Source: Amycolatopsis sp. DSM 110486 | Lineage (GTDB): Bacteria; Actinomycetota; Actinomycetes; Mycobacteriales; Pseudonocardiaceae | Assembly: GCF_019468465.1 (NCBI RefSeq) | Contig: NZ_CP080519.1 | Location: 4,045,001-4,109,000 of the forward strand | Direction: 5' to 3' | Length of the DNA: 64,000 nucleotides | Part shown: one piece after another, positions 1 through 64,000 of the stretch | Layout: each line of letters opens with the position of its first letter | Numbering within the stretch: the first letter of the stretch is position 1 | Notes under the pieces: generated by a model | The model's input: only the letters and a program-made list of their open reading frames with translations | Databases searched by the model: none | Told to the model about the DNA's origin: nothing | Program-made: the position numbers and the translations under genes

Positions 1-125
1 GAACCCGCCGACCAACCAACCGATAGCCCCCACAACAATCCTCACCCGCCCGAAAACCGGCAACACTCCACCACATGCAAAAACACAATCCCCCAATGCG
101 CACAACAAATACCCACCCATCGACC
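1..125. repeat. 125-bp inverted repeat, left copy (hps-type upstream region)
   Basis: Read on the minus strand, this stretch is identical over 125 bases to 22044-22168, which lies immediately upstream of hps. The match starts at base 1, so the repeat probably continues beyond the window. The identity ends at base 125/22044. By analogy with the other copy, a minus-strand gene with an hps-type leader should begin just left of base 1. That last point is inference. Confidence 0.93.
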
Positions 126-498
126 GGTCGAGCCGCGTCGCCGGCCGTGGCCCGAGGCGGCCGTCATCGACCTCGGGCCTCGGCTTCGTGCTGTGCGATC
201 GCCTGCCCGATCATCGAACAACAGCAGGTCACAGGCTGTTTTTGGCGGGTTGCTCGGCACTGGCCGCACCGCCGTGGACGCGGCAGTCCGCTCGTGGTGG
301 CGCGGCGGCCGTTCGTCCATGATTCGGTGCCGGTCGTTCGCGATTGGTTGCCAGGCCAGGCGAGGGCGAAGAAGCTGGGAAAAGACAAGCCGAGTTCAGG
401 GCGACGTTACCAGAAAGCCGCCCTGGTCGAACCCTTGACGGGCAACGGTGCCTGAGTTTATCCGGCCGTTGTCGGGGTCGAATGTGAGGGAGGACGCC
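126..498. other. Intergenic region upstream of the pqq operon
   Basis: No convincing gene. Several overlapping frames are open in this GC-rich stretch, but none has a good ribosome binding site or recognisable protein content. It must hold the promoter of the pqq operon. The final bases (487-493, AGGGAGG) are the ribosome binding site of the short peptide gene at 499. Confidence 0.5.
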
Positions 499-567
499 AT
501 GAGGTGGCAAACGCCTTATTTCGCGCTGCTCGACGCGTGCTCCGACGCCGGCCCGCGCCGGTATTGA
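499..567 (+). CDS. Divergent PqqA-like precursor peptide
   Basis: A 22-residue peptide in the usual position of pqqA, directly before pqqB. It has a strong ribosome binding site (AGGGAGG, 487-493). Aligned without gaps to the orthodox PqqA at 11789, it shares M1, W3, T5, P6, C14, A17 and Y22. Y/F8, V/L10, V/L11, E/D12, A/S15 and E/D16 are conservative changes. The crosslinking pair of PqqA (Glu16 and Tyr20, spaced E-x3-Y) is not kept: position 16 is Asp, position 20 is Arg, and the only C-terminal Tyr is residue 22. It is therefore either a decayed pqqA or a variant substrate or decoy for the PqqD/PqqE pair. It overlaps an upstream GTG (504) that automated callers might choose for pqqB. Confidence 0.72.
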   Translation: MRWQTPYFALLDACSDAGPRRY

Positions 568-584
568 CGGATTGTTTTCGTACT

Positions 585-1487
585 GTGTTCATACATTGCC
601 TCGGAGCCGCGGCTGGTGGCGGTTATCCGCAGTGGAATTGCGCTTGTGCCGGCTGCCGCAAGGCCCGGGCCAAGCCTGAAGGCGCGACGACACACGCCGG
701 GATCGCGGTTTCCGGAGACGGCGAACAGTGGGTCCTTCTGAACGCGACCCCGGACGTCCACCACCAGATCGCGGCGGATCCCTCGTTGCACCCCGGCCCG
801 GAGGTCAGGAAGACGCCGGTTGCCGGTGTGTTGCTGACCGACGCGGAGTTCGACCACACGATCGGTCTGCTGATGCTGCGCGAAGGGTCTTCGCTGACGG
901 TGTACGGGACATACCCCGTGCTGGAGGCACTGACCTTGTGGTTCCCGATCCGCGAACTGCTCAGCGACTACGCGGACTTCACCTGGTCCCAGGTCGAGGT
1001 CGGCAAGCCGCTGGACCTGGACGATCGAGTGCGCGTGACCCCGTTCCTGACCGGTTCCAAGGCGCCGCGCTACATCGGGGAGTCCCGGCTTCGCGGCCCG
1101 TCGTCGGAGTGGGAGGTGGGCTACCGCCTGGAAGACAAGGTGACCGGCGGGATCGCGGTGTACGCGCCGACACTGCCGAAGTGGGACGACAAGTTCTCCG
1201 AGCAGGTGGCGTCGGCCGACTGCGTCTTCGTGGACGGCACGTTCTGGACGGACGACGAAATGGCCGGCCAGGGTGCGGGAAGCCGGACCGGGCGCTCCAT
1301 GGGCCACATGCCCGTCAGCGGTGACGACGGTTCGGCCCGCGCGCTGGCCGCACTGCCCGCGAAGCGAAAGATCTACACGCACATCAACAACACGAACCCG
1401 ATTCTCGACGAAGAGTCCCCGGAACGGCGTTGGGTGACGGACTTGGGCATCGAGATCGGCCGAGCCGGCTTGGAGGTGGAAGTATGA
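585..1487 (+). CDS. pqqB: PqqB, metallo-beta-lactamase-fold PQQ biosynthesis protein
   Basis: PqqB acts late in PQQ biosynthesis as a metal-dependent oxygenase of the metallo-beta-lactamase fold. The GTG start at 585 puts the family's N-terminal block (a short beta strand followed by GAAAGGGYPQWNC) at residues 7-19 and gives 300 residues, the normal family length. The longer frame from 504 would overlap the peptide gene at 499-567. No good ribosome binding site precedes 585, and the peptide stop lies 17 bases upstream, so translational coupling is likely. A DAEFDHTIGLL stretch fits the metal-site region. The stop overlaps the pqqC start (ATGA). Confidence 0.93.
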   Translation: MFIHCLGAAAGGGYPQWNCACAGCRKARAKPEGATTHAGIAVSGDGEQWVLLNATPDVHHQIAADPSLHPGPEVRKTPVAGVLLTDAEFDHTIGLLMLREGSSLTVYGTYPVLEALTLWFPIRELLSDYADFTWSQVEVGKPLDLDDRVRVTPFLTGSKAPRYIGESRLRGPSSEWEVGYRLEDKVTGGIAVYAPTLPKWDDKFSEQVASADCVFVDGTFWTDDEMAGQGAGSRTGRSMGHMPVSGDDGSARALAALPAKRKIYTHINNTNPILDEESPERRWVTDLGIEIGRAGLEVEV

Positions 1488-2179
1488 ACCCGTGGTCTGC
1501 CGAGGAGTTCGAGGCGCACCTGCGGTCCATCGGAGAAAAGCGGTACCACCATCTGCACCCGTTCAACGAGCGGATGCACTCGGGCACGCTGACCGAGGAG
1601 GAGTTCCGGGGTTGGGTGCGGAATCGCTTCTACTACCAGATGAACCTGCCCAAGAAGGACGCGTTCATCCTGACCAAGCTCCCCGGCCGGGAGGATCGGC
1701 GCCAGTGGATCCAGCGCATCATCGACCATGACGGGCGAACGGGCGCAGAGGGCGGTCTCGAGAAGTGGATTCGCCTCGGCGCGGCTGTCGGCCTGAGCCG
1801 CGAAGCGTTGTTCGACACCGACACGGTGCTTCCCGGAGTGCGGTTCGCCGTCGACGCCTATGTGGACTTCTGCCGTCAGAAGCCGTGGCTGGAGGCCGTG
1901 GCGTCGGCGCTGACCGAACTGTTCGCGCCGGATCTGCTCAGCCGGCGGATCACCGACGTGCAGCACCATTACCCGTGGATCGCTTCGGAAGGCCTTGAGT
2001 ACTTCCGGGCGCGGCTCACCCAGCAGCCCAAGGACATCGCACACCTGCTCGAACTGGTGCTCAACCACGCGAAGTCGAAGGAACAGCAGGACGCGTGCGC
2101 ACGAGCCCTGGAGTTCAAGTGTGACGTCCTGTGGAGCCTGCTGGATGCCGTGGAACTCGCGTACAGCAAGAGTTCGTGA
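1484..2179 (+). CDS. pqqC: PqqC, pyrroloquinoline-quinone synthase
   Basis: PqqC is a cofactor-free oxidase that performs the final ring closure and eight-electron oxidation to PQQ. The 231-residue product is family length and opens with the typical region around EFEAHLRSIGEKRYHHLHPF, followed by RNRFYYQMNLPKKDAF. It starts at ATG 1484, overlapping the pqqB stop by four bases, and its own stop overlaps the pqqD ATG by one base. A single transcript with coupled translation is therefore likely. Nothing looks truncated or frameshifted. Confidence 0.96.
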   Translation: MNPWSAEEFEAHLRSIGEKRYHHLHPFNERMHSGTLTEEEFRGWVRNRFYYQMNLPKKDAFILTKLPGREDRRQWIQRIIDHDGRTGAEGGLEKWIRLGAAVGLSREALFDTDTVLPGVRFAVDAYVDFCRQKPWLEAVASALTELFAPDLLSRRITDVQHHYPWIASEGLEYFRARLTQQPKDIAHLLELVLNHAKSKEQQDACARALEFKCDVLWSLLDAVELAYSKSS

Positions 2180-2454
2180 TGGACGAATCCGACTTGACGG
2201 CCATCCCGAAGCTGGCGACCAAGGCGATGCTCAAGCACGACAACGTCCGTGACGTGGAGCTGCTCCTGTTGCCGGAGCGGGTCGTGCTCCTGAACAAGTC
2301 CGGGGCGGCGATCTTGGGGCTGTGCGACGGCAGCCGGACCGTGCGGCAGCTGGTCGACCAGCTCGAGCAGGACTTCGCGGCCGCCGATCTCGCGAACGAC
2401 GTGATGACGTTCCTCCAGGATGCCCGCGGACGGGGTTGGGTGGTGGTCTCATGA
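2179..2454 (+). CDS. pqqD: PqqD, peptide chaperone for PqqA
   Basis: PqqD is the RiPP recognition protein that binds PqqA and presents it to the radical SAM enzyme PqqE. The 91-residue product has the compact winged-helix PqqD layout with LLLPERVVLLNKSGAAIL near residues 30-47 and a following GSRTVRQLVDQLE helix. It is a separate gene here, not fused to PqqC. It starts inside the pqqC stop (TGATG) and ends overlapping the pqqE start (ATGA). This tight coupling favours 1:1 production with PqqE. Confidence 0.94.
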   Translation: MDESDLTAIPKLATKAMLKHDNVRDVELLLLPERVVLLNKSGAAILGLCDGSRTVRQLVDQLEQDFAAADLANDVMTFLQDARGRGWVVVS

Positions 2455-3575
2455 ACGGCACGCCGCAGCCGTACGGCCTGCTGGCCGAAGTCACGCACCA
2501 GTGCCCGTTGCACTGCGTCTACTGCTCGAACCCGTTGGAGCTGCTGGATCGGCAGGACGAGCTCACCACCGAAGACTGGTTGCGGGTGATCAACGAGGCG
2601 GTTGGGCTCGGGGTCGTGCAGGTGCACTTCTCGGGCGGTGAACCCCTCGTTCGCGGCGATCTGGAGACGCTGGTCGCCGAATGCCGTCGCCTCGGGCTGT
2701 ACACGAACCTGATCACCAGCGGCCTCGGGCTCACGGAGAGCCGGGCGAAATCACTTGTCGAGGCCGGCCTCAACAGCGCGCAGCTGAGCATCCAGGGCGA
2801 CGCCGCCGAGTCGACGAACCTGGTCGCGGCGAGCAAGCGGTTCGACAAGAAGGAGGCCGCCGCACGCATCATCCGCGACGCCGGCCTGCCGTTGAACATG
2901 AACGTGGTCCTGCACCGGATGAACCTGCCGCGGCTGGACGCGATCATCGACGTCTGCGTGTCGTGGGGCGCCGAGCGGCTGGAGCTCGCGAACTCCCAGT
3001 ACTACGGCTGGGCCCTGCGCAACCGTGATCTGCTGATGCCGACCAAGGCCCAGCTCGACGACGCGGTCGGTGTTTACGAACGCCGGAAGGCCGAGCTGGG
3101 GGAGAGCATGGAACTCCTCTGGATCCTTCCGGACTACTACGAGCCCTACCCGAAGCCGTGCATGGGCGGCTGGGCGCAGAACGCACTGACCGTCGCGCCG
3201 GACGGCACCGTGTACCCGTGCCCGGTGGCCGCGGAGATCACGACGATGACCTTCTCCTCGGTTCGCGACCACGATCTCGCGTGGATCTGGGAGAAGTCCG
3301 AGGCGTTCCAGGCCTACCGCGGAACGGAGTGGATGCCCGACCCGTGCCAGAGCTGCCCGCGCAAGGAGCTCGATTTCGGCGGCTGCCGGTGCCAGGCGTT
3401 CGCGTTGACCGGTGACGCGGCGCGCACCGATCCCGTGTGCATGCACTCGCCCGACCACCACTTGGTGCAGGACGCTCTCGTTCGCGCCAACCAGGAGGAT
3501 GTCCCGACCGACGGTGAAAAGCTCCGCGAAAAGCTGGTTTACCGCCGCCCGACGGTGTCGGCGCACCGGCCCTGA
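2451..3575 (+). CDS. pqqE: PqqE, radical SAM/SPASM enzyme that crosslinks PqqA
   Basis: PqqE forms the carbon-carbon bond between Glu and Tyr of PqqA, the first step of PQQ synthesis. The radical SAM cluster motif CPLHCVYC is near residues 16-23 and the SAM-binding GGEP is present. The C-terminal SPASM region keeps its cysteines (CMGGWAQ, DGTVYPCP, CQSCPRK, GGCRCQ) for the auxiliary Fe-S clusters. At 374 residues it has normal length. It is the last pqq gene of the operon and is followed three bases later by an M1 aminopeptidase. Confidence 0.96.
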   Translation: MNGTPQPYGLLAEVTHQCPLHCVYCSNPLELLDRQDELTTEDWLRVINEAVGLGVVQVHFSGGEPLVRGDLETLVAECRRLGLYTNLITSGLGLTESRAKSLVEAGLNSAQLSIQGDAAESTNLVAASKRFDKKEAAARIIRDAGLPLNMNVVLHRMNLPRLDAIIDVCVSWGAERLELANSQYYGWALRNRDLLMPTKAQLDDAVGVYERRKAELGESMELLWILPDYYEPYPKPCMGGWAQNALTVAPDGTVYPCPVAAEITTMTFSSVRDHDLAWIWEKSEAFQAYRGTEWMPDPCQSCPRKELDFGGCRCQAFALTGDAARTDPVCMHSPDHHLVQDALVRANQEDVPTDGEKLREKLVYRRPTVSAHRP

Positions 3576-3578
3576 CGG

Positions 3579-6074
3579 ATGCCGTTCGACGGCCGGGTCG
3601 CCTCCGGTGACAAGCTGACGCAGGACGAGGCGGCAGCGCGTTCGGCTGAGGTCTTCGACGTCCATTACGCGGTGGAGCTCGACTTGACGGTCGGTGCGCG
3701 GAAGTTCGCGACGAGCACGGTGGTCCGCTTCCAGGCTCGGTCCGGGGATGCGTTCGTCTTCCTCGACTTCGCGGGGCAGGTCGAGTCGGCCGAGTGCAAC
3801 GGCCGTGAGCTGGGGCCGGACGCGCACGAAGGGACGCGCGTCCGGCTGGCCGTGCGCCCCGGCGGGAACACCGTTCGCGTGGCCGGCTTCGCGGCGTATT
3901 CGCGAACCGGTGAGGGGCTGCACTGGTTCCAGGACCCGCTCGACGGCCAGGTTTACGTGCACACGAAGTTCGAACCTTTCGCGGCGCACCAGGTGTTCGC
4001 GTGCTTCGACCAGCCCGATCTGAAGGCGACGGTCGACCTGACTGTCACCGCCGACGCCGGCTGGGTCGTGGTCGCCAACACCGACCCCGAGGAACCACCG
4101 ACGCCGGTCGGCGATCGTTCGACGTGGCGCTTCGGCCGTACGCCACCGCTGCCGCCGTACCTGGTGGCTTTCGCCGCCGGCCCGTTCCGGCGGCTGCGGT
4201 CCAGCCACCGCGCCGTGCCGCTGGCGCTGTACGCGCGTGGCTCGCTCTTCGAGGAGCTCACTCGCGACGCGCCCGAACTCTTCGACGTGATCGGGCGCGG
4301 GCTCGACTTCTACGGCCGGTTGTTCGACCTGCCGTACCCGTTCACCAAGTACGACCACGTTTTCGCGCCCGAGTACGCGTTCGGCGGGATGGAACACCCG
4401 GGCTGCGTGACGCTCAACGAGCGGTTCGTGTTCCAGCACCGGGTCACCGCGGAAGCGCGGCGAAAACGCGCCGAGGTCCTGCTGCACGAGATGGCGCACA
4501 TGTGGTTCGGCGACTACGTGACGATGCGCTGGTGGGACGACCTGTGGCTGAACGAGGCCTTCGCGACGATGATGGCCGTCGTCGCGCAGGCCGAAGCGAC
4601 GCCGTACGGGGAAGGCTGGACCGCGTTCGCCCACCACGCCCTGCCGGCCGCCCGGCACGCCGACCGGCTGCCCACGGCCCACGCGATCCGGGTGGAAACC
4701 GCCGACACCGCCGCCGCGCGGTCGAATCTCGGGCCGATCGTCTACCTGAGGGGCGCGGCGGTGCTCCACGACCTCGCTTCGCGCGTGGGCTGGGAAACTT
4801 TCGTCGCCGGCGTGCGGACCTTCTTGCGGACGCACGCGTGGGGCAACGCCGACCTCGAGGATTTCGTGGCCGCGCTTCGGAAGCTGTCGAACGAGGACGT
4901 GGACCGGTGGGTCGACGAGTGGCTGCTGCGCCGCGGGGTCAACACGGTCGAGGTGGCTCGCGGCCGCCTGGTCCAGCTTCCCGATCCGGAGGTTCGGCCG
5001 CGCCACTTGACGTTGCGGGTCGCCGCGTTTGACGAACGCGAGGGCGAGCTGCTGCTGCGGCACCGCGCGCACGTGTCACTCGGTCCCCGTGAGGGTGACC
5101 GTGCCGTCGCCGGCGCCGACCTGCTCGTGCCCAACGACGACGCGGTGCGCCACGTCAAGGTCAGGCTGGACCCGCGGTCCCGGCGGACGGCCCTGCGGAG
5201 TCTGTCCACATTGGATGATCGGCGGGCGCGGGCAGTCGTCTGGGGAGCGTTGTGGGACGACGTGCTCGACGCACGCCTGCCGGCACGCAGCTACGCGGCG
5301 GCCGTGCTCACCCACGGCGTCCGGGAGAGCGATGTCGGTGTGCTGGAAGCGTTGGTGGAACGTGCGGTGCGAGCGGTCGAGCTCTACGGAGACCCGCTCG
5401 ACCGGGACCGGCTGCTCGAAGCCGTCGCGCGCCGGGTGCGCGCGCAGCTGGCCGCCGCCGCGCTCGGCAGTGACCGCCGGCTGGTTCTCGCCCGAGCTCT
5501 CGTCGGTGTCGGCCAGGACCACGGCTTGCTGAGCGACCTCGTGCGCGGCCGGTCGCCGTGGCTGGACCTGGAAGTGGATCGGGACCTGCGGTGGCGGGCA
5601 GCGGTCCGCCTGGCCTTGACCGGAGGCGACGTCGACGGACTGCTGCGCGTCGCACGGGAAGCCGATCCGGGGGACGGCGGCCGCCGCAACGCCTTGACGG
5701 CAGAAGCCGCGCGTCCCACGCGGGCCGCCAAAGAAGAGGCCTGGACGCGGGTGGTCGGCGAGGATTTCTCGCTCGCGGAACGGAAAGCCGTCATGGCGGG
5801 GCTGCGGCAACCGGGGCAGGAGGCGCTGCTCACCCCGTACGCGGACCGCTACCTGCGGGCGTTGGAGAGCGGCGCAGGCGAGGCTGAGTTCCCGCTGGCG
5901 TTCGCGCGGGGGCTGTACCCGCGGTTCACGACCGACGAGCACGCGGTGCTGGCTCGCACGGATCGCCTGCTGGAGAGCGGATTGCTCCCCGAAAACGTGC
6001 GTAAGGTCGTCCGCGAGGAGCGGACCGAACTGGCCCTCATGCGGGCCGCGCGGGCGTGCGACGCGGCGCGCTGA
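3579..6074 (+). CDS. M1-family zinc aminopeptidase (PepN-like)
   Basis: An 831-residue gluzincin with the substrate-recognition motif GGMEHPG (family consensus GGMEN) and the zinc site HEMAH followed by WLNEAFA, which supplies the third ligand. An N-terminal beta saddle precedes the catalytic domain and a helical C-terminal ERAP1-like domain follows. There is no signal peptide, so it should act in the cytoplasm. Its ATG lies three bases after the pqqE stop, implying co-transcription and coupling. The pqq cluster shows no M16-type PqqF/PqqG peptidase, so this enzyme is a candidate for trimming crosslinked PqqA. General peptide turnover is the alternative. Confidence 0.92.
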   Translation: MPFDGRVASGDKLTQDEAAARSAEVFDVHYAVELDLTVGARKFATSTVVRFQARSGDAFVFLDFAGQVESAECNGRELGPDAHEGTRVRLAVRPGGNTVRVAGFAAYSRTGEGLHWFQDPLDGQVYVHTKFEPFAAHQVFACFDQPDLKATVDLTVTADAGWVVVANTDPEEPPTPVGDRSTWRFGRTPPLPPYLVAFAAGPFRRLRSSHRAVPLALYARGSLFEELTRDAPELFDVIGRGLDFYGRLFDLPYPFTKYDHVFAPEYAFGGMEHPGCVTLNERFVFQHRVTAEARRKRAEVLLHEMAHMWFGDYVTMRWWDDLWLNEAFATMMAVVAQAEATPYGEGWTAFAHHALPAARHADRLPTAHAIRVETADTAAARSNLGPIVYLRGAAVLHDLASRVGWETFVAGVRTFLRTHAWGNADLEDFVAALRKLSNEDVDRWVDEWLLRRGVNTVEVARGRLVQLPDPEVRPRHLTLRVAAFDEREGELLLRHRAHVSLGPREGDRAVAGADLLVPNDDAVRHVKVRLDPRSRRTALRSLSTLDDRRARAVVWGALWDDVLDARLPARSYAAAVLTHGVRESDVGVLEALVERAVRAVELYGDPLDRDRLLEAVARRVRAQLAAAALGSDRRLVLARALVGVGQDHGLLSDLVRGRSPWLDLEVDRDLRWRAAVRLALTGGDVDGLLRVAREADPGDGGRRNALTAEAARPTRAAKEEAWTRVVGEDFSLAERKAVMAGLRQPGQEALLTPYADRYLRALESGAGEAEFPLAFARGLYPRFTTDEHAVLARTDRLLESGLLPENVRKVVREERTELALMRAARACDAAR

Positions 6075-6092
6075 GGCGGAATCGAGGTGGAT

Positions 6093-6135
6093 GGCGCAAG
6101 GCCCCGGTGCTCTGTGCAGGCCGGAACCTTGCGCC
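6093..6135 (+). terminator. Stem-loop after the pqq operon
   Basis: Nine-base perfect arms GGCGCAAGG (6093-6101) and CCTTGCGCC (6127-6135) enclose a GC-rich 25-base loop, 18 bases after the aminopeptidase stop. No clear U-tract follows, so it is a likely but not classical terminator. Confidence 0.6.
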
Positions 6136-6592
6136 AGCAGGAGTCCCGCCCGCGGGTGCCGGCCGACCGCCGCGATGGCGAGAAAGGGAATGGAACTGTT
6201 ACTGTCCGGGAAAAGCAGCTGCGTCCCGAAACCCGGAACTTCGTCGCCGAACTATGGTCGGCGCGTGGAAATTGCGGCAAGCCAGGTCGAACGAATGGCC
6301 GTGAATCCAGGACGAACGGTGTCGGGGCTGCCACGAAGGGGAACACGAGTCCCTTGACTACCGGCCGTTCGCCGTGTTGAGATTGCCGAACGGGTGCAGT
6401 TCACGGCCTCTTCGCCGCCGCCCGATTACCCCGAACGTCCGTATGTGGCGCGGTGCACACCGTTCATGTCCGCACAGTGCGCGTTCGTGCTCAACAGATT
6501 GACCACGCAATCCGGGCCGGGCACGCTCGTTGCACACCGGGAGCCGCCGGTGTAGCCGACAACTGCTTTTCTGCGGAGCGAGAGGTGGAAAC
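6136..6592. other. Intergenic region before the LysR gene
   Basis: No supported gene. The stretch is less GC-rich than its neighbours in places and must carry the promoter of the lysR-fba transcript. I could not assign -35/-10 elements or a definite T-N11-A LysR box. Confidence 0.4.
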
Positions 6593-7600
6593 GTGGTTCT
6601 TCCGTCAAAGATGCCTCAGCTCGCCGACCTCGATTTACTGCTGTCAGTGGAAAGTTATGGCAGCGTGGGAAAAGCCGCTCAAGCGCACAGTCTTTCGCAG
6701 CCGGCCGCCAGTATCCGGATCAGCGCGATGGAACGCCGTCTGGGTCTTCGGCTGCTGGAGCGTTCTCCTACCGGTTCGAAGCTCACCGAGGACGGGGAAA
6801 TGCTGGCGAAGTACGCCCGCAACGTGATGAGTGCCGCGCGGGAGTTGCTGGAGTTCGGATCCGGGGCTCCGTCCGCCGATGCGAAACGGCTGCGGGTCGC
6901 GGGCAGCCCGGCCGTCTCCGAGCATTTGATCCCTGAATGGCTGAACCGGTCCGGGTTCTCGTTCGGTGAGGCCCGGGTGGAGGTGCAGACCGGCAGCATC
7001 GACGAGCTCCGCCGGCTGATCCGGGCGGGCCACGTCGATCTCGCGTTCATCGATGGCTGGTGCCAGGCCGGAAGCCACGTGCAGAAGCAGTTCGGCGACG
7101 ACATGGTCACCCGCTACATCTGCGACGACATGCTGGCCGTGGTGGTCGGCGCGAAGCACCCGTGGGCCAGGAGGACCCGTCCCCTGACGGTGCGGGAGCT
7201 GGCATCCGCGCCACTCGTCCTGCGCGAGCGCGGTTCAGGACTCCGGGAGTTCACGGATGAGCTGCTGGGAACTGCCCGCACCCCGCGCAGTTACGTCGAA
7301 TTTCCCTCCAGCGCCGCGATCAAGCAAGCGGTCGCGACGAGCCAGCGGGTGACCGTGCTGAACATTTCGACCGTGCGGTCCGAACTCGCGGAAGGCCGGC
7401 TGCACCTGGTGGCAGTCGACCAGGAAATGCCGGCGAAACCCATCTACGCGGCGTGGAGTGAGCGCCGGGATCTCCCGGGGTACGCGCGGGAACTGGTGGA
7501 GATCGCAGCGTCGAAAGGCAGTCCGATGCCGGTTTTCGTGCCTGGGCAGAAAGTCAAAGGCAGTCGGCTCGCGGTCGCGAAAACCACCACCAAAACGTAA
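6593..7600 (+). CDS. LysR-family transcriptional regulator
   Basis: A 335-residue LysR-type regulator. The N-terminal winged helix-turn-helix covers about residues 10-65 (DLDLLLSVESYGSVGKAAQA, then QPAASIRISAMERRLGLRLL), and a periplasmic-binding-like effector domain follows. The GTG at 6593 is chosen because AGAGGTGG lies just upstream; an ATG six codons further in (6611) is possible. It is on the same strand as fba, 43 bases downstream. It probably controls the fba transcript and perhaps other C1-assimilation genes, as CbbR does for the Calvin cycle. The effector is not evident from sequence. Confidence 0.9.
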   Translation: MVLPSKMPQLADLDLLLSVESYGSVGKAAQAHSLSQPAASIRISAMERRLGLRLLERSPTGSKLTEDGEMLAKYARNVMSAARELLEFGSGAPSADAKRLRVAGSPAVSEHLIPEWLNRSGFSFGEARVEVQTGSIDELRRLIRAGHVDLAFIDGWCQAGSHVQKQFGDDMVTRYICDDMLAVVVGAKHPWARRTRPLTVRELASAPLVLRERGSGLREFTDELLGTARTPRSYVEFPSSAAIKQAVATSQRVTVLNISTVRSELAEGRLHLVAVDQEMPAKPIYAAWSERRDLPGYARELVEIAASKGSPMPVFVPGQKVKGSRLAVAKTTTKT

Positions 7601-7643
7601 GACGACGGTCAACGTCGGTCGAGACTCAGGAGGAGCAAGGTAG

Positions 7644-8621
7644 ATGTCAGCACTGAATAAAATCGCGCGCACGCTCGTCTCCAACAGGCGCGGTATTCTC
7701 GCTGCCGATGAGAGCATCGGGACGATGTCTTCTCGCCTGGAGAAGGTGGGGGTCGAGCCGACCGAGGAAAGCCGCCGGGTCTACCGCGAGCTGATCGTCA
7801 CGACCCCCCGGCTCGCCGAATCGATCAGCGGCGTCATTCTCGCGGACGAGACGTTCCACCAGAAATTGACCAACGGACGTACGTTCCCGGAGTTCCTCGA
7901 CGATCTCGGGATTCTGGCCGGGATCAAGGTCGACACCGGGGCGAAGCCGTTGGCGGGAGCCTCCGACGAGAAGATCACCGAAGGGCTCGACGGGCTGCGT
8001 GAACGAGTCGCGGCCTACGTGCGAGGCGGAGCGACGTTCGCCAAGTGGCGCGCGGTGATCACGATCGGCGACAACGTGCCGTCGGAGCGCGCGGTGCACG
8101 CGAACGTGCACGCGTTGGCGCGGTACGCGGGCCTCTGCCAGGAAGGCGGCCTGGTGCCCATCGTGGAACCCGAGGTGCTGATGGATGGTTCCCACTCGCT
8201 GGCCCAGTGCCGGCAGGTGACGACGTCGGTGCTGGAGGTGTTGTTCGAGGAGCTCGACCTGATGCGGGTGCAGCTCGACGGCATCGTCCTCAAGCCCAAC
8301 ATGGTCGTCGCCGGAGCGGGCAGCTCGGATCGGCCCTCGGTCGCCGATGTCGCCAAGGCCACAGTGGACACTCTGCGCGCGACGGTGCCGGCGTCCGTGC
8401 CGGGCATCGCCTTCCTTTCCGGTGGGCAACGCCCGGAGGTGGCGACCCAGCACCTCGGAGCGATGCAGAAGCTCGATCCGCTGCCCTGGGAGCTCACGTA
8501 CTCCTTCGGCCGGGCACTGGTCGGGCCGGCTCTGGAGGCGTGGCGGGGCGACGAGGGCAAGCGGGCCGCCGCCCAGCAGGTGCTCTCCGACCGAGCTGTC
8601 GCGAACGCCGCCGCCCGCTGA
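7644..8621 (+). CDS. fba: Fructose-bisphosphate aldolase, class I
   Basis: Class I (Schiff-base) aldolase of 325 residues. It opens with the family block GILAADESIGTMSSRL and has the Schiff-base lysine K217 in GIVLKPNMV, then FLSGGQ and YSFGRALVGPAL near the C-terminus. It interconverts fructose 1,6-bisphosphate with DHAP and glyceraldehyde 3-phosphate, and class I enzymes can also make sedoheptulose 1,7-bisphosphate. The start at 7644 has a strong AGGAGGAG site. It is grouped with glpX-like, HAD, rpiB and, further on, hps-phi-tkt-pfk, so its role here is most likely the cleavage and regeneration phase of the RuMP cycle. Confidence 0.95.
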   Translation: MSALNKIARTLVSNRRGILAADESIGTMSSRLEKVGVEPTEESRRVYRELIVTTPRLAESISGVILADETFHQKLTNGRTFPEFLDDLGILAGIKVDTGAKPLAGASDEKITEGLDGLRERVAAYVRGGATFAKWRAVITIGDNVPSERAVHANVHALARYAGLCQEGGLVPIVEPEVLMDGSHSLAQCRQVTTSVLEVLFEELDLMRVQLDGIVLKPNMVVAGAGSSDRPSVADVAKATVDTLRATVPASVPGIAFLSGGQRPEVATQHLGAMQKLDPLPWELTYSFGRALVGPALEAWRGDEGKRAAAQQVLSDRAVANAAAR

Positions 8622-8776
8622 GCGTTCGAGCCGGGGGGCCGTCCGCGGTGCCGGCGGCCGGCGCCTCCTTGAAGGGGGCGACCGGAACGGCGAGGTGGTC
8701 TGCCGGTCCGGTCGCCCTCGGTTCGGTGTTCACGACAGCACACCCTTCACCGACCAGTCCGAGGGGATTGAGGTTC

Positions 8777-9712
8777 ATGAAAACCAAAGAATGGGCCACC
8801 GGCGTCGACGGACTCGATCACGCCCTTGCGCTCGAACTCGTGCAGGTCACCGAAGCCGCCGCGCTCGCGGCCGGCCGGTGGGTCGGGCACGGTGACGAGA
8901 TCAGCGGCAAGGCCGCCGCCGTCGAGGCGATGCACAACGTGATCGGGTCGGTGCCGATGCGTGGCGTCGTGGTGCTCGGCGAGGACGGGAAACGACTGAT
9001 CAAGGGCGAAGAGGTCGGCACCGGAGCCGGGCCGGCCTGCGACGTCGCGATCAACGCGGGTGACGGCGCGCTTTCCGTGGCCAGAGACGTGCCGAACGCG
9101 CTCGCGGCGGTCGCGGTGGCCGAGCGTGGTGCGCTTTTCGACCCGCCGCCGGATGTCGCCATGGAGAAGCTGGTCGTCGGGCCCGAGTGCGCCGGCGTCG
9201 TCGAGCTCGACCGCCCGGTGGCCGAGAACCTGCGAGCGGTCGCCTCGGCCAAGGGCGGCCGGGTTTCGGACGTCGTCGTCGCCGTGCTCAACCGGCCATG
9301 GCACCGGGAGCTCGTGCACGAAATCCGCGACGCGGGTGCGCGCGTGCACCTGATCGAGGGCGGCGAGATCGCGGGTGCGATCGCCGTGGCCCGTCCGGAG
9401 AGCCCGGTGGACGTCTTGCTGGGCACCGGGGGCGCGGCGGAGGGGGTCATGGCCGCGGCTGCCCTGTCCTGCCTCGGCGGGTCCGTGCAGGCGCGGTTGC
9501 GGTCGGACGACTCCGGCACCCGCCACGATGTTCTCCACACCGAGGACCTGGTCCGCGGCGAGCGCATTCTGTTCTGCGCCACCGGGGTGACCGGCAGCGA
9601 GGTGCTGCGCGGGGTGCAGCAGCACGCCGGCCGGACCACGACACAGTCCATTGTGCTGTGTTCGCAGCCGGAAACGGCGCGGATCGTCAAGACCCAACAC
9701 CGATCCGCATGA
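8777..9712 (+). CDS. GlpX-fold fructose-bisphosphatase paralog with degenerate active site
   Basis: A 311-residue protein collinear with class II fructose-1,6-bisphosphatases (VTEAAALAAGRW, MEKLVVGPE, LLGTGGAAEGV, FCATGVTGSE). Two metal/phosphate motifs found in GlpX are lost. GEGExDEAPM reads GEDGKRLIK, and DIAVDPxEGT reads DVAINAGDGAL. The Asp of the GHGDE segment and the late Glu in GGAAEGV remain. The intact paralog at 25760 keeps both lost motifs. Hydrolysis by the standard mechanism is therefore doubtful, and a regulatory, scaffold or altered-substrate role is possible. The stop overlaps the HAD gene start (ATGA), so the two are coupled. Confidence 0.85.
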   Translation: MKTKEWATGVDGLDHALALELVQVTEAAALAAGRWVGHGDEISGKAAAVEAMHNVIGSVPMRGVVVLGEDGKRLIKGEEVGTGAGPACDVAINAGDGALSVARDVPNALAAVAVAERGALFDPPPDVAMEKLVVGPECAGVVELDRPVAENLRAVASAKGGRVSDVVVAVLNRPWHRELVHEIRDAGARVHLIEGGEIAGAIAVARPESPVDVLLGTGGAAEGVMAAAALSCLGGSVQARLRSDDSGTRHDVLHTEDLVRGERILFCATGVTGSEVLRGVQQHAGRTTTQSIVLCSQPETARIVKTQHRSA

Positions 9713-10764
9713 CCGGGGACACCACGACGTCCGTCCGGGCCGAGCCCCTCATCACGCGCTACCGCGGACTGATCTGCGATCTCGACGGCGTGGTCTACCG
9801 CGGGGCGGACGCGGTCCCCCGTGCGGTGGAGACCTTGAACCGGGTGACGGCGGACGGTGTCCCGGTCGTGTTCGCGACCAACAACGCGTCGCGCCCTCCC
9901 GAAGACGTGGGCAACCACCTGCGCGGGCTGGGGATCGCACCGCGGCGCTGGTCGGTCGTCAACAGCTCGCAGGCGGCCGCGGCGTACCTGGCCGAGCGGC
10001 TGGTGCCGGGTGCGCTGGTGTGTGCGGTGGGCGGCCCGGGCGTCGCCCAGGCACTCACCGAAGCCGGCTTGACGCCGGTCCGCGTCGCGGATCTGAGCGG
10101 CAGGCCGGTCGAAGCCGTGGTTCAGGGGCTGGGATCCGACGTCACCTGGACCGAGCTCGCGGCGGTGGGCTACCTCGTCGGGGCCGGAGCCACCTGGGTG
10201 GCCACGAACGTCGACCTCACGCTGCCCACGCCGTACGGAGAAGCGCCCGGCAACGGCGCGCTGGTCGCCTTGGTGCAGACGGCGGTCGACGCGGCGCCCC
10301 ACGTCGTCGGCAAGCCGCAGGCCGCCCTGTTCGACCTGTCCCGCTCCCGGCTCGGGACCGATCGGCCGGACACCCTGGTGTGTGGGGACCGGCTGGAGAC
10401 CGACATCGAGGGCGCCAACTCGGCCGGCCTCGACTCGCTCTTCGTCCTGACCGGGGCGTCGCGGCTGCGGGACCTGGCCTTCGCCGAGCGAGCCGCGCGT
10501 CCGACGTATGTCGCCACCGATCTGAGCGGGCTGCTCGCGCCCGCACTGCGGTTGTCCGCCACTTCGCCCGAGCACCTCGTCGACCTCGGGCCGGACGCCG
10601 TCCCCCGAATGCCGTACGGCGGTGACGACGGCCAAGCGCTGCGGTCCGTCGTCATCACGGCGTGGGCCGCTCGCGACGCCGGTCGTGCGGTCTCCGACGA
10701 CGACGGCCGGTGGGACGAGATCGAACGACAGCTCGGACTCCGCCGGATGGATCAAGCCCGGTGA
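9709..10764 (+). CDS. HAD-IIA family sugar phosphatase
   Basis: A 351-residue NagD/phosphoglycolate-phosphatase-like HAD hydrolase. Motif I is LICDLDGVVYRG (nucleophile Asp), motif II is FATNNASRPPE, the motif III lysine is in GKPQ, and motif IV is VCGDRLETDIEGAN. The C2-type cap lies between motifs II and III. About 80 residues beyond motif IV form a tail longer than in typical members. It starts in the stop of the GlpX-like gene and is last in the fba operon. It may hydrolyse phosphoglycolate or another sugar phosphate generated by C1 metabolism; the substrate cannot be read from sequence. Confidence 0.88.
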   Translation: MTGDTTTSVRAEPLITRYRGLICDLDGVVYRGADAVPRAVETLNRVTADGVPVVFATNNASRPPEDVGNHLRGLGIAPRRWSVVNSSQAAAAYLAERLVPGALVCAVGGPGVAQALTEAGLTPVRVADLSGRPVEAVVQGLGSDVTWTELAAVGYLVGAGATWVATNVDLTLPTPYGEAPGNGALVALVQTAVDAAPHVVGKPQAALFDLSRSRLGTDRPDTLVCGDRLETDIEGANSAGLDSLFVLTGASRLRDLAFAERAARPTYVATDLSGLLAPALRLSATSPEHLVDLGPDAVPRMPYGGDDGQALRSVVITAWAARDAGRAVSDDDGRWDEIERQLGLRRMDQAR

Positions 10765-10786
10765 CCTGGTTGCTGTGAAAGCGTTC

Positions 10787-10826
10787 GTGAGGGGCCGCGC
10801 CGGTTCTCCCCGGCGCGGCCCCTCAC
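10787..10826. terminator. Bidirectional terminator between HAD and rpiB
   Basis: A perfect 17-bp stem (arms 10787-10803 and 10810-10826, GTGAGGGGCCGCGCCGG and its complement) closes a 6-base loop. It lies between two convergent genes. Confidence 0.9.
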
Positions 10827-10827
10827 G

Positions 10828-11298
10828 TCACTGTCCTGGCAGCGCGGGCGGTTCACCGGTGCGCTCGTAGTCGGCCAGCAAGTCGATCCGGCGCTGGTGG
10901 CGGCCGCCCTCGAACTCGGTGCCGAGGAACGCGTCCGCGATGCGCTCGGCCTCCTCGACGGTGTGCATCCGGGCGCCGATGCCGGCCAGCTGTGCGTTGT
11001 TGTGCCGCCGGGCCAGCTTCGCCGTGTCCTCGTTCCAGGTCAGCGCGGCGCGGGCGCCGGGCACCTTGTTCGCGGCGATCTGTTCCCCGTTTCCGGAACC
11101 GCCGATGACGAGACCGAGACTGCCTTCGTCGGCGACCACGCGCTGCGCCGCCTCGACGCAGAACGGTGGGTAGTCGTCATTCGCGTCATAGGTCGCGGGG
11201 CCGACGTCGATCACCTCGTGGCCGAGGTCGGTGAGCCTTTTGACGAAGTGGTTCTTGAGTTCGAGTCCGGCGTGATCGGAGCCAAGGTAGATTCGCAC
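10828..11298 (-). CDS. rpiB: Ribose-5-phosphate isomerase B
   Basis: A 156-residue RpiB that interconverts ribose 5-phosphate and ribulose 5-phosphate. The N-terminal YLGSDHAGLELK and the GGSGNGEQIAANKVPG motif are typical of actinobacterial RpiB, which uses Glu (in NGEQ) as general base rather than the Cys of the E. coli type. It faces the HAD gene across a shared terminator. It supplies ribulose 5-phosphate for hexulose-phosphate synthase, consistent with the RuMP genes around it. Confidence 0.95.
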   Translation of the reverse strand: MRIYLGSDHAGLELKNHFVKRLTDLGHEVIDVGPATYDANDDYPPFCVEAAQRVVADEGSLGLVIGGSGNGEQIAANKVPGARAALTWNEDTAKLARRHNNAQLAGIGARMHTVEEAERIADAFLGTEFEGGRHQRRIDLLADYERTGEPPALPGQ

Positions 11299-11691
11299 GT
11301 GAGCAGTCTAATTCCGGATTTGTGAATCGGTGCTTCGTTATTCGCTGGGACGGCATTGGGATCGTTGATGGGGACGATTGACGTCCGCGCCCGCTGACTC
11401 GTACTCTGGCGCTGGAGTATGTCCGAGAACGGGCTTCGACACAGCGGGGTCTGCCGGCGGGGCCAGGTGTTGCCCGCCGCCGCGGCACCGGTGTCGGTCC
11501 AGCTGCTCGCGACCACGTTCTCGCAGGTCGTAGGGGTGTTTGGTGGGACGGCCGGGCGTCGTGCCGCGTGCCGTCGGTGAGCGTGCCTCCTCCACTCGTC
11601 GGCCTCAGGGCGCCGTTCGACACCGGTTCCCGACCACTGGTTCAAGGTCGGTTGCGACACCTACGTTAAATCCAAGATGCTGTTTCATGAC
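11299..11691. other. Intergenic region between rpiB and pqqA
   Basis: No supported gene; the open frames here lack ribosome binding sites and family features. The region carries the divergent promoters of rpiB (minus) and pqqA (plus). Confidence 0.45.
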
Positions 11692-11727
11692 CGCGAAATT
11701 TCGCGACGTTGTTCGCGAAATTGCGCG
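11692..11727. promoter_or_regulatory. Candidate operator upstream of pqqA
   Basis: A 14-bp perfect palindrome CGCGAAATTTCGCG (11692-11705) is followed exactly 22 bp later by CGCGAAATTGCGCG (11714-11727). The 22-bp phasing, two helical turns, suggests a dimeric regulator. LytTR-domain regulators, two of which are encoded nearby, bind direct repeats with about this period. The 9-mer CCGCGAAAT at its left edge recurs on the minus strand at 17486-17494, upstream of the PQQ-associated gene. Function is inferred. Confidence 0.5.
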
Positions 11728-11788
11728 GATCACGGATGTCCGGTTTTGGCTCAGTCGCCGGGCGCAGCCAACAGCTGAGGAGGAAAAC

Positions 11789-11863
11789 ATGCAGTGGGAA
11801 ACTCCGGAGTACACGGTCGTCGAGGTGTGCGCTGAGGCCACCGGCTACTTTTACCGGGCCTGA
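11789..11863 (+). CDS. pqqA: PqqA, precursor peptide of pyrroloquinoline quinone
   Basis: A 24-residue peptide with the essential Glu16 and Tyr20 of PqqA (EATGY, spacing E-x3-Y), which PqqE links and from which PQQ is built. The start has a strong GAGGAGG site (11777-11783) five bases before the ATG. The N-terminal recognition part includes W3, T5 and P6, shared with the divergent copy at 499. It is monocistronic, followed by a terminator, and lies about 8 kb downstream of pqqE instead of before pqqB. Separate transcription would allow the peptide to be made in excess of the enzymes. Confidence 0.93.
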   Translation: MQWETPEYTVVEVCAEATGYFYRA

Positions 11864-11950
11864 CAGCCGGGCTCCACGGCCCGTGTCGCTTGATTTCTCG
11901 TAGCCGCGGCAGAGGGCTGAAATCCGCGGCCAGGCTACCTCTGTGTTGAC

Positions 11951-11993
11951 GCAAGGCCCCGGAGCGAGTGAATCCATCGCGCCGGGGCCTTGC
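11951..11993 (+). terminator. Terminator downstream of pqqA
   Basis: Perfect 12-bp arms GCAAGGCCCCGG (11951-11962) and CCGGGGCCTTGC (11982-11993) with a 19-base loop. It lies about 90 bases after the pqqA stop, in the gap before the exporter gene. Confidence 0.82.
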
Positions 11994-12092
11994 GGCACCC
12001 GCGGAAAGTAGCAAAACCCCCTGTCGAGAACAGGCTGATATTCACAGTCTCCCTCCCCGGTGAACCCTGGTTGATCTGTTGAGGTGGTTCAG

Positions 12093-12647
12093 GTGTCTCT
12101 TGAATTTCTTCCGCTGATAGCGCTTGCCTTCGGGCTCAGTCTCGACAATTTCCGCTCGTCGATCGCTATCGGAACCATTCCTTTCGGTTGGCGTCGCGCC
12201 GTGCAGGTCGCCGTCGTCTTCGGAGTGTGGGATGCCGTGAGTCCGCTGCTGGGCGGGTTGATCGGGCACTTCCTGGGTGACTTCCTCGGAGACTGGGCGG
12301 ACTACGTCGGGGCGGCCGCGCTCGGGTTGTACGGCATCTACTTCATCGTCGGAGCGATCCGGAACCCGGAGCCGGCGGAGGAAGACCTGGACCACCCGTG
12401 GGTGACGCTCTTCGGCATGCCGCTTTCGCTGAGCATCGACAATTTCGTCGCGGGCGCCGGTCTGGGGATCGCCGGGTTCTCCCTCATCGTCCCCATGGTG
12501 GCCTTCGGTGTCATGACGATGATCATGTCGTTCGTCGGGCTCTTCGTCGGGAAGATGGCGGCCAAGGTCATCCGCGTTCGTGCCGACTTGCTCTGCGGCA
12601 TCTCGCTGCTCGGCGCGGCGATCCTGCTGCCGCTGGTCTTCGACTGA
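12093..12647 (+). CDS. MntP-like manganese efflux membrane protein
   Basis: A 184-residue polytopic membrane protein made of two similar halves. Each carries a conserved acidic membrane motif ([14 protein letters not shown] near residue 17 and [16 protein letters not shown] near residue 110), as in MntP manganese exporters. About six hydrophobic segments are visible. GTG 12093 is preferred over GTG 12084 because GAGGTGG precedes it at proper distance. It lies 25 bases upstream of katG, so the pair probably forms an oxidative-stress/metal-homeostasis unit. Transport of another divalent ion or a trivalent metal cannot be excluded. Confidence 0.8.
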
Positions 12648-12672
12648 TCGACGCGGCCGGGGGAGGACAGCC

Positions 12673-14910
12673 ATGCCGGAGAATCCCGATACCCACGTCT
12701 ACCGCACTTACGACCGGGTCCTGGAAGAGTCGCGGCCGGCTCGGCGGCGCAACCACCCCACGGCGAGCGGCAACCCCAACGACTGGTGGCCGCACCGCAT
12801 CGACTTGAGGACCTTGCACCGCAACCAACCCGCCGACAGCCCGCTGGACCCGGATTTCGACTACGCCGAGCAGTTCGCGACGGTGGACCTCGACGAGCTG
12901 GCGCGTGACGTCGACGAGGTGCTGACAACCTCGCAGGACTGGTGGCCCGCCGACTTCGGGCATTACGGCCCGCTCGTGCTGCGCATGGCCTGGCACGCCG
13001 CGGGTACCTATCGCGTCAGCGACGGCCGAGGCGGTGCGAGCGCCGGGATGCAACGCTTCGCCCCCTTGAACAGCTGGCCCGACAACCGAAACCTGGACAA
13101 GGCGCGCCGGTTGTTGTGGCCGGTGAAGAAGAAATACGGGCGCGGGATCTCCTGGGCGGACCTGATGGTCTTCGCCGGCAACCGGGCACTGGAGTCGATG
13201 GGCTTCAAGACCTTCGGCTTCGGCGGCGGCCGGGCCGAGGTGTGGGAGCCCGACGAGACGTACTGGGGGCCGGAACGCAAGTGGTTGGCGGACGACCGGC
13301 ACAGCGGCCGCCGTGACCTCGACGAGCCGCTGGCGGCCAGCGACATGGGCCTGATCTACGTCGACCCGCAGGGCCCCGCCACCAACCCCGACCCGGTACT
13401 CGCGGCCCGCGACATCCGGCAGACGTTCCGGCGGATGGGCCTGAACGACGAGGAGACGGTCGCGCTGATCGCCGGCGGCCACAGCTTCGGAAAGACCCAC
13501 GGGCTGCTGGACCCGGCCGTGCACCTCGGCCCCGACCCCGAAGCCGCGCCGCTCACCGCGCAAGGCCTGGGCTGGGCGAACGAACACGGCACCGGCAAGG
13601 GCCCCGACACCACGAGCAGCGGGCTGGAGGGGATGTGGACGCGCACGCCTGTCACGTGGGACCACACCTTCTTCGAGACGCTGTTCGAGTACAAGTGGGA
13701 CGTCGAGCTCAGCCCGGCCGGGCTGTGGCAATGGATCCCGGCCGACGGCCAGGGTGAGGGCACCGTGCCGGACCCGTACGACCCGGACGAGAAGCACCAC
13801 CCGGTCATGCTCACCACGGACCTGTCCCTGCAGGAGGACTCGGCCTACGAGCGGATCTCCCGGCGTTTCCTGGAGCACCCGGACGAGTTCGAGGACGCGT
13901 TCGCGCGGGCCTGGTTCAAGCTGACGCACGTCGACATGGGCCCGATCCAGCGTTATCTCGGGTCGCTCGTCCCGGCCGAACGGCTGATCTGGCAGGACCC
14001 GGTGCCGGAGTCCGACCACGCGCTCGTGGACGCCTATGGCGTCGCCGCCCTCAAGCGCGAGCTTCTCGAATCGGGCCTGACGGTCGCGCAGCTCGTCTCG
14101 ACGGCGTGGGCCTCGGCGTCGACTTACCGCGACAGCGACAAGCGAGGTGGCGCGAACGGGGCGCGGCTGCGGCTCGAGCCGCAGTGCGGCTGGGCGGTCA
14201 ACGAGCCCGAGCAGCTGGATGTCGTCCTGCCCGTGCTGGAGGCGATCCGGGAGCGGTTCAACGCCTCGCAGCCGTCGGGCACACGGATCTCGATGGCCGA
14301 CTTGATCGTGCTCGGCGGGTGTGCCGCGGTGGAACACGCCGCCGCGGCCGGCGGCCACGTCGTCGACGTCCCGTTCCGCCCCGGGCGCACCGACGCGACG
14401 CAGGACTGGACCGACGTCGAGTGGTTCGATGCGTTGCGGCCCCTTGCCGACGGCTTCCGGAACTACCTCGGCGACGGCTTCTGGATGTCGCCGGAGCACT
14501 TGCTGGTGGACCGGGCGAACCTGCTGACCTTGACCGCGCCCGAGCTGACCGTGCTGGTCGGCGGGTTGCGCGTGCTCGGAGCCAACCACCGGCGGTCCCC
14601 GCTGGGTGCGTTGACCTCGGCGCCCGGGACGTTGACCAACGACTTCTTCGTCAACCTGCTGGACCTGGGGACGGAGTGGGCGCCGAGGCGGAACGCGGAC
14701 GTCTGGACGGTGGTCTACGAAGGCCGAGACCGCGGCACCGGTGAGGTGAAGTGGATCGCGAGCCGGGTCGACCTCATCTTCGGATCGAACTCCGAGCTGC
14801 GGGCGCTCTCGGAGGTCTACGCGAGCGAGGACGCCGGCGCGAAGTTCGTGCGGGACTTCGTGTCCGCCTGGGTCAAGGTCATGGAGCTCGACCGGTTCGA
14901 CCTGCGCTGA
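12673..14910 (+). CDS. katG: Bifunctional catalase-peroxidase KatG
   Basis: A 745-residue class I heme peroxidase removing hydrogen peroxide. The distal site [11 protein letters not shown] carries the Arg-Trp-His set, and the proximal heme ligand is in [10 protein letters not shown]. The Tyr ([10 protein letters not shown]) and Met ([10 protein letters not shown]) of the Met-Tyr-Trp adduct needed for catalase activity are present. The second, non-catalytic peroxidase-like domain follows at full length. Start at ATG 12673 with a GGGGGAGGA site. Catalase-peroxidase of Amycolatopsis methanolica is known to be made during growth on methanol, which fits this location. Confidence 0.97.
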
Positions 14911-14915
14911 CCCCG

Positions 14916-14937
14916 ACCGGGGCTCCTCAGCCCCGGT
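14916..14937. terminator. Bidirectional terminator after katG
   Basis: Nine-base perfect arms ACCGGGGCT (14916-14924) and AGCCCCGGT (14929-14937) around a 4-base loop. It lies between the convergent katG and Cys-rich genes and overlaps the stop of the latter. Confidence 0.85.
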
Positions 14938-15133
14938 ACTTGTGCACCTCGCACACGCAGTACATGAGCCGGCAGGTGAAGCACGCGGGCCGGTCGACGC
15001 ACGAGATGCAGGGCCCGCAGTGCACCGGCTCGGTGTGCCGTGCGAGATCGCCGGACTCGTAGGAATCCCCGCAGTTGAAGCACGGCAGGCGCTCGATTTC
15101 GTTGTCCTGCTGGGGGATCGACGACTGGTTCAT
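14927..15133 (-). CDS. Small 9-cysteine protein next to the PQQ dehydrogenase
   Basis: A 68-residue protein with nine cysteines, mostly in CxxC pairs (CFNC, CGPC, CISC, CFTC, then CVC), plus several His. No CxxCH heme motif, signal peptide or membrane segment is seen, so a cytosolic zinc/iron or redox protein is likely. It starts at ATG 15133, about 160 bases downstream of the PQQ dehydrogenase on the same strand, with a strong stem-loop between them. I do not recognise a family. Possible roles include electron transfer from, metal delivery to, or regulation of the dehydrogenase; all are inference from context and cysteine content. Confidence 0.75.
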   Translation of the reverse strand: MNQSSIPQQDNEIERLPCFNCGDSYESGDLARHTEPVHCGPCISCVDRPACFTCRLMYCVCEVHKYRG

Positions 15134-15194
15134 CACGTCACCTTTCGCTGTTTGCCCTTGACCGGGGTGCGCGGCTTTCCTGCGCGCGCGAAGG

Positions 15195-15236
15195 CGCCCG
15201 CCCGGTGATCGAGAGGCCTCGATCACCGGACGGGCG
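15195..15236 (-). terminator. Terminator or attenuator after the PQQ dehydrogenase
   Basis: Nineteen-base arms with one mismatch (15195-15213 and 15218-15236) and a 4-base loop. It lies between the dehydrogenase stop and the Cys-rich gene on the minus strand. Incomplete termination would let the small gene be expressed at a lower level. Confidence 0.8.
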
Positions 15237-15291
15237 GAAGGGGGACTGTCGGGAAGTCACCCCGGGTCTCGCATCAGTGGTGCACTCGTTG

Positions 15292-16971
15292 TCACAGGGA
15301 GAACGTGATCAGCGCGGCACCGTGACCCTGGCCGGACATGCCGGGGACGATGCCTTCGAGCCAGCCACCCCAGCCGACCGGCACCGAGATGTACTGCTTG
15401 CCGTCAAGGGACCAGGTCGACGGGCTGCTGTGGTGACCGCTACCGCACTGGAAACTCCAGAGCTTCTCACCGGTCTCGGCGTGCAGCGCCATGAACTCGC
15501 CCGCCGGCGTGCCGGCGAACACCAGGTTGCCCGCGGTGCTCAGGGTCGAAGCGGCCATCGGGAATGGGAGCCGGTAGCGCCACTTCTCTTCACCGTGGGA
15601 GTCGAACGCGCTGACCGACCCGGCCATGTTGTCGACGTCGACCTCGACGGCGGCACCCCAGTAGGGCATGCCTTCCTTGAACTCGCGACGACGGCGGGTG
15701 GCCGTGGCGCCCACGTCGGCGACCGGAACGTAGAACAGGTCGTGCTCCGGGTTGTACGAGGCGTGCGTCCACTCCTTCGCACCGGCGGGGCCGGGGTAGA
15801 AGTGGCAGGGCTCGCCTTCCTTGTCCGGGTACTTGCGCGGGGTCACCTTGCCGTCGCGGGTGATGACGCCCCAGTCGATCCGGTCGACGAACGGCGTGAC
15901 GTGCTGCAGCTCGCCGTTGGTGCGGTCGAGGACGAACATGTACCCGTTCTTGTCGAAGTGGGCCAGCAGCTTCTTGCCGTCCCGCTCGAACAGGGTCATC
16001 TCCATTGTGGAGTCGTAGTCCCACAGGTCGTGCGGCGTGAACTGGTAGTGCCACTTGATCTCGCCCGTGTCGACGTCCAGCGCGACCACGCTGTCGGTGT
16101 AGAGGTTGTCCCCTTCACGGACCTCGCCGTCGAAGTCGGGAGCCGGGTTACCGGTGCCCGCGTAGTACAGGTTCAGGTCGGGGTCGAACGTTCCGGTGAC
16201 CCAGTGGTTCGCACCGCCGCGCTGCCAGGCCTCGCCGTCGGCTGGCCAGGTCTCCGAGCCGGGCTCACCCGGCTTCGGCACGGTGTAGGTGCGCCAGCGC
16301 CGCTCGCCGGTCTCCAGGTCCCAGCAGTCGATGTGACCGCGGACGCCGTACTCGCCACCGGCGGAACCCGTGATGAGCGTGTCCTTGATGACCAGCGGAG
16401 CGATGGAAGCGCTCTCTCCCGCGCGCACGTCGCCGATGGTCTTCTGCCAGACCTTCTGGCCGGTGGTGGCGTCGAGCGCCACCAGCTGGGCGTTCTGGGT
16501 CACCATGTAGACCTTGCCGTTGGCCACCGCGCAGCCGCGGTTGACGTTGGCACAGCACAGGGTCACGTCGATCGGGATCGCGTGCTTGTAGCGCCACAGC
16601 TGCTCGCCGGTCCTGGCGTCGAGCGCCCAGAGCCAGCCGTCCCAGCCAGTGACGAACATGACGCCGTCGATCATCAGCGGGCTGGCCTCGAAGGCGTAGG
16701 TCGACGTCGAGGCGATCATCCCCGTCGCGCTCGCCTGGTGGATCCAGGCGACCTTCAGGTTCTTGACGGTGTCGACGTTGATCTGGTCGAGCAGGCTGTG
16801 CCGCTTGCCGTCGTAGTCGCCGTAGTAGGTGAGCCAGTTCTGGGCTTCGTTGCGCGCGTCGAGGATGCGCTCGTAGTTGACGCCGCGCGTCACGTCCGGC
16901 GCGCTGTGCGGCAGGTTCGAGAGCTTGTTGTGGTTGAACGCCTTACCGGCGTCGATGTATTCGAGGGTCAT
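15292..16971 (-). CDS. PQQ-dependent alcohol dehydrogenase, lanthanide-type, no signal peptide
   Basis: A 559-residue eight-bladed propeller quinoprotein of the methanol/ethanol dehydrogenase family. Recognisable are the vicinal disulfide TLCCANVNRG, the metal Glu in GGEYGVRG, the metal Asn in GTGNPAP, and the catalytic region PHDLWDYDSTME. The Asp two residues after the catalytic Asp (WDYD) is the mark of lanthanide-dependent XoxF-like enzymes; calcium-type MxaF has Ala there. No Sec or Tat signal is found at the start (ATG 16971 after AGGCAGGA), unlike known periplasmic or secreted members. It forms an operon with the PQQ-associated protein 16 bases upstream. Substrate could be methanol or another alcohol. 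Confidence 0.93.
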   Translation of the reverse strand: MTLEYIDAGKAFNHNKLSNLPHSAPDVTRGVNYERILDARNEAQNWLTYYGDYDGKRHSLLDQINVDTVKNLKVAWIHQASATGMIASTSTYAFEASPLMIDGVMFVTGWDGWLWALDARTGEQLWRYKHAIPIDVTLCCANVNRGCAVANGKVYMVTQNAQLVALDATTGQKVWQKTIGDVRAGESASIAPLVIKDTLITGSAGGEYGVRGHIDCWDLETGERRWRTYTVPKPGEPGSETWPADGEAWQRGGANHWVTGTFDPDLNLYYAGTGNPAPDFDGEVREGDNLYTDSVVALDVDTGEIKWHYQFTPHDLWDYDSTMEMTLFERDGKKLLAHFDKNGYMFVLDRTNGELQHVTPFVDRIDWGVITRDGKVTPRKYPDKEGEPCHFYPGPAGAKEWTHASYNPEHDLFYVPVADVGATATRRRREFKEGMPYWGAAVEVDVDNMAGSVSAFDSHGEEKWRYRLPFPMAASTLSTAGNLVFAGTPAGEFMALHAETGEKLWSFQCGSGHHSSPSTWSLDGKQYISVPVGWGGWLEGIVPGMSGQGHGAALITFSL

Positions 16972-16987
16972 GGCGAGTCCTGCCTTT

Positions 16988-17443
16988 CTACGGCCGGGGC
17001 TGGGCGGGTCGGTCGAGCTTGGCTTCCGGCGGAACCTCACCGGACACGACGATGGCGCCCTGCAGCCCGCGACCCTCGTCGTTGCCGGCCGGCGAGCCGT
17101 ACCAGTAGCAGCCCGGACCGTCCAGCTCGAGCGTCGCGCTGCCCTTCGAGTGGTTCAGCAGACCGATGAACTGCCGGTCGCCGTTGCTGGGCAGCAGGCA
17201 GGCGTGGGTGTTCTTGTCGTCGTTGATGATCGTCAGTTCGAGGATGCCGGCGTGCGGCATGATCAGCACCCCCGGCTCCCACGCCATCGCGTCCTCCGGG
17301 ATCCGGATGGTCCCTTCCATCGTCCCGTCGGGACGCTCGGTCGCCTTGGCGATCGTGCCGGTGCCGAGCACGGCACCGATGGTTGCCTTGTTCTGTCCGC
17401 TGAGCTCGGCCAAGAGATCTTCACGATCCTGGGTAGCCGTCAT
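16988..17443 (-). CDS. Cupredoxin-like PQQ-associated protein
   Basis: A 151-residue protein, first gene of the dehydrogenase operon, with a GAGGAGGTGA ribosome binding site. The C-terminal two thirds resemble a cupredoxin beta sandwich (ELTIINDD, then H in NTHACLLP, then GPGCYWYGSP). The loop that should carry Cys-x-His-x-Met copper ligands has Cys but Asn, Asp and Leu elsewhere (CYWYGSPAGNDEGRGLQG). A type 1 copper site is therefore doubtful. No signal peptide is present. It resembles the family I remember as 'MSMEG_3727 PQQ-associated protein', found next to PQQ dehydrogenases in actinobacteria. It may be a partner subunit or electron acceptor of the dehydrogenase. Confidence 0.8.
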   Translation of the reverse strand: MTATQDREDLLAELSGQNKATIGAVLGTGTIAKATERPDGTMEGTIRIPEDAMAWEPGVLIMPHAGILELTIINDDKNTHACLLPSNGDRQFIGLLNHSKGSATLELDGPGCYWYGSPAGNDEGRGLQGAIVVSGEVPPEAKLDRPAQPRP

Positions 17444-17802
17444 CGGACTTCACCTCCTCGTCAGCAAAAATAAATCTTCTGACAGATTTCGCGGATACAC
17501 TTCACCTACACGAAAGCGCCGGCTCGTCGGCGGCGAGATCGCGTAATTTCTCAAGTGCCACACCACAATTGGCTCTGCGCGGCGGTTACAGGCGTTGGCC
17601 GGTTCCGAATTCCGCTTCGACCCGAGCGCTGATTTCCGAGCCTGTAACGAGTTTGAACTCTACCTCCGCGCAAGGGATTCCGATATGCGTCACCACAGAT
17701 CGGCCAGACTCCGCCGTTCTCCCGACGAGAGGTACCGTTCGTGCACTGCGCCAACGGTGTTCTGGGGCAAGGAAAACCTTGTCAAGCCCACGAACGGGGT
17801 CA
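17444..17802. other. Intergenic region holding the PQQ-dehydrogenase operon promoter
   Basis: No supported gene. On the minus strand it carries the promoter region of the PQQ-associated/dehydrogenase operon and the 3' end region of the LytTR regulator. The minus-strand 9-mer CCGCGAAAT (17486-17494) matches part of the candidate operator of pqqA. Confidence 0.45.
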
Positions 17803-19197
17803 TCAGATCTCCAGCGCTCGGCGCACCGCGGGGGTGTTCCGCCGGGAAACCGGCACCATCGTTTTCGCCTGGTCGTCCATGACGAGGAACAACTCGCCCT
17901 TGTACCGGCGCTCGACTTCCCTGATGCGACTGAGGTTCACCACGTACTGGCGGTGCACGCGCAGGAAACCGGAATCGCCCAACTCGGTCTCGAGCTTGTC
18001 GAGGCCCGGCGAGGCGGATCGCAATCGTCCCTGGTCGGTGGACAGCCACACGTCACTGCCGTCCGATTGTGCGAATGAGACCTCGGGGAGCCGCAGCAGG
18101 ACCATGCGGTTCTCGCGCGTCGCGACCATTCGGTGCGGTTGCGCGCGAAGGGGACTGTCGCCTCCGGCCCGAGGTAGCGGATCGCCTTCGGACACTCCGA
18201 ACGAGACCAGGGTGCCGACCAGGTGCCCGGACAGGAATACCGGCCGGATGCTGATCGAGGTCGGTTCGCTGGAGAGGCGGGTGAAGATCTGCGTCGAACC
18301 GGTCCAGTCACGGTTGCGGGCGGCCTGCTTGGCGGCGTACCGGGTGGCCCGGATGAACTCCGGCAGCTCCGGCTTCCACCGCACCGAAGGATCGGGCGCC
18401 GGCGTGGAGCCCGGGATACCGAGGAGCACGCCCGCGGTGTCGTCGGCGAGCACGACCCGGCCCGCGGGATCCACGGCAGCGAGCGCCGCGATCGAGCGTG
18501 ACCTGGCGTGGTTGAAGGCGGCCATCAGTTCGGCACCGTCGTCCTGGGCGCGCTGGCGCAGGATGCGCTGCGTCATCGTGGCGGCGTTGCCGAGCCAGGC
18601 ACCCGTCGCCGCGGGGGGCTCGCTGCGCCAGCACGAGATGTTGAGGACCGCGACCGGTTCCCTGGTCACGACGTCGCGGACCGCCACACCCGCGCAGGTC
18701 CAGTCGTGGAAAGCCTGGCACCAGTGCTCCGCACCGCGGATCAGCACGGGGGTGTAGGACATCAGCGCGGTACCCATGCCGTTCGTGCCGGTCGCGCCCT
18801 CCGCCCAGCAGAACCACGGCGCCAGGTTGGCCTCGGCGGCGACGGTGCGCGTCGCCTGGTCGCCCCACTGGGCCAGGACGCGGCCGGAGGCGTCGGTGAT
18901 GGTCACGATGCCGCCGATGCTGCTGACCTCACGGGCCAGCGAGGCGGCGCGGAAGCCGAGCTCGGCGATCACGACGTCGTGCTCCAGCGCGTGGTCGACC
19001 TCGGCGACGGCTACGGGGGCTTCGGTGAGGTACGGGTCGACCCGGTACTGGTCCCGGCACCGCTGCCAGGAAATCGCTATCTCGGGCCGCACGCCACGCA
19101 GGTCGTCCTCGCCTCGCACGAACCGCTCCCACGCTCCGTGCACCGTGGCGTCACCGCAGCTGCGAGAGGTCGGGTCGAGCCGGCGTACCTGTGTCAT
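17803..19197 (-). CDS. GAF-LytTR transcriptional regulator (copy 1)
   Basis: A 464-residue regulator. The N-terminal half is like that of AcoR/MimR-type activators (GVRPEIAISWQRC, then a GAF domain with FCWAEGATGTNGMGTAL and EHWCQAFHDWTCAGVAVRD). There is no AAA+ sigma-54 domain. The C-terminus is a LytTR DNA-binding domain (GFLRVHRQYVVNLSRIREVE, ELFLVMDD, PVSRR). It starts at ATG 19197 and is divergent from its paralog at 19851. Position next to the PQQ dehydrogenase operon and in front of rpe/hps suggests a sensor of an alcohol, aldehyde or other small ligand controlling C1 genes. The ligand is unknown. Confidence 0.9.
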   Translation of the reverse strand: MTQVRRLDPTSRSCGDATVHGAWERFVRGEDDLRGVRPEIAISWQRCRDQYRVDPYLTEAPVAVAEVDHALEHDVVIAELGFRAASLAREVSSIGGIVTITDASGRVLAQWGDQATRTVAAEANLAPWFCWAEGATGTNGMGTALMSYTPVLIRGAEHWCQAFHDWTCAGVAVRDVVTREPVAVLNISCWRSEPPAATGAWLGNAATMTQRILRQRAQDDGAELMAAFNHARSRSIAALAAVDPAGRVVLADDTAGVLLGIPGSTPAPDPSVRWKPELPEFIRATRYAAKQAARNRDWTGSTQIFTRLSSEPTSISIRPVFLSGHLVGTLVSFGVSEGDPLPRAGGDSPLRAQPHRMVATRENRMVLLRLPEVSFAQSDGSDVWLSTDQGRLRSASPGLDKLETELGDSGFLRVHRQYVVNLSRIREVERRYKGELFLVMDDQAKTMVPVSRRNTPAVRRALEI

Positions 19198-19850
19198 CTG
19201 AGACCGCCTTTGGTCTGGTGCCACCCCGGACGGCACCCCAGCGCCGGGGTGCCGATGACCGCTCGGGTGCATCCCGACGTATCGGGCCGCACCGCGTAGC
19301 TTCGCCGCCGTCGCAAGCTAAACTCTCCGCTGATTAGAGGGCAAGCCGACTGTGCTGACTGTGGGCGGAAGACCAACGAACGGTCGCGCGGCGGCGATTA
19401 TCGGTTGTCATCCGCCCATCAACGGTCACCCGGTATCGGCTTCGATGATCGTCGTTCCGTATTTGGAACAAGATCATTTGTGGTCCACTGCCTGTTGGTG
19501 AACGGCGTCTTTTGTTGTGGCTTTCCACAAAAGCCCTCGACGGGGCCGCCGGAAGCAGGGTTTTCCGTTCTGACCAGGGGGAACCACAGGGGCGGCCCCG
19601 CTGACTCCGCCAGATGATGTTGTGCCATAAGGTGTTTTCCTGTTGCCGACGCTGCCCGTTTTGGCGGTTGTTCCGCCGGGTTGCGTCGTTGATCCGGCGG
19701 CGCCGAGCTGGTCATGTTATGTCTACAGCTATGTGGCTGAACGACGCGAAGCTGTCTTGAAATGCTTGCGGCAGCGAGTTAGTTTGTAACTTCCGTCACT
19801 GCCCGGTGGTCCCCTCTGACCCCGGCGTGCCTGGCGACAAGGAGGTCGCG
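19198..19850. other. Long intergenic region between the two GAF-LytTR genes
   Basis: 650 bases, relatively AT-rich, without a supported gene. It contains a GC-rich inverted repeat (CGGGGCCGCC at 19541-19550 and GGCGGCCCCG at 19591-19600, 40-base loop). An imperfect palindrome centred near 19522 (TTGTTGTGG, then CCACAAAAG) is also present. Both regulators are transcribed away from it, so it must hold two promoters and may host operators or a small RNA. No specific RNA could be identified. Confidence 0.5.
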
Positions 19851-21299
19851 ATGACCGGGAGAGTGCCGCCGCTGGCGATCGGGCCGAGCAGGCCGAGCGG
19901 ACGTGACCAGGTGACGGGTGGCTCCCTGGTGACCACTTCGTCGAGAGAAGTGGCTCGCGCCTGGGAAAGTTTTGCCGGGGGCGAAGACATCGAAACGGGC
20001 GTCCGGCCTGAGATCCTCGCGTCCTGGTACCGCTGCCGCGATCGGTACGAGGTGGATCGGAGGTTGGACGTCGCTCCGGGAGCGCTGGGCGACGACTCCC
20101 CGCGTATCGACAACGGCGTCATCTTCACCGCGCTCGGCGGCCTCGGTGCGATGGCCGGTCAGGAAGTGGAAGAGGATGGCGCCGTCGTCACCGTCACGGA
20201 CGGGGACGGGCGAGTCCTGGGGGCCTGGGGTGATCCCTCCGCGCAGCGGCGGGCCGAGCTGCACAACCTCGCTCCGTGGTCGTCGTGGTCGGAGGAGTGC
20301 ACCGGCACGAACGGGATGGGGACCTCGCTCGAGGTGTCCGGCCCGGTCACGGTGACCGGGCCGGAGCACTGGTGCGAAGCCTTCCACCAATGGGCCTGCG
20401 CGGGCATTTCCATCCGTGACGTGGTGACCGGCGCGCCGGTCGCGTCGATCAACATCTCGCGGTGGAACGCTTCGCTGTCCAAGCTCGTGCCGTCGTGGCT
20501 GACAACAGCAGTCTCGTGCGTCGAACAGGAGATTTACCGGCGTGCCGTCTACGAGGCGGACAAGGTGATCTCCGAGTTCAACAAGAAGTGTGCCCAGGCC
20601 AATGGTCCGTTCATGGCGATGGACCGGGGTGGAAACGTGATCACCGCGAACGAGGCCGCCGTCGCGTTGCTCGGGTTGGCCGGCGAAACCACCATCGTCG
20701 CGGGCGCGATCGAGCCGGCGCAACGCTGGATGCCGGATATCTCAGGGCTTCCTGAGGTGGTGCGGTGGGCCAAGGAACGGGCACAGGGCAGTACACAATG
20801 GAGCGGCTACGCGTACCTGCCGGTGAGCCCGGGGGAGGAAGCGACTCCGGTGACCATGCGGCCCGTTGTCGACTCGAACCACGTGGTGGGCATGCTGTGC
20901 GTGTTCGGCGTGCAAGAGGGCGAGCCGTACGAGAGCACTTCGGAATCGGACGTCGGCCCGCTGCCCCGGCGCGTGATCGGGATGCGCAACGACCGTCTGG
21001 TTCTGCTTGCCCCGTCTGAGATCCGCTACGCCGAGGCGGACCGGAACATCGTCTGGCTGGTCACGGAACGGGGGAGGATCCAAGCCGCGACTCGTGGCCT
21101 GGAAAACGTCGAGCGCTTACTGACGCCCTACGGGTTCAGCCGGGTGCACCGGCGTTTTCTGGTCAATCTCCGCCGGGTGGCGGAACTGGAGCGGGGGATC
21201 AAGGGTGAGCTCTTCCTGATCATGGATTCCCGCTCCCACGAGTTCGTTCCCGTGTCGCGACGCCACGCGCCGGAGCTGCGGCGGTTGCTCGGCGTCTGA
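19851..21299 (+). CDS. GAF-LytTR transcriptional regulator (copy 2)
   Basis: A 482-residue paralog of the regulator at 17803, with the same architecture: GVRPEILASWYRC, a GAF domain (WSSWSEECTGTNGMGTSL and EHWCEAFHQWACAGISIRD), and a C-terminal LytTR domain (GFSRVHRRFLVNLRRVAELE, ELFLIMDS, PVSRRHAPELRRLL). It has a strong AAGGAGG site before ATG 19851. The GAF loops differ from copy 1 (CTGTNG versus ATGTNG), so the two may sense different ligands. It is co-oriented with hps and separated from it only by the convergent rpe gene. Control of the RuMP genes is plausible but unproven. Confidence 0.9.
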   Translation: MTGRVPPLAIGPSRPSGRDQVTGGSLVTTSSREVARAWESFAGGEDIETGVRPEILASWYRCRDRYEVDRRLDVAPGALGDDSPRIDNGVIFTALGGLGAMAGQEVEEDGAVVTVTDGDGRVLGAWGDPSAQRRAELHNLAPWSSWSEECTGTNGMGTSLEVSGPVTVTGPEHWCEAFHQWACAGISIRDVVTGAPVASINISRWNASLSKLVPSWLTTAVSCVEQEIYRRAVYEADKVISEFNKKCAQANGPFMAMDRGGNVITANEAAVALLGLAGETTIVAGAIEPAQRWMPDISGLPEVVRWAKERAQGSTQWSGYAYLPVSPGEEATPVTMRPVVDSNHVVGMLCVFGVQEGEPYESTSESDVGPLPRRVIGMRNDRLVLLAPSEIRYAEADRNIVWLVTERGRIQAATRGLENVERLLTPYGFSRVHRRFLVNLRRVAELERGIKGELFLIMDSRSHEFVPVSRRHAPELRRLLGV

Positions 21300-21324
21300 C
21301 CGAAACCGGTCCGCGCCAAGGGAA

Positions 21325-22020
21325 TCACCGCTGGGCGCGGGCGGAGAGGGCCTGTGCCTGGCGGCGCAGGCCCTCCACGGCGTGCGCCGGATCGTCGGCG
21401 GCGTAGACGGCCGAGCCGGCGACGAAGCAGTCGACGCCGGCCTCGGCGGCCTGTTCGATCGTGTCGGTGTTGATGCCGCCGTCGATCTCCACGACCAGGT
21501 TCAGGTGGCCGGTGTCGACCATCCTGCGCGCCTTGCGGACCTTGTCGAGCACGTCCGCGATGAACTTCTGGCCGCCGAACCCGGGCTCCACGGACATCAC
21601 CAGCAGGGTGTCGTAGTGCTTGAGCACGTCGACGTACGGTTCCAGGGGTGTGTTCGGCTTGATCGCCAGCCCCGCCTTCGAACCCGCGGCGCGCAAGTCC
21701 TTCGCGAGCTTGACCGGATCGTCGGCGGCTTCGACGTGCACGGTCACGTTGTAGGAACCCGCTTCCGCGTAACCGATCGCCCAGTGATCCGGGTTCTCGA
21801 TCATCAGGTGGCAGTCCAGCGGTAGGTCCGTGGTGGCCAGCAACGACTGCACGACCGGCAGGCCCAGGGTCAGGTTCGGCACGAAGTGCGCGTCCATCAC
21901 GTCCACGTGCAGCCAGTCCGCTCCGCGGCCTGGTTTTCCTTGCACGGCAGCGACTTCGTCGGCGAGCCGGGCGAAGTCGGCGGAGAGGATGGACGGCGCG
22001 ATCAAGGGCTGGTTCGACAC
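21325..22020 (-). CDS. rpe: Ribulose-phosphate 3-epimerase
   Basis: A 231-residue TIM-barrel epimerase converting xylulose 5-phosphate to ribulose 5-phosphate. Hallmarks are [48 protein letters not shown] and VEIDGGIN with the metal-binding His/Asp residues. It is transcribed divergently from hps. Together with hps, tkt and rpiB it completes pentose regeneration in the RuMP cycle. Confidence 0.96.
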
Positions 22021-22043
22021 GCCGTCAAGCGTAAAGCAGCGTG

Positions 22044-22168
22044 GGTCGATGGGTGGGTATTTGTTGTGCGCATTGGGGGATTGTGTTTTTGCATGTGGTG
22101 GAGTGTTGCCGGTTTTCGGGTGGGTGAGGATTGTTGTGGGGGCTATCGGTTGGTTGGTCGGCGGGTTC
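22044..22168. repeat. 125-bp inverted repeat, right copy (hps leader)
   Basis: Identical, in inverted orientation, to bases 1-125. It lies between the divergent rpe and hps genes and ends 28 bases before the hps start, so it includes the hps promoter region. Perfect identity over this length, with no obvious transposon ends, suggests recent duplication or gene conversion. Confidence 0.93.
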
Positions 22169-22196
22169 GCCGTCGGTGGGTTGTGAGGAGATCGTT

Positions 22197-22826
22197 GTGC
22201 GGTTGCAGGTGGCGTTGGATGTGTTGGATCTGCCGGCGGCGTTGACGTTGGCGAATCAGGTGGCTGAGCATGTGGACATTTTGGAGTTGGGGACGCCGTT
22301 GGTGAAGTCGGCGGGGATCGCGGCGGTGAGTGCGATCAAGGCGGCTCATCCGGACAAGCTGGTGTTCGTGGATTTGAAGACCGCGGATGCGGGTGAGCTG
22401 GAAGCGGCGCTGGCGTTCGAGGCGGGCGCGGACCTGGTGACGGTGATGGGTGCGGCTGATGACGACACTGTGCGCGGTGCGGTGGCGGCGGGTCGTAAGT
22501 ACGGCAAGCAGGTCGTGGCGGACATGATCACGGTGGTGGAGGGCCGGGTCGCGCGGATCCGGGAGGTCTCGAAGCTGGGTGTGTCCTTTGTGGAGATCCA
22601 CGCCGGTCTGGACGAGCAGGCCCGCCCCGGTTACACGATCGACACCCTGCTGGAAGACGGCCGCCTCGCGGGTGTGCCGTTCTCGATCGCGGGCGGGATC
22701 AAGATCGACACCATCGCCGCGGTCCGCGAAGCCGGCGCCACGGTCGCTGTTGCGGGGGGTGCGATCTACAACGCGGCCGACCCGGGTGCCGCAGCGAAGG
22801 AACTCAAAAAGCGCGCCACCGCCTGA
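22197..22826 (+). CDS. hps: 3-hexulose-6-phosphate synthase
   Basis: A 209-residue orotidine-decarboxylase-fold enzyme that fixes formaldehyde onto ribulose 5-phosphate. Family motifs are [61 protein letters not shown] and [14 protein letters not shown] 22197 is preceded by GAGGAG (22185-22190). The first 250 bases favour G/T-ending codons (GTG, TTG, GAT) unlike the C-ending codons of the second half and of neighbouring genes, hinting at a mosaic or acquired origin. Downstream tkt and phi complete the pathway. Confidence 0.96.
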
Positions 22827-22837
22827 CCGAACCCACT

Positions 22838-22871
22838 CGCTGTGTGCCGGGCACCGGCTCGGCACACAGCG
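22838..22871 (+). terminator. Stem-loop between hps and tkt
   Basis: Perfect 12-bp arms CGCTGTGTGCCG (22838-22849) and CGGCACACAGCG (22860-22871), 10-base loop, followed by AAAAAGA. It probably lowers read-through from hps into tkt, allowing hps to be expressed more strongly. Confidence 0.8.
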
Positions 22872-22943
22872 AAAAAGACCCGATATCACATTTTCTAATT
22901 TGGCCGGAATGTGCCGAGTGAGAATTATCAGGAGTGCGCGTCC

Positions 22944-25073
22944 ATGGCAGCAAACGGATCGATCTCCCGTTCCCGCGCGATCGAATCAGCCGAAGAGCTT
23001 GTTCGCTTGACCACCAAGCGACTCCCCGAAGACTGGACCGAGTTGGACCGGCGTGCGGTGGACACCGCCCGCGTGCTGGCGGCGGACGCGGTCGAGCACT
23101 GCGGGAGCGGGCACCCCGGCACGGCCATGAGCCTCGCGCCCGTCGCCTACGCGCTGTTCCAGCGGGTCATGCGGCACGACCCCGCCGACGCGCAGTGGCT
23201 CGGCCGGGACCGGTTCGTGCTGTCGGCCGGGCATTCGAGCCTCACCCTGTACATCCAGCTGTTCCTCTCCGGCTACGGCCTGGAGCTCGACGACCTGAAG
23301 GCCCTGCGCAAGTGGGGTTCGCTGACCCCTGGTCACCCCGAGTACGGGCACACCAAGGGCGTGGAGACCACCACCGGCCCGCTGGGCCAGGGCCTGGCCA
23401 CCGCGGTCGGGATGGCCATGGCCGCCCGCCGCGAGCGTGGCCTGTTCGACCCGGACGCCGAGCCGGGCAAGAGCCCGTTCGACCACCAGGTCTACGTGAT
23501 CGCCTCGGACGGCGACATCGAGGAGGGCGTCACCTCGGAGGCTTCGTCGCTGGCCGGCACGCAGCAGCTCGGCAACCTCACGGTGATCTACGACAGCAAC
23601 GAGATCTCCATCGAGGACGACACCCGCATCGCGCTGTCCGAAGACACCGCCAAGCGCTACGAAGCGTATGGCTGGCACGTCGTCACGGTCTACGGCGGTG
23701 AGGACGTGACCGGGATCCTGGCGGCGATCGAGCAGGCCAAGGCCGAGACTGCCCGCCCGACCCTGATCGTGCTGCGCACCGTGATCGGGTACCCGGCCCC
23801 GACCAAGATGAACACCGGCAAGGCGCACGGTGCCGCGCTGGGCGCAGACGAGCTCGCCGCGGTCAAGCGCGCCGTGGGCCTGGACCCGAAGCAGAGCTTC
23901 CAGGTCGACGACGACGTGCTGCGCCACACCCGTGAGGTGGCCGAGCGCGGGCGGGCCGACCACGAGAAGTGGCAGCTGGAGTTCGACGCCTGGGCGAAGA
24001 GCAACCCGCAGCAAAAGGCGCTGCTCGACCGCATCAGCAGGCGCGCGCTGCCGGCCAGGTGGGCCGACGATCTGCCCACCTGGCAGCCCGACGCCAAGGG
24101 CGTCGCCACCCGCAAGGCGTCGGCCGCGGTACTGGCCAAGCTCGGCGCGGTGCTGCCGGAACTCTGGGGTGGGTCGGCGGACCTGGCCGAGAGCAACAAC
24201 ACCACGATCAAGGGCGCTGACTCCTTCGGCCCGGTCGAGATCTCCACCAACGCCTGGCAGGCCAACCCCTACGGTCGCACGCTGCACTTCGGTATCCGCG
24301 AGCACGCGATGGGTTCGATCCTCAACGGCATCGCGCTGCACGGCGGAACCCGCCCGTACGGCGGTACCTTCCTCATCTTCAGCGACTACATGCGCCCGGC
24401 GGTGCGCCTGGCCGCGCTGATGCGGCTGCCCGTCATCTACGTGTGGACGCACGACTCGATCGGCCTCGGCGAGGACGGCCCGACGCACCAGCCCGTCGAG
24501 CAGCTGGCGTCCCTGCGCGCCATCCCCGGGATGTCGGTGGTCCGCCCGGCCGACGCGAACGAGACCGCGTACGCCTGGAAGGCCGTGCTGGAGGACACCG
24601 CCGGCCCGGCCGGGCTGGCGCTGAGCCGCCAGGACCTGCCGACGCTGGAGGGCACCTCCGCCGAGGGGGTGGCCCGCGGCGGTTACGTCCTCGCCGAGGC
24701 TTCCACGGGGCGGCCCGAGGTGCTGCTGGTCGGTACTGGTTCCGAGGTGCAGCTGGCCGTGGCGGCCAGGGAGGTGCTCGAGGCCGAAGGGGTGCCCACC
24801 CGCGTCGTGTCGGTGCCGTGCGTGGAGTGGTTCGACCGGCAGGACCGGTCCTACCGGGACAAGGTGCTGCCCCCGTCGGTGCGCGCGCGGGTGGTCGTCG
24901 AAGCCGGTATCGCGCAGCCGTGGCACCGGTTCGCCGGCGACGCGGGAGAAATCGTGTCACTGGAGCACTTCGGTGCTTCGGCCGACTTCAAGACCCTGTT
25001 CAGCCAGTTCGGCATCACCACCGAGGCCGTGGTCGAAGCGGCCCGGCGGAGCGTGCGCGCCGCGCGGCCGTGA
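22944..25073 (+). CDS. tkt: Transketolase
   Basis: A 709-residue thiamine-diphosphate enzyme moving two-carbon units between sugar phosphates. Visible are [29 protein letters not shown], the ThDP motif starting at SDGDIEEG, and in the pyrimidine domain [14 protein letters not shown] and [20 protein letters not shown]. The ATG at 22944 follows AGGAG; an upstream ATG at 22911 in the same frame lacks a site. It is 37 bases before phi. In RuMP metabolism it regenerates ribulose 5-phosphate precursors. Confidence 0.97.
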
Positions 25074-25110
25074 ATTCGTTGTCCTACTTGAGTTGTGGAG
25101 GAAGATCTCG

Positions 25111-25698
25111 GTGACGCACTCGATTTCGAAGAAGCTCGACACCGGCCTGTTCGTGGACGCAACGCGAGCTGTCATCGGCGAAGTCGACCGGGTGAGCGCG
25201 GGGGTGCAATCCCCGTCCTGGATCCGGGCCGGCGCGTTGTTGCTCAAGGCTCCGGCCGTGTTCACGATCGGCACCGGGCGCAGCGGGCTGGCTCTGCAGA
25301 TGGCCGCGATGCGGTTCATGCACCTCGGACTCCCCACCCACGTCGTCGGAGAGGTGACCGCGCCGGCGATCGGCGCGCGCGACGTCCTCGTGGCGGCGTC
25401 GGGCTCGGGGACCACGGCGCGCGTGGTGCGGGCCGCTCAGACCGCCCGTGACCAGGGCGCGGACGTGATCGCGCTGACCACGGCGGCGGAGTCACCGCTG
25501 GCCAAGACCGCGACCGAAGTGCTGATCATCCCGGCCGCGGACAAGCAGGACTTCGACGGTGCCGCCTCCGTGCAGTACGCCGGCAGCTTGTTCGAGCAGT
25601 CGGTGCTGCTGACCACCGACGCACTGTTCCACGCGTTGTGGAAGACCAGCGGGAGCCAGGCCCGCGAACTGTGGCGGCTGCACGCGAATCTCGAGTGA
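25111..25698 (+). CDS. phi: 6-phospho-3-hexuloisomerase
   Basis: A 195-residue SIS-domain isomerase converting hexulose 6-phosphate to fructose 6-phosphate, the second RuMP step. The SIS core (FTIGTGRSGLALQMAAMRFMH, then VAASGSGTTARVV) and the C-terminal FDGAASVQYAGSLFEQSVLLTTDALFHAL region match the family, including the catalytic Glu/His zone. GTG 25111 follows GGAGGAAG. Unlike some organisms, it is not fused to hps and is separated from it by tkt. Confidence 0.95.
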   Translation: MTHSISKKLDTGLFVDATRAVIGEVDRVSAGVQSPSWIRAGALLLKAPAVFTIGTGRSGLALQMAAMRFMHLGLPTHVVGEVTAPAIGARDVLVAASGSGTTARVVRAAQTARDQGADVIALTTAAESPLAKTATEVLIIPAADKQDFDGAASVQYAGSLFEQSVLLTTDALFHALWKTSGSQARELWRLHANLE

Positions 25699-25759
25699 CC
25701 GCAACGCAGGTGCCGCGATCTCACTGTCCTGATGCTACAGACGAGAAGAGGAGTTCGAG

Positions 25760-26728
25760 ATGCAGTATCAGACTGAGGTCGAAGCGCGGACTTGCGTTGA
25801 CATCCACACTTTGGAGGCGGTGGCGCTGGCCGCCACCTGCCGCGCCGCGGTGGCCAGCTACGCCTGGGTGGGCCGGCACGACCAGAAAGGCGCCGACGCG
25901 GCCGCGACCGCAGCGATGCGGGCGGCGCTGGCCGACGCGCCCGGGCGCGGGACCGTCGTCATCGGGGAGGGCGAGAAGGACGACGCCCCCATGTTGTTCA
26001 ACGGTGAGGTCGTGGGCAACGGTCACGGCCCGGACTTCGACATCGCCGTCGACCCCCTTGAGGGAACGTCGTTCTGCGCGAAGGACCTGCCCGGTGCGCT
26101 GGCCACGATCGCGTTCGGCGAACCGGGCACGCTGTGGTCACCCGGGCCCGGGTTCTACATGGACAAGATCGTGGTGCCCGCCGCGGCGAAGGACGTCATC
26201 GATCTCGACGATCCCGCCGAGGTGACCTTGGCCAACGTCGCCAAGGCGCTCGGCAAGCAGGTCAGCGAGCTGCGCGTGGTCATCATGGACAAGCCGCGGC
26301 ACAAGGACCTGATCGCCCGGGTGGTGCGGGCCGGCGCTGCCGTGCAGACCCCGGCGGGCGGCGACGTCGGGGGCAGCCTCGCGGTGCTCCTGCCGACGCT
26401 CGATGTCGACCTGCTCATCGGAGTCGGCGGCACGCCCGAGGGAGTGCTGACCGCCGCCGCGGTCCGGGCACTGGGCGGCGGGATGCTGGGCCGCCTGGCC
26501 CCGCAACGCGCCGACGAAGCGGACGCCATCCGCGCCGCGGGCATGTCCCTCGACCGCGTTTACGAGTGTGCCGAGCTCGTCACCGGCGACGCGTTTTTCG
26601 TCGCCACCGGCGTCAACGGCGGGCCGCTGGTCGGGCGGCCGCGCACCGGTGCCGGGGCGACGATCACCGAATCGCTCCTGATTTCCCGGGGCCAGGTTCG
26701 CCACGTAACACACACCACCTTCGACTGA
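25760..26728 (+). CDS. glpX: Class II fructose-1,6/sedoheptulose-1,7-bisphosphatase
   Basis: A 322-residue GlpX with an intact active site: VVIGEGEKDDAPML, DIAVDPLEGT, VGGTPEGV and FFVATGVNGG. It hydrolyses fructose 1,6-bisphosphate, and GlpX enzymes of methylotrophic bacilli also act on sedoheptulose 1,7-bisphosphate. No transaldolase gene is present among the clustered RuMP genes, so the sedoheptulose-bisphosphatase role is likely here. It sits between phi and pfk, which fits that role. The AAGAGGAG site precedes ATG 25760. Compare the degenerate paralog at 8777. Confidence 0.95.
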   Translation: MQYQTEVEARTCVDIHTLEAVALAATCRAAVASYAWVGRHDQKGADAAATAAMRAALADAPGRGTVVIGEGEKDDAPMLFNGEVVGNGHGPDFDIAVDPLEGTSFCAKDLPGALATIAFGEPGTLWSPGPGFYMDKIVVPAAAKDVIDLDDPAEVTLANVAKALGKQVSELRVVIMDKPRHKDLIARVVRAGAAVQTPAGGDVGGSLAVLLPTLDVDLLIGVGGTPEGVLTAAAVRALGGGMLGRLAPQRADEADAIRAAGMSLDRVYECAELVTGDAFFVATGVNGGPLVGRPRTGAGATITESLLISRGQVRHVTHTTFD

Positions 26729-26788
26729 CTTCCCGGCTGGTTCGCGCTCAACGCGAACCCCGTTGACCATCGAGATCAAGGAGACACG

Positions 26789-28165
26789 GTGACGTTGCAC
26801 CTGGACGACCTCGGCGTTCGCCGCCTCGGCGAGTGCCGTTACGACTCGCCGTTCTCCGAGATGCTCTCCACCAAGCAGACCTCTCCGCACTACGTCGCGG
26901 AAGGCGACCGGGTCCTGCTCGAGGACACCGTTTCCATGCTCGCCGAGCACAGCCTCCCGCCCGGCCAGGTGCCGAGTTTCGAAGCCGCCGGTCCTCGGCG
27001 GAAGATCTATTTCGACCCTCCGCGCGTGACCGCCGGCATCGTCACCTGCGGGGGGTTGTGTCCCGGGCTCAACAACGTCATCCGCGGTCTCGTGCAAGAA
27101 CTCGCGGTGCACTACAAAGTCAAGCGGATTCTGGGTTTCCGCAACGGTCTGCAGGGCCTGACGGAACAACACCGCTACGACACCGTCGACCTGACGCCCG
27201 ATCGCGTCCGCGACATCCACAACGCCGGCGGCACCATCCTGGGCAGCTCGCGCGGCGGCCAGGACGCCGACGAAATGGTCGACAGCCTCGTCCTGCGCGG
27301 CGTCGACATCATGTTCGTCATCGGCGGCGACGGGGGGATGCGCGCGGCGACGTTCCTCAGCAAGGCGATCCGGGCGCGTGGTCTGGACATCGCCGTCATC
27401 GGGGTGCCGAAGACGATCGACAACGACCTGCCCTTCACCGACCAGTCATTCGGGTTCCAAAGCGCGTTCGCGCGGGCCACCGACTTCATCACCGCGGTCT
27501 CCGTCGAAGCCGCGGCCAGCCCGAACGGCGTCGGGATCGTGAAGCTGATGGGCCGGCACTCGGGTTTCATCGCCAGCTATGCCGCGTTGTCCGCCAACGC
27601 CGCGGACATCGTCTTGATCCCCGAGATCCCGTTCGCCCTCGAGGGAGCGGACGGCCTGCTGGCCCACGTGGAGCAGCGCGTGAGAGCCAAGGGTTTCGTC
27701 GTCATCGTCCTCGCCGAGGGAGCGGGCCAGGACCTCCTCGAAGAACACGGCCTGCCTCAGCTCAACGGCCGCGACGCATCCGGCAACGTCAAACTCGGCA
27801 ACATCGGGGAACTGCTCAAGGAGCGCATCACAGCACACCTGCTGTCCGTCGGCCTGCCCCCCACGATGCGCTACATCGACCCGAGCTACGCGGTCCGCAG
27901 CATCGCCGCCAACGCCTACGACGCCGTCTACTGCCTGCGGCTGGCCCATGCCGCGGTGCACGCCGCCATGGCCGGCCACACCGAAGCCGCCGTCGCCCGC
28001 TGGCGGCGCCGCTTCGTCCACGTCCCGCTGTCCCTCATGACCAGCCGCCGCAACCAGGTCGACCCCGACGGTGACCTGTGGATGTCGGTTCTCGAAACCA
28101 CCTGCCAACCGGCTGAGTTCGGTTCGGCACCGGACCGGGTCCGGGTGCGCTCGGGGTTCTGCTGA
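26789..28165 (+). CDS. pfk: 6-phosphofructokinase, plant/protist-type clade
   Basis: A 458-residue phosphofructokinase with an about 90-residue N-terminal extension before the nucleotide site (TCGGLCPGLNNVIRG). GGDG at residues 179-182 carries the Gly typical of ATP-dependent enzymes. PKTIDND at 207-213 carries Lys208, the residue usually linked with pyrophosphate enzymes. This Gly/Lys mixture is known from plant and trypanosomatid ATP-enzymes. Later motifs include LMGRHSGFIA and PEIPF. It is the last gene of the RuMP set, and would feed fructose 1,6-bisphosphate or sedoheptulose 1,7-bisphosphate chemistry. Phosphoryl donor needs testing. Confidence 0.92.
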   Translation: MTLHLDDLGVRRLGECRYDSPFSEMLSTKQTSPHYVAEGDRVLLEDTVSMLAEHSLPPGQVPSFEAAGPRRKIYFDPPRVTAGIVTCGGLCPGLNNVIRGLVQELAVHYKVKRILGFRNGLQGLTEQHRYDTVDLTPDRVRDIHNAGGTILGSSRGGQDADEMVDSLVLRGVDIMFVIGGDGGMRAATFLSKAIRARGLDIAVIGVPKTIDNDLPFTDQSFGFQSAFARATDFITAVSVEAAASPNGVGIVKLMGRHSGFIASYAALSANAADIVLIPEIPFALEGADGLLAHVEQRVRAKGFVVIVLAEGAGQDLLEEHGLPQLNGRDASGNVKLGNIGELLKERITAHLLSVGLPPTMRYIDPSYAVRSIAANAYDAVYCLRLAHAAVHAAMAGHTEAAVARWRRRFVHVPLSLMTSRRNQVDPDGDLWMSVLETTCQPAEFGSAPDRVRVRSGFC

Positions 28166-28260
28166 CGTTCCGGGCAGGTCGAAGTTCGGGAGGCCCTGCC
28201 TGGCCTGCCGAACGCGGCGTCGATCCGGCGTGGGCGCGGGCGGCGTTCAGCGCTGAAACC

Positions 28261-28971
28261 TCACCCCTGTACGGAGCCCGACGCCGACCACGTCGGGGAG
28301 TCCACCGCGGAGTATTCCTCGCCTTGGCCGTCGAGGCGGCGCATGCGGCGGGAGGCGCGTTCGGCGAGGACGGTGGGGTCCAGAGGGGGCACGAAGGCGT
28401 TGTCCACCACGGTGTATTCGGCGGCGAGGCGGCCGATGGGGGCGATGGCGCCGAAGTCGATGCGGCCGTTGACGTAGAGGTCGTCGCGGACGTAGAAGTT
28501 GACGACTTCGCCCCAGACGATGTGGTGGAGGCCGTCGGGGGCGGAGAAGATCTGGTCCACTTTGCACTCGAGGGCGACGGGCGCGTCCTTGATGCGTGGG
28601 GGTTTCACGAGAGCCGAGGCGACCTTTTCGACGCCCACCGCGTCGAACTCGTCGACGTCGGGTTCGAACTCGGTGGCGCTGCGGTGCAGGGCGAAGGCTT
28701 GGGGCAGCGTGGCCATGTTGGTGACGAACTCGCCCGTGTCGCGGATGTTGACGAAGCTGTCCTTGAGTGTCGCGCCGTCGGATTTCGGTTGGATGGACAG
28801 GGAAACCTTGGGCGGTTTGCGGCCGACGCAGGTGAAGAACGACACGGGCGCGAGGTTGCCGACGCCGGACGTCGACTCCGTGCTGATCCACGCGATGGGG
28901 CGCGGGATGATGCTGCCGATGAGGAGCTTGTACGCGGACTTCGCGTCCAGGCCTGCGGATTCGATGTTCAT
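28261..28971 (-). CDS. Flavin reductase-domain (FMN-binding split barrel) protein
   Basis: A 236-residue flavoprotein of the flavin reductase-like superfamily (IGSIIPRPIAWISTES, NLAPVSFFTCVGRKPP, VVNFYVRDDLYV). Larger members of this group often bind FMN and reduce free flavin for partner monooxygenases, or act as oxidoreductases of unknown substrate. It starts at ATG 28971, directly after the stop of the MBL-fold gene (no gap), so both are co-transcribed on the minus strand. Confidence 0.85.
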   Translation of the reverse strand: MNIESAGLDAKSAYKLLIGSIIPRPIAWISTESTSGVGNLAPVSFFTCVGRKPPKVSLSIQPKSDGATLKDSFVNIRDTGEFVTNMATLPQAFALHRSATEFEPDVDEFDAVGVEKVASALVKPPRIKDAPVALECKVDQIFSAPDGLHHIVWGEVVNFYVRDDLYVNGRIDFGAIAPIGRLAAEYTVVDNAFVPPLDPTVLAERASRRMRRLDGQGEEYSAVDSPTWSASGSVQG

Positions 28972-29814
28972 TCAGTCCCCCAGCAGTGCGACGGCGCCGT
29001 ACCAGACGGGGCCCGGGTTGAGGCGCTCTGGGTGCAGGCGCAGGATTTCGTCGTAGAACTCGCGGGCGGTCGGCTTGGTGTCGAGCAGGCGGATGACGTC
29101 GAGCAGGTAGGCGCGCGTCTGGTCGATGGTGAGCGGGTCGTCGGGCAGGTCCTTGTTCTTGTGGCCGGCGACGACGGCGCGCGGCTTGAGTTCGGCGATC
29201 CGGTCGAGCGCGCGGAGCCATTCCTGCAGGCCGCCGTCGCCGCCTTCGAGGATGTACTGGTGGATTCCGTTGTAGACGGTGTCGCCGGCGACGACGAGGC
29301 CGAGGTCCGGCACATGGAGCACGGAGGTGGCGTCGGTGTCGGTGTGGCCGACGTCCACCGCGCGCACGACGTGGCCCTCCAACAGGAAACCGTCTTCGGG
29401 GATCGGTTGCGCCAGTACGGGTGACGGCGGGATGCGGCCGGGGAAGTCGAGGTCCCACATCTGAGCGCGGCCGTCGGTGGCCTGCTTGTGCATCACGTCG
29501 ATGGTGCCGGGCGTCGCGTAGACCTGGGCGCCGGGGAACTGGCCGAGCAGCTCGGCGGTGCCGAACCAGTGGTCACCGTGGCCGTGGGTGGCGAAGATGT
29601 GGCGCAGGCGTTTGCCGCTGCGGGCGACCCAGCCGGCGACCTCGCGGATCTGGAAGTCGAGGAACGGCGGGTCCACGAGCACGGCGTCTTCGGCCCCGGT
29701 GATGAGCGTCGTGGAGACCGGCGAGGAGATGATCGGCTCGCCCGTCGGAAGGGTTTGGCCGCGCTCGCGTCTGGCGCCGGCGGTGACCAGGAGGTCATAG
29801 GACAGGGTGGTCAT
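28972..29814 (-). CDS. MBL-fold metallo-hydrolase
   Basis: A 280-residue metallo-beta-lactamase-fold hydrolase. The zinc motif THGHGDHWFG (HxHxDH) lies near residue 96, with later ligands at VDVGHTDTD, VVAGDTVYNG and VVAGHKNKD. No signal peptide. It is the promoter-proximal gene of a pair with the flavin reductase-like protein. The substrate is unknown; thioester, lactone or quinone-derived esters are possible. Confidence 0.88.
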   Translation of the reverse strand: MTTLSYDLLVTAGARRERGQTLPTGEPIISSPVSTTLITGAEDAVLVDPPFLDFQIREVAGWVARSGKRLRHIFATHGHGDHWFGTAELLGQFPGAQVYATPGTIDVMHKQATDGRAQMWDLDFPGRIPPSPVLAQPIPEDGFLLEGHVVRAVDVGHTDTDATSVLHVPDLGLVVAGDTVYNGIHQYILEGGDGGLQEWLRALDRIAELKPRAVVAGHKNKDLPDDPLTIDQTRAYLLDVIRLLDTKPTAREFYDEILRLHPERLNPGPVWYGAVALLGD

Positions 29815-29987
29815 GGGGTTCGCCCTTTCGACATAACTGTAATGGAATTAGCTCTGTCTTGTCACAGTATGCGGCGGGGCGAGCACGTTGCCGTGGTGGA
29901 GTGACGCAGGTCTCGTGCCAACGAGAAGAAATAACCCAATGAGCTACACGTCTGTCCTTGGCGAAGGTCACGGTCCACAAGGGACCG

Positions 29988-30242
29988 TCAGTGCCGCGTG
30001 ACCTCTGCCAGCTCGAACTCCATCAGGCCGAGGGAGACGAACGGCAGCTGCGCCAGCTTGGCTTCCGCGTCTTCGCGTGAGGCGGCTTCGACGACGTTCA
30101 CCACGCCCGGGCCGGGTTGCAGGAAGAAGACTTCCTGGATGAAGCCCTCGGCGCGCAGGCGGTCGAACTCGCGGACCTCTTCGGGCATGTGGGCGGCGGT
30201 TTCTTCGGGGCGCAGGATTCGGCCCGTCGCGAGGAAGTACAT
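29988..30242 (-). CDS. YciI/muconolactone isomerase-like small protein
   Basis: An 84-residue ferredoxin-like (dimeric alpha-beta barrel) protein beginning MYFLATGRILRPEE, with a body resembling muconolactone isomerase/YciI proteins (FDRLRAEGFIQEVFFLQPG, NVVEAASREDAEAKLAQLPF). These usually act on small aromatic or lactone intermediates, or have unknown roles. It lies 12 bases downstream of the CGNR gene on the minus strand, probably co-transcribed with it. Confidence 0.75.
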   Translation of the reverse strand: MYFLATGRILRPEETAAHMPEEVREFDRLRAEGFIQEVFFLQPGPGVVNVVEAASREDAEAKLAQLPFVSLGLMEFELAEVTRH

Positions 30243-30254
30243 GGTTTCTCCTGG

Positions 30255-30794
30255 TCAGTGGCCGGATTTGCGGGCGCGGTGGGTCGCGACGTTGGCGCGG
30301 TTGCCGCAGAGCTCGTAGGAGTGCCAGCGGCGCGTGCGGCTGCGGGTGGTGTCGTAGAAGACCTTGGCGCACTCGTGGTTGGCGCAGATCCGAAGGCGTG
30401 ACCAAGTGCCGGTGGCCACGAGCTCGGCGACGTGCAGCGTGATGCCGCCGACGACCGCGTCGCCGGTGATCTGGTGGGGGACGACCTCGCCGGGGGTCGA
30501 GAAGTCCTGGGTGAAGGCGACGCCCGACGTGCGTTCGGTGAACGTCGTCCAGGCCTCGGCCGGGTCTTCGGTGGTCAGGAGCGTCATCAAGTTGCCCCGC
30601 AGGCCGCGGACGAGGTCCAGGCGCTGGGGCGGGATGGCGCCGGCGTCCTGGCCGAAGGGGGCCAGCAGGGTGTGGGCGAGGGCTGGGTCGTCGAGTTTGT
30701 CGGCGTGGATGGCGTAAGTGCGGGAGTTGAGCAGGTCCACGACCGCGGCCGCGGTCGACGGGACGCTCGCCTCCGAGGCGGCAGTGGTGGTCAT
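30255..30794 (-). CDS. CGNR zinc-finger protein (putative regulator)
   Basis: A 179-residue member of the ABATE/CGNR family. The N-terminal domain contains the typical VVDLLNSRTYAIHA and DDPALAHTLLAPF regions. The C-terminal CGNR zinc finger reads CANHECAKVFYD, then RRWHSYELCGNRANVATHRAR. Such proteins are thought to bind DNA and regulate adjacent genes. ATG 30794 is preferred to the longer frame starting at 30875. The gene diverges from the MDR oxidoreductase, and the gap contains strong palindromes. Confidence 0.88.
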   Translation of the reverse strand: MTTTAASEASVPSTAAAVVDLLNSRTYAIHADKLDDPALAHTLLAPFGQDAGAIPPQRLDLVRGLRGNLMTLLTTEDPAEAWTTFTERTSGVAFTQDFSTPGEVVPHQITGDAVVGGITLHVAELVATGTWSRLRICANHECAKVFYDTTRSRTRRWHSYELCGNRANVATHRARKSGH

Positions 30795-30864
30795 GGCGTC
30801 AGCGTACGTGAAATGGTCTTTTTTGAAAAGATCTTTACAGCTTCGCCGGAAGGGTGCTAGAACG

Positions 30865-30893
30865 GTAATCGTCAAAGTTCCGAAGACGATTAC
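30865..30893. promoter_or_regulatory. Palindromic operator candidate between CGNR gene and MDR gene
   Basis: Perfect inverted repeat GTAATCGTC (30865-30873) and GACGATTAC (30885-30893) with an 11-base spacer, centred about 45 bases before the MDR gene. A second palindrome, AAAGATCTTT, lies nearby around 30827-30836. Both are in the divergent promoter interval, so autoregulation by the CGNR protein is plausible. Confidence 0.6.
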
Positions 30894-30922
30894 GGAACAC
30901 CTTCACTTCAAGGGGAACTCCC

Positions 30923-31900
30923 ATGAGTCAGCTCATCCTCACCGGCGTCGGCGACGCCAACATCCGCATCGAGCGCAACGCGGACCTGGCACTCGGCGAC
31001 GGCGACGTGCTGGTGACCCTGGAGGCCGCGCCCGTGAACCCGGCCGACTTCCTGCTCGCCAACGGCTGGTACGGCGTGCAGCCGCAGATCCCGAGTGTGC
31101 TCGGTTCGGAGGGTGTCGGCCGCGTCGCGAGCGTCGGCCCGAACGTGGACGCGGCGCTGGCCGGCAAGCGCGTGGTCATCCTGCCGACGTACGAGCAGGG
31201 CACCTGGGCCGACCAGGCCGTGGTGCCGGCGCGCAACCTGGTTGTGGTCCCCGACGACGCCGACGCGCGGCAGCTGGCGATGCTCGCCATCAACCCGGCG
31301 ACGGCGTACCTGCTGCTCAGCCGCTACGTCGACCTCAAGCCGGGCGACTGGATCGGACAGAACCTCGGCAACTCGGCCGTCGGGCAGGCCGCGGTCGCGC
31401 TGGCCAAGCGGGCCGGCGTGAAGACGCTCAGCATCGTCCGGCGCGAGGACGCCGCCCAGCAGGTGCGCGACCTCGGCGGTGACCTGGTGCTGGTCGATGG
31501 CGAGGACCTCGGCGAGCGCATCGCCGGCGCGTTGGACGGCGCGCAGCTGAAGCTCGTGCTCGACGGTGCGGCCGACGCCACCGCCGGCGCGCTGGCCACG
31601 GCGCTCGAGTTCGGCGGCACGGTGGTCGCGTACTCGTCCGCGACGGGCGCGGCGGCCCAGCTGCCGCTCGGCGACCTGATCTACCGCGAGCTGAACCTGC
31701 GCGGGTTCTGGCTCATCAACTGGATCCGCACCGCGCCGCGTGAGGAAATTCAGCGCGTTTACGGCGAGCTGGCCGACCTCGTCGCGAAGGGCGTGCTGAG
31801 CGCGAAGGTCGAGGCGACGTACCAGCTCGAGGACTACCAGGCCGCGTTCGACCACGCTCGCAAGCCCGGTCGTGCGGGCAAGGTGCTGTTCACGTTCTGA
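30923..31900 (+). CDS. MDR-family zinc-independent oxidoreductase (enoyl reductase-like)
   Basis: A 325-residue medium-chain dehydrogenase/reductase of the quinone oxidoreductase / mitochondrial enoyl-reductase type. It has VNPADFLLANGWY, a substrate-binding GSEGVGRV segment, NPATAYLLLSRYV and the nucleotide site NLGNSAVGQAAVALAKR. The zinc ligands of alcohol dehydrogenases are absent. It probably reduces a C-C double bond or quinone with NADPH. It is divergent from the CGNR regulator. Confidence 0.88.
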   Translation: MSQLILTGVGDANIRIERNADLALGDGDVLVTLEAAPVNPADFLLANGWYGVQPQIPSVLGSEGVGRVASVGPNVDAALAGKRVVILPTYEQGTWADQAVVPARNLVVVPDDADARQLAMLAINPATAYLLLSRYVDLKPGDWIGQNLGNSAVGQAAVALAKRAGVKTLSIVRREDAAQQVRDLGGDLVLVDGEDLGERIAGALDGAQLKLVLDGAADATAGALATALEFGGTVVAYSSATGAAAQLPLGDLIYRELNLRGFWLINWIRTAPREEIQRVYGELADLVAKGVLSAKVEATYQLEDYQAAFDHARKPGRAGKVLFTF

Positions 31901-31928
31901 GAGTGGTGCTTCGGATGTCGGGACTTCC

Positions 31929-31958
31929 TTGACATTCAGGAAGACGACCGGTCATATT
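31929..31958 (+). promoter_or_regulatory. Sigma70-type promoter candidate for the zinc alcohol dehydrogenase
   Basis: TTGACA (31929-31934) and CATATT (31953-31958) with an 18-base spacer, 66 bases before the ATG at 32024. It is one of the few near-consensus promoters seen in this GC-rich window. Confidence 0.55.
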
Positions 31959-32023
31959 TAACCCGGTGCGGGCGCGGCCGACCTCCAGCGGCGGCGCCCG
32001 CACCCACCCTTCACGGAGAAGAA

Positions 32024-33040
32024 ATGCCTACCTACCAGGCGTTCCAAGTCACCGGGACGCGCCAGTTCGAGCTGGTCGAGCGCACTCTCGTCGAGCCACT
32101 GCCGGGCCAGGTCCGGATCCGCGTCGAAGCGTGCGGCATCTGCCACTCCGACGTCGCGGCCGTCGAGGGGATGCGCGAAGACCCCTCGGCGCCGATCGTG
32201 CCGGGCCACGAGGTCGTCGGCGTGATCGACGCGGTCGGGGCCGGGGTCCACGCGTGGCACGTCGATGACCGCGTCGGCGTCGGGTTCCTCGGCGGCCACT
32301 GCGGCGAATGCGAGCGGTGCCGCCGCGGCGACTTCATCAACTGCACCGACCAGCCCTACACCGGGACCACAGTGGACGGTGGCTACGCCGAATACGCGTA
32401 CGTGCGCGCCAGCGGCCTGGTGCGCGTGCCCGAAGGGATGGACGCGATCACCGCCGCGCCACTGCTGTGCGCCGGACTGACCACGCTCACCGCGCTGCGC
32501 TTGGCGGATGGGCGCCCGGGTGCTTTGGTTGCGGTGCAAGGGATCGGTGGGCTGGGGCACCTCGCGGTGCAGCAGGCCAAGCACCTCGGCTTCCGCGTCG
32601 CCGCCATCGCGCGCGGCACGGACAAGGCCGAGCTCGCGACCGAACTGGGTGCCGACGTCTACCTCGACAGCACAGCCGAAGACCCCGGCACGGCCCTGCA
32701 GAAGCTGGGCGGCGCGGAAACGATCGTCGCGACGGCGGTCAGCGGCGCGTCGATGTCTCCGCTGGTCACGGGCCTCGCGCCGCAGGGCCGTCTCATGGTG
32801 GTCGGCGCCGCACCCGACCCGATGTCCGTGCAGACCATGGACCTGATCTTCGGCACCCGCACGATTGCCGGCAGCCTCACCGGCAGCGCGATCGACAACG
32901 AGGACAACCTCGCCTTCAGCCTCGCGCAGGGCATCCGTCCCTACACGGAGGTCCGCCCGTGGGCCGAGGCGCCGAAGGCGTACGACCACATGATGACGGG
33001 CCACGCCCGGTTCCGGGTCGTGCTCGACCACGCTGCTTGA
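32024..33040 (+). CDS. Zinc-dependent alcohol dehydrogenase
   Basis: A 338-residue MDR zinc enzyme. Catalytic zinc ligands are in ACGICHSD and PGHEVVG, structural zinc cysteines in HCGECERCRRGDFINC, and the NAD(P) site in VQGIGGLGHLAVQQAK. It resembles the AdhA/AdhP group oxidising primary alcohols or reducing aldehydes. It stands alone, with its own promoter upstream and a repeat-rich gap downstream. It could complement the PQQ enzyme in alcohol metabolism, but nothing ties it specifically to the C1 genes. Confidence 0.93.
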   Translation: MPTYQAFQVTGTRQFELVERTLVEPLPGQVRIRVEACGICHSDVAAVEGMREDPSAPIVPGHEVVGVIDAVGAGVHAWHVDDRVGVGFLGGHCGECERCRRGDFINCTDQPYTGTTVDGGYAEYAYVRASGLVRVPEGMDAITAAPLLCAGLTTLTALRLADGRPGALVAVQGIGGLGHLAVQQAKHLGFRVAAIARGTDKAELATELGADVYLDSTAEDPGTALQKLGGAETIVATAVSGASMSPLVTGLAPQGRLMVVGAAPDPMSVQTMDLIFGTRTIAGSLTGSAIDNEDNLAFSLAQGIRPYTEVRPWAEAPKAYDHMMTGHARFRVVLDHAA

Positions 33041-33046
33041 CCGCCT

Positions 33047-33296
33047 GGTCGGGAAACCCCGGGGACGCCTGAGGTTCCCGACCAGTGGTACGGGCCGACG
33101 GAGTGACCGCACGGGCATGGCGTCGGCGAGTGCCCGACCGTGCTGCCTCAGCGGCCGGCCGGGGCATTCCGCGGACGCCCGGGATTTTCGGTCGGGGGAG
33201 TGACCTGCGTGGGTGTGGTGTCGGGGAGCGCCAGACCGCGTTGCACAGCCCGCCGGCCGGAGAACCATGGGGACGCCTGGGGTTTCCCGGCCAGCG
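33047..33296. repeat. Three degenerate tandem units of about 105 bp
   Basis: A motif of the form GGTCGGGAAACC...GGACGCC...GGTTCCCGACC, itself a weak stem-loop, begins near 33047, 33156 and 33253. The intervening GGAGTGACC...GGCGTCGG...GAGTGCC...CGACCG stretches also align between units. The block fills most of the 440-base gap between the alcohol dehydrogenase and the anti-sigma gene. No gene is supported in that gap. Confidence 0.65.
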
Positions 33297-33484
33297 GCGT
33301 TCCGAGCCGTTGCGCGAGGCGCATCGGTGGTGGCCGTGACGTTGCCGGGGAGGGCCGTGGGCGAGGTGCCCCGCCTGCGGTGGCGGTGCGCCAGAGGCTT
33401 CGCCGCTCGGCAGGCGCGCTCGACCCTCGGCCATCACCGGCCCGCGAGCGCGGTTTCTCCGGCGGACTGCGACGAATCGCCGAC

Positions 33485-34132
33485 TCACACCCCCGTTCGG
33501 ACGAACTCGTGGCCGGACATGTCTTCCAGGGTCACCGCGGCGACTTCCGACGCGGGCATGCTGGCGGAGCCGTACAGCTCAGCCCCGTCACCCGTGGCCG
33601 AGGTCGAGAACTGCCAGCCGCCCGTGAGCTGGCGGGTGCCGTCCTTGCCGAGGACGACCAGGCGGCACTGGGTGCCGTCCGGGAGGCCTTGGACGTGGGC
33701 TTCCACGCGGACCCAGCCGCTGGCCGGGGTGACGGCGGCGGAGAGGTGGGTGGGGCCGGCGGAACCGGTGAGCAGCACAGGGTCGGGCCTGGGTGCGACG
33801 GCCAGGTCCGGGTCGGGGGCGGCGGCCGGGAGCAGGGGCGGTGCGGTGCCGGTGTGGCCGAGCAGCGCGCCGAGGCCGAGCGCGGCGGCCGCCACGGCCA
33901 CGGCAGCCGTGGCGGCCAGCGTTCTGCCGCGCCGGCGCGCACCCGACGCTTCGGAGCGCACCTGCCGCAACGTGCGTTGCAGCAGTAGGTCCGCGTCGTC
34001 GGGTGGGCCGTCGAGGAGCAGTTCGGGCGGGATCGCCTCGAGGAACTCCTGCATCTCGCGCACTGATTCCACCTCCTTCCGGCAGTGCTCGCAGGTCATC
34101 GCGTGGGTGTGGTCGAGGGGGTCGTCGTTCAC
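33485..34132 (-). CDS. Anti-sigma factor with zinc-finger N-terminus
   Basis: A 215-residue membrane protein. The N-terminal anti-sigma zinc site appears as HAMTCEHC (residues 10-17). One transmembrane segment lies at about residues 70-92 (TLAATAAVAVAAAALGLGAL). An extracytoplasmic domain resembling RskA-type C-termini follows (GWVRVEAHVQGLPDGTQCRLVVLGKDG). The start overlaps the sigma gene stop by four bases. It should hold the neighbouring ECF sigma factor inactive until an envelope signal triggers release. Confidence 0.9.
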   Translation of the reverse strand: MNDDPLDHTHAMTCEHCRKEVESVREMQEFLEAIPPELLLDGPPDDADLLLQRTLRQVRSEASGARRRGRTLAATAAVAVAAAALGLGALLGHTGTAPPLLPAAAPDPDLAVAPRPDPVLLTGSAGPTHLSAAVTPASGWVRVEAHVQGLPDGTQCRLVVLGKDGTRQLTGGWQFSTSATGDGAELYGSASMPASEVAAVTLEDMSGHEFVRTGV

Positions 34133-34665
34133 GCGGCACCCACCGGTTGCCGACCGCCGAACGATTCGCGCAGCAGGCGCAGGGCGCGGTGCGAGCGCGA
34201 CTTCACGGTGCCTGCCGGAATGCCCAGCTGCGCTGCGGCTTCCGGCACCGTGTGGCCACGCAGGTACACCTGCTCCAGCACCTCGCGGTGTTCGGGCGAC
34301 AGGCCGTCGAGCGCCTCCCGCACCACGATCGAGTCGACCACCGCCGAGGAGTGGTCACGAGCGACCGGCACGGTCGTCGGCGATTCGGCGACCTCCGTTG
34401 GCCGGGCCGCGCGCGCCCGGACCTTGTCGACGACGAGGTTGCGTACGACCGTGAGCAGCCACGCCCGTACGGAACCCTTGCCGTTGACCAGGCTGTCCGG
34501 GTTGCGCCACGCACGGACCAGCGCCTCCTGCACAACGTCCTCCGCCGCCGCGCGGTCGCCAAGCAGCCGCGTGGCGTAGGCGAGCATCGCCTTGCCGTGT
34601 TCGGCGAACAACGTCCGCACGAGTGCCTCGTCGGCCACCTGCCGGCGGGCTCGCATCCCGGTCAT
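34129..34665 (-). CDS. ECF RNA polymerase sigma factor
   Basis: A 178-residue extracytoplasmic-function sigma factor. Region 2 includes AYATRLLGDRAAAEDVVQEALVRAWR and WLLTVVRNLVVDKVRAR; region 4 includes LSPEHREVLEQVYLRGHTVPEAAAQLGIPAGTVKSR. Domain regions 1 and 3 are absent, as in all ECF factors. It is first in a two-gene operon with its zinc anti-sigma factor. Target promoters cannot be told from this window. Confidence 0.94.
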   Translation of the reverse strand: MTGMRARRQVADEALVRTLFAEHGKAMLAYATRLLGDRAAAEDVVQEALVRAWRNPDSLVNGKGSVRAWLLTVVRNLVVDKVRARAARPTEVAESPTTVPVARDHSSAVVDSIVVREALDGLSPEHREVLEQVYLRGHTVPEAAAQLGIPAGTVKSRSHRALRLLRESFGGRQPVGAA

Positions 34666-34740
34666 CCGTCACCACCCTCTCGTCCGTTGCTCTGAAAACG
34701 GACGCCGGCCTGGGGGTGGTTCACCGATCTCGAAGATTTT

Positions 34741-35148
34741 CTACCCGTCGTCCGGAGAGCGCACCGGCTTCACGTCGACCACGGGGGTGCCGTCGATCGC
34801 TTCGAGGTGCGAAACGAGCACGCGCAACCCGTCGACCTCGACGATCTCCGCGCGGTGCAGCCCGATCGGATTCGGCCGCGCGGGCGAGCGTGTGCTGAAC
34901 ACCCCGGCCATCGCGCGCGTCGGATCGCTGCGCGGGCGCACGGACAGCACCGAGCGGTCGGCCAGGTGCAGCCAGGTGAACACGAGCACCTGCTGACCGG
35001 CTCGCAAATCGCGCAAGCCTTCGCCGACAGACGGAGAAAACACCAGCCACGCCGGGGGCGCGCCTTCATCAGGTTGTTTCGGCGCCCCGTCGAGGTCCGT
35101 CAACGAGGATTCGACATGGGCGATGGGCTGGAGCTCGAAGTGGGTCAT
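34741..35148 (-). CDS. trmO: TrmO-like tRNA methyltransferase (TsaA/UPF0066 family)
   Basis: A 135-residue protein of the TsaA family. It has an N-terminal PIAHVESSLTDLDGAPKQP, AWLVFSP, VFTWLHLADR, and the core RSPARPNPIGLHRAEIVEVDG. In E. coli, TrmO methylates N6-threonylcarbamoyladenosine in tRNA using SAM. The actinobacterial versions are shorter than the E. coli protein, which has a C-terminal extension. The ATG at 35148 is preferred to an upstream ATG at 35217 because family similarity begins there. Confidence 0.82.
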   Translation of the reverse strand: MTHFELQPIAHVESSLTDLDGAPKQPDEGAPPAWLVFSPSVGEGLRDLRAGQQVLVFTWLHLADRSVLSVRPRSDPTRAMAGVFSTRSPARPNPIGLHRAEIVEVDGLRVLVSHLEAIDGTPVVDVKPVRSPDDG

Positions 35149-35203
35149 GCCTCGGAAGCTACCGCCGCCATCCGACAACAACCGGCCACGAAGCCGAAAT
35201 GGA

Positions 35204-35246
35204 CCAAGGTTGTCCACAACGCCCGAACGGCTGTGGACAACCTTGG
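35204..35246. other. Perfect stem-loop containing DnaA-box-like sequences
   Basis: Fifteen-base perfect arms CCAAGGTTGTCCACA (35204-35218) and its complement (35232-35246), 13-base loop. Each arm contains TTGTCCACA, the actinobacterial DnaA-box form. It lies between the nitrilase end and the trmO start and may serve as the nitrilase terminator. Confidence 0.75.
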
Positions 35247-35299
35247 GGACCCAGCGGTGACAGGGGATGAGCGCGCCACCGCCGGGGGGGCGAAACGGG

Positions 35300-36310
35300 T
35301 TAGACAGCCGCCGGCTCGGCGGGGATTTCCTCGATCTGCTCAGGCGCCGGCCGGGTTTCCTCCACCGGACGACGCCGGGTGCGGTTCAGCAGCAGCCGCG
35401 TCACATCGGGCCGCGAGTAGTGCCCGACCGGGTCCGCCGCCGCCTTCGCGATCGGGATCGCCGAAAGATCGATGTCCGCGTACAGGATTCCTTCCTCGTC
35501 CTCCGCCAGCGGCTCGGCGAGCGGGCTGCCGTCCGGGCCGAAGATGCGCGCGAACCCGCCGCCGCGCTGGAGCAGCTGTTCCTTCATCGGGGTGTCGCAG
35601 AACAGCTCCATCCCGGCGTCACCCACGAGCGCGCACGGAGCGATCACGAAACACTGCCCCTCCACCGCGTACATGCGCGAAGCCGACGTGTTCACCTCCG
35701 CCCCGAGCGCGTACGCCGCTCCCTTGTAGACGGAGAAGCTCGGCCACGAAGCCACGTGCACCTGCTCGTCCATGCCGTACATCGCGTACTTCGTGAGCGG
35801 CTGCAGGTGCTCCCAGCAGCACAGCGCGCCGACGCGGCCGATGCCGGCGACGTCGTGCACCACCAGGTCGGAGCCGTCGCCCTCGCCGTACACCGTGCGC
35901 TCCACGAACGTCGGCTTCAGCTTGCGGCGGGCGCCGACCAGCTCGCCGTCGGCGGAGATCGTCGCCTGCGCCATGTACAGGCTGCCGCCCGACTGCTCGG
36001 AAAAGCCCATCACCACGTTGATGCCGTGCTGCTTCGCGCCGTCGAGCAGCCGCTTGAAGCGCGGGCTGTCGAGGCTGATCGAGTTTTCGTGGTAGCGGCC
36101 CACGAACTGCATGCCCCACGCCGGCGAGTCGAGCCACAGCCACCACGGGTACCCCGGGACGAACGTCTCCGGGAAGGTGATCAAACCGGCGCCGTTGCGC
36201 GAGGCCTCGGCCATGAGTGCGATCGACTTGTCGATGGTCGCGTCGGCGTCCAGCCACACCGGCTCCGCCTGCACGGCCGCTGCCTTGAAAGAGCCCGAGT
36301 AGGTGATCAC
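35300..36310 (-). CDS. Nitrilase (carbon-nitrogen hydrolase)
   Basis: A 336-residue nitrilase of the aliphatic/arylacetonitrile type. The catalytic triad is Glu in [13 protein letters not shown], Lys in RRKLKPT and Cys in [12 protein letters not shown]. It hydrolyses nitriles directly to carboxylic acids and ammonia. About 40 charged, Pro/Glu-rich residues extend the C-terminus. It is divergent from the AraC regulator at 36464, an arrangement like the nitrilase/NitR activator pair of Rhodococcus. Confidence 0.93.
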
Positions 36311-36463
36311 GCGCTGTCCTTCCCTTCGCCTGCCTGTTCGGCCGAAGGTAGGAGCACCCGAACCCAGTGGCTTGCCTCACAGCGCACCGGGGGTTGACGG
36401 AGAGCGCACGGCTGGTGTGTCGCGCCCGGATCAGCGCATACTTGCTGCTCAGGTGGTGGTGCG

Positions 36464-37393
36464 ATGAGCATGGTGCTGACAACCGACACGCAGCCGGAGG
36501 CCGAACGCGTGGCCTTCTGGCACGAGGTCGTGTGCCGTTCGTTCGTGCCGCTCAACGTCGCCACTCCCGACGCCGAAGCGTTCTCCGGCTCCGTCGCCAA
36601 TGACCGCCTCGGCCGCGTCCAGCTCTCCACCGTGCACGCCGCCGCGCAGCGCGTCCGCCGGACTCCGCGGCTCGTGGCCGAGGCGGGCGACGAGTTCGTG
36701 CTCCTCGGTTTGCAGCGGCTCGGCCCCGGCGTGGTCACGCAGGACGGCCGCCGCGCCGTGATCCGCCCCGGCGACCTGGTGTTCTACGACGCCGCGCGTC
36801 CGTACGAGCTGTGGTTCCCCGGCGAGTTCGAGATGAAGGTCTTCATGGTGCCGCGCCGGTTCCTCGGCGTCGGCGACGCGGATCTGCACCGCGTCACGGC
36901 CACCACGCTGCGCCCCGACGCCGGCGTGCCCGCGCTCGCCTCGCCGTTCCTGGCGCGGCTCACCGCGGCCGAAGGCGCGGCGGGCGAACGGCTGGCCGCG
37001 TCGGCGTTGAACCTGCTCGAATCGCTGGTCCTCGACGGCGCCGAAACGCCCGAGCCGACGCTCCTGCTGCGGATCCGCACCTTCATCGCCGACCACCTCG
37101 GCGAGCCCGACCTGTCGCCGGCGACGATCGCGGCCGCGCACCGGATTTCCGTGCGCTACCTGCACAAGCTCTTCTCCGCCGACGGCGTGTCCGTCGTGCG
37201 CTGGATCCAGCAGCAGCGGCTGGCGGAATCGCGCCGCGACCTGGGCCGCACCAGCGCGACGGTCGCCGCCATCGCCCACCGCTGGGGCTTCTCGGACGCT
37301 GCGCACTTCAGCCGTTCGTTCAAGGCGGCCTACGGGGTTTCACCACGGGAGTGGCGGATCGCTTCCGCTCCCGGCCGGGGCGGCGCAGACTGA
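36464..37393 (+). CDS. AraC-family activator, NitR-like
   Basis: A 309-residue AraC/XylS regulator. The N-terminal ligand-binding domain is of the AraC_binding_2 type (FWHEVVCRSFVPLNV, GDLVFYDAARPYELWFPGEF). The C-terminal double helix-turn-helix runs through LSPATIAAAHRISVRYLHKLFSADG and HRWGFSDAAHFSRSFKAAYGVSPREWR. It probably activates the divergent nitrilase gene in response to a nitrile or amide. The stop lies just before hypF, but a functional link with hydrogenase maturation is unlikely. Confidence 0.92.
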   Translation: MSMVLTTDTQPEAERVAFWHEVVCRSFVPLNVATPDAEAFSGSVANDRLGRVQLSTVHAAAQRVRRTPRLVAEAGDEFVLLGLQRLGPGVVTQDGRRAVIRPGDLVFYDAARPYELWFPGEFEMKVFMVPRRFLGVGDADLHRVTATTLRPDAGVPALASPFLARLTAAEGAAGERLAASALNLLESLVLDGAETPEPTLLLRIRTFIADHLGEPDLSPATIAAAHRISVRYLHKLFSADGVSVVRWIQQQRLAESRRDLGRTSATVAAIAHRWGFSDAAHFSRSFKAAYGVSPREWRIASAPGRGGAD

Positions 37394-37397
37394 GCCG

Positions 37398-39650
37398 ATG
37401 GCGCTCGGGCGCTTCGCGGTGCGGGTCGACGGAGTGGTGCAGGGCGTAGGGTTCCGGCCCTTCGTCCACGGGCTCGCGCGGCGGTTCGGGCTCACCGGCT
37501 TCGTCGGCAACGACAGCCGCGGGGTGTTTGCCGAGGTTGAAGGCGCTTCCGAGGCACTGAACGCCTTCGTGACGGCGTTGCGGGACGAGGCGCCGCCGTT
37601 GGCTGTGGTCGACGACGTGCGGGTGACGTCGGTGCCGGCCACGGGATCAATCGGCTTCGAGATCGTCGCCAGCCCGGCCGGAGGCGAAGCGGCGACGTTG
37701 GTGTCCGCGGACAGTGCGACCTGCGCGGAGTGCCTGGCCGAGCTGCGGAATCCGGGGGACCGAAGGTACCGGTACCCGTTCGTCAACTGCACCAACTGCG
37801 GGCCGCGGTTCACGATCGTGCGCGGGGTGCCGTACGACCGGCCGCTGACGACGATGGCCGGGTTCGCGTTGTGCGCGGAATGCAAGCAGGAGTACGAAGA
37901 TCCGGGTGATCGGCGGTTCCACGCGCAGCCCGTGTGCTGCCCGGTTTGCGGGCCACGGCTGGAGTTCTCGGGTGGCGGGGAGCCGATCAGGTCCACTGTG
38001 GACGCATTGGCAGCGGGCGCGGTGGTCGCGGTGAAGGGACTCGGCGGTTATCACCTCGCCGTTGACGCGGCGAACGAAACGGCCGTCGCCGCGCTGCGCG
38101 GCAGGAAACACCGCGAGGACAAGCCGTTCGCCGTGATGGTCCCCGATCTCGCGGCCGCGCGGGAGATCGCGGAGGTCGACGAGGTCGCCGCGGCAGTGCT
38201 GACCGGGCACCGGCGGCCGATCGTGCTGCTCCCACGCGTCGCGAACGGACCGCTCGCGCGCTCGGTGGCGCCCGGCAACCGACGCGTCGGGGTCATGCTG
38301 CCGTACACGCCGCTGCACCACCTGCTGCTCGGTGATCTCGGCCGGCCGATCGTGCTGACCAGCGCGAACGTGTCCGACGAACCCATCGTCTACCGCGACG
38401 AAGACGCCTTCGCGCGGCTGTCCGGGATCGCCGACGCCTTCCTCACGCACGGCCGGGCCATCCACACCCGAACCGACGACTCCGTGGTGCGGGTGTGGCG
38501 CGACCGGGTGCAGCTGCAGCGCCGTTCGCGTGGTTACGTGCCGGAGCCCGTGACGCTGCGCTCAAGGCTCCCCGAGCACATCCTGGGGTGCGGCGCCGAA
38601 CTGAAGAACACGTTCTGCCTGGCCAAGGACACCCACGCGTTCCTCTCCCACCACATCGGTGACCTTGACAACTACGAGACGTTCAAGGCCTACGAGACCG
38701 GCATCGCGCACTTCCGCGAGCTGTTCGACCTCACGCCGACAGTCGTCGCCCACGACCTGCACCCCGAGTACCTGTCGACGAAATACGCCCTGGACCTGGA
38801 CGACGTCGAGCTCGTCGGCGTGCAGCACCACCACGCCCACATCGCCTCCTGCCTCGCCGACAACGGCGAAGCCGGCCCCGTCCTCGGCGTCGCGTTCGAC
38901 GGCACCGGCTACGGCACCGACGGCACGCTCTGGGGCGGCGAGTTCCTCAAAGCCGACCTCGCCGGGTTCGACCGTCTGGCGCACCTCGCGCCCATCCGGC
39001 TGCCCGGCGGCACCACGGCCATCCGCCAGCCCTGGCGCATGGCCGCCGCCTACCTCGACGCCGCAAACATCCAGGTGACAGCCCTGCGAGCCCGCCACGA
39101 AGACCAGTGGGAAGACGTCCTCCACCTCGCCCGCACCGGCCTGGCTTCCCCTCTGACGTCCAGCGCCGGCCGGCTGTTCGACGCCGTCGCCGCCGTGCTC
39201 GGCGTCCGCGACGAGATCAACTACGAGGGCCAGGCCGCCGTCGAGCTGGAGCAACTCGCCGATCCGGCAGAACGCACCGCTTACCGCTGCGAGCAGACCC
39301 CGGCGGGAGTGTCCGGTGTGGACTTGCTCCGAGCCGTCGTCGAGGACCTCGACCACGGCACCCCACGCCCGGTCGTCGCCGCCCGTTTCCACAACGGCGT
39401 CGCCGAAGCCATCACCGAAACCTGCACGCGGCTCAGGGACACGACAGCACTCACGACCGTCGCCCTGTCCGGCGGCGTCTTCCAGAATCTTCTTCTCCTG
39501 GAAAGAACCGTGGAATCATTGGAAGACAAGGGTTTCCGGGTCCTCACCCACTCCCGTGTGCCGACCAACGACGGCGGCATCAGCCTCGGCCAGGTCGCTG
39601 TCGCAGCCAGCCGTACCACTCGTCCAGGCCGTCACCCCGGGTCGCGCTGA
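37398..39650 (+). CDS. hypF: HypF, carbamoyltransferase for hydrogenase cyanide-ligand synthesis
   Basis: A 750-residue multidomain enzyme. The acylphosphatase domain contains GVVQGVGFRPFVHG. Two zinc fingers (CAECLAELRNPGDRRYRYP through NCTNCGP, and CAECKQEYEDPGDRRFHAQP through CCPVCGP), a YrdC-like domain and a Kae1-like domain with HHAHIASCLADNG follow. It uses carbamoyl phosphate and ATP to carbamoylate the HypE C-terminal cysteine. It is on the strand opposite to the rest of the hyp genes, and its 3' end overlaps that of hypB by 71 bases. Confidence 0.96.
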   Translation: MALGRFAVRVDGVVQGVGFRPFVHGLARRFGLTGFVGNDSRGVFAEVEGASEALNAFVTALRDEAPPLAVVDDVRVTSVPATGSIGFEIVASPAGGEAATLVSADSATCAECLAELRNPGDRRYRYPFVNCTNCGPRFTIVRGVPYDRPLTTMAGFALCAECKQEYEDPGDRRFHAQPVCCPVCGPRLEFSGGGEPIRSTVDALAAGAVVAVKGLGGYHLAVDAANETAVAALRGRKHREDKPFAVMVPDLAAAREIAEVDEVAAAVLTGHRRPIVLLPRVANGPLARSVAPGNRRVGVMLPYTPLHHLLLGDLGRPIVLTSANVSDEPIVYRDEDAFARLSGIADAFLTHGRAIHTRTDDSVVRVWRDRVQLQRRSRGYVPEPVTLRSRLPEHILGCGAELKNTFCLAKDTHAFLSHHIGDLDNYETFKAYETGIAHFRELFDLTPTVVAHDLHPEYLSTKYALDLDDVELVGVQHHHAHIASCLADNGEAGPVLGVAFDGTGYGTDGTLWGGEFLKADLAGFDRLAHLAPIRLPGGTTAIRQPWRMAAAYLDAANIQVTALRARHEDQWEDVLHLARTGLASPLTSSAGRLFDAVAAVLGVRDEINYEGQAAVELEQLADPAERTAYRCEQTPAGVSGVDLLRAVVEDLDHGTPRPVVAARFHNGVAEAITETCTRLRDTTALTTVALSGGVFQNLLLLERTVESLEDKGFRVLTHSRVPTNDGGISLGQVAVAASRTTRPGRHPGSR

Positions 39651-40308
39651 TCTCCACCACGCGCGCGTCCGGGTTGACGTGCCGCAGGTCGTGCAGGAAC
39701 TCCGGCACCGAGAACGACACATACGGCAGCAGGTCGATCTTGTTGAGCAGCACCAGATCCGTCGATGCGAACATGTGCGGGTACTTCAGCGGTTTCCCCG
39801 GCCCCTCGGTCACGGACATGATCACCACGCGCGCCGCCTCGCCGAGGTCGAACAACGCGGGGCACACGAGGTTCCCGACGTTCTCCACGAACAGCACCGA
39901 ACCCCGCGCCGGCGCCAACGTGTCGAGCGCGCGCGAGAGCATCGTCGCGTCGAGGTGACAGCCGGCGCCGGTGTTGATCTGCACGACCGGCGCGCCCGAA
40001 GCCTTGATCCGGTCGGCGTCCAGCAGTGTCTCCTGGTCACCTTCGACCACCGCGAGCGGCACTGACGCACCCAAAGCGTGCACGGTCTGTTCCAGCAACG
40101 TCGTCTTGCCCGCACCAGGGGAACTCATCAGGTTGACCGCGAAGACCCCCAGCTCGGCAAGCCGTGAGCGGTTGTGCCCGGCCAGGTGGTCGTTCTTGGC
40201 CAGCACGTCCTGCTCCAGCAGCACCGTGTGAGAACCCTCCGCGTGCGAATGATCATCGGCGTGGGAATGGACCGCCGCGTCATCCGAACAACCACACGTC
40301 GCACACAC
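39580..40308 (-). CDS. hypB: HypB, nickel-insertion GTPase
   Basis: A 242-residue GTPase for nickel delivery to the hydrogenase large subunit. The N-terminus has CATCGCSD and a His-rich nickel-storage stretch (HSHADDHSHAEGSH). GTPase motifs are the P-loop SSPGAGKTTLLEQ, the metal-site GAGCHLD, and NKIDLLPY. GTG 40308 gives the typical start and follows hypA by one base. As last gene of the hydrogenase operon it converges on hypF. The 3' overlap places 71 bases of each gene antisense to the other. Confidence 0.95.
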   Translation of the reverse strand: MCATCGCSDDAAVHSHADDHSHAEGSHTVLLEQDVLAKNDHLAGHNRSRLAELGVFAVNLMSSPGAGKTTLLEQTVHALGASVPLAVVEGDQETLLDADRIKASGAPVVQINTGAGCHLDATMLSRALDTLAPARGSVLFVENVGNLVCPALFDLGEAARVVIMSVTEGPGKPLKYPHMFASTDLVLLNKIDLLPYVSFSVPEFLHDLRHVNPDARVVEISATRGDGLDEWYGWLRQRPGRG

Positions 40309-40309
40309 C

Positions 40310-40639
40310 TCAAACCACCTCCACGGACTTGATGCGAAGCTGCCGTCCCGCCAGCACCTCGACGTTCGCGCTGCCGCACGCGCACAGCAGGATCGGGTCG
40401 TCGATCCCGAACTCCGCCCCGCAGTCCCGGCACGCGGCCCGCCCGGGTGGCTCGTCGATCTCCAACTCCGCGCCCTGCAACGACGTCCCCTCGCACACCA
40501 CGTCGAAGCAGAACCGCACGCTGTCCGGCACCACGCCGGACAGCCGCCCGATCTCCAGCCGCACACTGCGCACGGCCTGAGACCCCAGCCGCGAGACGAT
40601 CGCGTCCACGACGCTCTGCGTGATCGACATCTCGTGCAC
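40310..40639 (-). CDS. hypA: HypA, nickel metallochaperone
   Basis: A 109-residue HypA with nickel-binding His2 (VHEMSIT, initiator GTG read as Met) and a zinc site made of CRDCGAEF and LCACGS. It works with HypB in nickel insertion. The start at 40639 overlaps the hypE stop by one base (TAGTG). Confidence 0.95.
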   Translation of the reverse strand: MHEMSITQSVVDAIVSRLGSQAVRSVRLEIGRLSGVVPDSVRFCFDVVCEGTSLQGAELEIDEPPGRAACRDCGAEFGIDDPILLCACGSANVEVLAGRQLRIKSVEVV

Positions 40640-41715
40640 TAGCAGATCCTCGGCAGCGGGTCGCCCACCAGCATGTCCACGATCCGTGTGCCGCCGAACG
40701 CGGTGTTCAGCAGCACCAGGCCCGGCGGATCGTCGGCCACGCGGCCGATCACCGCCGCCTCCGCGCCGAGCGGGTGCGAACGCAGCGCGGCCAGCGCGGC
40801 GTCGACCTGGGCGCCGTCGACGAACGTCACGATCCGGCCCTCGCACGCCACGTACAGCGGGTCGATGCCCAGCAGCTCCGACGCACCGCGCACCTCGTCG
40901 CGCACGGGCACCGCGTTCTCGTCGACGATCACCGCGACCTCGGCGGCCTTGGCGACCTCGTTGAGGATCGTCGCCACGCCGCCGCGGGTCGCGTCGCGCA
41001 TCGCGCGCACGCCGGGCACCGCCGCGAGCAGCCCCGCCACCAGCCCGTGCACGGGCGCGGTGTCGGACTCGATGTCGGCGTCGATGTCCAGCTCGCCACG
41101 GGCCAGCATGATCGTGACGCCGTGGTCCCCGATCGGCCCCGACACCAGCACCGCGTCGCCCGGTCGAACCGAGGAAACCCCCAGCCCCGAACGGATCGAG
41201 ACGCCGATGCCGGCGGTGTTGATGTACACGCCGTCGCCCTTGCCGCGCTGCACGACCTTCGTGTCCCCGGTGACGATCTGCACGTCGGCCGCGAGCGCCG
41301 CCGCCTTCATCGAGTCGACGATCTTCAGCAGGTCCTCGACGGGGAAGCCTTCCTCGAGGATGAACCCGGCCGTGAGGTAGAGCGGCCGCGAGCCGGACAC
41401 AGCGAGGTCGTTGACCGTGCCGTTCACGGCCAGGTCGCCGATGTCGCCGCCGGGGAAGAACAGCGGCGACACCACGAACGAGTCCGTGGTCAGCGCCAGC
41501 TGCGCCCCGCCGATGGCGAGCGCGGCCGCGTCCTCCAGCGGCTCCAGCAGCGGGTTGCGGAACGCGTCGAGGAACACCGCCTCGATCAGCGTGTGCGTCG
41601 CCTTGCCGCCCGAGCCGTGGGACAGCGTGATGCGCTCCTCGCGCACCTTCGCGCGCCGCCGCCGGGCGCGTTCGATGCGATCGAGCACCTGCTGCTCGCG
41701 TTCCGTGGTGGTCAT
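40639..41715 (-). CDS. hypE: HypE, cyanide-forming dehydratase
   Basis: A 358-residue HypE that converts the carbamoylated C-terminal cysteine into thiocyanate for the Fe(CN)2CO centre. The ATP-binding PurM-like fold shows LSHGSGGKATHTLI and DSFVVSPLFFPGGDIG. The C-terminus ends PRIC, with the essential terminal Cys. ATG 41715 overlaps the hypD stop. Confidence 0.96.
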   Translation of the reverse strand: MTTTEREQQVLDRIERARRRRAKVREERITLSHGSGGKATHTLIEAVFLDAFRNPLLEPLEDAAALAIGGAQLALTTDSFVVSPLFFPGGDIGDLAVNGTVNDLAVSGSRPLYLTAGFILEEGFPVEDLLKIVDSMKAAALAADVQIVTGDTKVVQRGKGDGVYINTAGIGVSIRSGLGVSSVRPGDAVLVSGPIGDHGVTIMLARGELDIDADIESDTAPVHGLVAGLLAAVPGVRAMRDATRGGVATILNEVAKAAEVAVIVDENAVPVRDEVRGASELLGIDPLYVACEGRIVTFVDGAQVDAALAALRSHPLGAEAAVIGRVADDPPGLVLLNTAFGGTRIVDMLVGDPLPRIC

Positions 41716-42839
41716 GCGTGGCTCGCCTCCCGCACGCGCTTGCGGCTGAACCGGCCGAAGTTGTAGTACGCCGCGCACGCGCCTTCGGGCGAGACCATGC
41801 AGGTGCCGATCGGCGTCTCCGGTGTGCACGCCGTGCCGAACACCTTGCACTCCCACGGCTTCAGCACGCCCTTGAGCACCTCACCGCACTGGCACGCCTT
41901 GGGATCCGCCACTCGTACGCCCGGCACGTCGAAGAGGCGCTCGGCGTCGAACGCCGCGTACTTCTCGCGCACGCGCATCGCCGAGTGCGAGATGAACCCG
42001 AGGCCGCGCCACTCGAAGTACGGCCGCAGCTCCATCACCTCGTTGATCACCTTGAGCGCCACGAGGTTGCCGTCCCACGGCACCACGCGTGAGTACTGGT
42101 TCTCCACCTCGGCGCGGTCTTCGGACAGCTGCACCATCAACATATAGATCGACTGCAGGATGTCCAGCGGCTCGAACCCGGCCACCACCACGGGCTTGCC
42201 GTAGTCGCGCGAGATGAACTCGTACGGCCGGCAGCCGATCACCGTCGAGACGTGGCCCGGGCCGAGGAACCCGTCGAGCCGCAGGTCGGGCGAGTCGAGG
42301 ATGGCTTTGATGGCCGGCACGATCGTCACGTGGTTGGCGAACACCGAGAAGTTCGGGAGGCCCTCGTCGGCCGCACGCAGCAGCGTCATCGCGGTCGACG
42401 GCGTGGTCGTCTCGAACCCGATGGCCATGAAGACCACCTGCAGGTCGGGGTTCTGCCGGGCGATCTTCAGCGAGTCGAGCGGCGAGTACACCATCCTGAT
42501 GTTGGTGCCCTCGGCGTTGGAGTCGAAGAAGTTCCCGCCCGAGCCCGGCACGCGCATCATGTCGCCGAACGAGGTCATCAGCACCCCGGGCCGGCGCGCG
42601 ATGCTGATCGCGTCGTCGATGCGGCCCATCGGGATCACGCACACCGGGCAGCCCGGGCCGTGCACGAGCTCGACGCTCTCGGGCAGGTAGTCCTCGAGGC
42701 CGTGCTTGTAGATCGTGTGCGTGTGGCCCCCGCACACCTCCATGAACTTGTAGTGCCTGCCGGGCTCGCACAGCGCGGTGATCTTGGCGGACAGCGCCCG
42801 CGCCTTGTCCGCGTCGCGGAACTCGTCGACGAACCGCAT
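41712..42839 (-). CDS. hypD: HypD, iron-site assembly Fe-S protein
   Basis: A 375-residue HypD scaffold with HypC for assembling Fe(CN)2CO. Conserved regions include KFMEVCGGHTHTIYKHG, GPGCPVCVIP, FMAIGFETTTP, GFLGPGHVSTVIG and the C-terminal cysteine-rich segment (CQCGEVLKG, FGTACTPETP) binding a 4Fe-4S cluster. Tight spacing to hypC (8 bases) and overlap with hypE. Confidence 0.96.
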   Translation of the reverse strand: MRFVDEFRDADKARALSAKITALCEPGRHYKFMEVCGGHTHTIYKHGLEDYLPESVELVHGPGCPVCVIPMGRIDDAISIARRPGVLMTSFGDMMRVPGSGGNFFDSNAEGTNIRMVYSPLDSLKIARQNPDLQVVFMAIGFETTTPSTAMTLLRAADEGLPNFSVFANHVTIVPAIKAILDSPDLRLDGFLGPGHVSTVIGCRPYEFISRDYGKPVVVAGFEPLDILQSIYMLMVQLSEDRAEVENQYSRVVPWDGNLVALKVINEVMELRPYFEWRGLGFISHSAMRVREKYAAFDAERLFDVPGVRVADPKACQCGEVLKGVLKPWECKVFGTACTPETPIGTCMVSPEGACAAYYNFGRFSRKRVREASHA

Positions 42840-42847
42840 GAGCGCTC

Positions 42848-43120
42848 CTAATCGATTCTGGACTCGAGCAGGGCGGCCATCTCGTCCTCGTACGCCTTCC
42901 CGATGCTCTCCAGGAACTCCAGCGCCGCGGCGGCCTCCTCCTCATCTATTTTGGACAGTGCGAACCCGACGTGGATGAGGATCCACTCACCGGGCTCGGG
43001 TGGGTCGTCGGCGAGCAGGCCGATGTTGATGGCCCGCTTCACCCCGCACACCGAGACTTTCGCGAGGTCCGGACGTTCCTCGCTGATCTCGATGATCTCG
43101 CCCGGAATGCCGAGGCACAC
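42848..43120 (-). CDS. hypC: HypC, hydrogenase maturation chaperone
   Basis: A 90-residue HypC, starting at GTG 43120 so that the protein begins MCLGIPGEI with the essential Cys2. The WILIHVGFALSKIDEEEA block is typical. It carries the iron precursor between HypD and the large subunit. A second, divergent HypC-like protein is encoded at 50432. Confidence 0.95.
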   Translation of the reverse strand: MCLGIPGEIIEISEERPDLAKVSVCGVKRAINIGLLADDPPEPGEWILIHVGFALSKIDEEEAAAALEFLESIGKAYEDEMAALLESRID

Positions 43121-43122
43121 GG

Positions 43123-43230
43123 CTATTTCCGGCTCATGTCGACGTAACGCTGCACGTCCGGCTTCACCTGCATGGCGATCCACGCCACCACGCCGACGAG
43201 CACGATCAGCAGCAGCAACCGCTTGAGCAT
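43123..43230 (-). CDS. 35-residue single-span membrane peptide
   Basis: A 35-residue peptide in the 110-base slot between the protease and hypC, with two-base gaps on both sides. It has a basic start (MLKR), one hydrophobic helix (LLLLIVLVGVVAWIAM) and a polar tail. Its precise operonic fit argues that it is real. Small proteins of this kind occur in actinobacterial hydrogenase operons (I recall DUF6893). Function unknown; membrane tethering of the cytosolic hydrogenase or a maturation factor is conceivable. Confidence 0.7.
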   Translation of the reverse strand: MLKRLLLLIVLVGVVAWIAMQVKPDVQRYVDMSRK

Positions 43231-43232
43231 GG

Positions 43233-43733
43233 TCAGACCTCCGTCTTGAGGGTGTCTTCCGGGAGACGCGGGGTGGTGCCCCACGCCAGTTCCTTCACCG
43301 CGCGCACGGCCGCGGGCACGGCCGCCGCGACCTCGGCGCTGAGTCCGATCCCGGACTCGACCGACTTCGGCTCGCAGCCCACGATCAGCACCCGCCCCGC
43401 GTCGCCGCCGAGCAGCCGCAGCAGGCGGAACACCGCCTCGGGCTGCATGCCGTGGGCGTCGATCACGGGCGCCGCCGCCATCGCGTCGACGTCGGCCTCG
43501 ATCAGCGACAACGTGCCCGGCTCGACCCCGTGCGGCGTCGCGTCGAGCAGTATCGTGGTGTCGTAGCCACCGAGCAGGTCGTAGGCCAGATGCAGGCCGG
43601 AGACGCCGTAGTCGGCGATCTGCACCCACTCCGGCAGCACTTCGTGTTCGAGCTGCTTGAGCACTTCGACGCCGAAGCCGTCGTCGCCGAGGAAGATGTT
43701 GCCGATCCCCGCCACCAGCACCTGTGGTCTCAT
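43233..43733 (-). CDS. Hydrogenase maturation endopeptidase
   Basis: A 166-residue HyaD/HycI-type protease that removes the C-terminal extension of the nickel-loaded large subunit. It opens VLVAGIGNIFLGDDGFGVEV with the first metal-binding acidic residue, has LLDATPHG, and carries the His of DAHGMQPEAVFRL. It overlaps the preceding gene by four bases. Its target is presumably the large subunit encoded at 46864. Confidence 0.93.
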   Translation of the reverse strand: MRPQVLVAGIGNIFLGDDGFGVEVLKQLEHEVLPEWVQIADYGVSGLHLAYDLLGGYDTTILLDATPHGVEPGTLSLIEADVDAMAAAPVIDAHGMQPEAVFRLLRLLGGDAGRVLIVGCEPKSVESGIGLSAEVAAAVPAAVRAVKELAWGTTPRLPEDTLKTEV

Positions 43734-45052
43734 GTCGGCTCCAGCTCGTCAGGGGAGAAGTAGCGGAAGCGGCCGTGGGCGTTCTGCAGGTCGGCGCCCG
43801 GGTCGTCGTCGAGCGTCACGGCCACGTGCGTGGTTCCGTCCACATCGGACAGCACCGCGCGCACAGTGGCGACGCGGCCGGTGAGGAACATGTCCTGGGC
43901 GTCGGCGCCACGCAGGTTCGGGTGCAGCCGCACGCGCGAGCCCGCGGCCACGCGGACGCCGGCGACCACGACGCCGTCGGTCTCCGGGGAGACGGACGCG
44001 TCGGCCCCGGGGTCCCACCAGGGCACGTCGGGGTTCACCGGCAGATCGGTTTCCTCCCCGGTCACCGAACGCAGGTATCGCACCGTCCCGTGCAGCCGGT
44101 CGAGCAGCTCCTGCGGCAGGTCGTCCACGCGGTCCAGCAGCGCGGCCGCCCGGGGATCCGTCGCGCGGGCCTGGCGCTTCTCCTCGTCGGTGAGCGCCAT
44201 CGTGCGCAGCGTCAGGATCTCGTCGATCTCCGTGCCGTCGAAGAGCTCACCTGGGCTTTCGGGCGCGATCGACGGGTCGTCGTAGAGGATGATGGGGGAC
44301 GCCAGCATCACCCCGCTTCGCGACGACCCGCCGATCAGCACCGGCCACACGCGCTCGTTCACACACGCCTCGACGGCCGGCTTCGCCCATTCGGGCGGGT
44401 CGAGCATCGAGAGGAAGTGGCCCGAGTCCACCGCCAGGATCACGTGCGCGGCGAGCAACGCCCTGCGCAGCGCCGATTCGCGGACGCCGTCCGACGGCCA
44501 CGCACTCGTGTTGCGCAGGTCCAGTCGCAGCCGCGTGCCGCCGAAGGGGCCGTCGAGCGCGTCGAGGCGAGCCGTGAGCGCGCCGGTCAGCGCGCCGGAG
44601 CGGCGCACGAGCGTGCAGTGGTTGCCCACGCACTCGCGCGTCTCGGCCGGCGGCACGGAGAACGGCAGCTCCACGGGCTGCGCGAGCAGCTCGGCCACGG
44701 GGACCACGAAGTTCAGCTCGTGCTCCACGGCCTCGTCCCACGTCGTGTAGTCCTTGCCGGCCACGGTCACGGAGTCGACGAACCCGTGGCCGTCGTGCAC
44801 CAGGCGCTCCTGGGCCTGCAGGAACCGCAGCGTCAGGTGCACCGAGGTGTGCTTGCGGGGCTCCAGCAGGCACTCCGTGCGTGAAGTCGCGTACTCGCCG
44901 CGCTCCTCCGACGCATACGTTGGCGGCATCAGCACACCCCACTGCCAGCGCACGCGGTTCTTCCGCGCCGACGCGCGGTACGGGTAGAGCAGGTACCCCT
45001 CGTACAGCACGGCGTCGCCGACGGCGCGAGCCTGGTCGAACACGCTGGTCAC
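43730..45052 (-). CDS. Conserved hypothetical protein of hydrogenase operons (440 aa)
   Basis: A 440-residue soluble protein with no motif I can assign. It begins ARAVGDAVLYEGYLLYPYR, a hallmark I associate with actinobacterial high-affinity hydrogenase clusters. A middle region holds ECVGNHC. The last 80 residues look like a small beta-barrel (VRLHPNLRGADAQDMFLTGRVATV). It overlaps both neighbours by four bases. It probably assists hydrogenase assembly or electron transfer, but that is inferred only from position. Confidence 0.82.
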   Translation of the reverse strand: MTSVFDQARAVGDAVLYEGYLLYPYRASARKNRVRWQWGVLMPPTYASEERGEYATSRTECLLEPRKHTSVHLTLRFLQAQERLVHDGHGFVDSVTVAGKDYTTWDEAVEHELNFVVPVAELLAQPVELPFSVPPAETRECVGNHCTLVRRSGALTGALTARLDALDGPFGGTRLRLDLRNTSAWPSDGVRESALRRALLAAHVILAVDSGHFLSMLDPPEWAKPAVEACVNERVWPVLIGGSSRSGVMLASPIILYDDPSIAPESPGELFDGTEIDEILTLRTMALTDEEKRQARATDPRAAALLDRVDDLPQELLDRLHGTVRYLRSVTGEETDLPVNPDVPWWDPGADASVSPETDGVVVAGVRVAAGSRVRLHPNLRGADAQDMFLTGRVATVRAVLSDVDGTTHVAVTLDDDPGADLQNAHGRFRYFSPDELEPT

Positions 45053-45687
45053 GGGCCATCACCCACGTTCGCCAGCAGGTGCTCCATCGCCGCGTCCCAG
45101 GTCGGGATGGCGTGGCGCGACTTGTACCGCAGCAGCGCATCGACGGTCTCGCGGTGCAGCTTCAGCCACGCGACGTTGGGGAAGTACTGGTTCATCAGCT
45201 CGTCCCACGCGGCGATCGGCATCCGGCACTCGGCTTCGGTGTGCCACGGCACCGGCTCGACCCAGAACCCCGGGCCACCCTTCGCGAACACCGTGCCGCT
45301 GAACAGCAGCACGAGCGGGACCACACCGTCGGCGAGCGCGTGGAAGTACTTGCCGGCGGCCACTTCCAGGTCGTACGTGCAGGGCACCTCGAGCTGGAAC
45401 TCCGTGGTGCGCGTGAAGCTCGGCACCATCACCGCCACGGTCGCGAACTGGAACGGCCGCAGCGTCTCGCCCCAGCGCGCCGGGTCGCCGAACAGGTTCG
45501 TGAGCAGCTCCGACTCCCCGCTGCTGTAGCGGCGCCGCTGCGGTTCGATCCGCAGCTGGACTCGCAGCACCAGCGCGTGGATCGGCTGGGCGGTGAGCTC
45601 GGTGATCTTCATGCTGAACGCGAGCGTCGGCGACGCCGCGTACTTCACGGGGCGCACGTCCAGGCAGTCGAAGGTGAGCTCAGCCAT
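45049..45687 (-). CDS. Conserved hypothetical hydrogenase-operon protein (DUF6084-like)
   Basis: A 212-residue protein, mostly beta-rich, beginning MAELTFDCLDVRPVKYAASPTLAF (a sequence-conserved start). It contains VPCTYDLEVAAGKYFHALADGVVPLVLLFSGTVF in its middle. No cysteine motif or signal. It overlaps the upstream gene by eight bases and the downstream gene by four. The family name is from memory; no function is known. Confidence 0.8.
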   Translation of the reverse strand: MAELTFDCLDVRPVKYAASPTLAFSMKITELTAQPIHALVLRVQLRIEPQRRRYSSGESELLTNLFGDPARWGETLRPFQFATVAVMVPSFTRTTEFQLEVPCTYDLEVAAGKYFHALADGVVPLVLLFSGTVFAKGGPGFWVEPVPWHTEAECRMPIAAWDELMNQYFPNVAWLKLHRETVDALLRYKSRHAIPTWDAAMEHLLANVGDGP

Positions 45688-46297
45688 CCGCGGCGACCTC
45701 TCCGCGGGCGCGAAGGTCGGCGAAGAAGCTGTCGATGGCTTCGTGCGCTTCGTCGCCGCCGTCGAATCCGCGCCAGTGCAGGCGGACCAGGCCGACGAGC
45801 TCGTAACACACGTCGATGGGCACGAGGAAGGCCTCGAACCCGACGTCGTGCTTGTTGATCAGCACCGCTTCCACGTCGGGGGCCACGGTGGCGAACTCGG
45901 GCTCCTCCCGCAGCAGCTCCGTCCACGTGTCCAACGGCAGCAGCGACTCCGTCGCGCCGGCCGGGCTCGGGTAGAACGCGACCGCGCGGTCCTGCACCGA
46001 GTTGTAGAACAGGAACGCCATCCGCACGGGGATCCCGGCTGTCTCCCACAGCGTCGCGCCGGCCGGGAACCGCGCGGCGTGCCGGTAGCGGGTCGGCACC
46101 GCGCGGTGGCGCAGGCCGCCGGCACCGGTGTGGGTGAACAGGAGGTAGCAGCCCCGGCACGTGCACATGATGGTGCGGGATTCGAGGTCGATCACGTGCC
46201 CGTGGCCGATGCCGATCGGCTCCGTGCACAACTCACACCTTTCACCGCGCGCCGGTCGTTCGGCCGGTGTCAGGAACTTGCGCAGACCGCCCGTCAT
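45680..46297 (-). CDS. Conserved hydrogenase-operon protein with zinc/iron-binding cysteines (DUF5947-like)
   Basis: A 205-residue protein with an N-terminal cysteine module, CELC followed about 20 residues later by CTCRGC, suited to bind zinc or a rubredoxin-like iron. A body with RVPMAFLFYNSVQ-like segments follows (IPVRMAFLFYNSVQDRAVAFYPSPAG). ATG 46297 overlaps the NifU-like gene stop. It may take part in metal delivery or electron transfer for the hydrogenase; this is inference from cysteines and context. Confidence 0.8.
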   Translation of the reverse strand: MTGGLRKFLTPAERPARGERCELCTEPIGIGHGHVIDLESRTIMCTCRGCYLLFTHTGAGGLRHRAVPTRYRHAARFPAGATLWETAGIPVRMAFLFYNSVQDRAVAFYPSPAGATESLLPLDTWTELLREEPEFATVAPDVEAVLINKHDVGFEAFLVPIDVCYELVGLVRLHWRGFDGGDEAHEAIDSFFADLRARGEVAADG

Positions 46298-46860
46298 GCC
46301 TGCTCCACGGGGACCGGGCACTCGATCGCTTCGAGCGGCAGCAGCGGACGTCCGCCCGGGCCGGTCTCTTCGGGCACCACCCCGGCCACGACGACGTCGG
46401 TGAGCTCCGGCGCAGCCTCGCGCACCACGCGTTCGATCGCCATCTTCGCCGTGACGGTCGAGGACGGGCAGCCGTCGCACGTGCCCTGCAGCTGCAGCCG
46501 CAGCACGCCTTCGGCGTCGATGCCGACGATGTCGACGTCTCCGGAGTGCGAACCCAGGTAGGGCCGCACCTCGTCGAGCGCCTCGCTGACGCGGTCCAAA
46601 GTGGACTTCGGGTGCAGGTCGTGGAGGACCAGCAGCCCACGTACGTGGTCGTCGCCGGCGAGGCGCTCCAGCAGCACCTCGCCGGCGACGTCCTCTCGCA
46701 GGACGGACACGATCGTCGTCAGGCCGGCGCCGTAGAACTCGAGCAGCGTGTGGACGAGGTCCTCGGCCCTGTCCGCCACGGTGCTGCCCGCCTCCGCCGC
46801 GAGCTCACCGAGGAGCTGCTCGATGCGTTCGCCGACCTGGCCGATGTCGCGCTCCGTCAT
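46294..46860 (-). CDS. NifU C-terminal-domain Fe-S scaffold protein
   Basis: A 188-residue protein whose C-terminal half is a NifU-type Fe-S domain (LQGTCDGCPSSTVTAKMAIERVV), with the CxxC motif binding a cluster. The N-terminal half is helical and specific to hydrogenase operons. It starts 3 bases after the large subunit stop. It likely supplies Fe-S clusters to the small subunit or passes electrons onward. Confidence 0.9.
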   Translation of the reverse strand: MTERDIGQVGERIEQLLGELAAEAGSTVADRAEDLVHTLLEFYGAGLTTIVSVLREDVAGEVLLERLAGDDHVRGLLVLHDLHPKSTLDRVSEALDEVRPYLGSHSGDVDIVGIDAEGVLRLQLQGTCDGCPSSTVTAKMAIERVVREAAPELTDVVVAGVVPEETGPGGRPLLPLEAIECPVPVEQA

Positions 46861-46863
46861 GGT

Positions 46864-48660
46864 TCAGAACACCTCTCCGCCGAATGCGTGGGGGGTGTGG
46901 ATCCGGTCGAGCGTCTTGCCCTTGCCGGTGTACATGTGCACGCCGCAGGGCAGGCAGGGGTCGAAGCTGCGCACGGCGCGCATGATGTCGATGCCCTTGA
47001 AGTTCTCCTGCGTGTTCTCCTCGAAGATCGGCGTGTTCTGCACCGCGTCCTCGTATGGGCCCGGTGTGCCGAAGGAGTCGCGCACGCTGCCGTTCCACGG
47101 CGTCGGCGGGTACGGGTGGTAGTTCGCGATCTTGCCGCCCTTGATCACCATGTGGTGCGAAAGGATCCCGCGCACCGCCTCGGTGAACCCGCACGACACG
47201 CCTTCCTCGGGCACCTTGAACGGCTCCCACGTCTTCGTGTTGCCGCTGCGGACCTCGCCCAGCGCGCGTTCCGCGAAGTGCAGCGCGAGGCCGGCCGCAT
47301 ACGCCTGGAAGTACGTGCGCGCCCGGTTGCGTTCGAGCGCGTTGCTCCACTTCGGGATCTTCCACTCGAAGCTGACCTCGGGTTTCGTGGCCGTGCGCGG
47401 GAGGTTGATCACCACGCTGTGGCCGGTGGACTTCACGTAGTCGGTGTCCACGAGGCCGGCCAGCGCCGTGACCCACAGCCGGGCGATCGGGCCGCCGCCG
47501 GTGTCGAGCGCGAGGTGGTCGGTGCCGTCGAACCAGCGCGGCGACATCGTCCACGAGTACTTGTCGTCGAAGTCGCGCTTCTGCGGGCGCGGGATCGTGT
47601 GCTGGTTCCACGGGTGGCGCGCGTCCACGGGGTTGCCCAGCGGGTCGTGCGTCACGAACTTGTCCATGCCCTCCCAGTCTTCGTAGAAGGACGAGCCGAG
47701 CAGGATCCGGATGCCGAGGTTGATGTCGAGCAGGCTCGTGGTGACCAGCTTGCCGTCGACGACCACGCCGGGCGTGACGAACATCTTGCGGCCCCACGAC
47801 TCCATGTTCTCGTAGGTGAAGTCGCAGTACTGCGGATCGTTGAGACTGCCCCAGCAGCCGAGCAGGATGCGCCGGCGGCCGACCTCTTCGTAACCGGGGA
47901 TGGCTTCGTAGAAGAAGTCGAACAGGTCGTCGTGCATCGGCAGGCAGCGCTTCATGAACTCGACGTAGCGCATCAGCCGGGTGAGGTAGTCAGTGAACAG
48001 CTGCACCGTCGCGATCGTCCCGACGCCGCCCGGGTACAAAGTGGACGGATGGACGTGGCGGCCTTCCATGAGGCAGAACATCTCGCGCGTGGAACGGCTG
48101 ACCTGCAGGGCCTCGCGGTAGAACTCGCCCTCCAGCGGGTTGAGCGAGCGCATGATGTCGCCGATGGTCTTGTACCCGTGGTCACGCGCGTGCGGCGCCT
48201 CGGTGCGGTTGGCCAGCTCCAGCACGCCGGGGTTGGTCTCAGCCACCATCTTCTCGCAGTAGTCGACCCCGACCAGGTTCTCTTGAAAGATGTTGTGGTC
48301 GAACATGTACTCGGCGGCCTCGCCGAGGTTGATGATCCACTCGCCGAGGTGCGGCGGGCGTACGCCGTAGGCCATGTTCTGGTTGTAGACCGAGCACGTG
48401 GCGTGGTTGTCGCCGCAGATCCCGCAGATGCGGCTGGTGATGAAGTGCGCGTCGCGCGGGTCCTTGCCTTTCATGAAGATGCTGTAGCCGCGGAAGACCG
48501 AAGACGTGCTGTGGCACTCGACGACCTTCTTGGCCGCCCAGTCGATCTTCGTGTAGATCCCGAGGCTGCCGACGATGCGCGTGATCGGGTCCCAGGCCAT
48601 CTCGACGAGGTCGGTTTTGCCCTTGGTGCTGATGCCCTTGTCGCTTTCCGTTCGCGTCAT
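46864..48660 (-). CDS. hhyL: [NiFe]-hydrogenase large subunit, high-affinity group 1h/5 type
   Basis: A 598-residue catalytic subunit. The nickel ligands are in RICGICGDNHATC (N-terminal) and DPCLPCGVHM (C-terminal). About 23 residues follow the His, forming the extension removed by the endopeptidase. FRGYSIFMKGKDPRDAHFITSRICGICG is interrupted by no insertions. The sequence type and operon content match the Huc/Hhy enzymes that oxidise atmospheric hydrogen. ATG 48660 is preferred to the in-frame ATG at 48741, which would overlap the small-subunit gene. Used for energy during starvation and possibly as mixotrophic electron supply. Confidence 0.96.
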   Translation of the reverse strand: MTRTESDKGISTKGKTDLVEMAWDPITRIVGSLGIYTKIDWAAKKVVECHSTSSVFRGYSIFMKGKDPRDAHFITSRICGICGDNHATCSVYNQNMAYGVRPPHLGEWIINLGEAAEYMFDHNIFQENLVGVDYCEKMVAETNPGVLELANRTEAPHARDHGYKTIGDIMRSLNPLEGEFYREALQVSRSTREMFCLMEGRHVHPSTLYPGGVGTIATVQLFTDYLTRLMRYVEFMKRCLPMHDDLFDFFYEAIPGYEEVGRRRILLGCWGSLNDPQYCDFTYENMESWGRKMFVTPGVVVDGKLVTTSLLDINLGIRILLGSSFYEDWEGMDKFVTHDPLGNPVDARHPWNQHTIPRPQKRDFDDKYSWTMSPRWFDGTDHLALDTGGGPIARLWVTALAGLVDTDYVKSTGHSVVINLPRTATKPEVSFEWKIPKWSNALERNRARTYFQAYAAGLALHFAERALGEVRSGNTKTWEPFKVPEEGVSCGFTEAVRGILSHHMVIKGGKIANYHPYPPTPWNGSVRDSFGTPGPYEDAVQNTPIFEENTQENFKGIDIMRAVRSFDPCLPCGVHMYTGKGKTLDRIHTPHAFGGEVF

Positions 48661-48673
48661 GTCCCCAGTCCTT

Positions 48674-49723
48674 TCAGCGCCACGAGGAGCGGTAGCCGGT
48701 CTCGAGCTGCTTGCCCTTGTGCCGCCACTTGGGTTCGGCATCGGCCTTGCGTTCGGTGATCTTGCGCAGGCGCCGGATCACCGAGCCGTACGCGCCGCTC
48801 GCGAGCGAGGAGATGTGAGCGCCGGGCGGTTCGTCCATGAACGGCATGAACTTGTCCGGGAAGCCGGGCATGGTGCAGCCGATGCAGATGCCGCCGACGT
48901 TCGGGCAGCCACCCACACCGTTGATCCAGCCGCGCTTGGGCACGTTGCACTTCACGACCGGGCCCCAGCAGCCGAGCTTCACCAGGCACTTCGGCGAGTC
49001 GTACTCCTCGGCGAACTGGCCCTGCTCGTAGTAGCCGGCGCGATCGCACCCCTCGTGGACTGTCGCGCCGAAGAGCCACTGTGGACGGAGGTGGTCGTCG
49101 AGCGGGATCATCGGCGCGTGGCCGGCCGCCTGGTAGAGCAGGTAGGTGAGTGTCTCGGAGAAGTTGTCCGGGTGCGTCGGGCAGCCGGGGATGCACACGA
49201 TCGGCAGGCCGGCTTTCGATTTCCAGTCCCAGCCCAGGTAGTCGGGCACGCCCATCGCGCCGGTGGGGTTGCCCTCCATGGCGTGGATGCCGCCGTACGC
49301 GGCGCACGTGCCGGCCGCGACCACAGCGAGGGCCTTGGGCGTCAGGCGGTCGAGCCACTCGCTCGTGGTCATCGGCTGGCCGGTCGCGGGGTTGTTGCCG
49401 AAGCCGCACCAGTAGCCCTCAGCCTTGATGGCCTCGTTGGGAATCGATCCTTCCACGACCAGCACGAACGGTTCCAGCTCGCCGCGGTCGGCCTTGTAGA
49501 ACCACTCGATGAACGTGTCGGCGCCCTTGTCCGGACCGCACTCGAAGTCGATCAGCGGCCAGTGCACCTGGATCTTCGGCAGGCCGGGCAGCGCGCCGAG
49601 CACGATCTCCTCGATGCTCGGCTGCGTGGCGGCGGTCAGCGCGACCGAGTCGCCGTCGCAGGACAGTCCGGCGTTGATCCACAGGATGTGGATGGGCTTC
49701 TCTTCTTCTTGGGCATGGGTCAC
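48674..49723 (-). CDS. hhyS: [NiFe]-hydrogenase small subunit, group 1h/5 type
   Basis: A 349-residue electron-transfer subunit. At the proximal cluster, the first two ligand positions read C22-x2-D25 (GLSCDGDS) in place of CxxC, the Asp-for-Cys exchange seen in oxygen-insensitive high-affinity enzymes. Other cluster ligands occur in GTCAAYGG, PGCPTHPDN, HEGCDRAG, CLVKLGCWGPVVKC and GGICIGCTMPGF. There is no Tat signal and no membrane anchor, so the enzyme stays in the cytoplasm, as in this group. It overlaps the SIS gene by four bases and precedes hhyL by 13. Confidence 0.96.
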   Translation of the reverse strand: MTHAQEEEKPIHILWINAGLSCDGDSVALTAATQPSIEEIVLGALPGLPKIQVHWPLIDFECGPDKGADTFIEWFYKADRGELEPFVLVVEGSIPNEAIKAEGYWCGFGNNPATGQPMTTSEWLDRLTPKALAVVAAGTCAAYGGIHAMEGNPTGAMGVPDYLGWDWKSKAGLPIVCIPGCPTHPDNFSETLTYLLYQAAGHAPMIPLDDHLRPQWLFGATVHEGCDRAGYYEQGQFAEEYDSPKCLVKLGCWGPVVKCNVPKRGWINGVGGCPNVGGICIGCTMPGFPDKFMPFMDEPPGAHISSLASGAYGSVIRRLRKITERKADAEPKWRHKGKQLETGYRSSWR

Positions 49724-50412
49724 GGCTGTTCACCCTCGAGGTCGTCGAGCGCACCGAGGGTGAGTTCCCACAGTGCGTGGTAAAGGGTCGTCTGGGCTTC
49801 TTGGATGCGGTGCACGGAAGGCGACGGCACCACGAAGAGGTGGTCGATCGAGTGCAGCTCGGCCATCTTGCCGCCGTCGTACCCGGCGATGCCGACGGTG
49901 ACGAGGCCGCGGCGCGCGGCCTCGTCGAACGCGGACAGCAGGTTCGCCGAGTTCCCGCTGGTTGACAGCCCCACGGCGATGTCACCGCGGCGGCCGAACG
50001 CGGCGACCTGCCGGGAGAACACGACGTCGAACCCGATGTCGTTGGACAGGGCGGTGACCACCGCGATGTCGTTGGTGAGGCCGAACGCGGGCAGTGGCCT
50101 CGCATCGCCGTCGGGGCTGTCGGGGCTGAGGAACAGGCTCGCGAGGTCCTGCGCGTCGGTGGAGCTGCCGCCGTTGCCGAAGGCCAGCAACCGGCCACCG
50201 CCGGCGAACGCCTGCGCGAGGTCCCGCGCGCACGCGGCGAGGCGCTCGCCGTCGGTCTCGAGAACCTGACGGCGCAGCGCGACGATCTCGCGGGCTTTCT
50301 CCACAGTGGACTGTCGGACCTGGGTCAGGACGGCGTCGAGGTCGCTCGTACCCGAGTACAGGAACGGGTACAGCTCCTCGAGTCCACTTGCGCCCACGGA
50401 ATCCCTTGCCAT
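49720..50412 (-). CDS. SIS-domain protein of the hydrogenase operon (copy 1)
   Basis: A 230-residue GmhA/phosphoheptose-isomerase-like protein. The sugar-phosphate-binding core reads LAFGNGGSSTDAQDLASLFLSP, LSNDIGFDVVF and VGLSTSGNSANLL. An N-terminal helical extension of about 60 residues contains LEELYPFLYSG. SIS proteins are known residents of high-affinity hydrogenase operons, but their function there is not established. It overlaps hhyS by four bases. Confidence 0.88.
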   Translation of the reverse strand: MARDSVGASGLEELYPFLYSGTSDLDAVLTQVRQSTVEKAREIVALRRQVLETDGERLAACARDLAQAFAGGGRLLAFGNGGSSTDAQDLASLFLSPDSPDGDARPLPAFGLTNDIAVVTALSNDIGFDVVFSRQVAAFGRRGDIAVGLSTSGNSANLLSAFDEAARRGLVTVGIAGYDGGKMAELHSIDHLFVVPSPSVHRIQEAQTTLYHALWELTLGALDDLEGEQP

Positions 50413-50431
50413 GGCCGCTCAACTCCCTCGG

Positions 50432-50671
50432 CTATTCGGGAATCTCCAGACGTGCGATGGCTTCGCCGGCGTGGACGAGGATGCGATCGCCGACACCGGC
50501 TTGCACCAGTGCGACGCTCACTTCTTCCCTGCCTTGGCCGGTATCCACGACTGCGAACCCGAGGTCCAGGAGTTCGACGACGGTCACTTCGACTGCGATA
50601 TCGGAACAGGTGATGCACACCCCGTCGTGACAGGCGGGGGCCGGTGCTCTGTCGGCGTCACGGGCGTTCAC
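50432..50671 (-). CDS. HypC/HupF-family-like small protein
   Basis: A 79-residue protein resembling HypC over VDTGQGREEVSVALVQAGVGDRILVHAGEAIARL, but without the MC- N-terminus. Its cysteines lie inside the chain (CHDGVCITCSD). GTG 50671 overlaps the upstream SIS gene stop. It may be a chaperone dedicated to this hydrogenase or a metal carrier, complementing the orthodox HypC at 42848. Confidence 0.83.
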   Translation of the reverse strand: MNARDADRAPAPACHDGVCITCSDIAVEVTVVELLDLGFAVVDTGQGREEVSVALVQAGVGDRILVHAGEAIARLEIPE

Positions 50672-51282
50672 GTCGCCACCTCCGGTGCGAGGACACCGGG
50701 CTGTTCGAAGAACACGTGCACGAGTTCCCACAGGACGTGGTAGGTCGTGACGTGGATTTCCTTGACCACGCGGGGGTCGTCGGAGCGCGCTCGCAGCACG
50801 TGGTCGGCCGTGATGGTGCCCGGGCCGGTCCCGCCCGTGAGCGCGATGGTGAGCATCCCCAGCTCACGGGCGGCTTCGAGGCCGCGCCGGACGTTGGCAC
50901 AGTCGCCGTCGGACGAGATGCCGAGCGCGATGTCCTGCGGCTCGGCGAGGAACTTGATCTGGTAGGCGAAAATCTCGTTGAGCCCTCGGCGGTTCGCGAC
51001 GCTGGTGAGGGTCGCGACATCGGCCGTCAGCGAAATTGCCGGCAACGCCCGCTTTCCGACGATCACGGGGTGCACGAACTCCACGGCCACGTGCTGCGCA
51101 TCGGTGCCCGCGCCCCCGTTGCCGAACACCACGAGCTTCCCGCCGCGGTGGAACCGCTGCGCCATCCCGTGACACGCCTTGGCCACCGCCTCGGCTTGCC
51201 CGCCCAGCTCTCCACCCGGCACGACGCGGCGCTCGAAAAGCGCCGCCACCGCACCGGGAGAAGTACTCGGAGAGCCGACCAT
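50668..51282 (-). CDS. SIS-domain protein of the hydrogenase operon (copy 2)
   Basis: A 204-residue paralog of the SIS protein at 49720, shorter at the N-terminus. The core reads LVVFGNGGAGTDAQHVAVEFVHP, SVANRRGLNEIF and GISSDGDCANV; the loop Ser residues of copy 1 are partly replaced (GNGGAGT, ISSDGD). The two could form a heteromeric pair. It is the first gene of the 16-gene operon, with the promoter region immediately upstream. Confidence 0.88.
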   Translation of the reverse strand: MVGSPSTSPGAVAALFERRVVPGGELGGQAEAVAKACHGMAQRFHRGGKLVVFGNGGAGTDAQHVAVEFVHPVIVGKRALPAISLTADVATLTSVANRRGLNEIFAYQIKFLAEPQDIALGISSDGDCANVRRGLEAARELGMLTIALTGGTGPGTITADHVLRARSDDPRVVKEIHVTTYHVLWELVHVFFEQPGVLAPEVAT

Positions 51283-51325
51283 GGCGGCACTTCCCTACGC
51301 TCGGTGGTGGGAGCAGTCCCGTCCC

Positions 51326-51354
51326 ACATTAGAGCTGTGAGTTGGATCACACAA
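51326..51354 (-). promoter_or_regulatory. Hydrogenase operon promoter with CRP-type operator
   Basis: On the minus strand TTGTGT (51354-51349), a 17-base spacer and TAATGT (51331-51326) form a sigma70-like promoter, 44 bases before the first operon gene. A perfect TGTGA-N6-TCACA palindrome (51336-51351) lies across the spacer and the -35 element. Binding there would block polymerase if this promoter is the one used. Assignment is by sequence only. Confidence 0.65.
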
Positions 51355-51410
51355 TAGATCGCGGTAATGGGCAGTAATTCACCCGAGTGGCGGCTGACGT
51401 TGATCTTGGT

Positions 51411-51528
51411 TCTTTGATTTGTCCACAGCCGCTTGGGGCTGTGGACAACTGCGCCCCTTGGGCGTCGCTTTCCCGGAATTGTCGGTGGGGGCCGATAAAA
51501 TGGGACGGGGACGGCCCCCTGGGAGGGC
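51411..51528. repeat. Intergenic repeat with inverted DnaA-box-like pair, copy A (interrupted by IS)
   Basis: Inverted arms TTGTCCACAGCC (51419-51430) and GGCTGTGGACAA (51437-51448) are followed by a conserved block (TGTCGGTG...GCCGATAAAATGGGACG...CCTGGGAGGGC). The same arrangement recurs at 63422-63536. The insertion sequence has entered at the end of the block, and the remaining GGGCGGGGG continues at 52881. No gene is seen in 51283-51624 beyond the promoter above. Confidence 0.75.
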
Positions 51529-51566
51529 CAGGGTTCCGGCAAAGTCTTGTGGCCTGGGTGCAGGGC

Positions 51567-51630
51567 GGGCACGGCTCTTGGTGATCATGTGATTGTCTAG
51601 GTCCCATGATCGTGTGAGAGAGCCGTGCCC
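51567..51630 (+). promoter_or_regulatory. Stem-loop over the transposase start
   Basis: Perfect 12-base arms GGGCACGGCTCT (51567-51578) and AGAGCCGTGCCC (51619-51630). The right arm covers the GTG start codon at 51625. Such a structure on read-through RNA would hide the start and limit transposase translation. Confidence 0.6.
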
Positions 51631-52845
51631 GCTGCGTCATCGTGCCTGATCCCTGCTGTGTTTGATCGTCTGACCCCGCTCATCACGGTGGACGCTGCTC
51701 CTGGATGGCCGGGTGACCTGCGCAAACACCTGGCCAGGGTGCCGGACCCGCGGCATCGGCGGGGGGTGCGGCATTCAATCGAATCGATTCTGGCGCTGAC
51801 CGCGGTTGCGGTGGCGGCCGGGGCACGATCGTTCACCGCGATCGGGGAATGGGCCGCCGACGCACCGCAACACGTGCTGGCGCTACTGGGAACACGCTTC
51901 GATTCACGCGCGGACCGGTATGTGGCACCGGATGAAGCCACGCTGCGACGAGTGGCCGGCCGCCTCGACGGCGACATCCTCGACGACGTGATCAGTGCCT
52001 GGCTGGCCGACCACGATCCCGCCCAGCCCGGCCCCGACACCCTGCCACCGGCGATCGCGGTGGACGGGAAATCCCTGCGCGGCACCTTCGCCCGCACCGG
52101 CGGCGCCGGAGTGCACCTGCTCGCCGCCATCACCCACGACAACGCCATCGTGCTCGGGCAACGCCAAGTCCCGGCCGGGGCCAGCGAAATCACCTGGTTC
52201 CCCACACTGCTGGACACCATCGGCCTGACCGGGCGGGTCGTCACCGCCGACGCCCTGCACACCACCACCGCCCACGCCCGCTACCTCCACGCCCGCGGCG
52301 CCTACTACGTATTCACCGTCAAACAGAACCAGCAGCGCCTCTACACCCTGCTCGACACCCTGCCCTGGCACGACATCCCCACCCACGTCACCGAAGAACG
52401 CGGACACGGCCGCAGCGAACGCCGCACCACCCAGCTCGCGCCCCTCGGTGACTTCCTCGACTACCCCGCGATCGATTTCCCCCACGCCACCCACGCGTTC
52501 CTCATCGAGCGCTACACCACCCACCACACCAGCGGAAAACACACCGCCCACACCGCCCTGGGCATCACCAACATCACCGCCACCTGGGCCCACCCTGCCC
52601 ACATCGGAGCCTACGTCCGCAACCACTGGCACATCGAAAACAAACTCCACTGGACCCGCGACGTCACCTACCAAGAAGACGCATCCCGAGCCCGCACCGG
52701 CACCGCACCCCGCGTCATGGCCACCCTCCGCAACCTCGCCACCAGCGCACTCCGCCACACAGGCTGGACCAACATCGCCGCAGGACTACGCCACATGACC
52801 CGAGACACCACCCGCCCACTCACCCTGCTCGGCATCCACCCCTAA
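51625..52845 (+). CDS. ISAs1-family DDE transposase
   Basis: A 406-residue transposase. The N-terminal DDE_Tnp_1-associated domain (LRKHLARVPDPRHRRGVRHS, ILALTAVAVAAGARSFTAIGEWAAD) precedes the catalytic domain. Visible catalytic regions are PPAIAVDGKSLRG (first Asp), VVTADALHT (second Asp) and HWHIENKLHWTRDVTYQEDASRAR (Glu with the downstream Asp). It is full length without frameshift. GTG 51625 lies in the right arm of a stem-loop. It sits within the terminal repeats of the element. Confidence 0.95.
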   Translation: MPAASSCLIPAVFDRLTPLITVDAAPGWPGDLRKHLARVPDPRHRRGVRHSIESILALTAVAVAAGARSFTAIGEWAADAPQHVLALLGTRFDSRADRYVAPDEATLRRVAGRLDGDILDDVISAWLADHDPAQPGPDTLPPAIAVDGKSLRGTFARTGGAGVHLLAAITHDNAIVLGQRQVPAGASEITWFPTLLDTIGLTGRVVTADALHTTTAHARYLHARGAYYVFTVKQNQQRLYTLLDTLPWHDIPTHVTEERGHGRSERRTTQLAPLGDFLDYPAIDFPHATHAFLIERYTTHHTSGKHTAHTALGITNITATWAHPAHIGAYVRNHWHIENKLHWTRDVTYQEDASRARTGTAPRVMATLRNLATSALRHTGWTNIAAGLRHMTRDTTRPLTLLGIHP

Positions 52846-52889
52846 ACACCACAACGACTTTGCCGGAACCCTGCCTGGGAGGGCGGGGG

Positions 52890-52995
52890 CTGTGTGTCTC
52901 TGCCCAGGCGACTGCGTGTCTCCGCTCCGCGGCTGAGCGTCTCTTCCCGGCGGCTGTGTGTTTCCGTCCGGCGGCTGTGTGGCTCTGTCCGGCGG
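52890..52995. repeat. Five tandem 21-bp units
   Basis: Units of the form CTGTGTGTNTCNGTCCGGCGG begin at 52890 (22 bp), 52912, 52933, 52954 and 52975; the last two differ at only a few positions. They immediately follow the IS target repeat and precede the 3' end of the Sel1 gene. Confidence 0.75.
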
Positions 52996-53036
52996 CTCAA
53001 CAAGGCCTCGTGCCCAGCCGGTCCCCGAACCCGTCG

Positions 53037-54089
53037 TCAAGCGCGGTCATGCTCCCCCTGAGACTCCTCCGCCCGCGACAACCACGTATCCGCCTCCTCC
53101 ACCGCCCCGCGCGCCTGCAGCATCCGGGCCAAGCTCAACATCCCCTGCACATCCCCGGTCTCTGCCGCCGCGCGGAAGAACCGTTCCGCCTTCGCCAGCT
53201 CGTCGCGCGCCTCCGCGAGGTGCCCGAGGTTCGTCAGGGCCGGAATGCTCCCGTGCTCCGCCGCCTTGCGGTACCAGGCCGCGGCTTCGCCCTCGTCGCC
53301 GCGGTTGCGGGCCAGGACGCCGAGGTTGGTCATCGCGGCGGCGTCGCCGGCTTCGGCCGCGTCGAGGTACCAGGCTTCGGCCTCGTCGACGTCGCCGCGG
53401 CGGTGCAGGAGCAGGCCCAGGCGGACGGTGGCCTCGACGTTGCCGGAGGTCGCGCCCTGGCGGTACCAGGATTCGGCGTCCTGGACCTTGCCGAAGCGTT
53501 CGGACTGGCGGCCGAGCAGGCATGTCGCCGAGAGGTCGCCGTCGGCGAGGGCCTCGCGCCACCAGCGCGTGGCCTCGCTGTAGCGGCCGCGTTCGCGCAT
53601 GACGATGCCGACGTCGATCATCGCGGACGTGTTGCCCGCGCTCGCGGCGCGGCGGCACCAGTCCTCGGCCTCGTCGTAGCGGCCGCGTTCGGCGAGCAGG
53701 TGCCCAAGCGCGCCCATCGCCTCGACGTCACCGGTCACGGCGGCCTCGTGGAACCAGTACTCGGCGTCCTCGACGCGGCCGCGCCGTTCGTACGCGCGCC
53801 CGAGCCCCAGCATCCCGCGCGGCTCGCCGGCGTGGGCGGCCTCGTGGTACCAGCGTTCGGCCTCGTCGAGCACGCCGCGCTCGGCCAGGAGGTTCGCCAA
53901 CGCGGTCATCGCGATGCGGTCGCCGCCGGCCGCGGCGCGGCGGAACCACGTCTCGGCCTCCGCTGCCTCGCCCCGTTCTCGCAGCGCCGCTCCGAGGCGT
54001 GTCATCGCGACGACGTTGCCGCCTTCCGCGGCCTTGCGCTGCAGGTAGTCGTCGACGCGCGAGTTCCACTTCCGCAGCCGCCCGCTCAT
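53037..54089 (-). CDS. Sel1/TPR-repeat protein
   Basis: A 350-residue protein almost wholly made of about nine 36-residue helical repeats of the Sel1-like type (for example AEAETWFRRAAAGGDRIAMT and DEAEAWYLDAAEAGDAAAMT). It is a protein-interaction solenoid without signal peptide or enzymatic domain. ATG 54089 opens the repeat region; the longer frame upstream is not supported. It stands alone. Partner unknown. Confidence 0.88.
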   Translation of the reverse strand: MSGRLRKWNSRVDDYLQRKAAEGGNVVAMTRLGAALRERGEAAEAETWFRRAAAGGDRIAMTALANLLAERGVLDEAERWYHEAAHAGEPRGMLGLGRAYERRGRVEDAEYWFHEAAVTGDVEAMGALGHLLAERGRYDEAEDWCRRAASAGNTSAMIDVGIVMRERGRYSEATRWWREALADGDLSATCLLGRQSERFGKVQDAESWYRQGATSGNVEATVRLGLLLHRRGDVDEAEAWYLDAAEAGDAAAMTNLGVLARNRGDEGEAAAWYRKAAEHGSIPALTNLGHLAEARDELAKAERFFRAAAETGDVQGMLSLARMLQARGAVEEADTWLSRAEESQGEHDRA

Positions 54090-54260
54090 CGGCCACGCTC
54101 CCTTCCGCCTGTCCTCACCTCGGTAGTCGCTCGGCGCGCCGCGGACGTGACACCGTGGTCCCGGACACGGTTCGCGCGCAGCTGAGAGTGTCGGCGCGGT
54201 CACGGGCCTCGCGCCGGGCATACTGCCGCCTCCCGAACCCGTCGAGAGGATCACGCGCGC

Positions 54261-54917
54261 ATGGCCCGGACGTTTCCCACCCAGCGGATTCTGCTGGTCG
54301 TCGTGGTTCTCGTGGTGGCTGTCGCCGGGATCTGGTACGCCGGACGGCAAAGCGGCGCCGAGTCCACGGGTGCCGCGCCCGCCGACGTCACGCAGCAGCT
54401 GGCGGAGCTGAAAATCGCGCCGCGCGCGTCGATGTCCGGCTACTCCCGTGACAAATTCCCGCACTGGGACAACCAGGGGCACAACTGCAACACGCGCGAG
54501 CTCGTGCTCAAGCGCGACGGCAAGGACGTCAAGGCCGGCACCGACTGCAACCCGACGTCCGGCACCTGGTTCAGCGTCTACGACGCCGAGACCTGGACCA
54601 AACCCGGCGACGTCGACATCGACCACATGGTGCCCCTCGGCCAGGCCTGGGCCAGCGGCGCGCGCGACTGGCCCCAGGACAAACGCGAACAGTTCGCCAA
54701 CGACCTCACGCGCCCCCAGCTGTTCGCCGTGACGGACAACCTCAACCAGCAGAAGAGTGACAAGGCACCCGACGAGTGGAAGCCGCCGCTGGTGTCGTTC
54801 TGGTGCACCTACGCCACGGACTGGGTGACCGTGAAGCACTTCTACGGCCTCACCATCACGACGGGGGAGAAGGCGGCGCTGCAGGACATGCTGCGCCGCT
54901 GCCCGGCGGCGAGCTGA
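54261..54917 (+). CDS. Secreted or membrane-anchored HNH-type nuclease (DUF1524-like)
   Basis: A 218-residue protein with one N-terminal hydrophobic helix (ILLVVVVLVVAVAGIWYAG, residues 10-28), then a nuclease domain. DIDHMVPLGQAWASGA carries the HNH-type Asp-His motif, and FAVTDNLNQQKSDKAPDEW supplies the later Asn and Lys residues. Paired cysteines (NCNTRE, DCNP, WCTYA, RRCP) suit an extracellular disulfide-bonded enzyme. Such proteins are common actinobacterial exported nucleases, perhaps for DNA scavenging. Confidence 0.87.
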   Translation: MARTFPTQRILLVVVVLVVAVAGIWYAGRQSGAESTGAAPADVTQQLAELKIAPRASMSGYSRDKFPHWDNQGHNCNTRELVLKRDGKDVKAGTDCNPTSGTWFSVYDAETWTKPGDVDIDHMVPLGQAWASGARDWPQDKREQFANDLTRPQLFAVTDNLNQQKSDKAPDEWKPPLVSFWCTYATDWVTVKHFYGLTITTGEKAALQDMLRRCPAAS

Positions 54918-55145
54918 TCTCCGCCACGGGACCCCTCCGCGCCGTTGACGAGGTGCGTCGAGCTGGCGCCTGACGACGCCGACGGGCGCAACAGGCTCGC
55001 CATGGTCCTCGGCTGACCCGGCCGAGCCGGAGAGGGCGAAGTCCACCTCCCGCACGCTGCGTACCTTGGCTTCCGGACGGATTCGGACCCGTAGCCGACG
55101 TCGCGCCGGTCGGAATTGTCAGACCGCTCGGTTACTGTCCCCGGC

Positions 55146-55799
55146 ATGGCGACCTTCCTCCTCATCCACGGCGGTGGTGGCAGCGGCTGGGACTGGCACC
55201 TCGTCGTCGACGAGCTGCGGTGGCGCGGCCACGAAGCCGTCGCCCCGGACCTGCCGATCGGGAACCCCGAGGCGAAGCTGGCGGACTTCGCGGCCACGGC
55301 CACCGCGGCGGTCGAGGGGAAGCCGGACATCGTCGTGGTCGGGCATTCCTACGGCGGATTCACCGCTCCCTTGGCCGCGGCGAGGCTGGAAAACGCGCGG
55401 TTGCTCGTCTTCCTCGCCGGCATGGTTCCTGCGCCCGGGGAGGCGCCGGGGCAGTGGTGGGGCAACGTCGGGTTCGAAGGCCCTGACTCGGGCCTCACCG
55501 AGACGGAGACCTACCTCGGCGACGTTCCACCCGAGCTGGCGGCCGAAGCCTTGACCCGCAGCCGCGACCAGCTCAGCGCGGAGTGGGACGACCCGTGGCC
55601 CGACGCGCGGCTGCCCGACATCCCCACGCGCGTGCTTCTCTGCCGCGACGACAAGTTCTTCTCGCCCGAGCTGCAGCGGCGCGTCGCGCGTGAGCGGCTC
55701 GGCTTCGAGGCCGACGAGATCGACGGGTCCCACGGCGTCGCGTTGAGCCGTCCGGTTGAGCTGGCCGAGCGGCTCGAGCGGTATTTCGCCACGCTCTGA
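55146..55799 (+). CDS. Alpha/beta-fold hydrolase
   Basis: A 217-residue cytosolic esterase-like protein. The oxyanion segment LLIHGGGGSGWDWHLV and nucleophile elbow VGHSYGG (Ser) are clear. The acid lies in the LLCRDDKFF strand, and the His is in GSHGVALSRP near the C-terminus. It resembles the AB_hydrolase_6 group. Start ATG 55146 is directly before the first strand. Substrate unknown; transcribed alone. Confidence 0.88.
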   Translation: MATFLLIHGGGGSGWDWHLVVDELRWRGHEAVAPDLPIGNPEAKLADFAATATAAVEGKPDIVVVGHSYGGFTAPLAAARLENARLLVFLAGMVPAPGEAPGQWWGNVGFEGPDSGLTETETYLGDVPPELAAEALTRSRDQLSAEWDDPWPDARLPDIPTRVLLCRDDKFFSPELQRRVARERLGFEADEIDGSHGVALSRPVELAERLERYFATL

Positions 55800-55912
55800 C
55801 ACCAGGCCGCCGCCAAATGGTCCAGACCTATTGACGGGCTGGCCCGGCGATCCCTAACGTCGGTCTCCCGTGCACGGTTCCTCCACCCCGGTCCCCACTG
55901 GAGGTTCCGAAA

Positions 55913-56659
55913 GTGAAACTCAGAGCCCTCAGCGCCGCCGTGCTCGCGCTCGGCGCGCTCGTCACCGTCCCCGTCGCGACGGCCAGCGCCGCGACTTTGC
56001 CCGCGTGCCAGCACTTCTACACCGGCCCGATCCCCGACCGACCCGTCTCCGGCGGCCACGGCCCGGGCTCCCTCGTCGGCGCGGTCAACGTGAGCAACCG
56101 CCTGCCCGCGCCCACCGGCGTCTCCGGCGGCCTCGGCGGCGACGGCAAGGTCACCTTCACGTTCTCCCGCGTGCCGGGTGCCAAGGCGTACCGCGCGTTC
56201 CGCAACGGCCAGGCCCTGCAGTGGATCAGCGACTGGGGCCAGCCGACGCTCCAGGTCACCGACGCGAGCCCCTGCCAGAACGCCAACTACCAGCTCTACG
56301 CCATGACCGCCGAGGACAACTCGCCCGGCTCGCTCGGCCAGATCTCCACCGCGTACCGCGTGGGCTCGTCAGGTCAGCTGGCCCCCTACGCCCTCGCCAA
56401 GGGCACCACGCTCAACTACCGCGTCACCGCCTACAACGACGTCGCCCAAACCGCCCTCGGCTACCAGGCAGGCCCGGGCTTCTGCGCCGTCGACGCCCGC
56501 AACATCCCTTGGGGCACCAGGATTTCCGTCCCTGGCTACGGCCACTGCTACGCGGCCGACATCGGCAGCTGGATCAAGGACGACATCCTCGACGTCTGGC
56601 TGCCCGGCAACCAGGCCAACGACTGGGGAGTGCAACGGCTGACGCTCACTGTCGAATAA
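55913..56659 (+). CDS. Secreted protein with C-terminal 3D domain
   Basis: A 248-residue exported protein. A Sec signal peptide (KLRALSAAVLALGALVTVPVATASAA) is followed by a central beta-sandwich, fibronectin III-like segment (GKVTFTFSRVPGAKAYRAFRNG). The C-terminus is a 3D (Asp-Asp-Asp) domain like those of MltA and resuscitation-type factors: YRVTAYND, FCAVDARNIPWGTRISVPGYG, YAADIGSWIKDDILDVWLP. It may bind or cleave peptidoglycan. GTG 55913 has a TGGAGG site. Confidence 0.85.
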   Translation: MKLRALSAAVLALGALVTVPVATASAATLPACQHFYTGPIPDRPVSGGHGPGSLVGAVNVSNRLPAPTGVSGGLGGDGKVTFTFSRVPGAKAYRAFRNGQALQWISDWGQPTLQVTDASPCQNANYQLYAMTAEDNSPGSLGQISTAYRVGSSGQLAPYALAKGTTLNYRVTAYNDVAQTALGYQAGPGFCAVDARNIPWGTRISVPGYGHCYAADIGSWIKDDILDVWLPGNQANDWGVQRLTLTVE

Positions 56660-56678
56660 GGCCGGTCAAGTAGAGCGG

Positions 56679-56723
56679 TGAAGGGCACCTTCAGGGACAG
56701 GTTCCCTCAAGGTGCCCTTCACG
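56679..56723. terminator. Bidirectional terminator
   Basis: Fourteen-base perfect arms GTGAAGGGCACCTT (56679-56692) and AAGGTGCCCTTCAC (56710-56723), with an additional inner AGGGA/TCCCT pairing. It lies between the convergent 3D-domain and aldo/keto reductase genes. Confidence 0.92.
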
Positions 56724-56826
56724 GACCTTCAGCCGACTGGCAATACTGAGAAGCGTTGTCGCGCAAGGCTTTTGAAGCGACAATCCCGCCCCACGGCGGA
56801 TCGTTACCAGGCGCAGCCGAACCCCG

Positions 56827-57807
56827 TCACCACTTGTCGTGCACCAACGGCCGGATCAGCTCGTCATACGTGGCCCGCACCCCGGCCGCCGCTTCTTCCG
56901 GCAGCGGGGCCAGCCCGGCCGCAACCGTGTTCCCCCGCGCCTGCTCCGCGTTGCGCGCACCCGGGATCACCACGGAAACCCCCAGCTGATCCAGAATCCA
57001 GCGCAGCGCGAACTGCGCCAGCGTCTGCCCCTCCGGCACCAGCCCGCGCAGGCGCTCCACGGCCTCCAGCCCGACCTCGAACGGCACCCCCGAGAAGGTC
57101 TCGCCGACGTCGAACGCCTCACCGTGGCGGTTGAAGTTGCGGTGGTCGTCGGTCCCGAACGTCGTCGCGGCCGTGTAGCGCCCGGACAGCAGACCCGACG
57201 CCAGCGGCACCCGCGCGATGATCCCGGCGCCCGTCTCCACCGCCGTCGGCAGCACGCGCTCCAGCGGCTTGAGCCGCAGGCCGTTCAGGATGATCTGAAC
57301 CGAAGCGACATTCGGCCGCGAAAGCGCCGTCAACGCCTCGTCGCACGTCTCGACGCTGACGCCGTAAGCCTTGATCCGGCCCTCGTCGACCATCCGGTCC
57401 AACGCGTCATACACGGCGTCCGACGAGTACACGGCGGTCGGCGGGCAGTGGAGCTGGACGAGATCCAGCGTGTCCATCCCGAGGTTCCGGCGGGACCGGT
57501 CGTTCCACTCGCGGAAGTTCTTCTCGACGTAGTTCTCCGGCACCTGCTCGGCGCGGCGGCCCATCTTCGTGGCCACGAACACGCCGTCACCACGCTCCTG
57601 GCGGAAGCGGCCGACCAGCGTCTCGCTGCGGCCGTCGCCGTAGACGTCGGCGGTGTCGAAGAACGTGACGCCCTCGTCGGCCGCCGCGTGCAGCACGCCC
57701 ATGGCCTCGGTTTCGTCGACGGTGCCCCAGTCGGCGCCGAGCTGCCAGCACCCGAGGCCGACGGCGGACACCTCACGCCCCAGCCGGGTGATCTTGCGAG
57801 TCTCCAT
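56827..57807 (-). CDS. Aldo/keto reductase
   Basis: A 326-residue NADPH-dependent reductase of the AKR TIM-barrel family. Catalytic residues are Asp and Tyr in FFDTADVYGDGRSE, Lys in FVATKMGRR and His in LVQLHCPP. The cofactor region GARNAEQARGN is near the C-terminus. ATG 57807 is chosen at METRKI. It lies 39 bases after the HATPase gene and may share its transcript, suggesting stress-linked aldehyde detoxification. Confidence 0.93.
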   Translation of the reverse strand: METRKITRLGREVSAVGLGCWQLGADWGTVDETEAMGVLHAAADEGVTFFDTADVYGDGRSETLVGRFRQERGDGVFVATKMGRRAEQVPENYVEKNFREWNDRSRRNLGMDTLDLVQLHCPPTAVYSSDAVYDALDRMVDEGRIKAYGVSVETCDEALTALSRPNVASVQIILNGLRLKPLERVLPTAVETGAGIIARVPLASGLLSGRYTAATTFGTDDHRNFNRHGEAFDVGETFSGVPFEVGLEAVERLRGLVPEGQTLAQFALRWILDQLGVSVVIPGARNAEQARGNTVAAGLAPLPEEAAAGVRATYDELIRPLVHDKW

Positions 57808-57846
57808 ACAAGCGATCCTAAGCGGACCCTGATCAACCGCGGGCAC

Positions 57847-58269
57847 TCACGCGACCGGTCCCACTGCGAACGCTGCCCAGACGTACTTCCCGCCCACGCA
57901 CGGCTCGTAGCCCCACTCCTGCGACAGCACGTGGACCAGCTGCAGCCCCCGGCTGCGCGCCGCCTCCGGGGAGGGCTCCTTGAGGCGCGGCACCTCCTGG
58001 CCGGCGTCGAAGACGCAGACCACCAGCCGTCCCTCCGACAGCCGCAGCTCCAGCCGATCCGGCCGCTCACCGTGCTCGAACGCGTTGGTCACCAGCTCGG
58101 ACGTCGCCAGCAGAATGTCGTCCCGCCATTCGCAGCCCACCGCCAGCTCATCGAGCTTGGCGCGGACCGCGTGGCGGGCGATCGTGGGCGCGGTGACGTC
58201 GTCCGGGAGCGCCAGGCGCACGGTGGCGGGTGTCGTGGTGCCTCGCGTCGGCATCTTCGACGTCGTCAT
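57847..58269 (-). CDS. RsbW-type histidine-kinase-like ATP-binding protein
   Basis: A 140-residue HATPase_c protein related to anti-sigma kinases. The N box is DDILLATSELVTNAFEHG, the G1 region VVCVFDAGQEVPRLKEPS, and the G2 region RSRGLQLVHVLSQEWGYE. Streptomycete genomes encode many such small kinases acting on STAS antagonists. It is downstream of sigF and upstream of the AKR gene on the same strand. Confidence 0.9.
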   Translation of the reverse strand: MTTSKMPTRGTTTPATVRLALPDDVTAPTIARHAVRAKLDELAVGCEWRDDILLATSELVTNAFEHGERPDRLELRLSEGRLVVCVFDAGQEVPRLKEPSPEAARSRGLQLVHVLSQEWGYEPCVGGKYVWAAFAVGPVA

Positions 58270-58336
58270 GGCTTCCACACCTCCCGACCTGTCCGTTACT
58301 CGCACCGGCTTACTACCCAAGCGGGGGGACCCCGAA

Positions 58337-59110
58337 TCAGGTGCCCTCGGTGATGTCCGTCTCGACCAGTCCCGCGCGCAGTTTCTTCAGCGTCGACGCG
58401 AGCAGGCGCGACACCTGCATCTGCGAAACGCCCACGCGGCGGGCGATGTCCGACTGGCTCATCCCCGACCCGAACCGCAGCGCGACGATCTTGCGCTCCC
58501 GCTCCGGCAGGCTCTCCAACATGGGCCGCAGCGCCTCGCGCAGCTCCGCCTGGCTGAGGTTCGCGTCGGGCGCGCCGAAGCGCGTGTGCGCGGAGTTCTC
58601 CAGCAGGTTGTCCAGCGAAGCGCCGTAGCGGCCCTGGCCGGCGCGCAGGCCTTCGTAGACGTCCTCCATCGGCACGCCGAGGTGCTGCGCGATCTCACTC
58701 GGGCGCGGCGCGCGCGAGAGCCGCACGGTGAGCTCCTCGCGCGTGGCGGAGATGGACGCGTTGAGCTCCTTCAGCCGCCGCGGCACCCGCACCGACCAGC
58801 TGTTGTCCCGGAAGTGGTGACGCAGTTCACCCGAAATGGTGGGGACGGCGAACGCCAGGAAGTCGGTGCCCTGCGTCGGGTCGTAGCGGTCGACGGCGTG
58901 GATCAGGCCGACCGTCGCGATCTGCACCAGGTCGTCCATGGCCTCGTCGCGGTTGCGGAACTTCCGCGCGAGGTTGCGGGCGAGCTCCAGGTGCTCGCGC
59001 ACCAGTCTGTCCCTGATCTCCTCGCGGCGCGGGGAGCCTTCGGGCAGCTGGGCCAACTCGTCGAACAGCGACGCCACATCGGTCTCGTCGCCTTCGGCGG
59101 GGGTGGTCAC
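58337..59110 (-). CDS. SigB/SigF-family stress sigma factor
   Basis: A 257-residue group 3 sigma factor with regions 2 to 4. Core-binding is LELARNLARKFRNRDEAMDDLVQIATVGLIHAVDRYDPTQG, and the -10 recognition part DFLAFAVPTISGELRHHFRDN. Region 4 is LPERERKIVALRFGSGMSQSDIARRVGVSQMQVSRLL. GTG 59110 overlaps the stop of the RsbW gene (GTGA), the standard rsbW-sigF arrangement. It likely governs general or oxidative stress responses. Confidence 0.94.
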   Translation of the reverse strand: MTTPAEGDETDVASLFDELAQLPEGSPRREEIRDRLVREHLELARNLARKFRNRDEAMDDLVQIATVGLIHAVDRYDPTQGTDFLAFAVPTISGELRHHFRDNSWSVRVPRRLKELNASISATREELTVRLSRAPRPSEIAQHLGVPMEDVYEGLRAGQGRYGASLDNLLENSAHTRFGAPDANLSQAELREALRPMLESLPERERKIVALRFGSGMSQSDIARRVGVSQMQVSRLLASTLKKLRAGLVETDITEGT

Positions 59111-59523
59111 GGGCGCGCCACCTCACTCTCCCGGACGAGCTGAACCCGGGAGAGGTACCGGCCGTCGGCCGGGGTCACCGTGCGTCGCGCCGACGTGGCC
59201 AGCGCCGTGAGCAGCTGCCAGGACAGACCGGTGTCGTCACCGTGGTCCGGGGTGTCGGCGACCACCGACACGGTGACCTCGATGCGCCCCTCGATCCAGG
59301 AGAAGACGCAGGTCAGCTTGCCGTCGGCCGCGGACGGCAGGAGCATCGAGCAAGCCTCGTCCACCGCCATCCGCAGGTCTTCCACCGCGTCGAGGTCGAA
59401 GTCCTGGCGCATCGCGATGTCCGCGACGATCGTGCGCAGCGTGGGCACCACGTGCGGGATGGCCGCCGTCCGCACCTCGATGAGCTGGGCGTCCTCCCGA
59501 TCGAGCGGGGCGTTGTCCTCCAC
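59107..59523 (-). CDS. Anti-sigma factor kinase RsbW-like
   Basis: A 138-residue HATPase-fold anti-sigma protein with VPTLRTIVADIAMRQDFDLD and the N box DLRMAVDEACSMLL, directly upstream of and overlapping the sigma gene. The G1/G2 regions are less conserved (VSVVADTPDHG, GLSWQLLTAL), so kinase activity is uncertain, but sigma binding is likely. GTG 59523 gives the protein start VEDNAPL. The STAS antagonist at 60241 is a candidate partner. Confidence 0.88.
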   Translation of the reverse strand: MEDNAPLDREDAQLIEVRTAAIPHVVPTLRTIVADIAMRQDFDLDAVEDLRMAVDEACSMLLPSAADGKLTCVFSWIEGRIEVTVSVVADTPDHGDDTGLSWQLLTALATSARRTVTPADGRYLSRVQLVRESEVARP

Positions 59524-59674
59524 GTGCGGTCCTCTCTCCGGCTCACTCGGCCGTGTGCTGTGCTGCCCGGTCTGCTCATGCCCGGGGTGTGAGCAAACCA
59601 AACCCGGGTTTGATTCGCGCGACCGGCGGGCATGTAGCGGTCGAAGTGCTGATCCCGGGAAAGGTGGGGACGAG

Positions 59675-59983
59675 ATGGCTGACGTGAGCCGGCTGCCCAA
59701 CGTGGTCGCCGAGGAGTGGGAGTGGCAGCTGCAAGGTTCCTGCCGTGGCGCGGACAGCAGTCTGTTCTTCCACACCGACAACGAGCGTGGGTCCGCACGC
59801 GAGCGTCGTGAGTCGCGCGCGAAGGCGATCTGCCAGACCTGCCCCGTGCTGGCGCAGTGCCGTAAGCACGCTCTGACCGTACAGGAGCCGTACGGCATCT
59901 GGGGCGGCCTCGGCGAGATCGAGCGCCGTGAGCTGTTCATGCGTGAACGCCGCGCCGCCAAGCGCGACCCGCTGTCCGCCTGA
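59675..59983 (+). CDS. WhiB-family Fe-S transcription factor
   Basis: A 102-residue WhiB protein with cluster cysteines C23, C53, C56 and C62 (GSCRGAD, then CQTCPVLAQC), the GIWGG turn at 74-78 and a basic C-terminal tail (RRAAKRDP). It binds a redox-sensitive 4Fe-4S cluster and acts with the primary sigma factor. Length and tail resemble the WhiB2/WhmD class linked with division, but the class is not certain. It is divergent from the rsbW-sigF operon. Confidence 0.93.
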   Translation: MADVSRLPNVVAEEWEWQLQGSCRGADSSLFFHTDNERGSARERRESRAKAICQTCPVLAQCRKHALTVQEPYGIWGGLGEIERRELFMRERRAAKRDPLSA

Positions 59984-60240
59984 CCCAGCCCCGAACCTGC
60001 CCCGCGTGCCCCGCCGGCACGCGGGTCGCTGTGCGCGCGGCCGTTCGTCGGAATGACCATGCCGCCGTCCGGCTCTTGCCCGCCCGTGCCGTTGTCCGGG
60101 ACAGTGGCGGCCGACGCGGCGGCAGTCACCCACTGGGTTAGGGTTGGACTTTCCAGATGCCTGGAACCGTGAACGGTTGCCGCTTGAGATACAGGCGCGT
60201 ACCGGCGCAGCAGCAGCAGCGCCTGACGAGGAGAAACTGC

Positions 60241-60594
60241 ATGCCCGCAGCCGACCAGAACGCCACCCCTCCCGGGTTCGGCATCACGCTGGACACCGAG
60301 GCCGCCGAGCCGCGGGTGGTGGTCAACGGTGAGCTCGACCTGCTCACCAGCCCGCAGCTGCAGGAAGCCCTTGCCGGGTTGATCGCGGACAAGAGCTCGC
60401 AGCGCGTGGTGGCCGACCTGACCGGGGTGACCTTCTTCGACTCCTCGGCGTTGAACGTGGTCCTGCACGCCCAGCGGCAGGCCCGTGAGCAGGACGTCGA
60501 GCTCGCGGTGGTCCCCAGCTCGGCTGTGAGCCGCGTCATCGAGCTCACGGGAGTGGCCGAACACCTGAGCGTGTCGGAGGAACCGCCCGCCTGA
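60241..60594 (+). CDS. STAS-domain anti-sigma factor antagonist
   Basis: A 117-residue STAS protein: VVNGELDLLTSPQLQEAL, then VVADLTGVTFFDSSALNVVLHAQ with the phosphorylatable serine pair of RsbV/SpoIIAA proteins. Dephosphorylated, it would bind anti-sigma kinases and free SigF-type sigma factors; the kinases at 57847 and 59107 are candidate partners. ATG 60241 is placed after GAGGAG; the upstream frame from 60157 lacks family similarity. Confidence 0.93.
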   Translation: MPAADQNATPPGFGITLDTEAAEPRVVVNGELDLLTSPQLQEALAGLIADKSSQRVVADLTGVTFFDSSALNVVLHAQRQAREQDVELAVVPSSAVSRVIELTGVAEHLSVSEEPPA

Positions 60595-60650
60595 TCCCCG
60601 ATACGGTCGCGCGGACCTGAATTCCGCTCGCGACCTGGGGGAGATCCACG

Positions 60651-61439
60651 ATGATGGGGCGCACCCACGCCATGACCGGCTGGTGCGCGGGCCTCGCCCT
60701 CGCGCCCGCGGTCGGCGCCGGTTCGTTGCACCAGGCGGCGGTCTTCGCCGCCACCACGGCCGGCTTTGCGTTGCTCCCCGACCTCGACCACCCCGGCGCC
60801 AGCGCGTCCCGTCTCCTCGGCTGGCTGACGGGCGCGTTGTCGTGGCTCCTGCGCCGCGTTTCGTCTGCCGTGTACGCCCTGACGAAGGGTCCCCGCGACG
60901 AGAAGGTGACTGGCAAGCACCGCCACCTGTCGCACACCGTGCTCTTCGCCGCGGGCCTCGGCTTGGCAACGTCGGCGGGCACCGCAGCCGGCGGCCCGTG
61001 GGCGGTGTTCGGCGTCGTGGTCTTCGGGCTGTTGCTCGCCGAGGGCGCCTTGGGCGACTGGCTCTTGCCGATCAGCGTCGGCGCCATCCTGTGGTGGTAC
61101 TTCACCGCGCCGCCCGACCATGCCGCGCAGCTGCAGCAGATCTCGGGCTGGCTCGGGATCGCCGTGGCGGCCGGGTGTTTCGTGCACTGCCTCGGCGACT
61201 CGCTGACAGAGTCCGGCTGTCCGTTCCTCTTCCCCCTGCCCATCGCGGGCGAGACCTGGTACGAAATCCGGCCACCGAAGGTTTTCCGGCTGCGGACGGG
61301 CAAGAAGGTGGAGACGCGGTTGGTGTTCCCCATTTTCGTCGTTGTGGGAGTGCTTCTGGTGCCCGGCGTGTGGGGCTGGACGACCTCGACGGCCGAACGG
61401 CTTTTCAGCCCACCGGCGGCGCAGACTGCGACGCAGTGA
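60651..61439 (+). CDS. Membrane-bound metal-dependent hydrolase (YdjM-like)
   Basis: A 262-residue integral membrane protein of the LexA-binding/YdjM family with about five hydrophobic segments. Metal-site motifs are GRTHAMTGWCAG (His), LLPDLDHPGA (Asp-x-Asp-His), KHRHLSHTVLFA and FVHCLGDSLTESG. Function in actinomycetes is not defined; some homologs are damage-inducible. Either of two adjacent ATG codons may start it. It overlaps the 3' end of the convergent SnoaL gene by 35 bases. Confidence 0.88.
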   Translation: MMGRTHAMTGWCAGLALAPAVGAGSLHQAAVFAATTAGFALLPDLDHPGASASRLLGWLTGALSWLLRRVSSAVYALTKGPRDEKVTGKHRHLSHTVLFAAGLGLATSAGTAAGGPWAVFGVVVFGLLLAEGALGDWLLPISVGAILWWYFTAPPDHAAQLQQISGWLGIAVAAGCFVHCLGDSLTESGCPFLFPLPIAGETWYEIRPPKVFRLRTGKKVETRLVFPIFVVVGVLLVPGVWGWTTSTAERLFSPPAAQTATQ

Positions 61440-62199
61440 TCCGCTTCGCCGCCGCGGCGGTGTCGGCGTAGTCGCGGGTGTGGGCGATCTTGCCGTCGCG
61501 GATGGTCAGCACCATGACGTACGACGAGACGAACCCTTCGCCACCGAACTCGCCGTGGAGGTCGAACTCCGTGACAAGCACGGCCGGGTCGGTGGTTTCG
61601 TGCACGACGACGTTGTCCGCCTTGGTCATCCGGCGCACTGCGCCCGCGGCGCGGAACCGGCGGCGCAGCTCTTCGCGCCCGTGCGTCAGGCGCGGCACTC
61701 CGGCCGGCGTGAAGGGCATTTCCAGCACGACGTCCTCGGCGTAGAGGTCGGCGAGGTCGTCCCAGCGGTTCTCCACGGACGCGTCCAGGAATCGCTGGAA
61801 CACTGTCGCAGCGCCGGTCATGGTGTGCGCCGCCGCGGTGTTGGGGAAGTCGCGGTACGCCAGGATCTCTCCATTGTGGACGGTCACCAGCCCGACCGAC
61901 GACGGAAACCCATAGCTCTCACCGGTATGCGGATTGCGGCCCTCGACGGTGAGCTCCGCGACGAACCCGTCGGCCAGTTCGCGGATGCCGACCCGCACGG
62001 AGTCCAGCCCGAGCGCACGGGCTCGGACGGCGCCGTCGCCGAGCGTCGCCAGGATCGCTTCCCGGCCTTCGACGCGGTGGCCGTGAAAGGGGAGCTCGTA
62101 CACGGCTTCGGCGGCGAAGACGTCGGCGAGCGGCCCAGGGTCGAGCGTCTGCATGCTGCGGACGAAGAGCTGCGAGATTTCGGACACGGTTCGGCTCAT
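61405..62199 (-). CDS. Double SnoaL/NTF2-like protein
   Basis: A 264-residue protein made of two NTF2-like domains in tandem (residues 1-130: LFVRSMQTLDPGPLADVFAAEAVYELPF; residues 131-264: FLDASVENRWDDLADLYAEDVVLEMPF). Such cone-shaped folds are used by polyketide cyclases and many small-molecule isomerases or binding proteins. It is divergent from the TetR regulator, which may control it. Function unknown. Confidence 0.87.
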   Translation of the reverse strand: MSRTVSEISQLFVRSMQTLDPGPLADVFAAEAVYELPFHGHRVEGREAILATLGDGAVRARALGLDSVRVGIRELADGFVAELTVEGRNPHTGESYGFPSSVGLVTVHNGEILAYRDFPNTAAAHTMTGAATVFQRFLDASVENRWDDLADLYAEDVVLEMPFTPAGVPRLTHGREELRRRFRAAGAVRRMTKADNVVVHETTDPAVLVTEFDLHGEFGGEGFVSSYVMVLTIRDGKIAHTRDYADTAAAAKRITASQSAPPVG

Positions 62200-62303
62200 C
62201 AGGACTTCTCCGAGGAAGAATAGGGTTGAATCGGAACGGTGCACCCGGTTCCCACGATACGGAGTGAGCGCTCCGGTTGTCAACGAGATCGAGGAGGACG
62301 CCC

Positions 62304-62864
62304 GTGGACAAGCCACTGTTGCGCGCCGACGCGCGCCGCAACCGGGCGCGGGTGCTGGCTGCCGCCGAGGAGGCCTTCGCGGCCGACGGGCTGGCCGTGC
62401 CCCTCGACGACATCGCGCGGCTCGCGGGCGTCGGCGCAGGCACTGTTTATCGGCATTTCCCCAGCAAGGAGGCGCTGTTCCAGGCCGTGGTGCTGGAGCG
62501 CCTGGAGCAGTTCGCCTTGGAGGCCCGCGAACTCGCCGACGCCGAAGACCCGGGCGCGGCGTTCTACGACTACTTCGCGCGCGTCATCAAGCAGGCCTCC
62601 CTCAACCGCGCGATCTGCGAAGCACTGGGCGCCACCACGGGCTCCGCGTACAAGGCGGAGATCGGCACCGAGTTCCGCACGAACCTCGCCGCCCTGCTCG
62701 AACGCGCACAGGCGGTGGGAGCGGTTCGCACTGATCTCGATGGGGATGACCTGCGTGCGCTGATCGTCGGGGCTTTGGCGGTGGAGCGGTATTCGCCGGG
62801 TAGTCATCATCTGGTTCGTGTTCTGCTTGACGGCCTTCGTGCGGTTGGTTCGGCGGGTTCCTGA
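62304..62864 (+). CDS. TetR-family transcriptional regulator
   Basis: A 186-residue TetR repressor. The DNA-binding helix-turn-helix (VLAAAEEAFAADGLAVPLDDIARLAGVGAGTVYRHFPSKEALF) is at about residues 17-59, with a helical ligand domain after it. GTG 62304 follows AGGAGG at proper distance; an upstream TTG at 62277 is less likely. Divergent from the SnoaL gene, the presumed target. Confidence 0.92.
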   Translation: MDKPLLRADARRNRARVLAAAEEAFAADGLAVPLDDIARLAGVGAGTVYRHFPSKEALFQAVVLERLEQFALEARELADAEDPGAAFYDYFARVIKQASLNRAICEALGATTGSAYKAEIGTEFRTNLAALLERAQAVGAVRTDLDGDDLRALIVGALAVERYSPGSHHLVRVLLDGLRAVGSAGS

Positions 62865-63420
62865 GGTTCCGCAGTGGTAAAGTCAGGCCGGATCCGCCGG
62901 TGAGGCTCAGTGGCGCAATCGCGACCGGCGGGAGTCCGAGGTCATGACTGAGGAGTCATGGGCATCGAGTGGAACAGCCTCGCGACCATGCCGAGCAGCG
63001 CGGGCGATCTCGTTGCCTTTTACAGCTTTTGGCGATTTCGGATCGTGGAGTGACGAGAGTGCGCGCCTTGGTTGCGCCGCGCGGATCAGGAGGCAGGCGC
63101 CGGCCGCGGGCCCTTTGGGTCGCAGGGTCTTCCACCGCATTCCTGCTTGGCGGCATTGCGGCAGGTGAACCCGGGCCACGCCCCGGCTGGGGGTTCACCT
63201 GGATCCCCGCCCGACCAGGGCGGGCCCGGGCCCTCGCGACTCTGGCCAGGCGAGATCCGCCCGCGGCCTCTCTGGTCAGGCGGAACCGGACCCCGGCCAT
63301 CGTTTCCTTAGTCACCCAACGCCTGTGGTCGCTGCGCCGCATCCAACCTCGACCCCTGCGCCCTCGACTCTCTGTGACCTTTTCCCCGTAACCCGCCGAG
63401 GTTCCCCTCGCGATCGCCCG
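62865..63420. other. Gene-free GC-rich region with repeats
   Basis: No supported gene. A 10-bp inverted repeat AGGTGAACCC/GGGTTCACCT (63163-63172 and 63191-63200) and degenerate GGCCAGGCG/GGTCAGGCGG direct repeats near 63240-63290 are visible. The remaining interval up to 63886 holds the repeat block and promoter listed separately. Confidence 0.5.
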
Positions 63421-63421
63421 A

Positions 63422-63536
63422 GTTATCCACAGTGACCCCGAGTTGTGGACAACTCGGCCCTCTGCGCAGCTTTTCAACGGTCCTGTCAGCACCGGCCGGT
63501 AGAATGGAGATGGGACGCCCCCCTTGGGAGGGCGGG
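63422..63536. repeat. Intergenic repeat with inverted DnaA-box-like pair, copy B
   Basis: GTTATCCACA (63422-63431) and TGTGGACAAC (63444-63453) form inverted boxes. They are followed by TGTCAGCA...GCCGGTAGAATGG...GGGACGCCCCCCTTGGGAGGGCGGGGG, which aligns with copy A at 51411-51528. This copy is uninterrupted and shows the likely original sequence at the IS insertion point. Confidence 0.72.
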
Positions 63537-63784
63537 GGTTTTGCCTGGTGAGCGCCTCGCAAAAGGCATTTGGCGAGCGTCGAGCGGGGCGCTGCGGCGG
63601 CGGTGAAGAGCCGCGGTGCCGGTGCGAGTGCCGTCAGAGCGGCAGGGTCGCGAGGGGCAGCGCCGGTGGCGAGACGAAATCGGCAAAACCCGGTGGTACT
63701 GAACAACGTTTGCTCCTGGCCAGGCCAGCCGGGACACCTCTCCGAGCACCTCGAATCTGAGGCTCGATGCCACCTGATCACAAA

Positions 63785-63833
63785 CTTGAGTTAAACCAGC
63801 TCAACTTGCACAGTCTGTAACGGCGCATAAGAT
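63785..63833 (+). promoter_or_regulatory. Promoter region with HAIR-like inverted repeat
   Basis: CTTGAGT-N7-GCTCAAC (63785-63805) resembles the HspR operator CTTGAGT-N7-ACTCAAG, with a full left half and 5 of 7 matches in the right half. It is followed by TTGCAC (63806-63811), a 16-base spacer and TAAGAT (63828-63833), a plausible promoter for the gene at 63887. Confidence 0.4.
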
Positions 63834-63886
63834 CAACGCGACTACTCCTCGTACCCGCGCGTCGGCTCGGCGAGGGAGGTGCCGGT

Positions 63887-64000
63887 TTGTCCAACACGGC
63901 TCCGACCTGGGGTTCTGTCGTCGTAACCGGGCTGGCGGGCTTTGCCGTCGGTCTGCTTGTGGCGGCACTCCTCGTGGCCGGGAACTCACCGACCCGTCCG
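63887..64000 (+). CDS. N-terminus of a membrane protein, cut by the window end
   Basis: A TTG start at 63887 with a strong GGGAGG site (63874-63879, 7-base spacing) opens 38 codons to the window end. The product begins with a short polar segment (SNTAPTWGS) and one hydrophobic helix (VVVTGLAGFAVGLLVAALLVAG). It is a membrane or exported protein; family cannot be told from this fragment. Confidence 0.65.
   Translation, partial: MSNTAPTWGSVVVTGLAGFAVGLLVAALLVAGNSPTRP

Follow-up and report, generated by a model that had tools for sequence, protein, structure and literature searches.

The PqqA peptide of Acinetobacter calcoaceticus carries a Glu-x3-Tyr motif, in which a change of Glu to Asp or of Tyr to Phe abolishes PQQ, as stated in an excerpt of that study (PMC2294125); likewise, passages of PMC8326336 describe that PqqE requires PqqD and joins the Glu to the Tyr. 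Passages on Methylophilaceae (PMC4109929) and Methylobacterium (PMC4161386) report pqqA genes that lie apart from pqqBCDE or that occur in several copies. The locus described here is similar to these in both respects; those passages, however, deal with copy number and distance, whereas here the original copy appears to have decayed in place. Among the literature matches listed, comprising titles and abstract openings and with subscription journals sparsely covered, there was no report of a decayed pqqA retained ahead of pqqB. Parts of PMC12548453 and PMC10666635 describe translationally coupled pairs of genes, the first of which is a short cistron, and the locus resembles these in having a well-served upstream start and a stop close to a poorly served one. 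Unlike in the pairs of those passages, the upstream ORF would be a dead cofactor-precursor gene, coupling is here inferred, and the gap of 17 nt is at the long end.

We analysed a window of 64,000 nucleotides, that is, the whole stretch of DNA under study (G000:C1:4045001-4109000, G000 being this genome), and its relevant features are collected in Table 1. The 22-residue ORF ahead of pqqB, with the product MRWQTPYFALLDACSDAGPRRY followed by a stop, is present exactly as in the preliminary description and has its own ribosome site. Judging from sequence comparisons, we consider it very likely that this ORF is the decayed original pqqA, and not a second working precursor gene; it would be the remnant of an ancestral pqqA that once headed a pqqABCDE operon.

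Table 1. Position of the features of the pqq locus in the window.
Feature	Position	Strand	Evidence and remarks
Shine-Dalgarno site GGGAGG of the relic ORF	488..493	+	Sequence; pairing -12.1 kcal/mol; low divergence around the site
Relic pqqA ORF	499..567	+	Length 22 codons; probably a leader for pqqB translation; alignment with relatives
Possible alternative TTG start of pqqB	564..566	+	Overlaps the stop of the relic (TTGA); not conserved
pqqB	585..1487	+	TIGR02108, 381.9 bits (cut-off 245); GTG start; weak own Shine-Dalgarno site
pqqC	1484..2179	+	TIGR02111, 310.3 bits (cut-off 240)
pqqD	2176..2454	+	TIGR03859, 78.7 bits (cut-off 46)
pqqE	2451..3575	+	TIGR02109, 486.6 bits (cut-off 381.35); scanned as 2322-3575
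Orthodox pqqA (Glu16, Tyr20)	11789..11863	+	Likely working precursor gene of the locus; dN/dS 0.03 over nine such pairs
MntP-type manganese efflux gene, adjoining the orthodox pqqA	12084..12647	+	PF02659
Catalase/peroxidase (KatG), start approximate	12580..14910	+	TIGR00198, 1057.6 bits
PQQ-dependent methanol/ethanol-family dehydrogenase	15292..17040	-	TIGR03075, 617.4 bits (cut-off 480.05)

The relic shares with PqqA (PF08042, TIGR02107) its place before pqqB, its length, the MxW start, T5, P6, C14, A17 and, as shown below, a shared descent by way of intermediates. It differs from PqqA in its relaxed selection and in lacking Glu-x3-Tyr: as had been claimed, it has Asp16 (codon 544-546), Arg20 instead of Tyr20, and Tyr22 (last Tyr codon, 562-564). 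It also gave no match with the PqqA profiles of Pfam and NCBIfam at E up to 5, and is absent among the five PqqA-profile matches found in the whole genome at E up to 10; the orthodox PqqA (MQWETPEYTVVEVCAEATGYFYRA) itself falls below both curated cut-offs (PF08042, 20.1 bits with a cut-off of 21.1; TIGR02107, 14.8 bits with a cut-off of 20). The gap-free alignment of both peptides reported earlier holds for its 7 identities in 22 positions, although a BLOSUM62 reading yields 8 other conservative positions and not 7. When the 22-mer was shuffled 100,000 times, no shuffle reached the score of this ungapped match. It is not the evolutionary alignment, however: the relic contains a 6-nt deletion, and in the alignment with relatives its apparent Arg20 corresponds to ancestral residue 22 and its apparent Tyr22 to the final Arg codon in the form of 24 residues. 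Additionally, the relic scores 40 against the orthodox 21-residue core, vs 39 for an unrelated frame in the window and 120 for the orthodox copy, so that the resemblance alone is weak evidence and, taken by itself, borderline with respect to chance. The leader ORFs occupying the same place in relatives have core scores of 98 (G374), 97 (G371), 71 (G189) and 69 (G091), and it is these graded intermediates that establish the homology of the relic with pqqA.

We searched 390 genomes of the family of the window (Amycolatopsis and allies) and found the clade of this pqqB in 42 of them at E 1e-90; within the genus, 14 of the 80 genomes searched carry it at E values not above 1e-100. Upstream of pqqB, the sequence was read in 42/42 genomes and contains a pqqA with an intact Glu16-x3-Tyr20 in 11, a broken one in 22, including this genome, and no homologous ORF in nine; two of the latter (G280 and G201) were classed as leaderless by hand, the automated picks being non-homologous GTG ORFs. 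The Glu-x3-Tyr pair occurs in 11/11 intact and 0/22 broken leaders. Eighty further loci were taken from a named collection, and 12 of them were inspected for a PqqA before pqqB. An intact one was found in a Propionibacteriales MAG (L154), a Paenibacillus MAG (L156), Cohnella (L160) and an Obscuribacterales MAG (L168); Prauserella cavernicola (L155) has a broken leader with Glu16 and His20, L186 has a fragment-like match only, and 6/12 gave no pattern match. Since an intact pqqA precedes pqqB also in these four more distant loci, the arrangement is old and the relic was formerly a real pqqA. Two genomes, G367 and G366 (loci L134 and L136), contain a pqqB of the clade that is not followed by pqqC, D or E over the next 4 kb, and an intact pqqA 80-100 kb away.

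Of the 33 leaders, 29 were aligned (G281, G282, G283 and G390 were excluded), and the alignment shows the steps of the decay. Leaders of G374 and G371 retain Glu16 and Tyr20, and a second pqqA is already present in these genomes. In G189, G091 and G081 there is a His20 together with Glu16, and His20 also appears in G191 and G194, with Gln16 and Ala16, respectively. The leader of the nearest relative, G028 (94% in PqqB), is MRWQTPYCALLEACSEAGPCRY and, like the leader of this genome, has lost 6 nt across the Tyr20 codon; because G028, with the same deletion, retains Glu16, Asp16 is a later change on the branch of this genome. Both leaders differ in four nucleotides over 21 compared codons, all of them changing the amino acid and none silent. 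The old copy lost first the crosslinking Tyr20, with Glu16 changing to Asp afterwards. In the alignment we counted seven changes of leader length (one shared by G000 and G028, and those of the G034-G035 group, of G009, of the G348 group, of G077, of G370 and of G288). G370 is a separate breakage, its sisters G369 and G372 being intact. The whole leader ORF is lost in G029, in G196, in G030 with G098, and in G277 with G280. Several nodes in the tree of relatives have low support (32 to 75) and some of its rows are incomplete (G366 and G367 lack pqqC, D and E, and G201 lacks pqqE), so that counts of independent losses are a reading of the tree and not a test.

The preliminary description had also considered the 22-mer as the substrate for a different crosslink, between Asp16 and Tyr22, and proposed to look for conservation of W3-T5-P6-C14 with Asp16/Tyr22. 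This would be a radical-SAM crosslink giving a new product. Both residues are present in this relic, and radical-SAM peptide enzymes as a class form several crosslinks, as indicated in passages of PMC8326336. Such a role would call for conservation of the core, which was not observed, and the proposed pattern is not conserved either: Asp16 and Tyr22 occur together in 0/32 other leader-bearing genomes. Asp at 16 recurs in G035 and G328, both without Tyr22, and Tyr at 22 recurs in G028, G189, G374 and G371, all of them with Glu16, being the last residue in G028 only. This, together with the Arg codon facing the last Tyr in relatives and the Glu16 of the nearest one, makes this crosslink extremely improbable, and we rejected it.

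The precursor gene is likely to be elsewhere in the locus. Of the 22 genomes whose leader is broken, 21 contain a separate pqqA of the WETPEYTVVEVCAEATGYFYR kind, as do 8/9 leaderless genomes (29/31 altogether), the two exceptions being G028 and G201. Among the genomes with an intact leader, a second copy exists in 7/11, and none was found in G226, G390, G391 and G393, in all four of which the leader is intact. The second pqqA, at 11789 in the window, ahead of mntP and katG and near the gene for a PQQ-dependent alcohol dehydrogenase, would have become the precursor gene. Comparison with 13 relatives of the genus indicated that the separate pqqA of G030 and G098 is immediately 3' of pqqE, ahead of mntP and katG, and that in ten of the 13 pqqE is separated from mntP-katG or katG by a block comprising lysR, fba, glpX and a HAD gene, which in seven of these ten includes also pepN. 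No orthodox separate pqqA was found in the one-contig genome of G028, whose synteny with the window stops inside pepN; its pqqBCDE genes are intact and 94-98% identical to those of the window, and a PqqA of another type is located at 7.72 Mb.

Six genomes (G034, G024, G010, G035, G009 and G067; loci L039-L043 and L058) contain two intact orthodox pqqA genes on opposite strands of the region, one of the copies having a GTG start. Moreover, this genome contains three pqqE genes over the curated cut-off, with other pqq clusters at G000:C1:7914869-7915900 and 8052508-8053530 (L045 and L046). The cluster at 7.91 Mb includes a PqqA, MESRLDVWETPEFDEIGVAPEVTMYIAQLDD, that exceeds the TIGR02107 cut-off, and no PqqA was recognised in that at 8.05 Mb.

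We compared the selection on these genes by Nei-Gojobori counts, using for the broken leaders six sister pairs chosen without length change. These pairs show 52 replacement and 29 silent changes, with a dN/dS of 0.57 (0.13 to 0.95 in single pairs), values that, as with all our statistics of leader conservation, are indications because the lineages are related. By contrast, the separate plus-strand pqqA genes (nine pairs) show 2 replacement and 19 silent changes, with a dN/dS of 0.03, and the first 100 codons of pqqB in the six broken-leader pairs, assuming no gaps, show 46 and 130, with a dN/dS of 0.10; Fisher tests of the broken leaders gave 1e-5 against the former and 9e-9 against the latter. 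Values for the minus-strand second pqqA copies (five pairs; 7 replacement and 6 silent changes) and for the intact leaders (four pairs; 15.5 and 8.5) were 0.34 and 0.47, respectively. According to these counts, the separate pqqA is under strong purifying selection and selection on the relic is largely relaxed. The pN/pS of broken leaders is 0.63 in frame, the two remaining frames giving 1.12 and 1.44, and this leaves room for a weak residual constraint on the peptide; their changes are not clearly uneven among codon positions 1, 2 and 3 (22, 24 and 35 of 128 each).

This somewhat lower in-frame value, together with the retention of some of Trp3, Glu16 and Cys14 in relatives such as G091 and G081, is what could be expected from a decoy or regulator, with the 22-mer binding PqqD or PqqE uncrosslinked and tuning PQQ synthesis. 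That option, raised as a decoy in the preliminary description, predicts conserved binding residues, and none were seen: Trp3 is gone from 12/21 other broken leaders, including those of G034, G024, G067, G010, G035 and G009, their late residues are scrambled, their lengths vary from 16 to 24, and several lineages do not have the ORF. We thus rejected also this reading, which appears very improbable, the residues not being conserved among leader-bearing relatives.

What is retained in broken leaders is apparently the translation signal and not the peptide: a strong ribosome site, an ATG and a stop near pqqB. In all 22 there is an ATG, the Shine-Dalgarno energy lies between -9.2 and -12.2, and the stop falls 1-17 nt ahead of pqqB, a retention that is partly definitional because genomes without these elements are counted among the nine leaderless ones. 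In the six sister pairs, differing sites amount to 35/84 in the upstream spacer, 4/72 around the Shine-Dalgarno site, 0/18 in the ATG and 81/384 in the body. In a neutral simulation with substitutions only (no indels), ATG, frame and stop all survived in 18% of the runs at 20% divergence and in 7% at 30%; besides, 6/7 of the length changes are multiples of three, and G288 has a new stop 9 nt before pqqB. All this argues against a pure pseudogene, that is, an ORF that is merely decaying and whose ribosome site and ATG persist because of the short time elapsed or as a distant landing site for pqqB. The largely relaxed peptide and the full loss of the ORF in the lineages named above would agree with a pseudogene, which we nevertheless consider unlikely.

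We favour instead, with some reserve, that the relic serves as a translational leader of pqqB. The ribosome site of the relic is better than that of pqqB, as previously noted, with a predicted anti-Shine-Dalgarno pairing of -12.1 kcal/mol for ATG499 vs -3.3 for GTG585. A GTG or ATG exists at the pqqB start position in all 42 genomes, and the median energy of the pqqB site is -3.3 in those with a leader (n=33) vs -11.7 in those without (n=9; Mann-Whitney p 3e-5). In G029, for example, from which the ORF is gone, a ribosome site of the same type, GGAGGACG, is immediately ahead of the GTG of pqqB. Six of the nine leaderless genomes have a site of -9.8 or stronger, the other three having -4.8, -6.2 and -6.2; some leader-bearing genomes have a fair pqqB site, up to -7.8. 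In G281, G282 and G283 a leader coexists with a moderate pqqB site (-6.2 to -7.2); the leader start is lost in the related G277 and G280, whose pqqB site is at -6.2. In the proposed mechanism, ribosomes would load at the relic, terminate after 22 codons and restart at the poorly served pqqB, resulting in coupled translation.

A weak point of the leader reading is the distance of 17 nt from the relic stop to the conserved start, GTG585, for which published limits of reinitiation disagree: a passage of one study reports a reduction of 40-80% at +14 nt and almost no reinitiation by around +20 (PMC10666635), and work cited in part of a review indicates that it is undiminished up to +25 (PMC12548453). 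An in-frame TTG at 564, overlapping the relic stop, is present in this genome and G028; the site is CTG in G091, and is followed by an in-frame TGA in G189, G191, G288, G081 and G371. G028, with a broken leader, intact pqqBCDE and no orthodox pqqA, counts against the explanation as a whole. The predicted openness of the start (mean unpaired) is 0.32 for pqqB vs 0.42 for the leader (p 2e-4); for pqqB with vs without a leader it is 0.32 vs 0.39 (p 0.09), and RNA structure was set aside as evidence because this last difference is not clear. Attenuation was also considered for the leader and dropped, as there was no terminator-like site within positions 1-700 of the window and no Rfam match within positions 1-1500 at E up to 1.

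In all, comparison among genomes shows the descent of ORF 499-567 from pqqA, the stepwise loss of its crosslinking pair, a relaxed selection on it, the conservation of its ribosome site and start, and the existence of a replacement copy; the decayed precursor, one of the options of the preliminary description, is strongly supported by the stepwise loss, the relaxed selection and the replacement. The ORF is probably a degenerate ancestral pqqA, replaced by the copy at 11789 and retained as the leader cistron of pqqB. We infer that coupling is the reason why it persists and that the 22-mer itself is inert. We would give an even chance to the more general proposition that, once a working pqqA had come to lie among the alcohol-oxidation genes, selection retained the dead precursor gene solely as a translational gate for pqqB, and dropped it when a ribosome site directly preceded pqqB; its start, ribosome site and end position would be conserved and its peptide would become random.

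An inverted repeat of 786 bp, with 98.1% identity, bounds the pqq region (window 22044-22829 and G000:C1:4044340-4045125), the last 125 bases of its left copy being positions 1-125 of the window. It carries a gene for 3-hexulose-6-phosphate synthase, over the TIGR03128 cut-off in the right copy, and homologous sequences were present at 16/24 relative loci from 13 genomes, with several contigs terminating in it. Positions 499-28000 of the window look like a C1-utilisation island, containing genes for PQQ synthesis, the PQQ-dependent methanol/ethanol-family dehydrogenase, hexulose-phosphate synthase, rpe, fba and transketolase, as well as two glpX-like genes and two LytTR-domain proteins.

The leaders before pqqB constitute a graded natural series, comprising intact, His20, deleted-codon and ORF-less forms, within one operon and across related genera. 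A precursor gene apparently becoming a cis-acting leader can be seen in this series, and its co-option is therefore testable. Our results also warn that an ORF in the position of pqqA need not be a precursor, and that in this group PQQ clusters seem to depend on a detached pqqA of 24 codons, which is easily missed.
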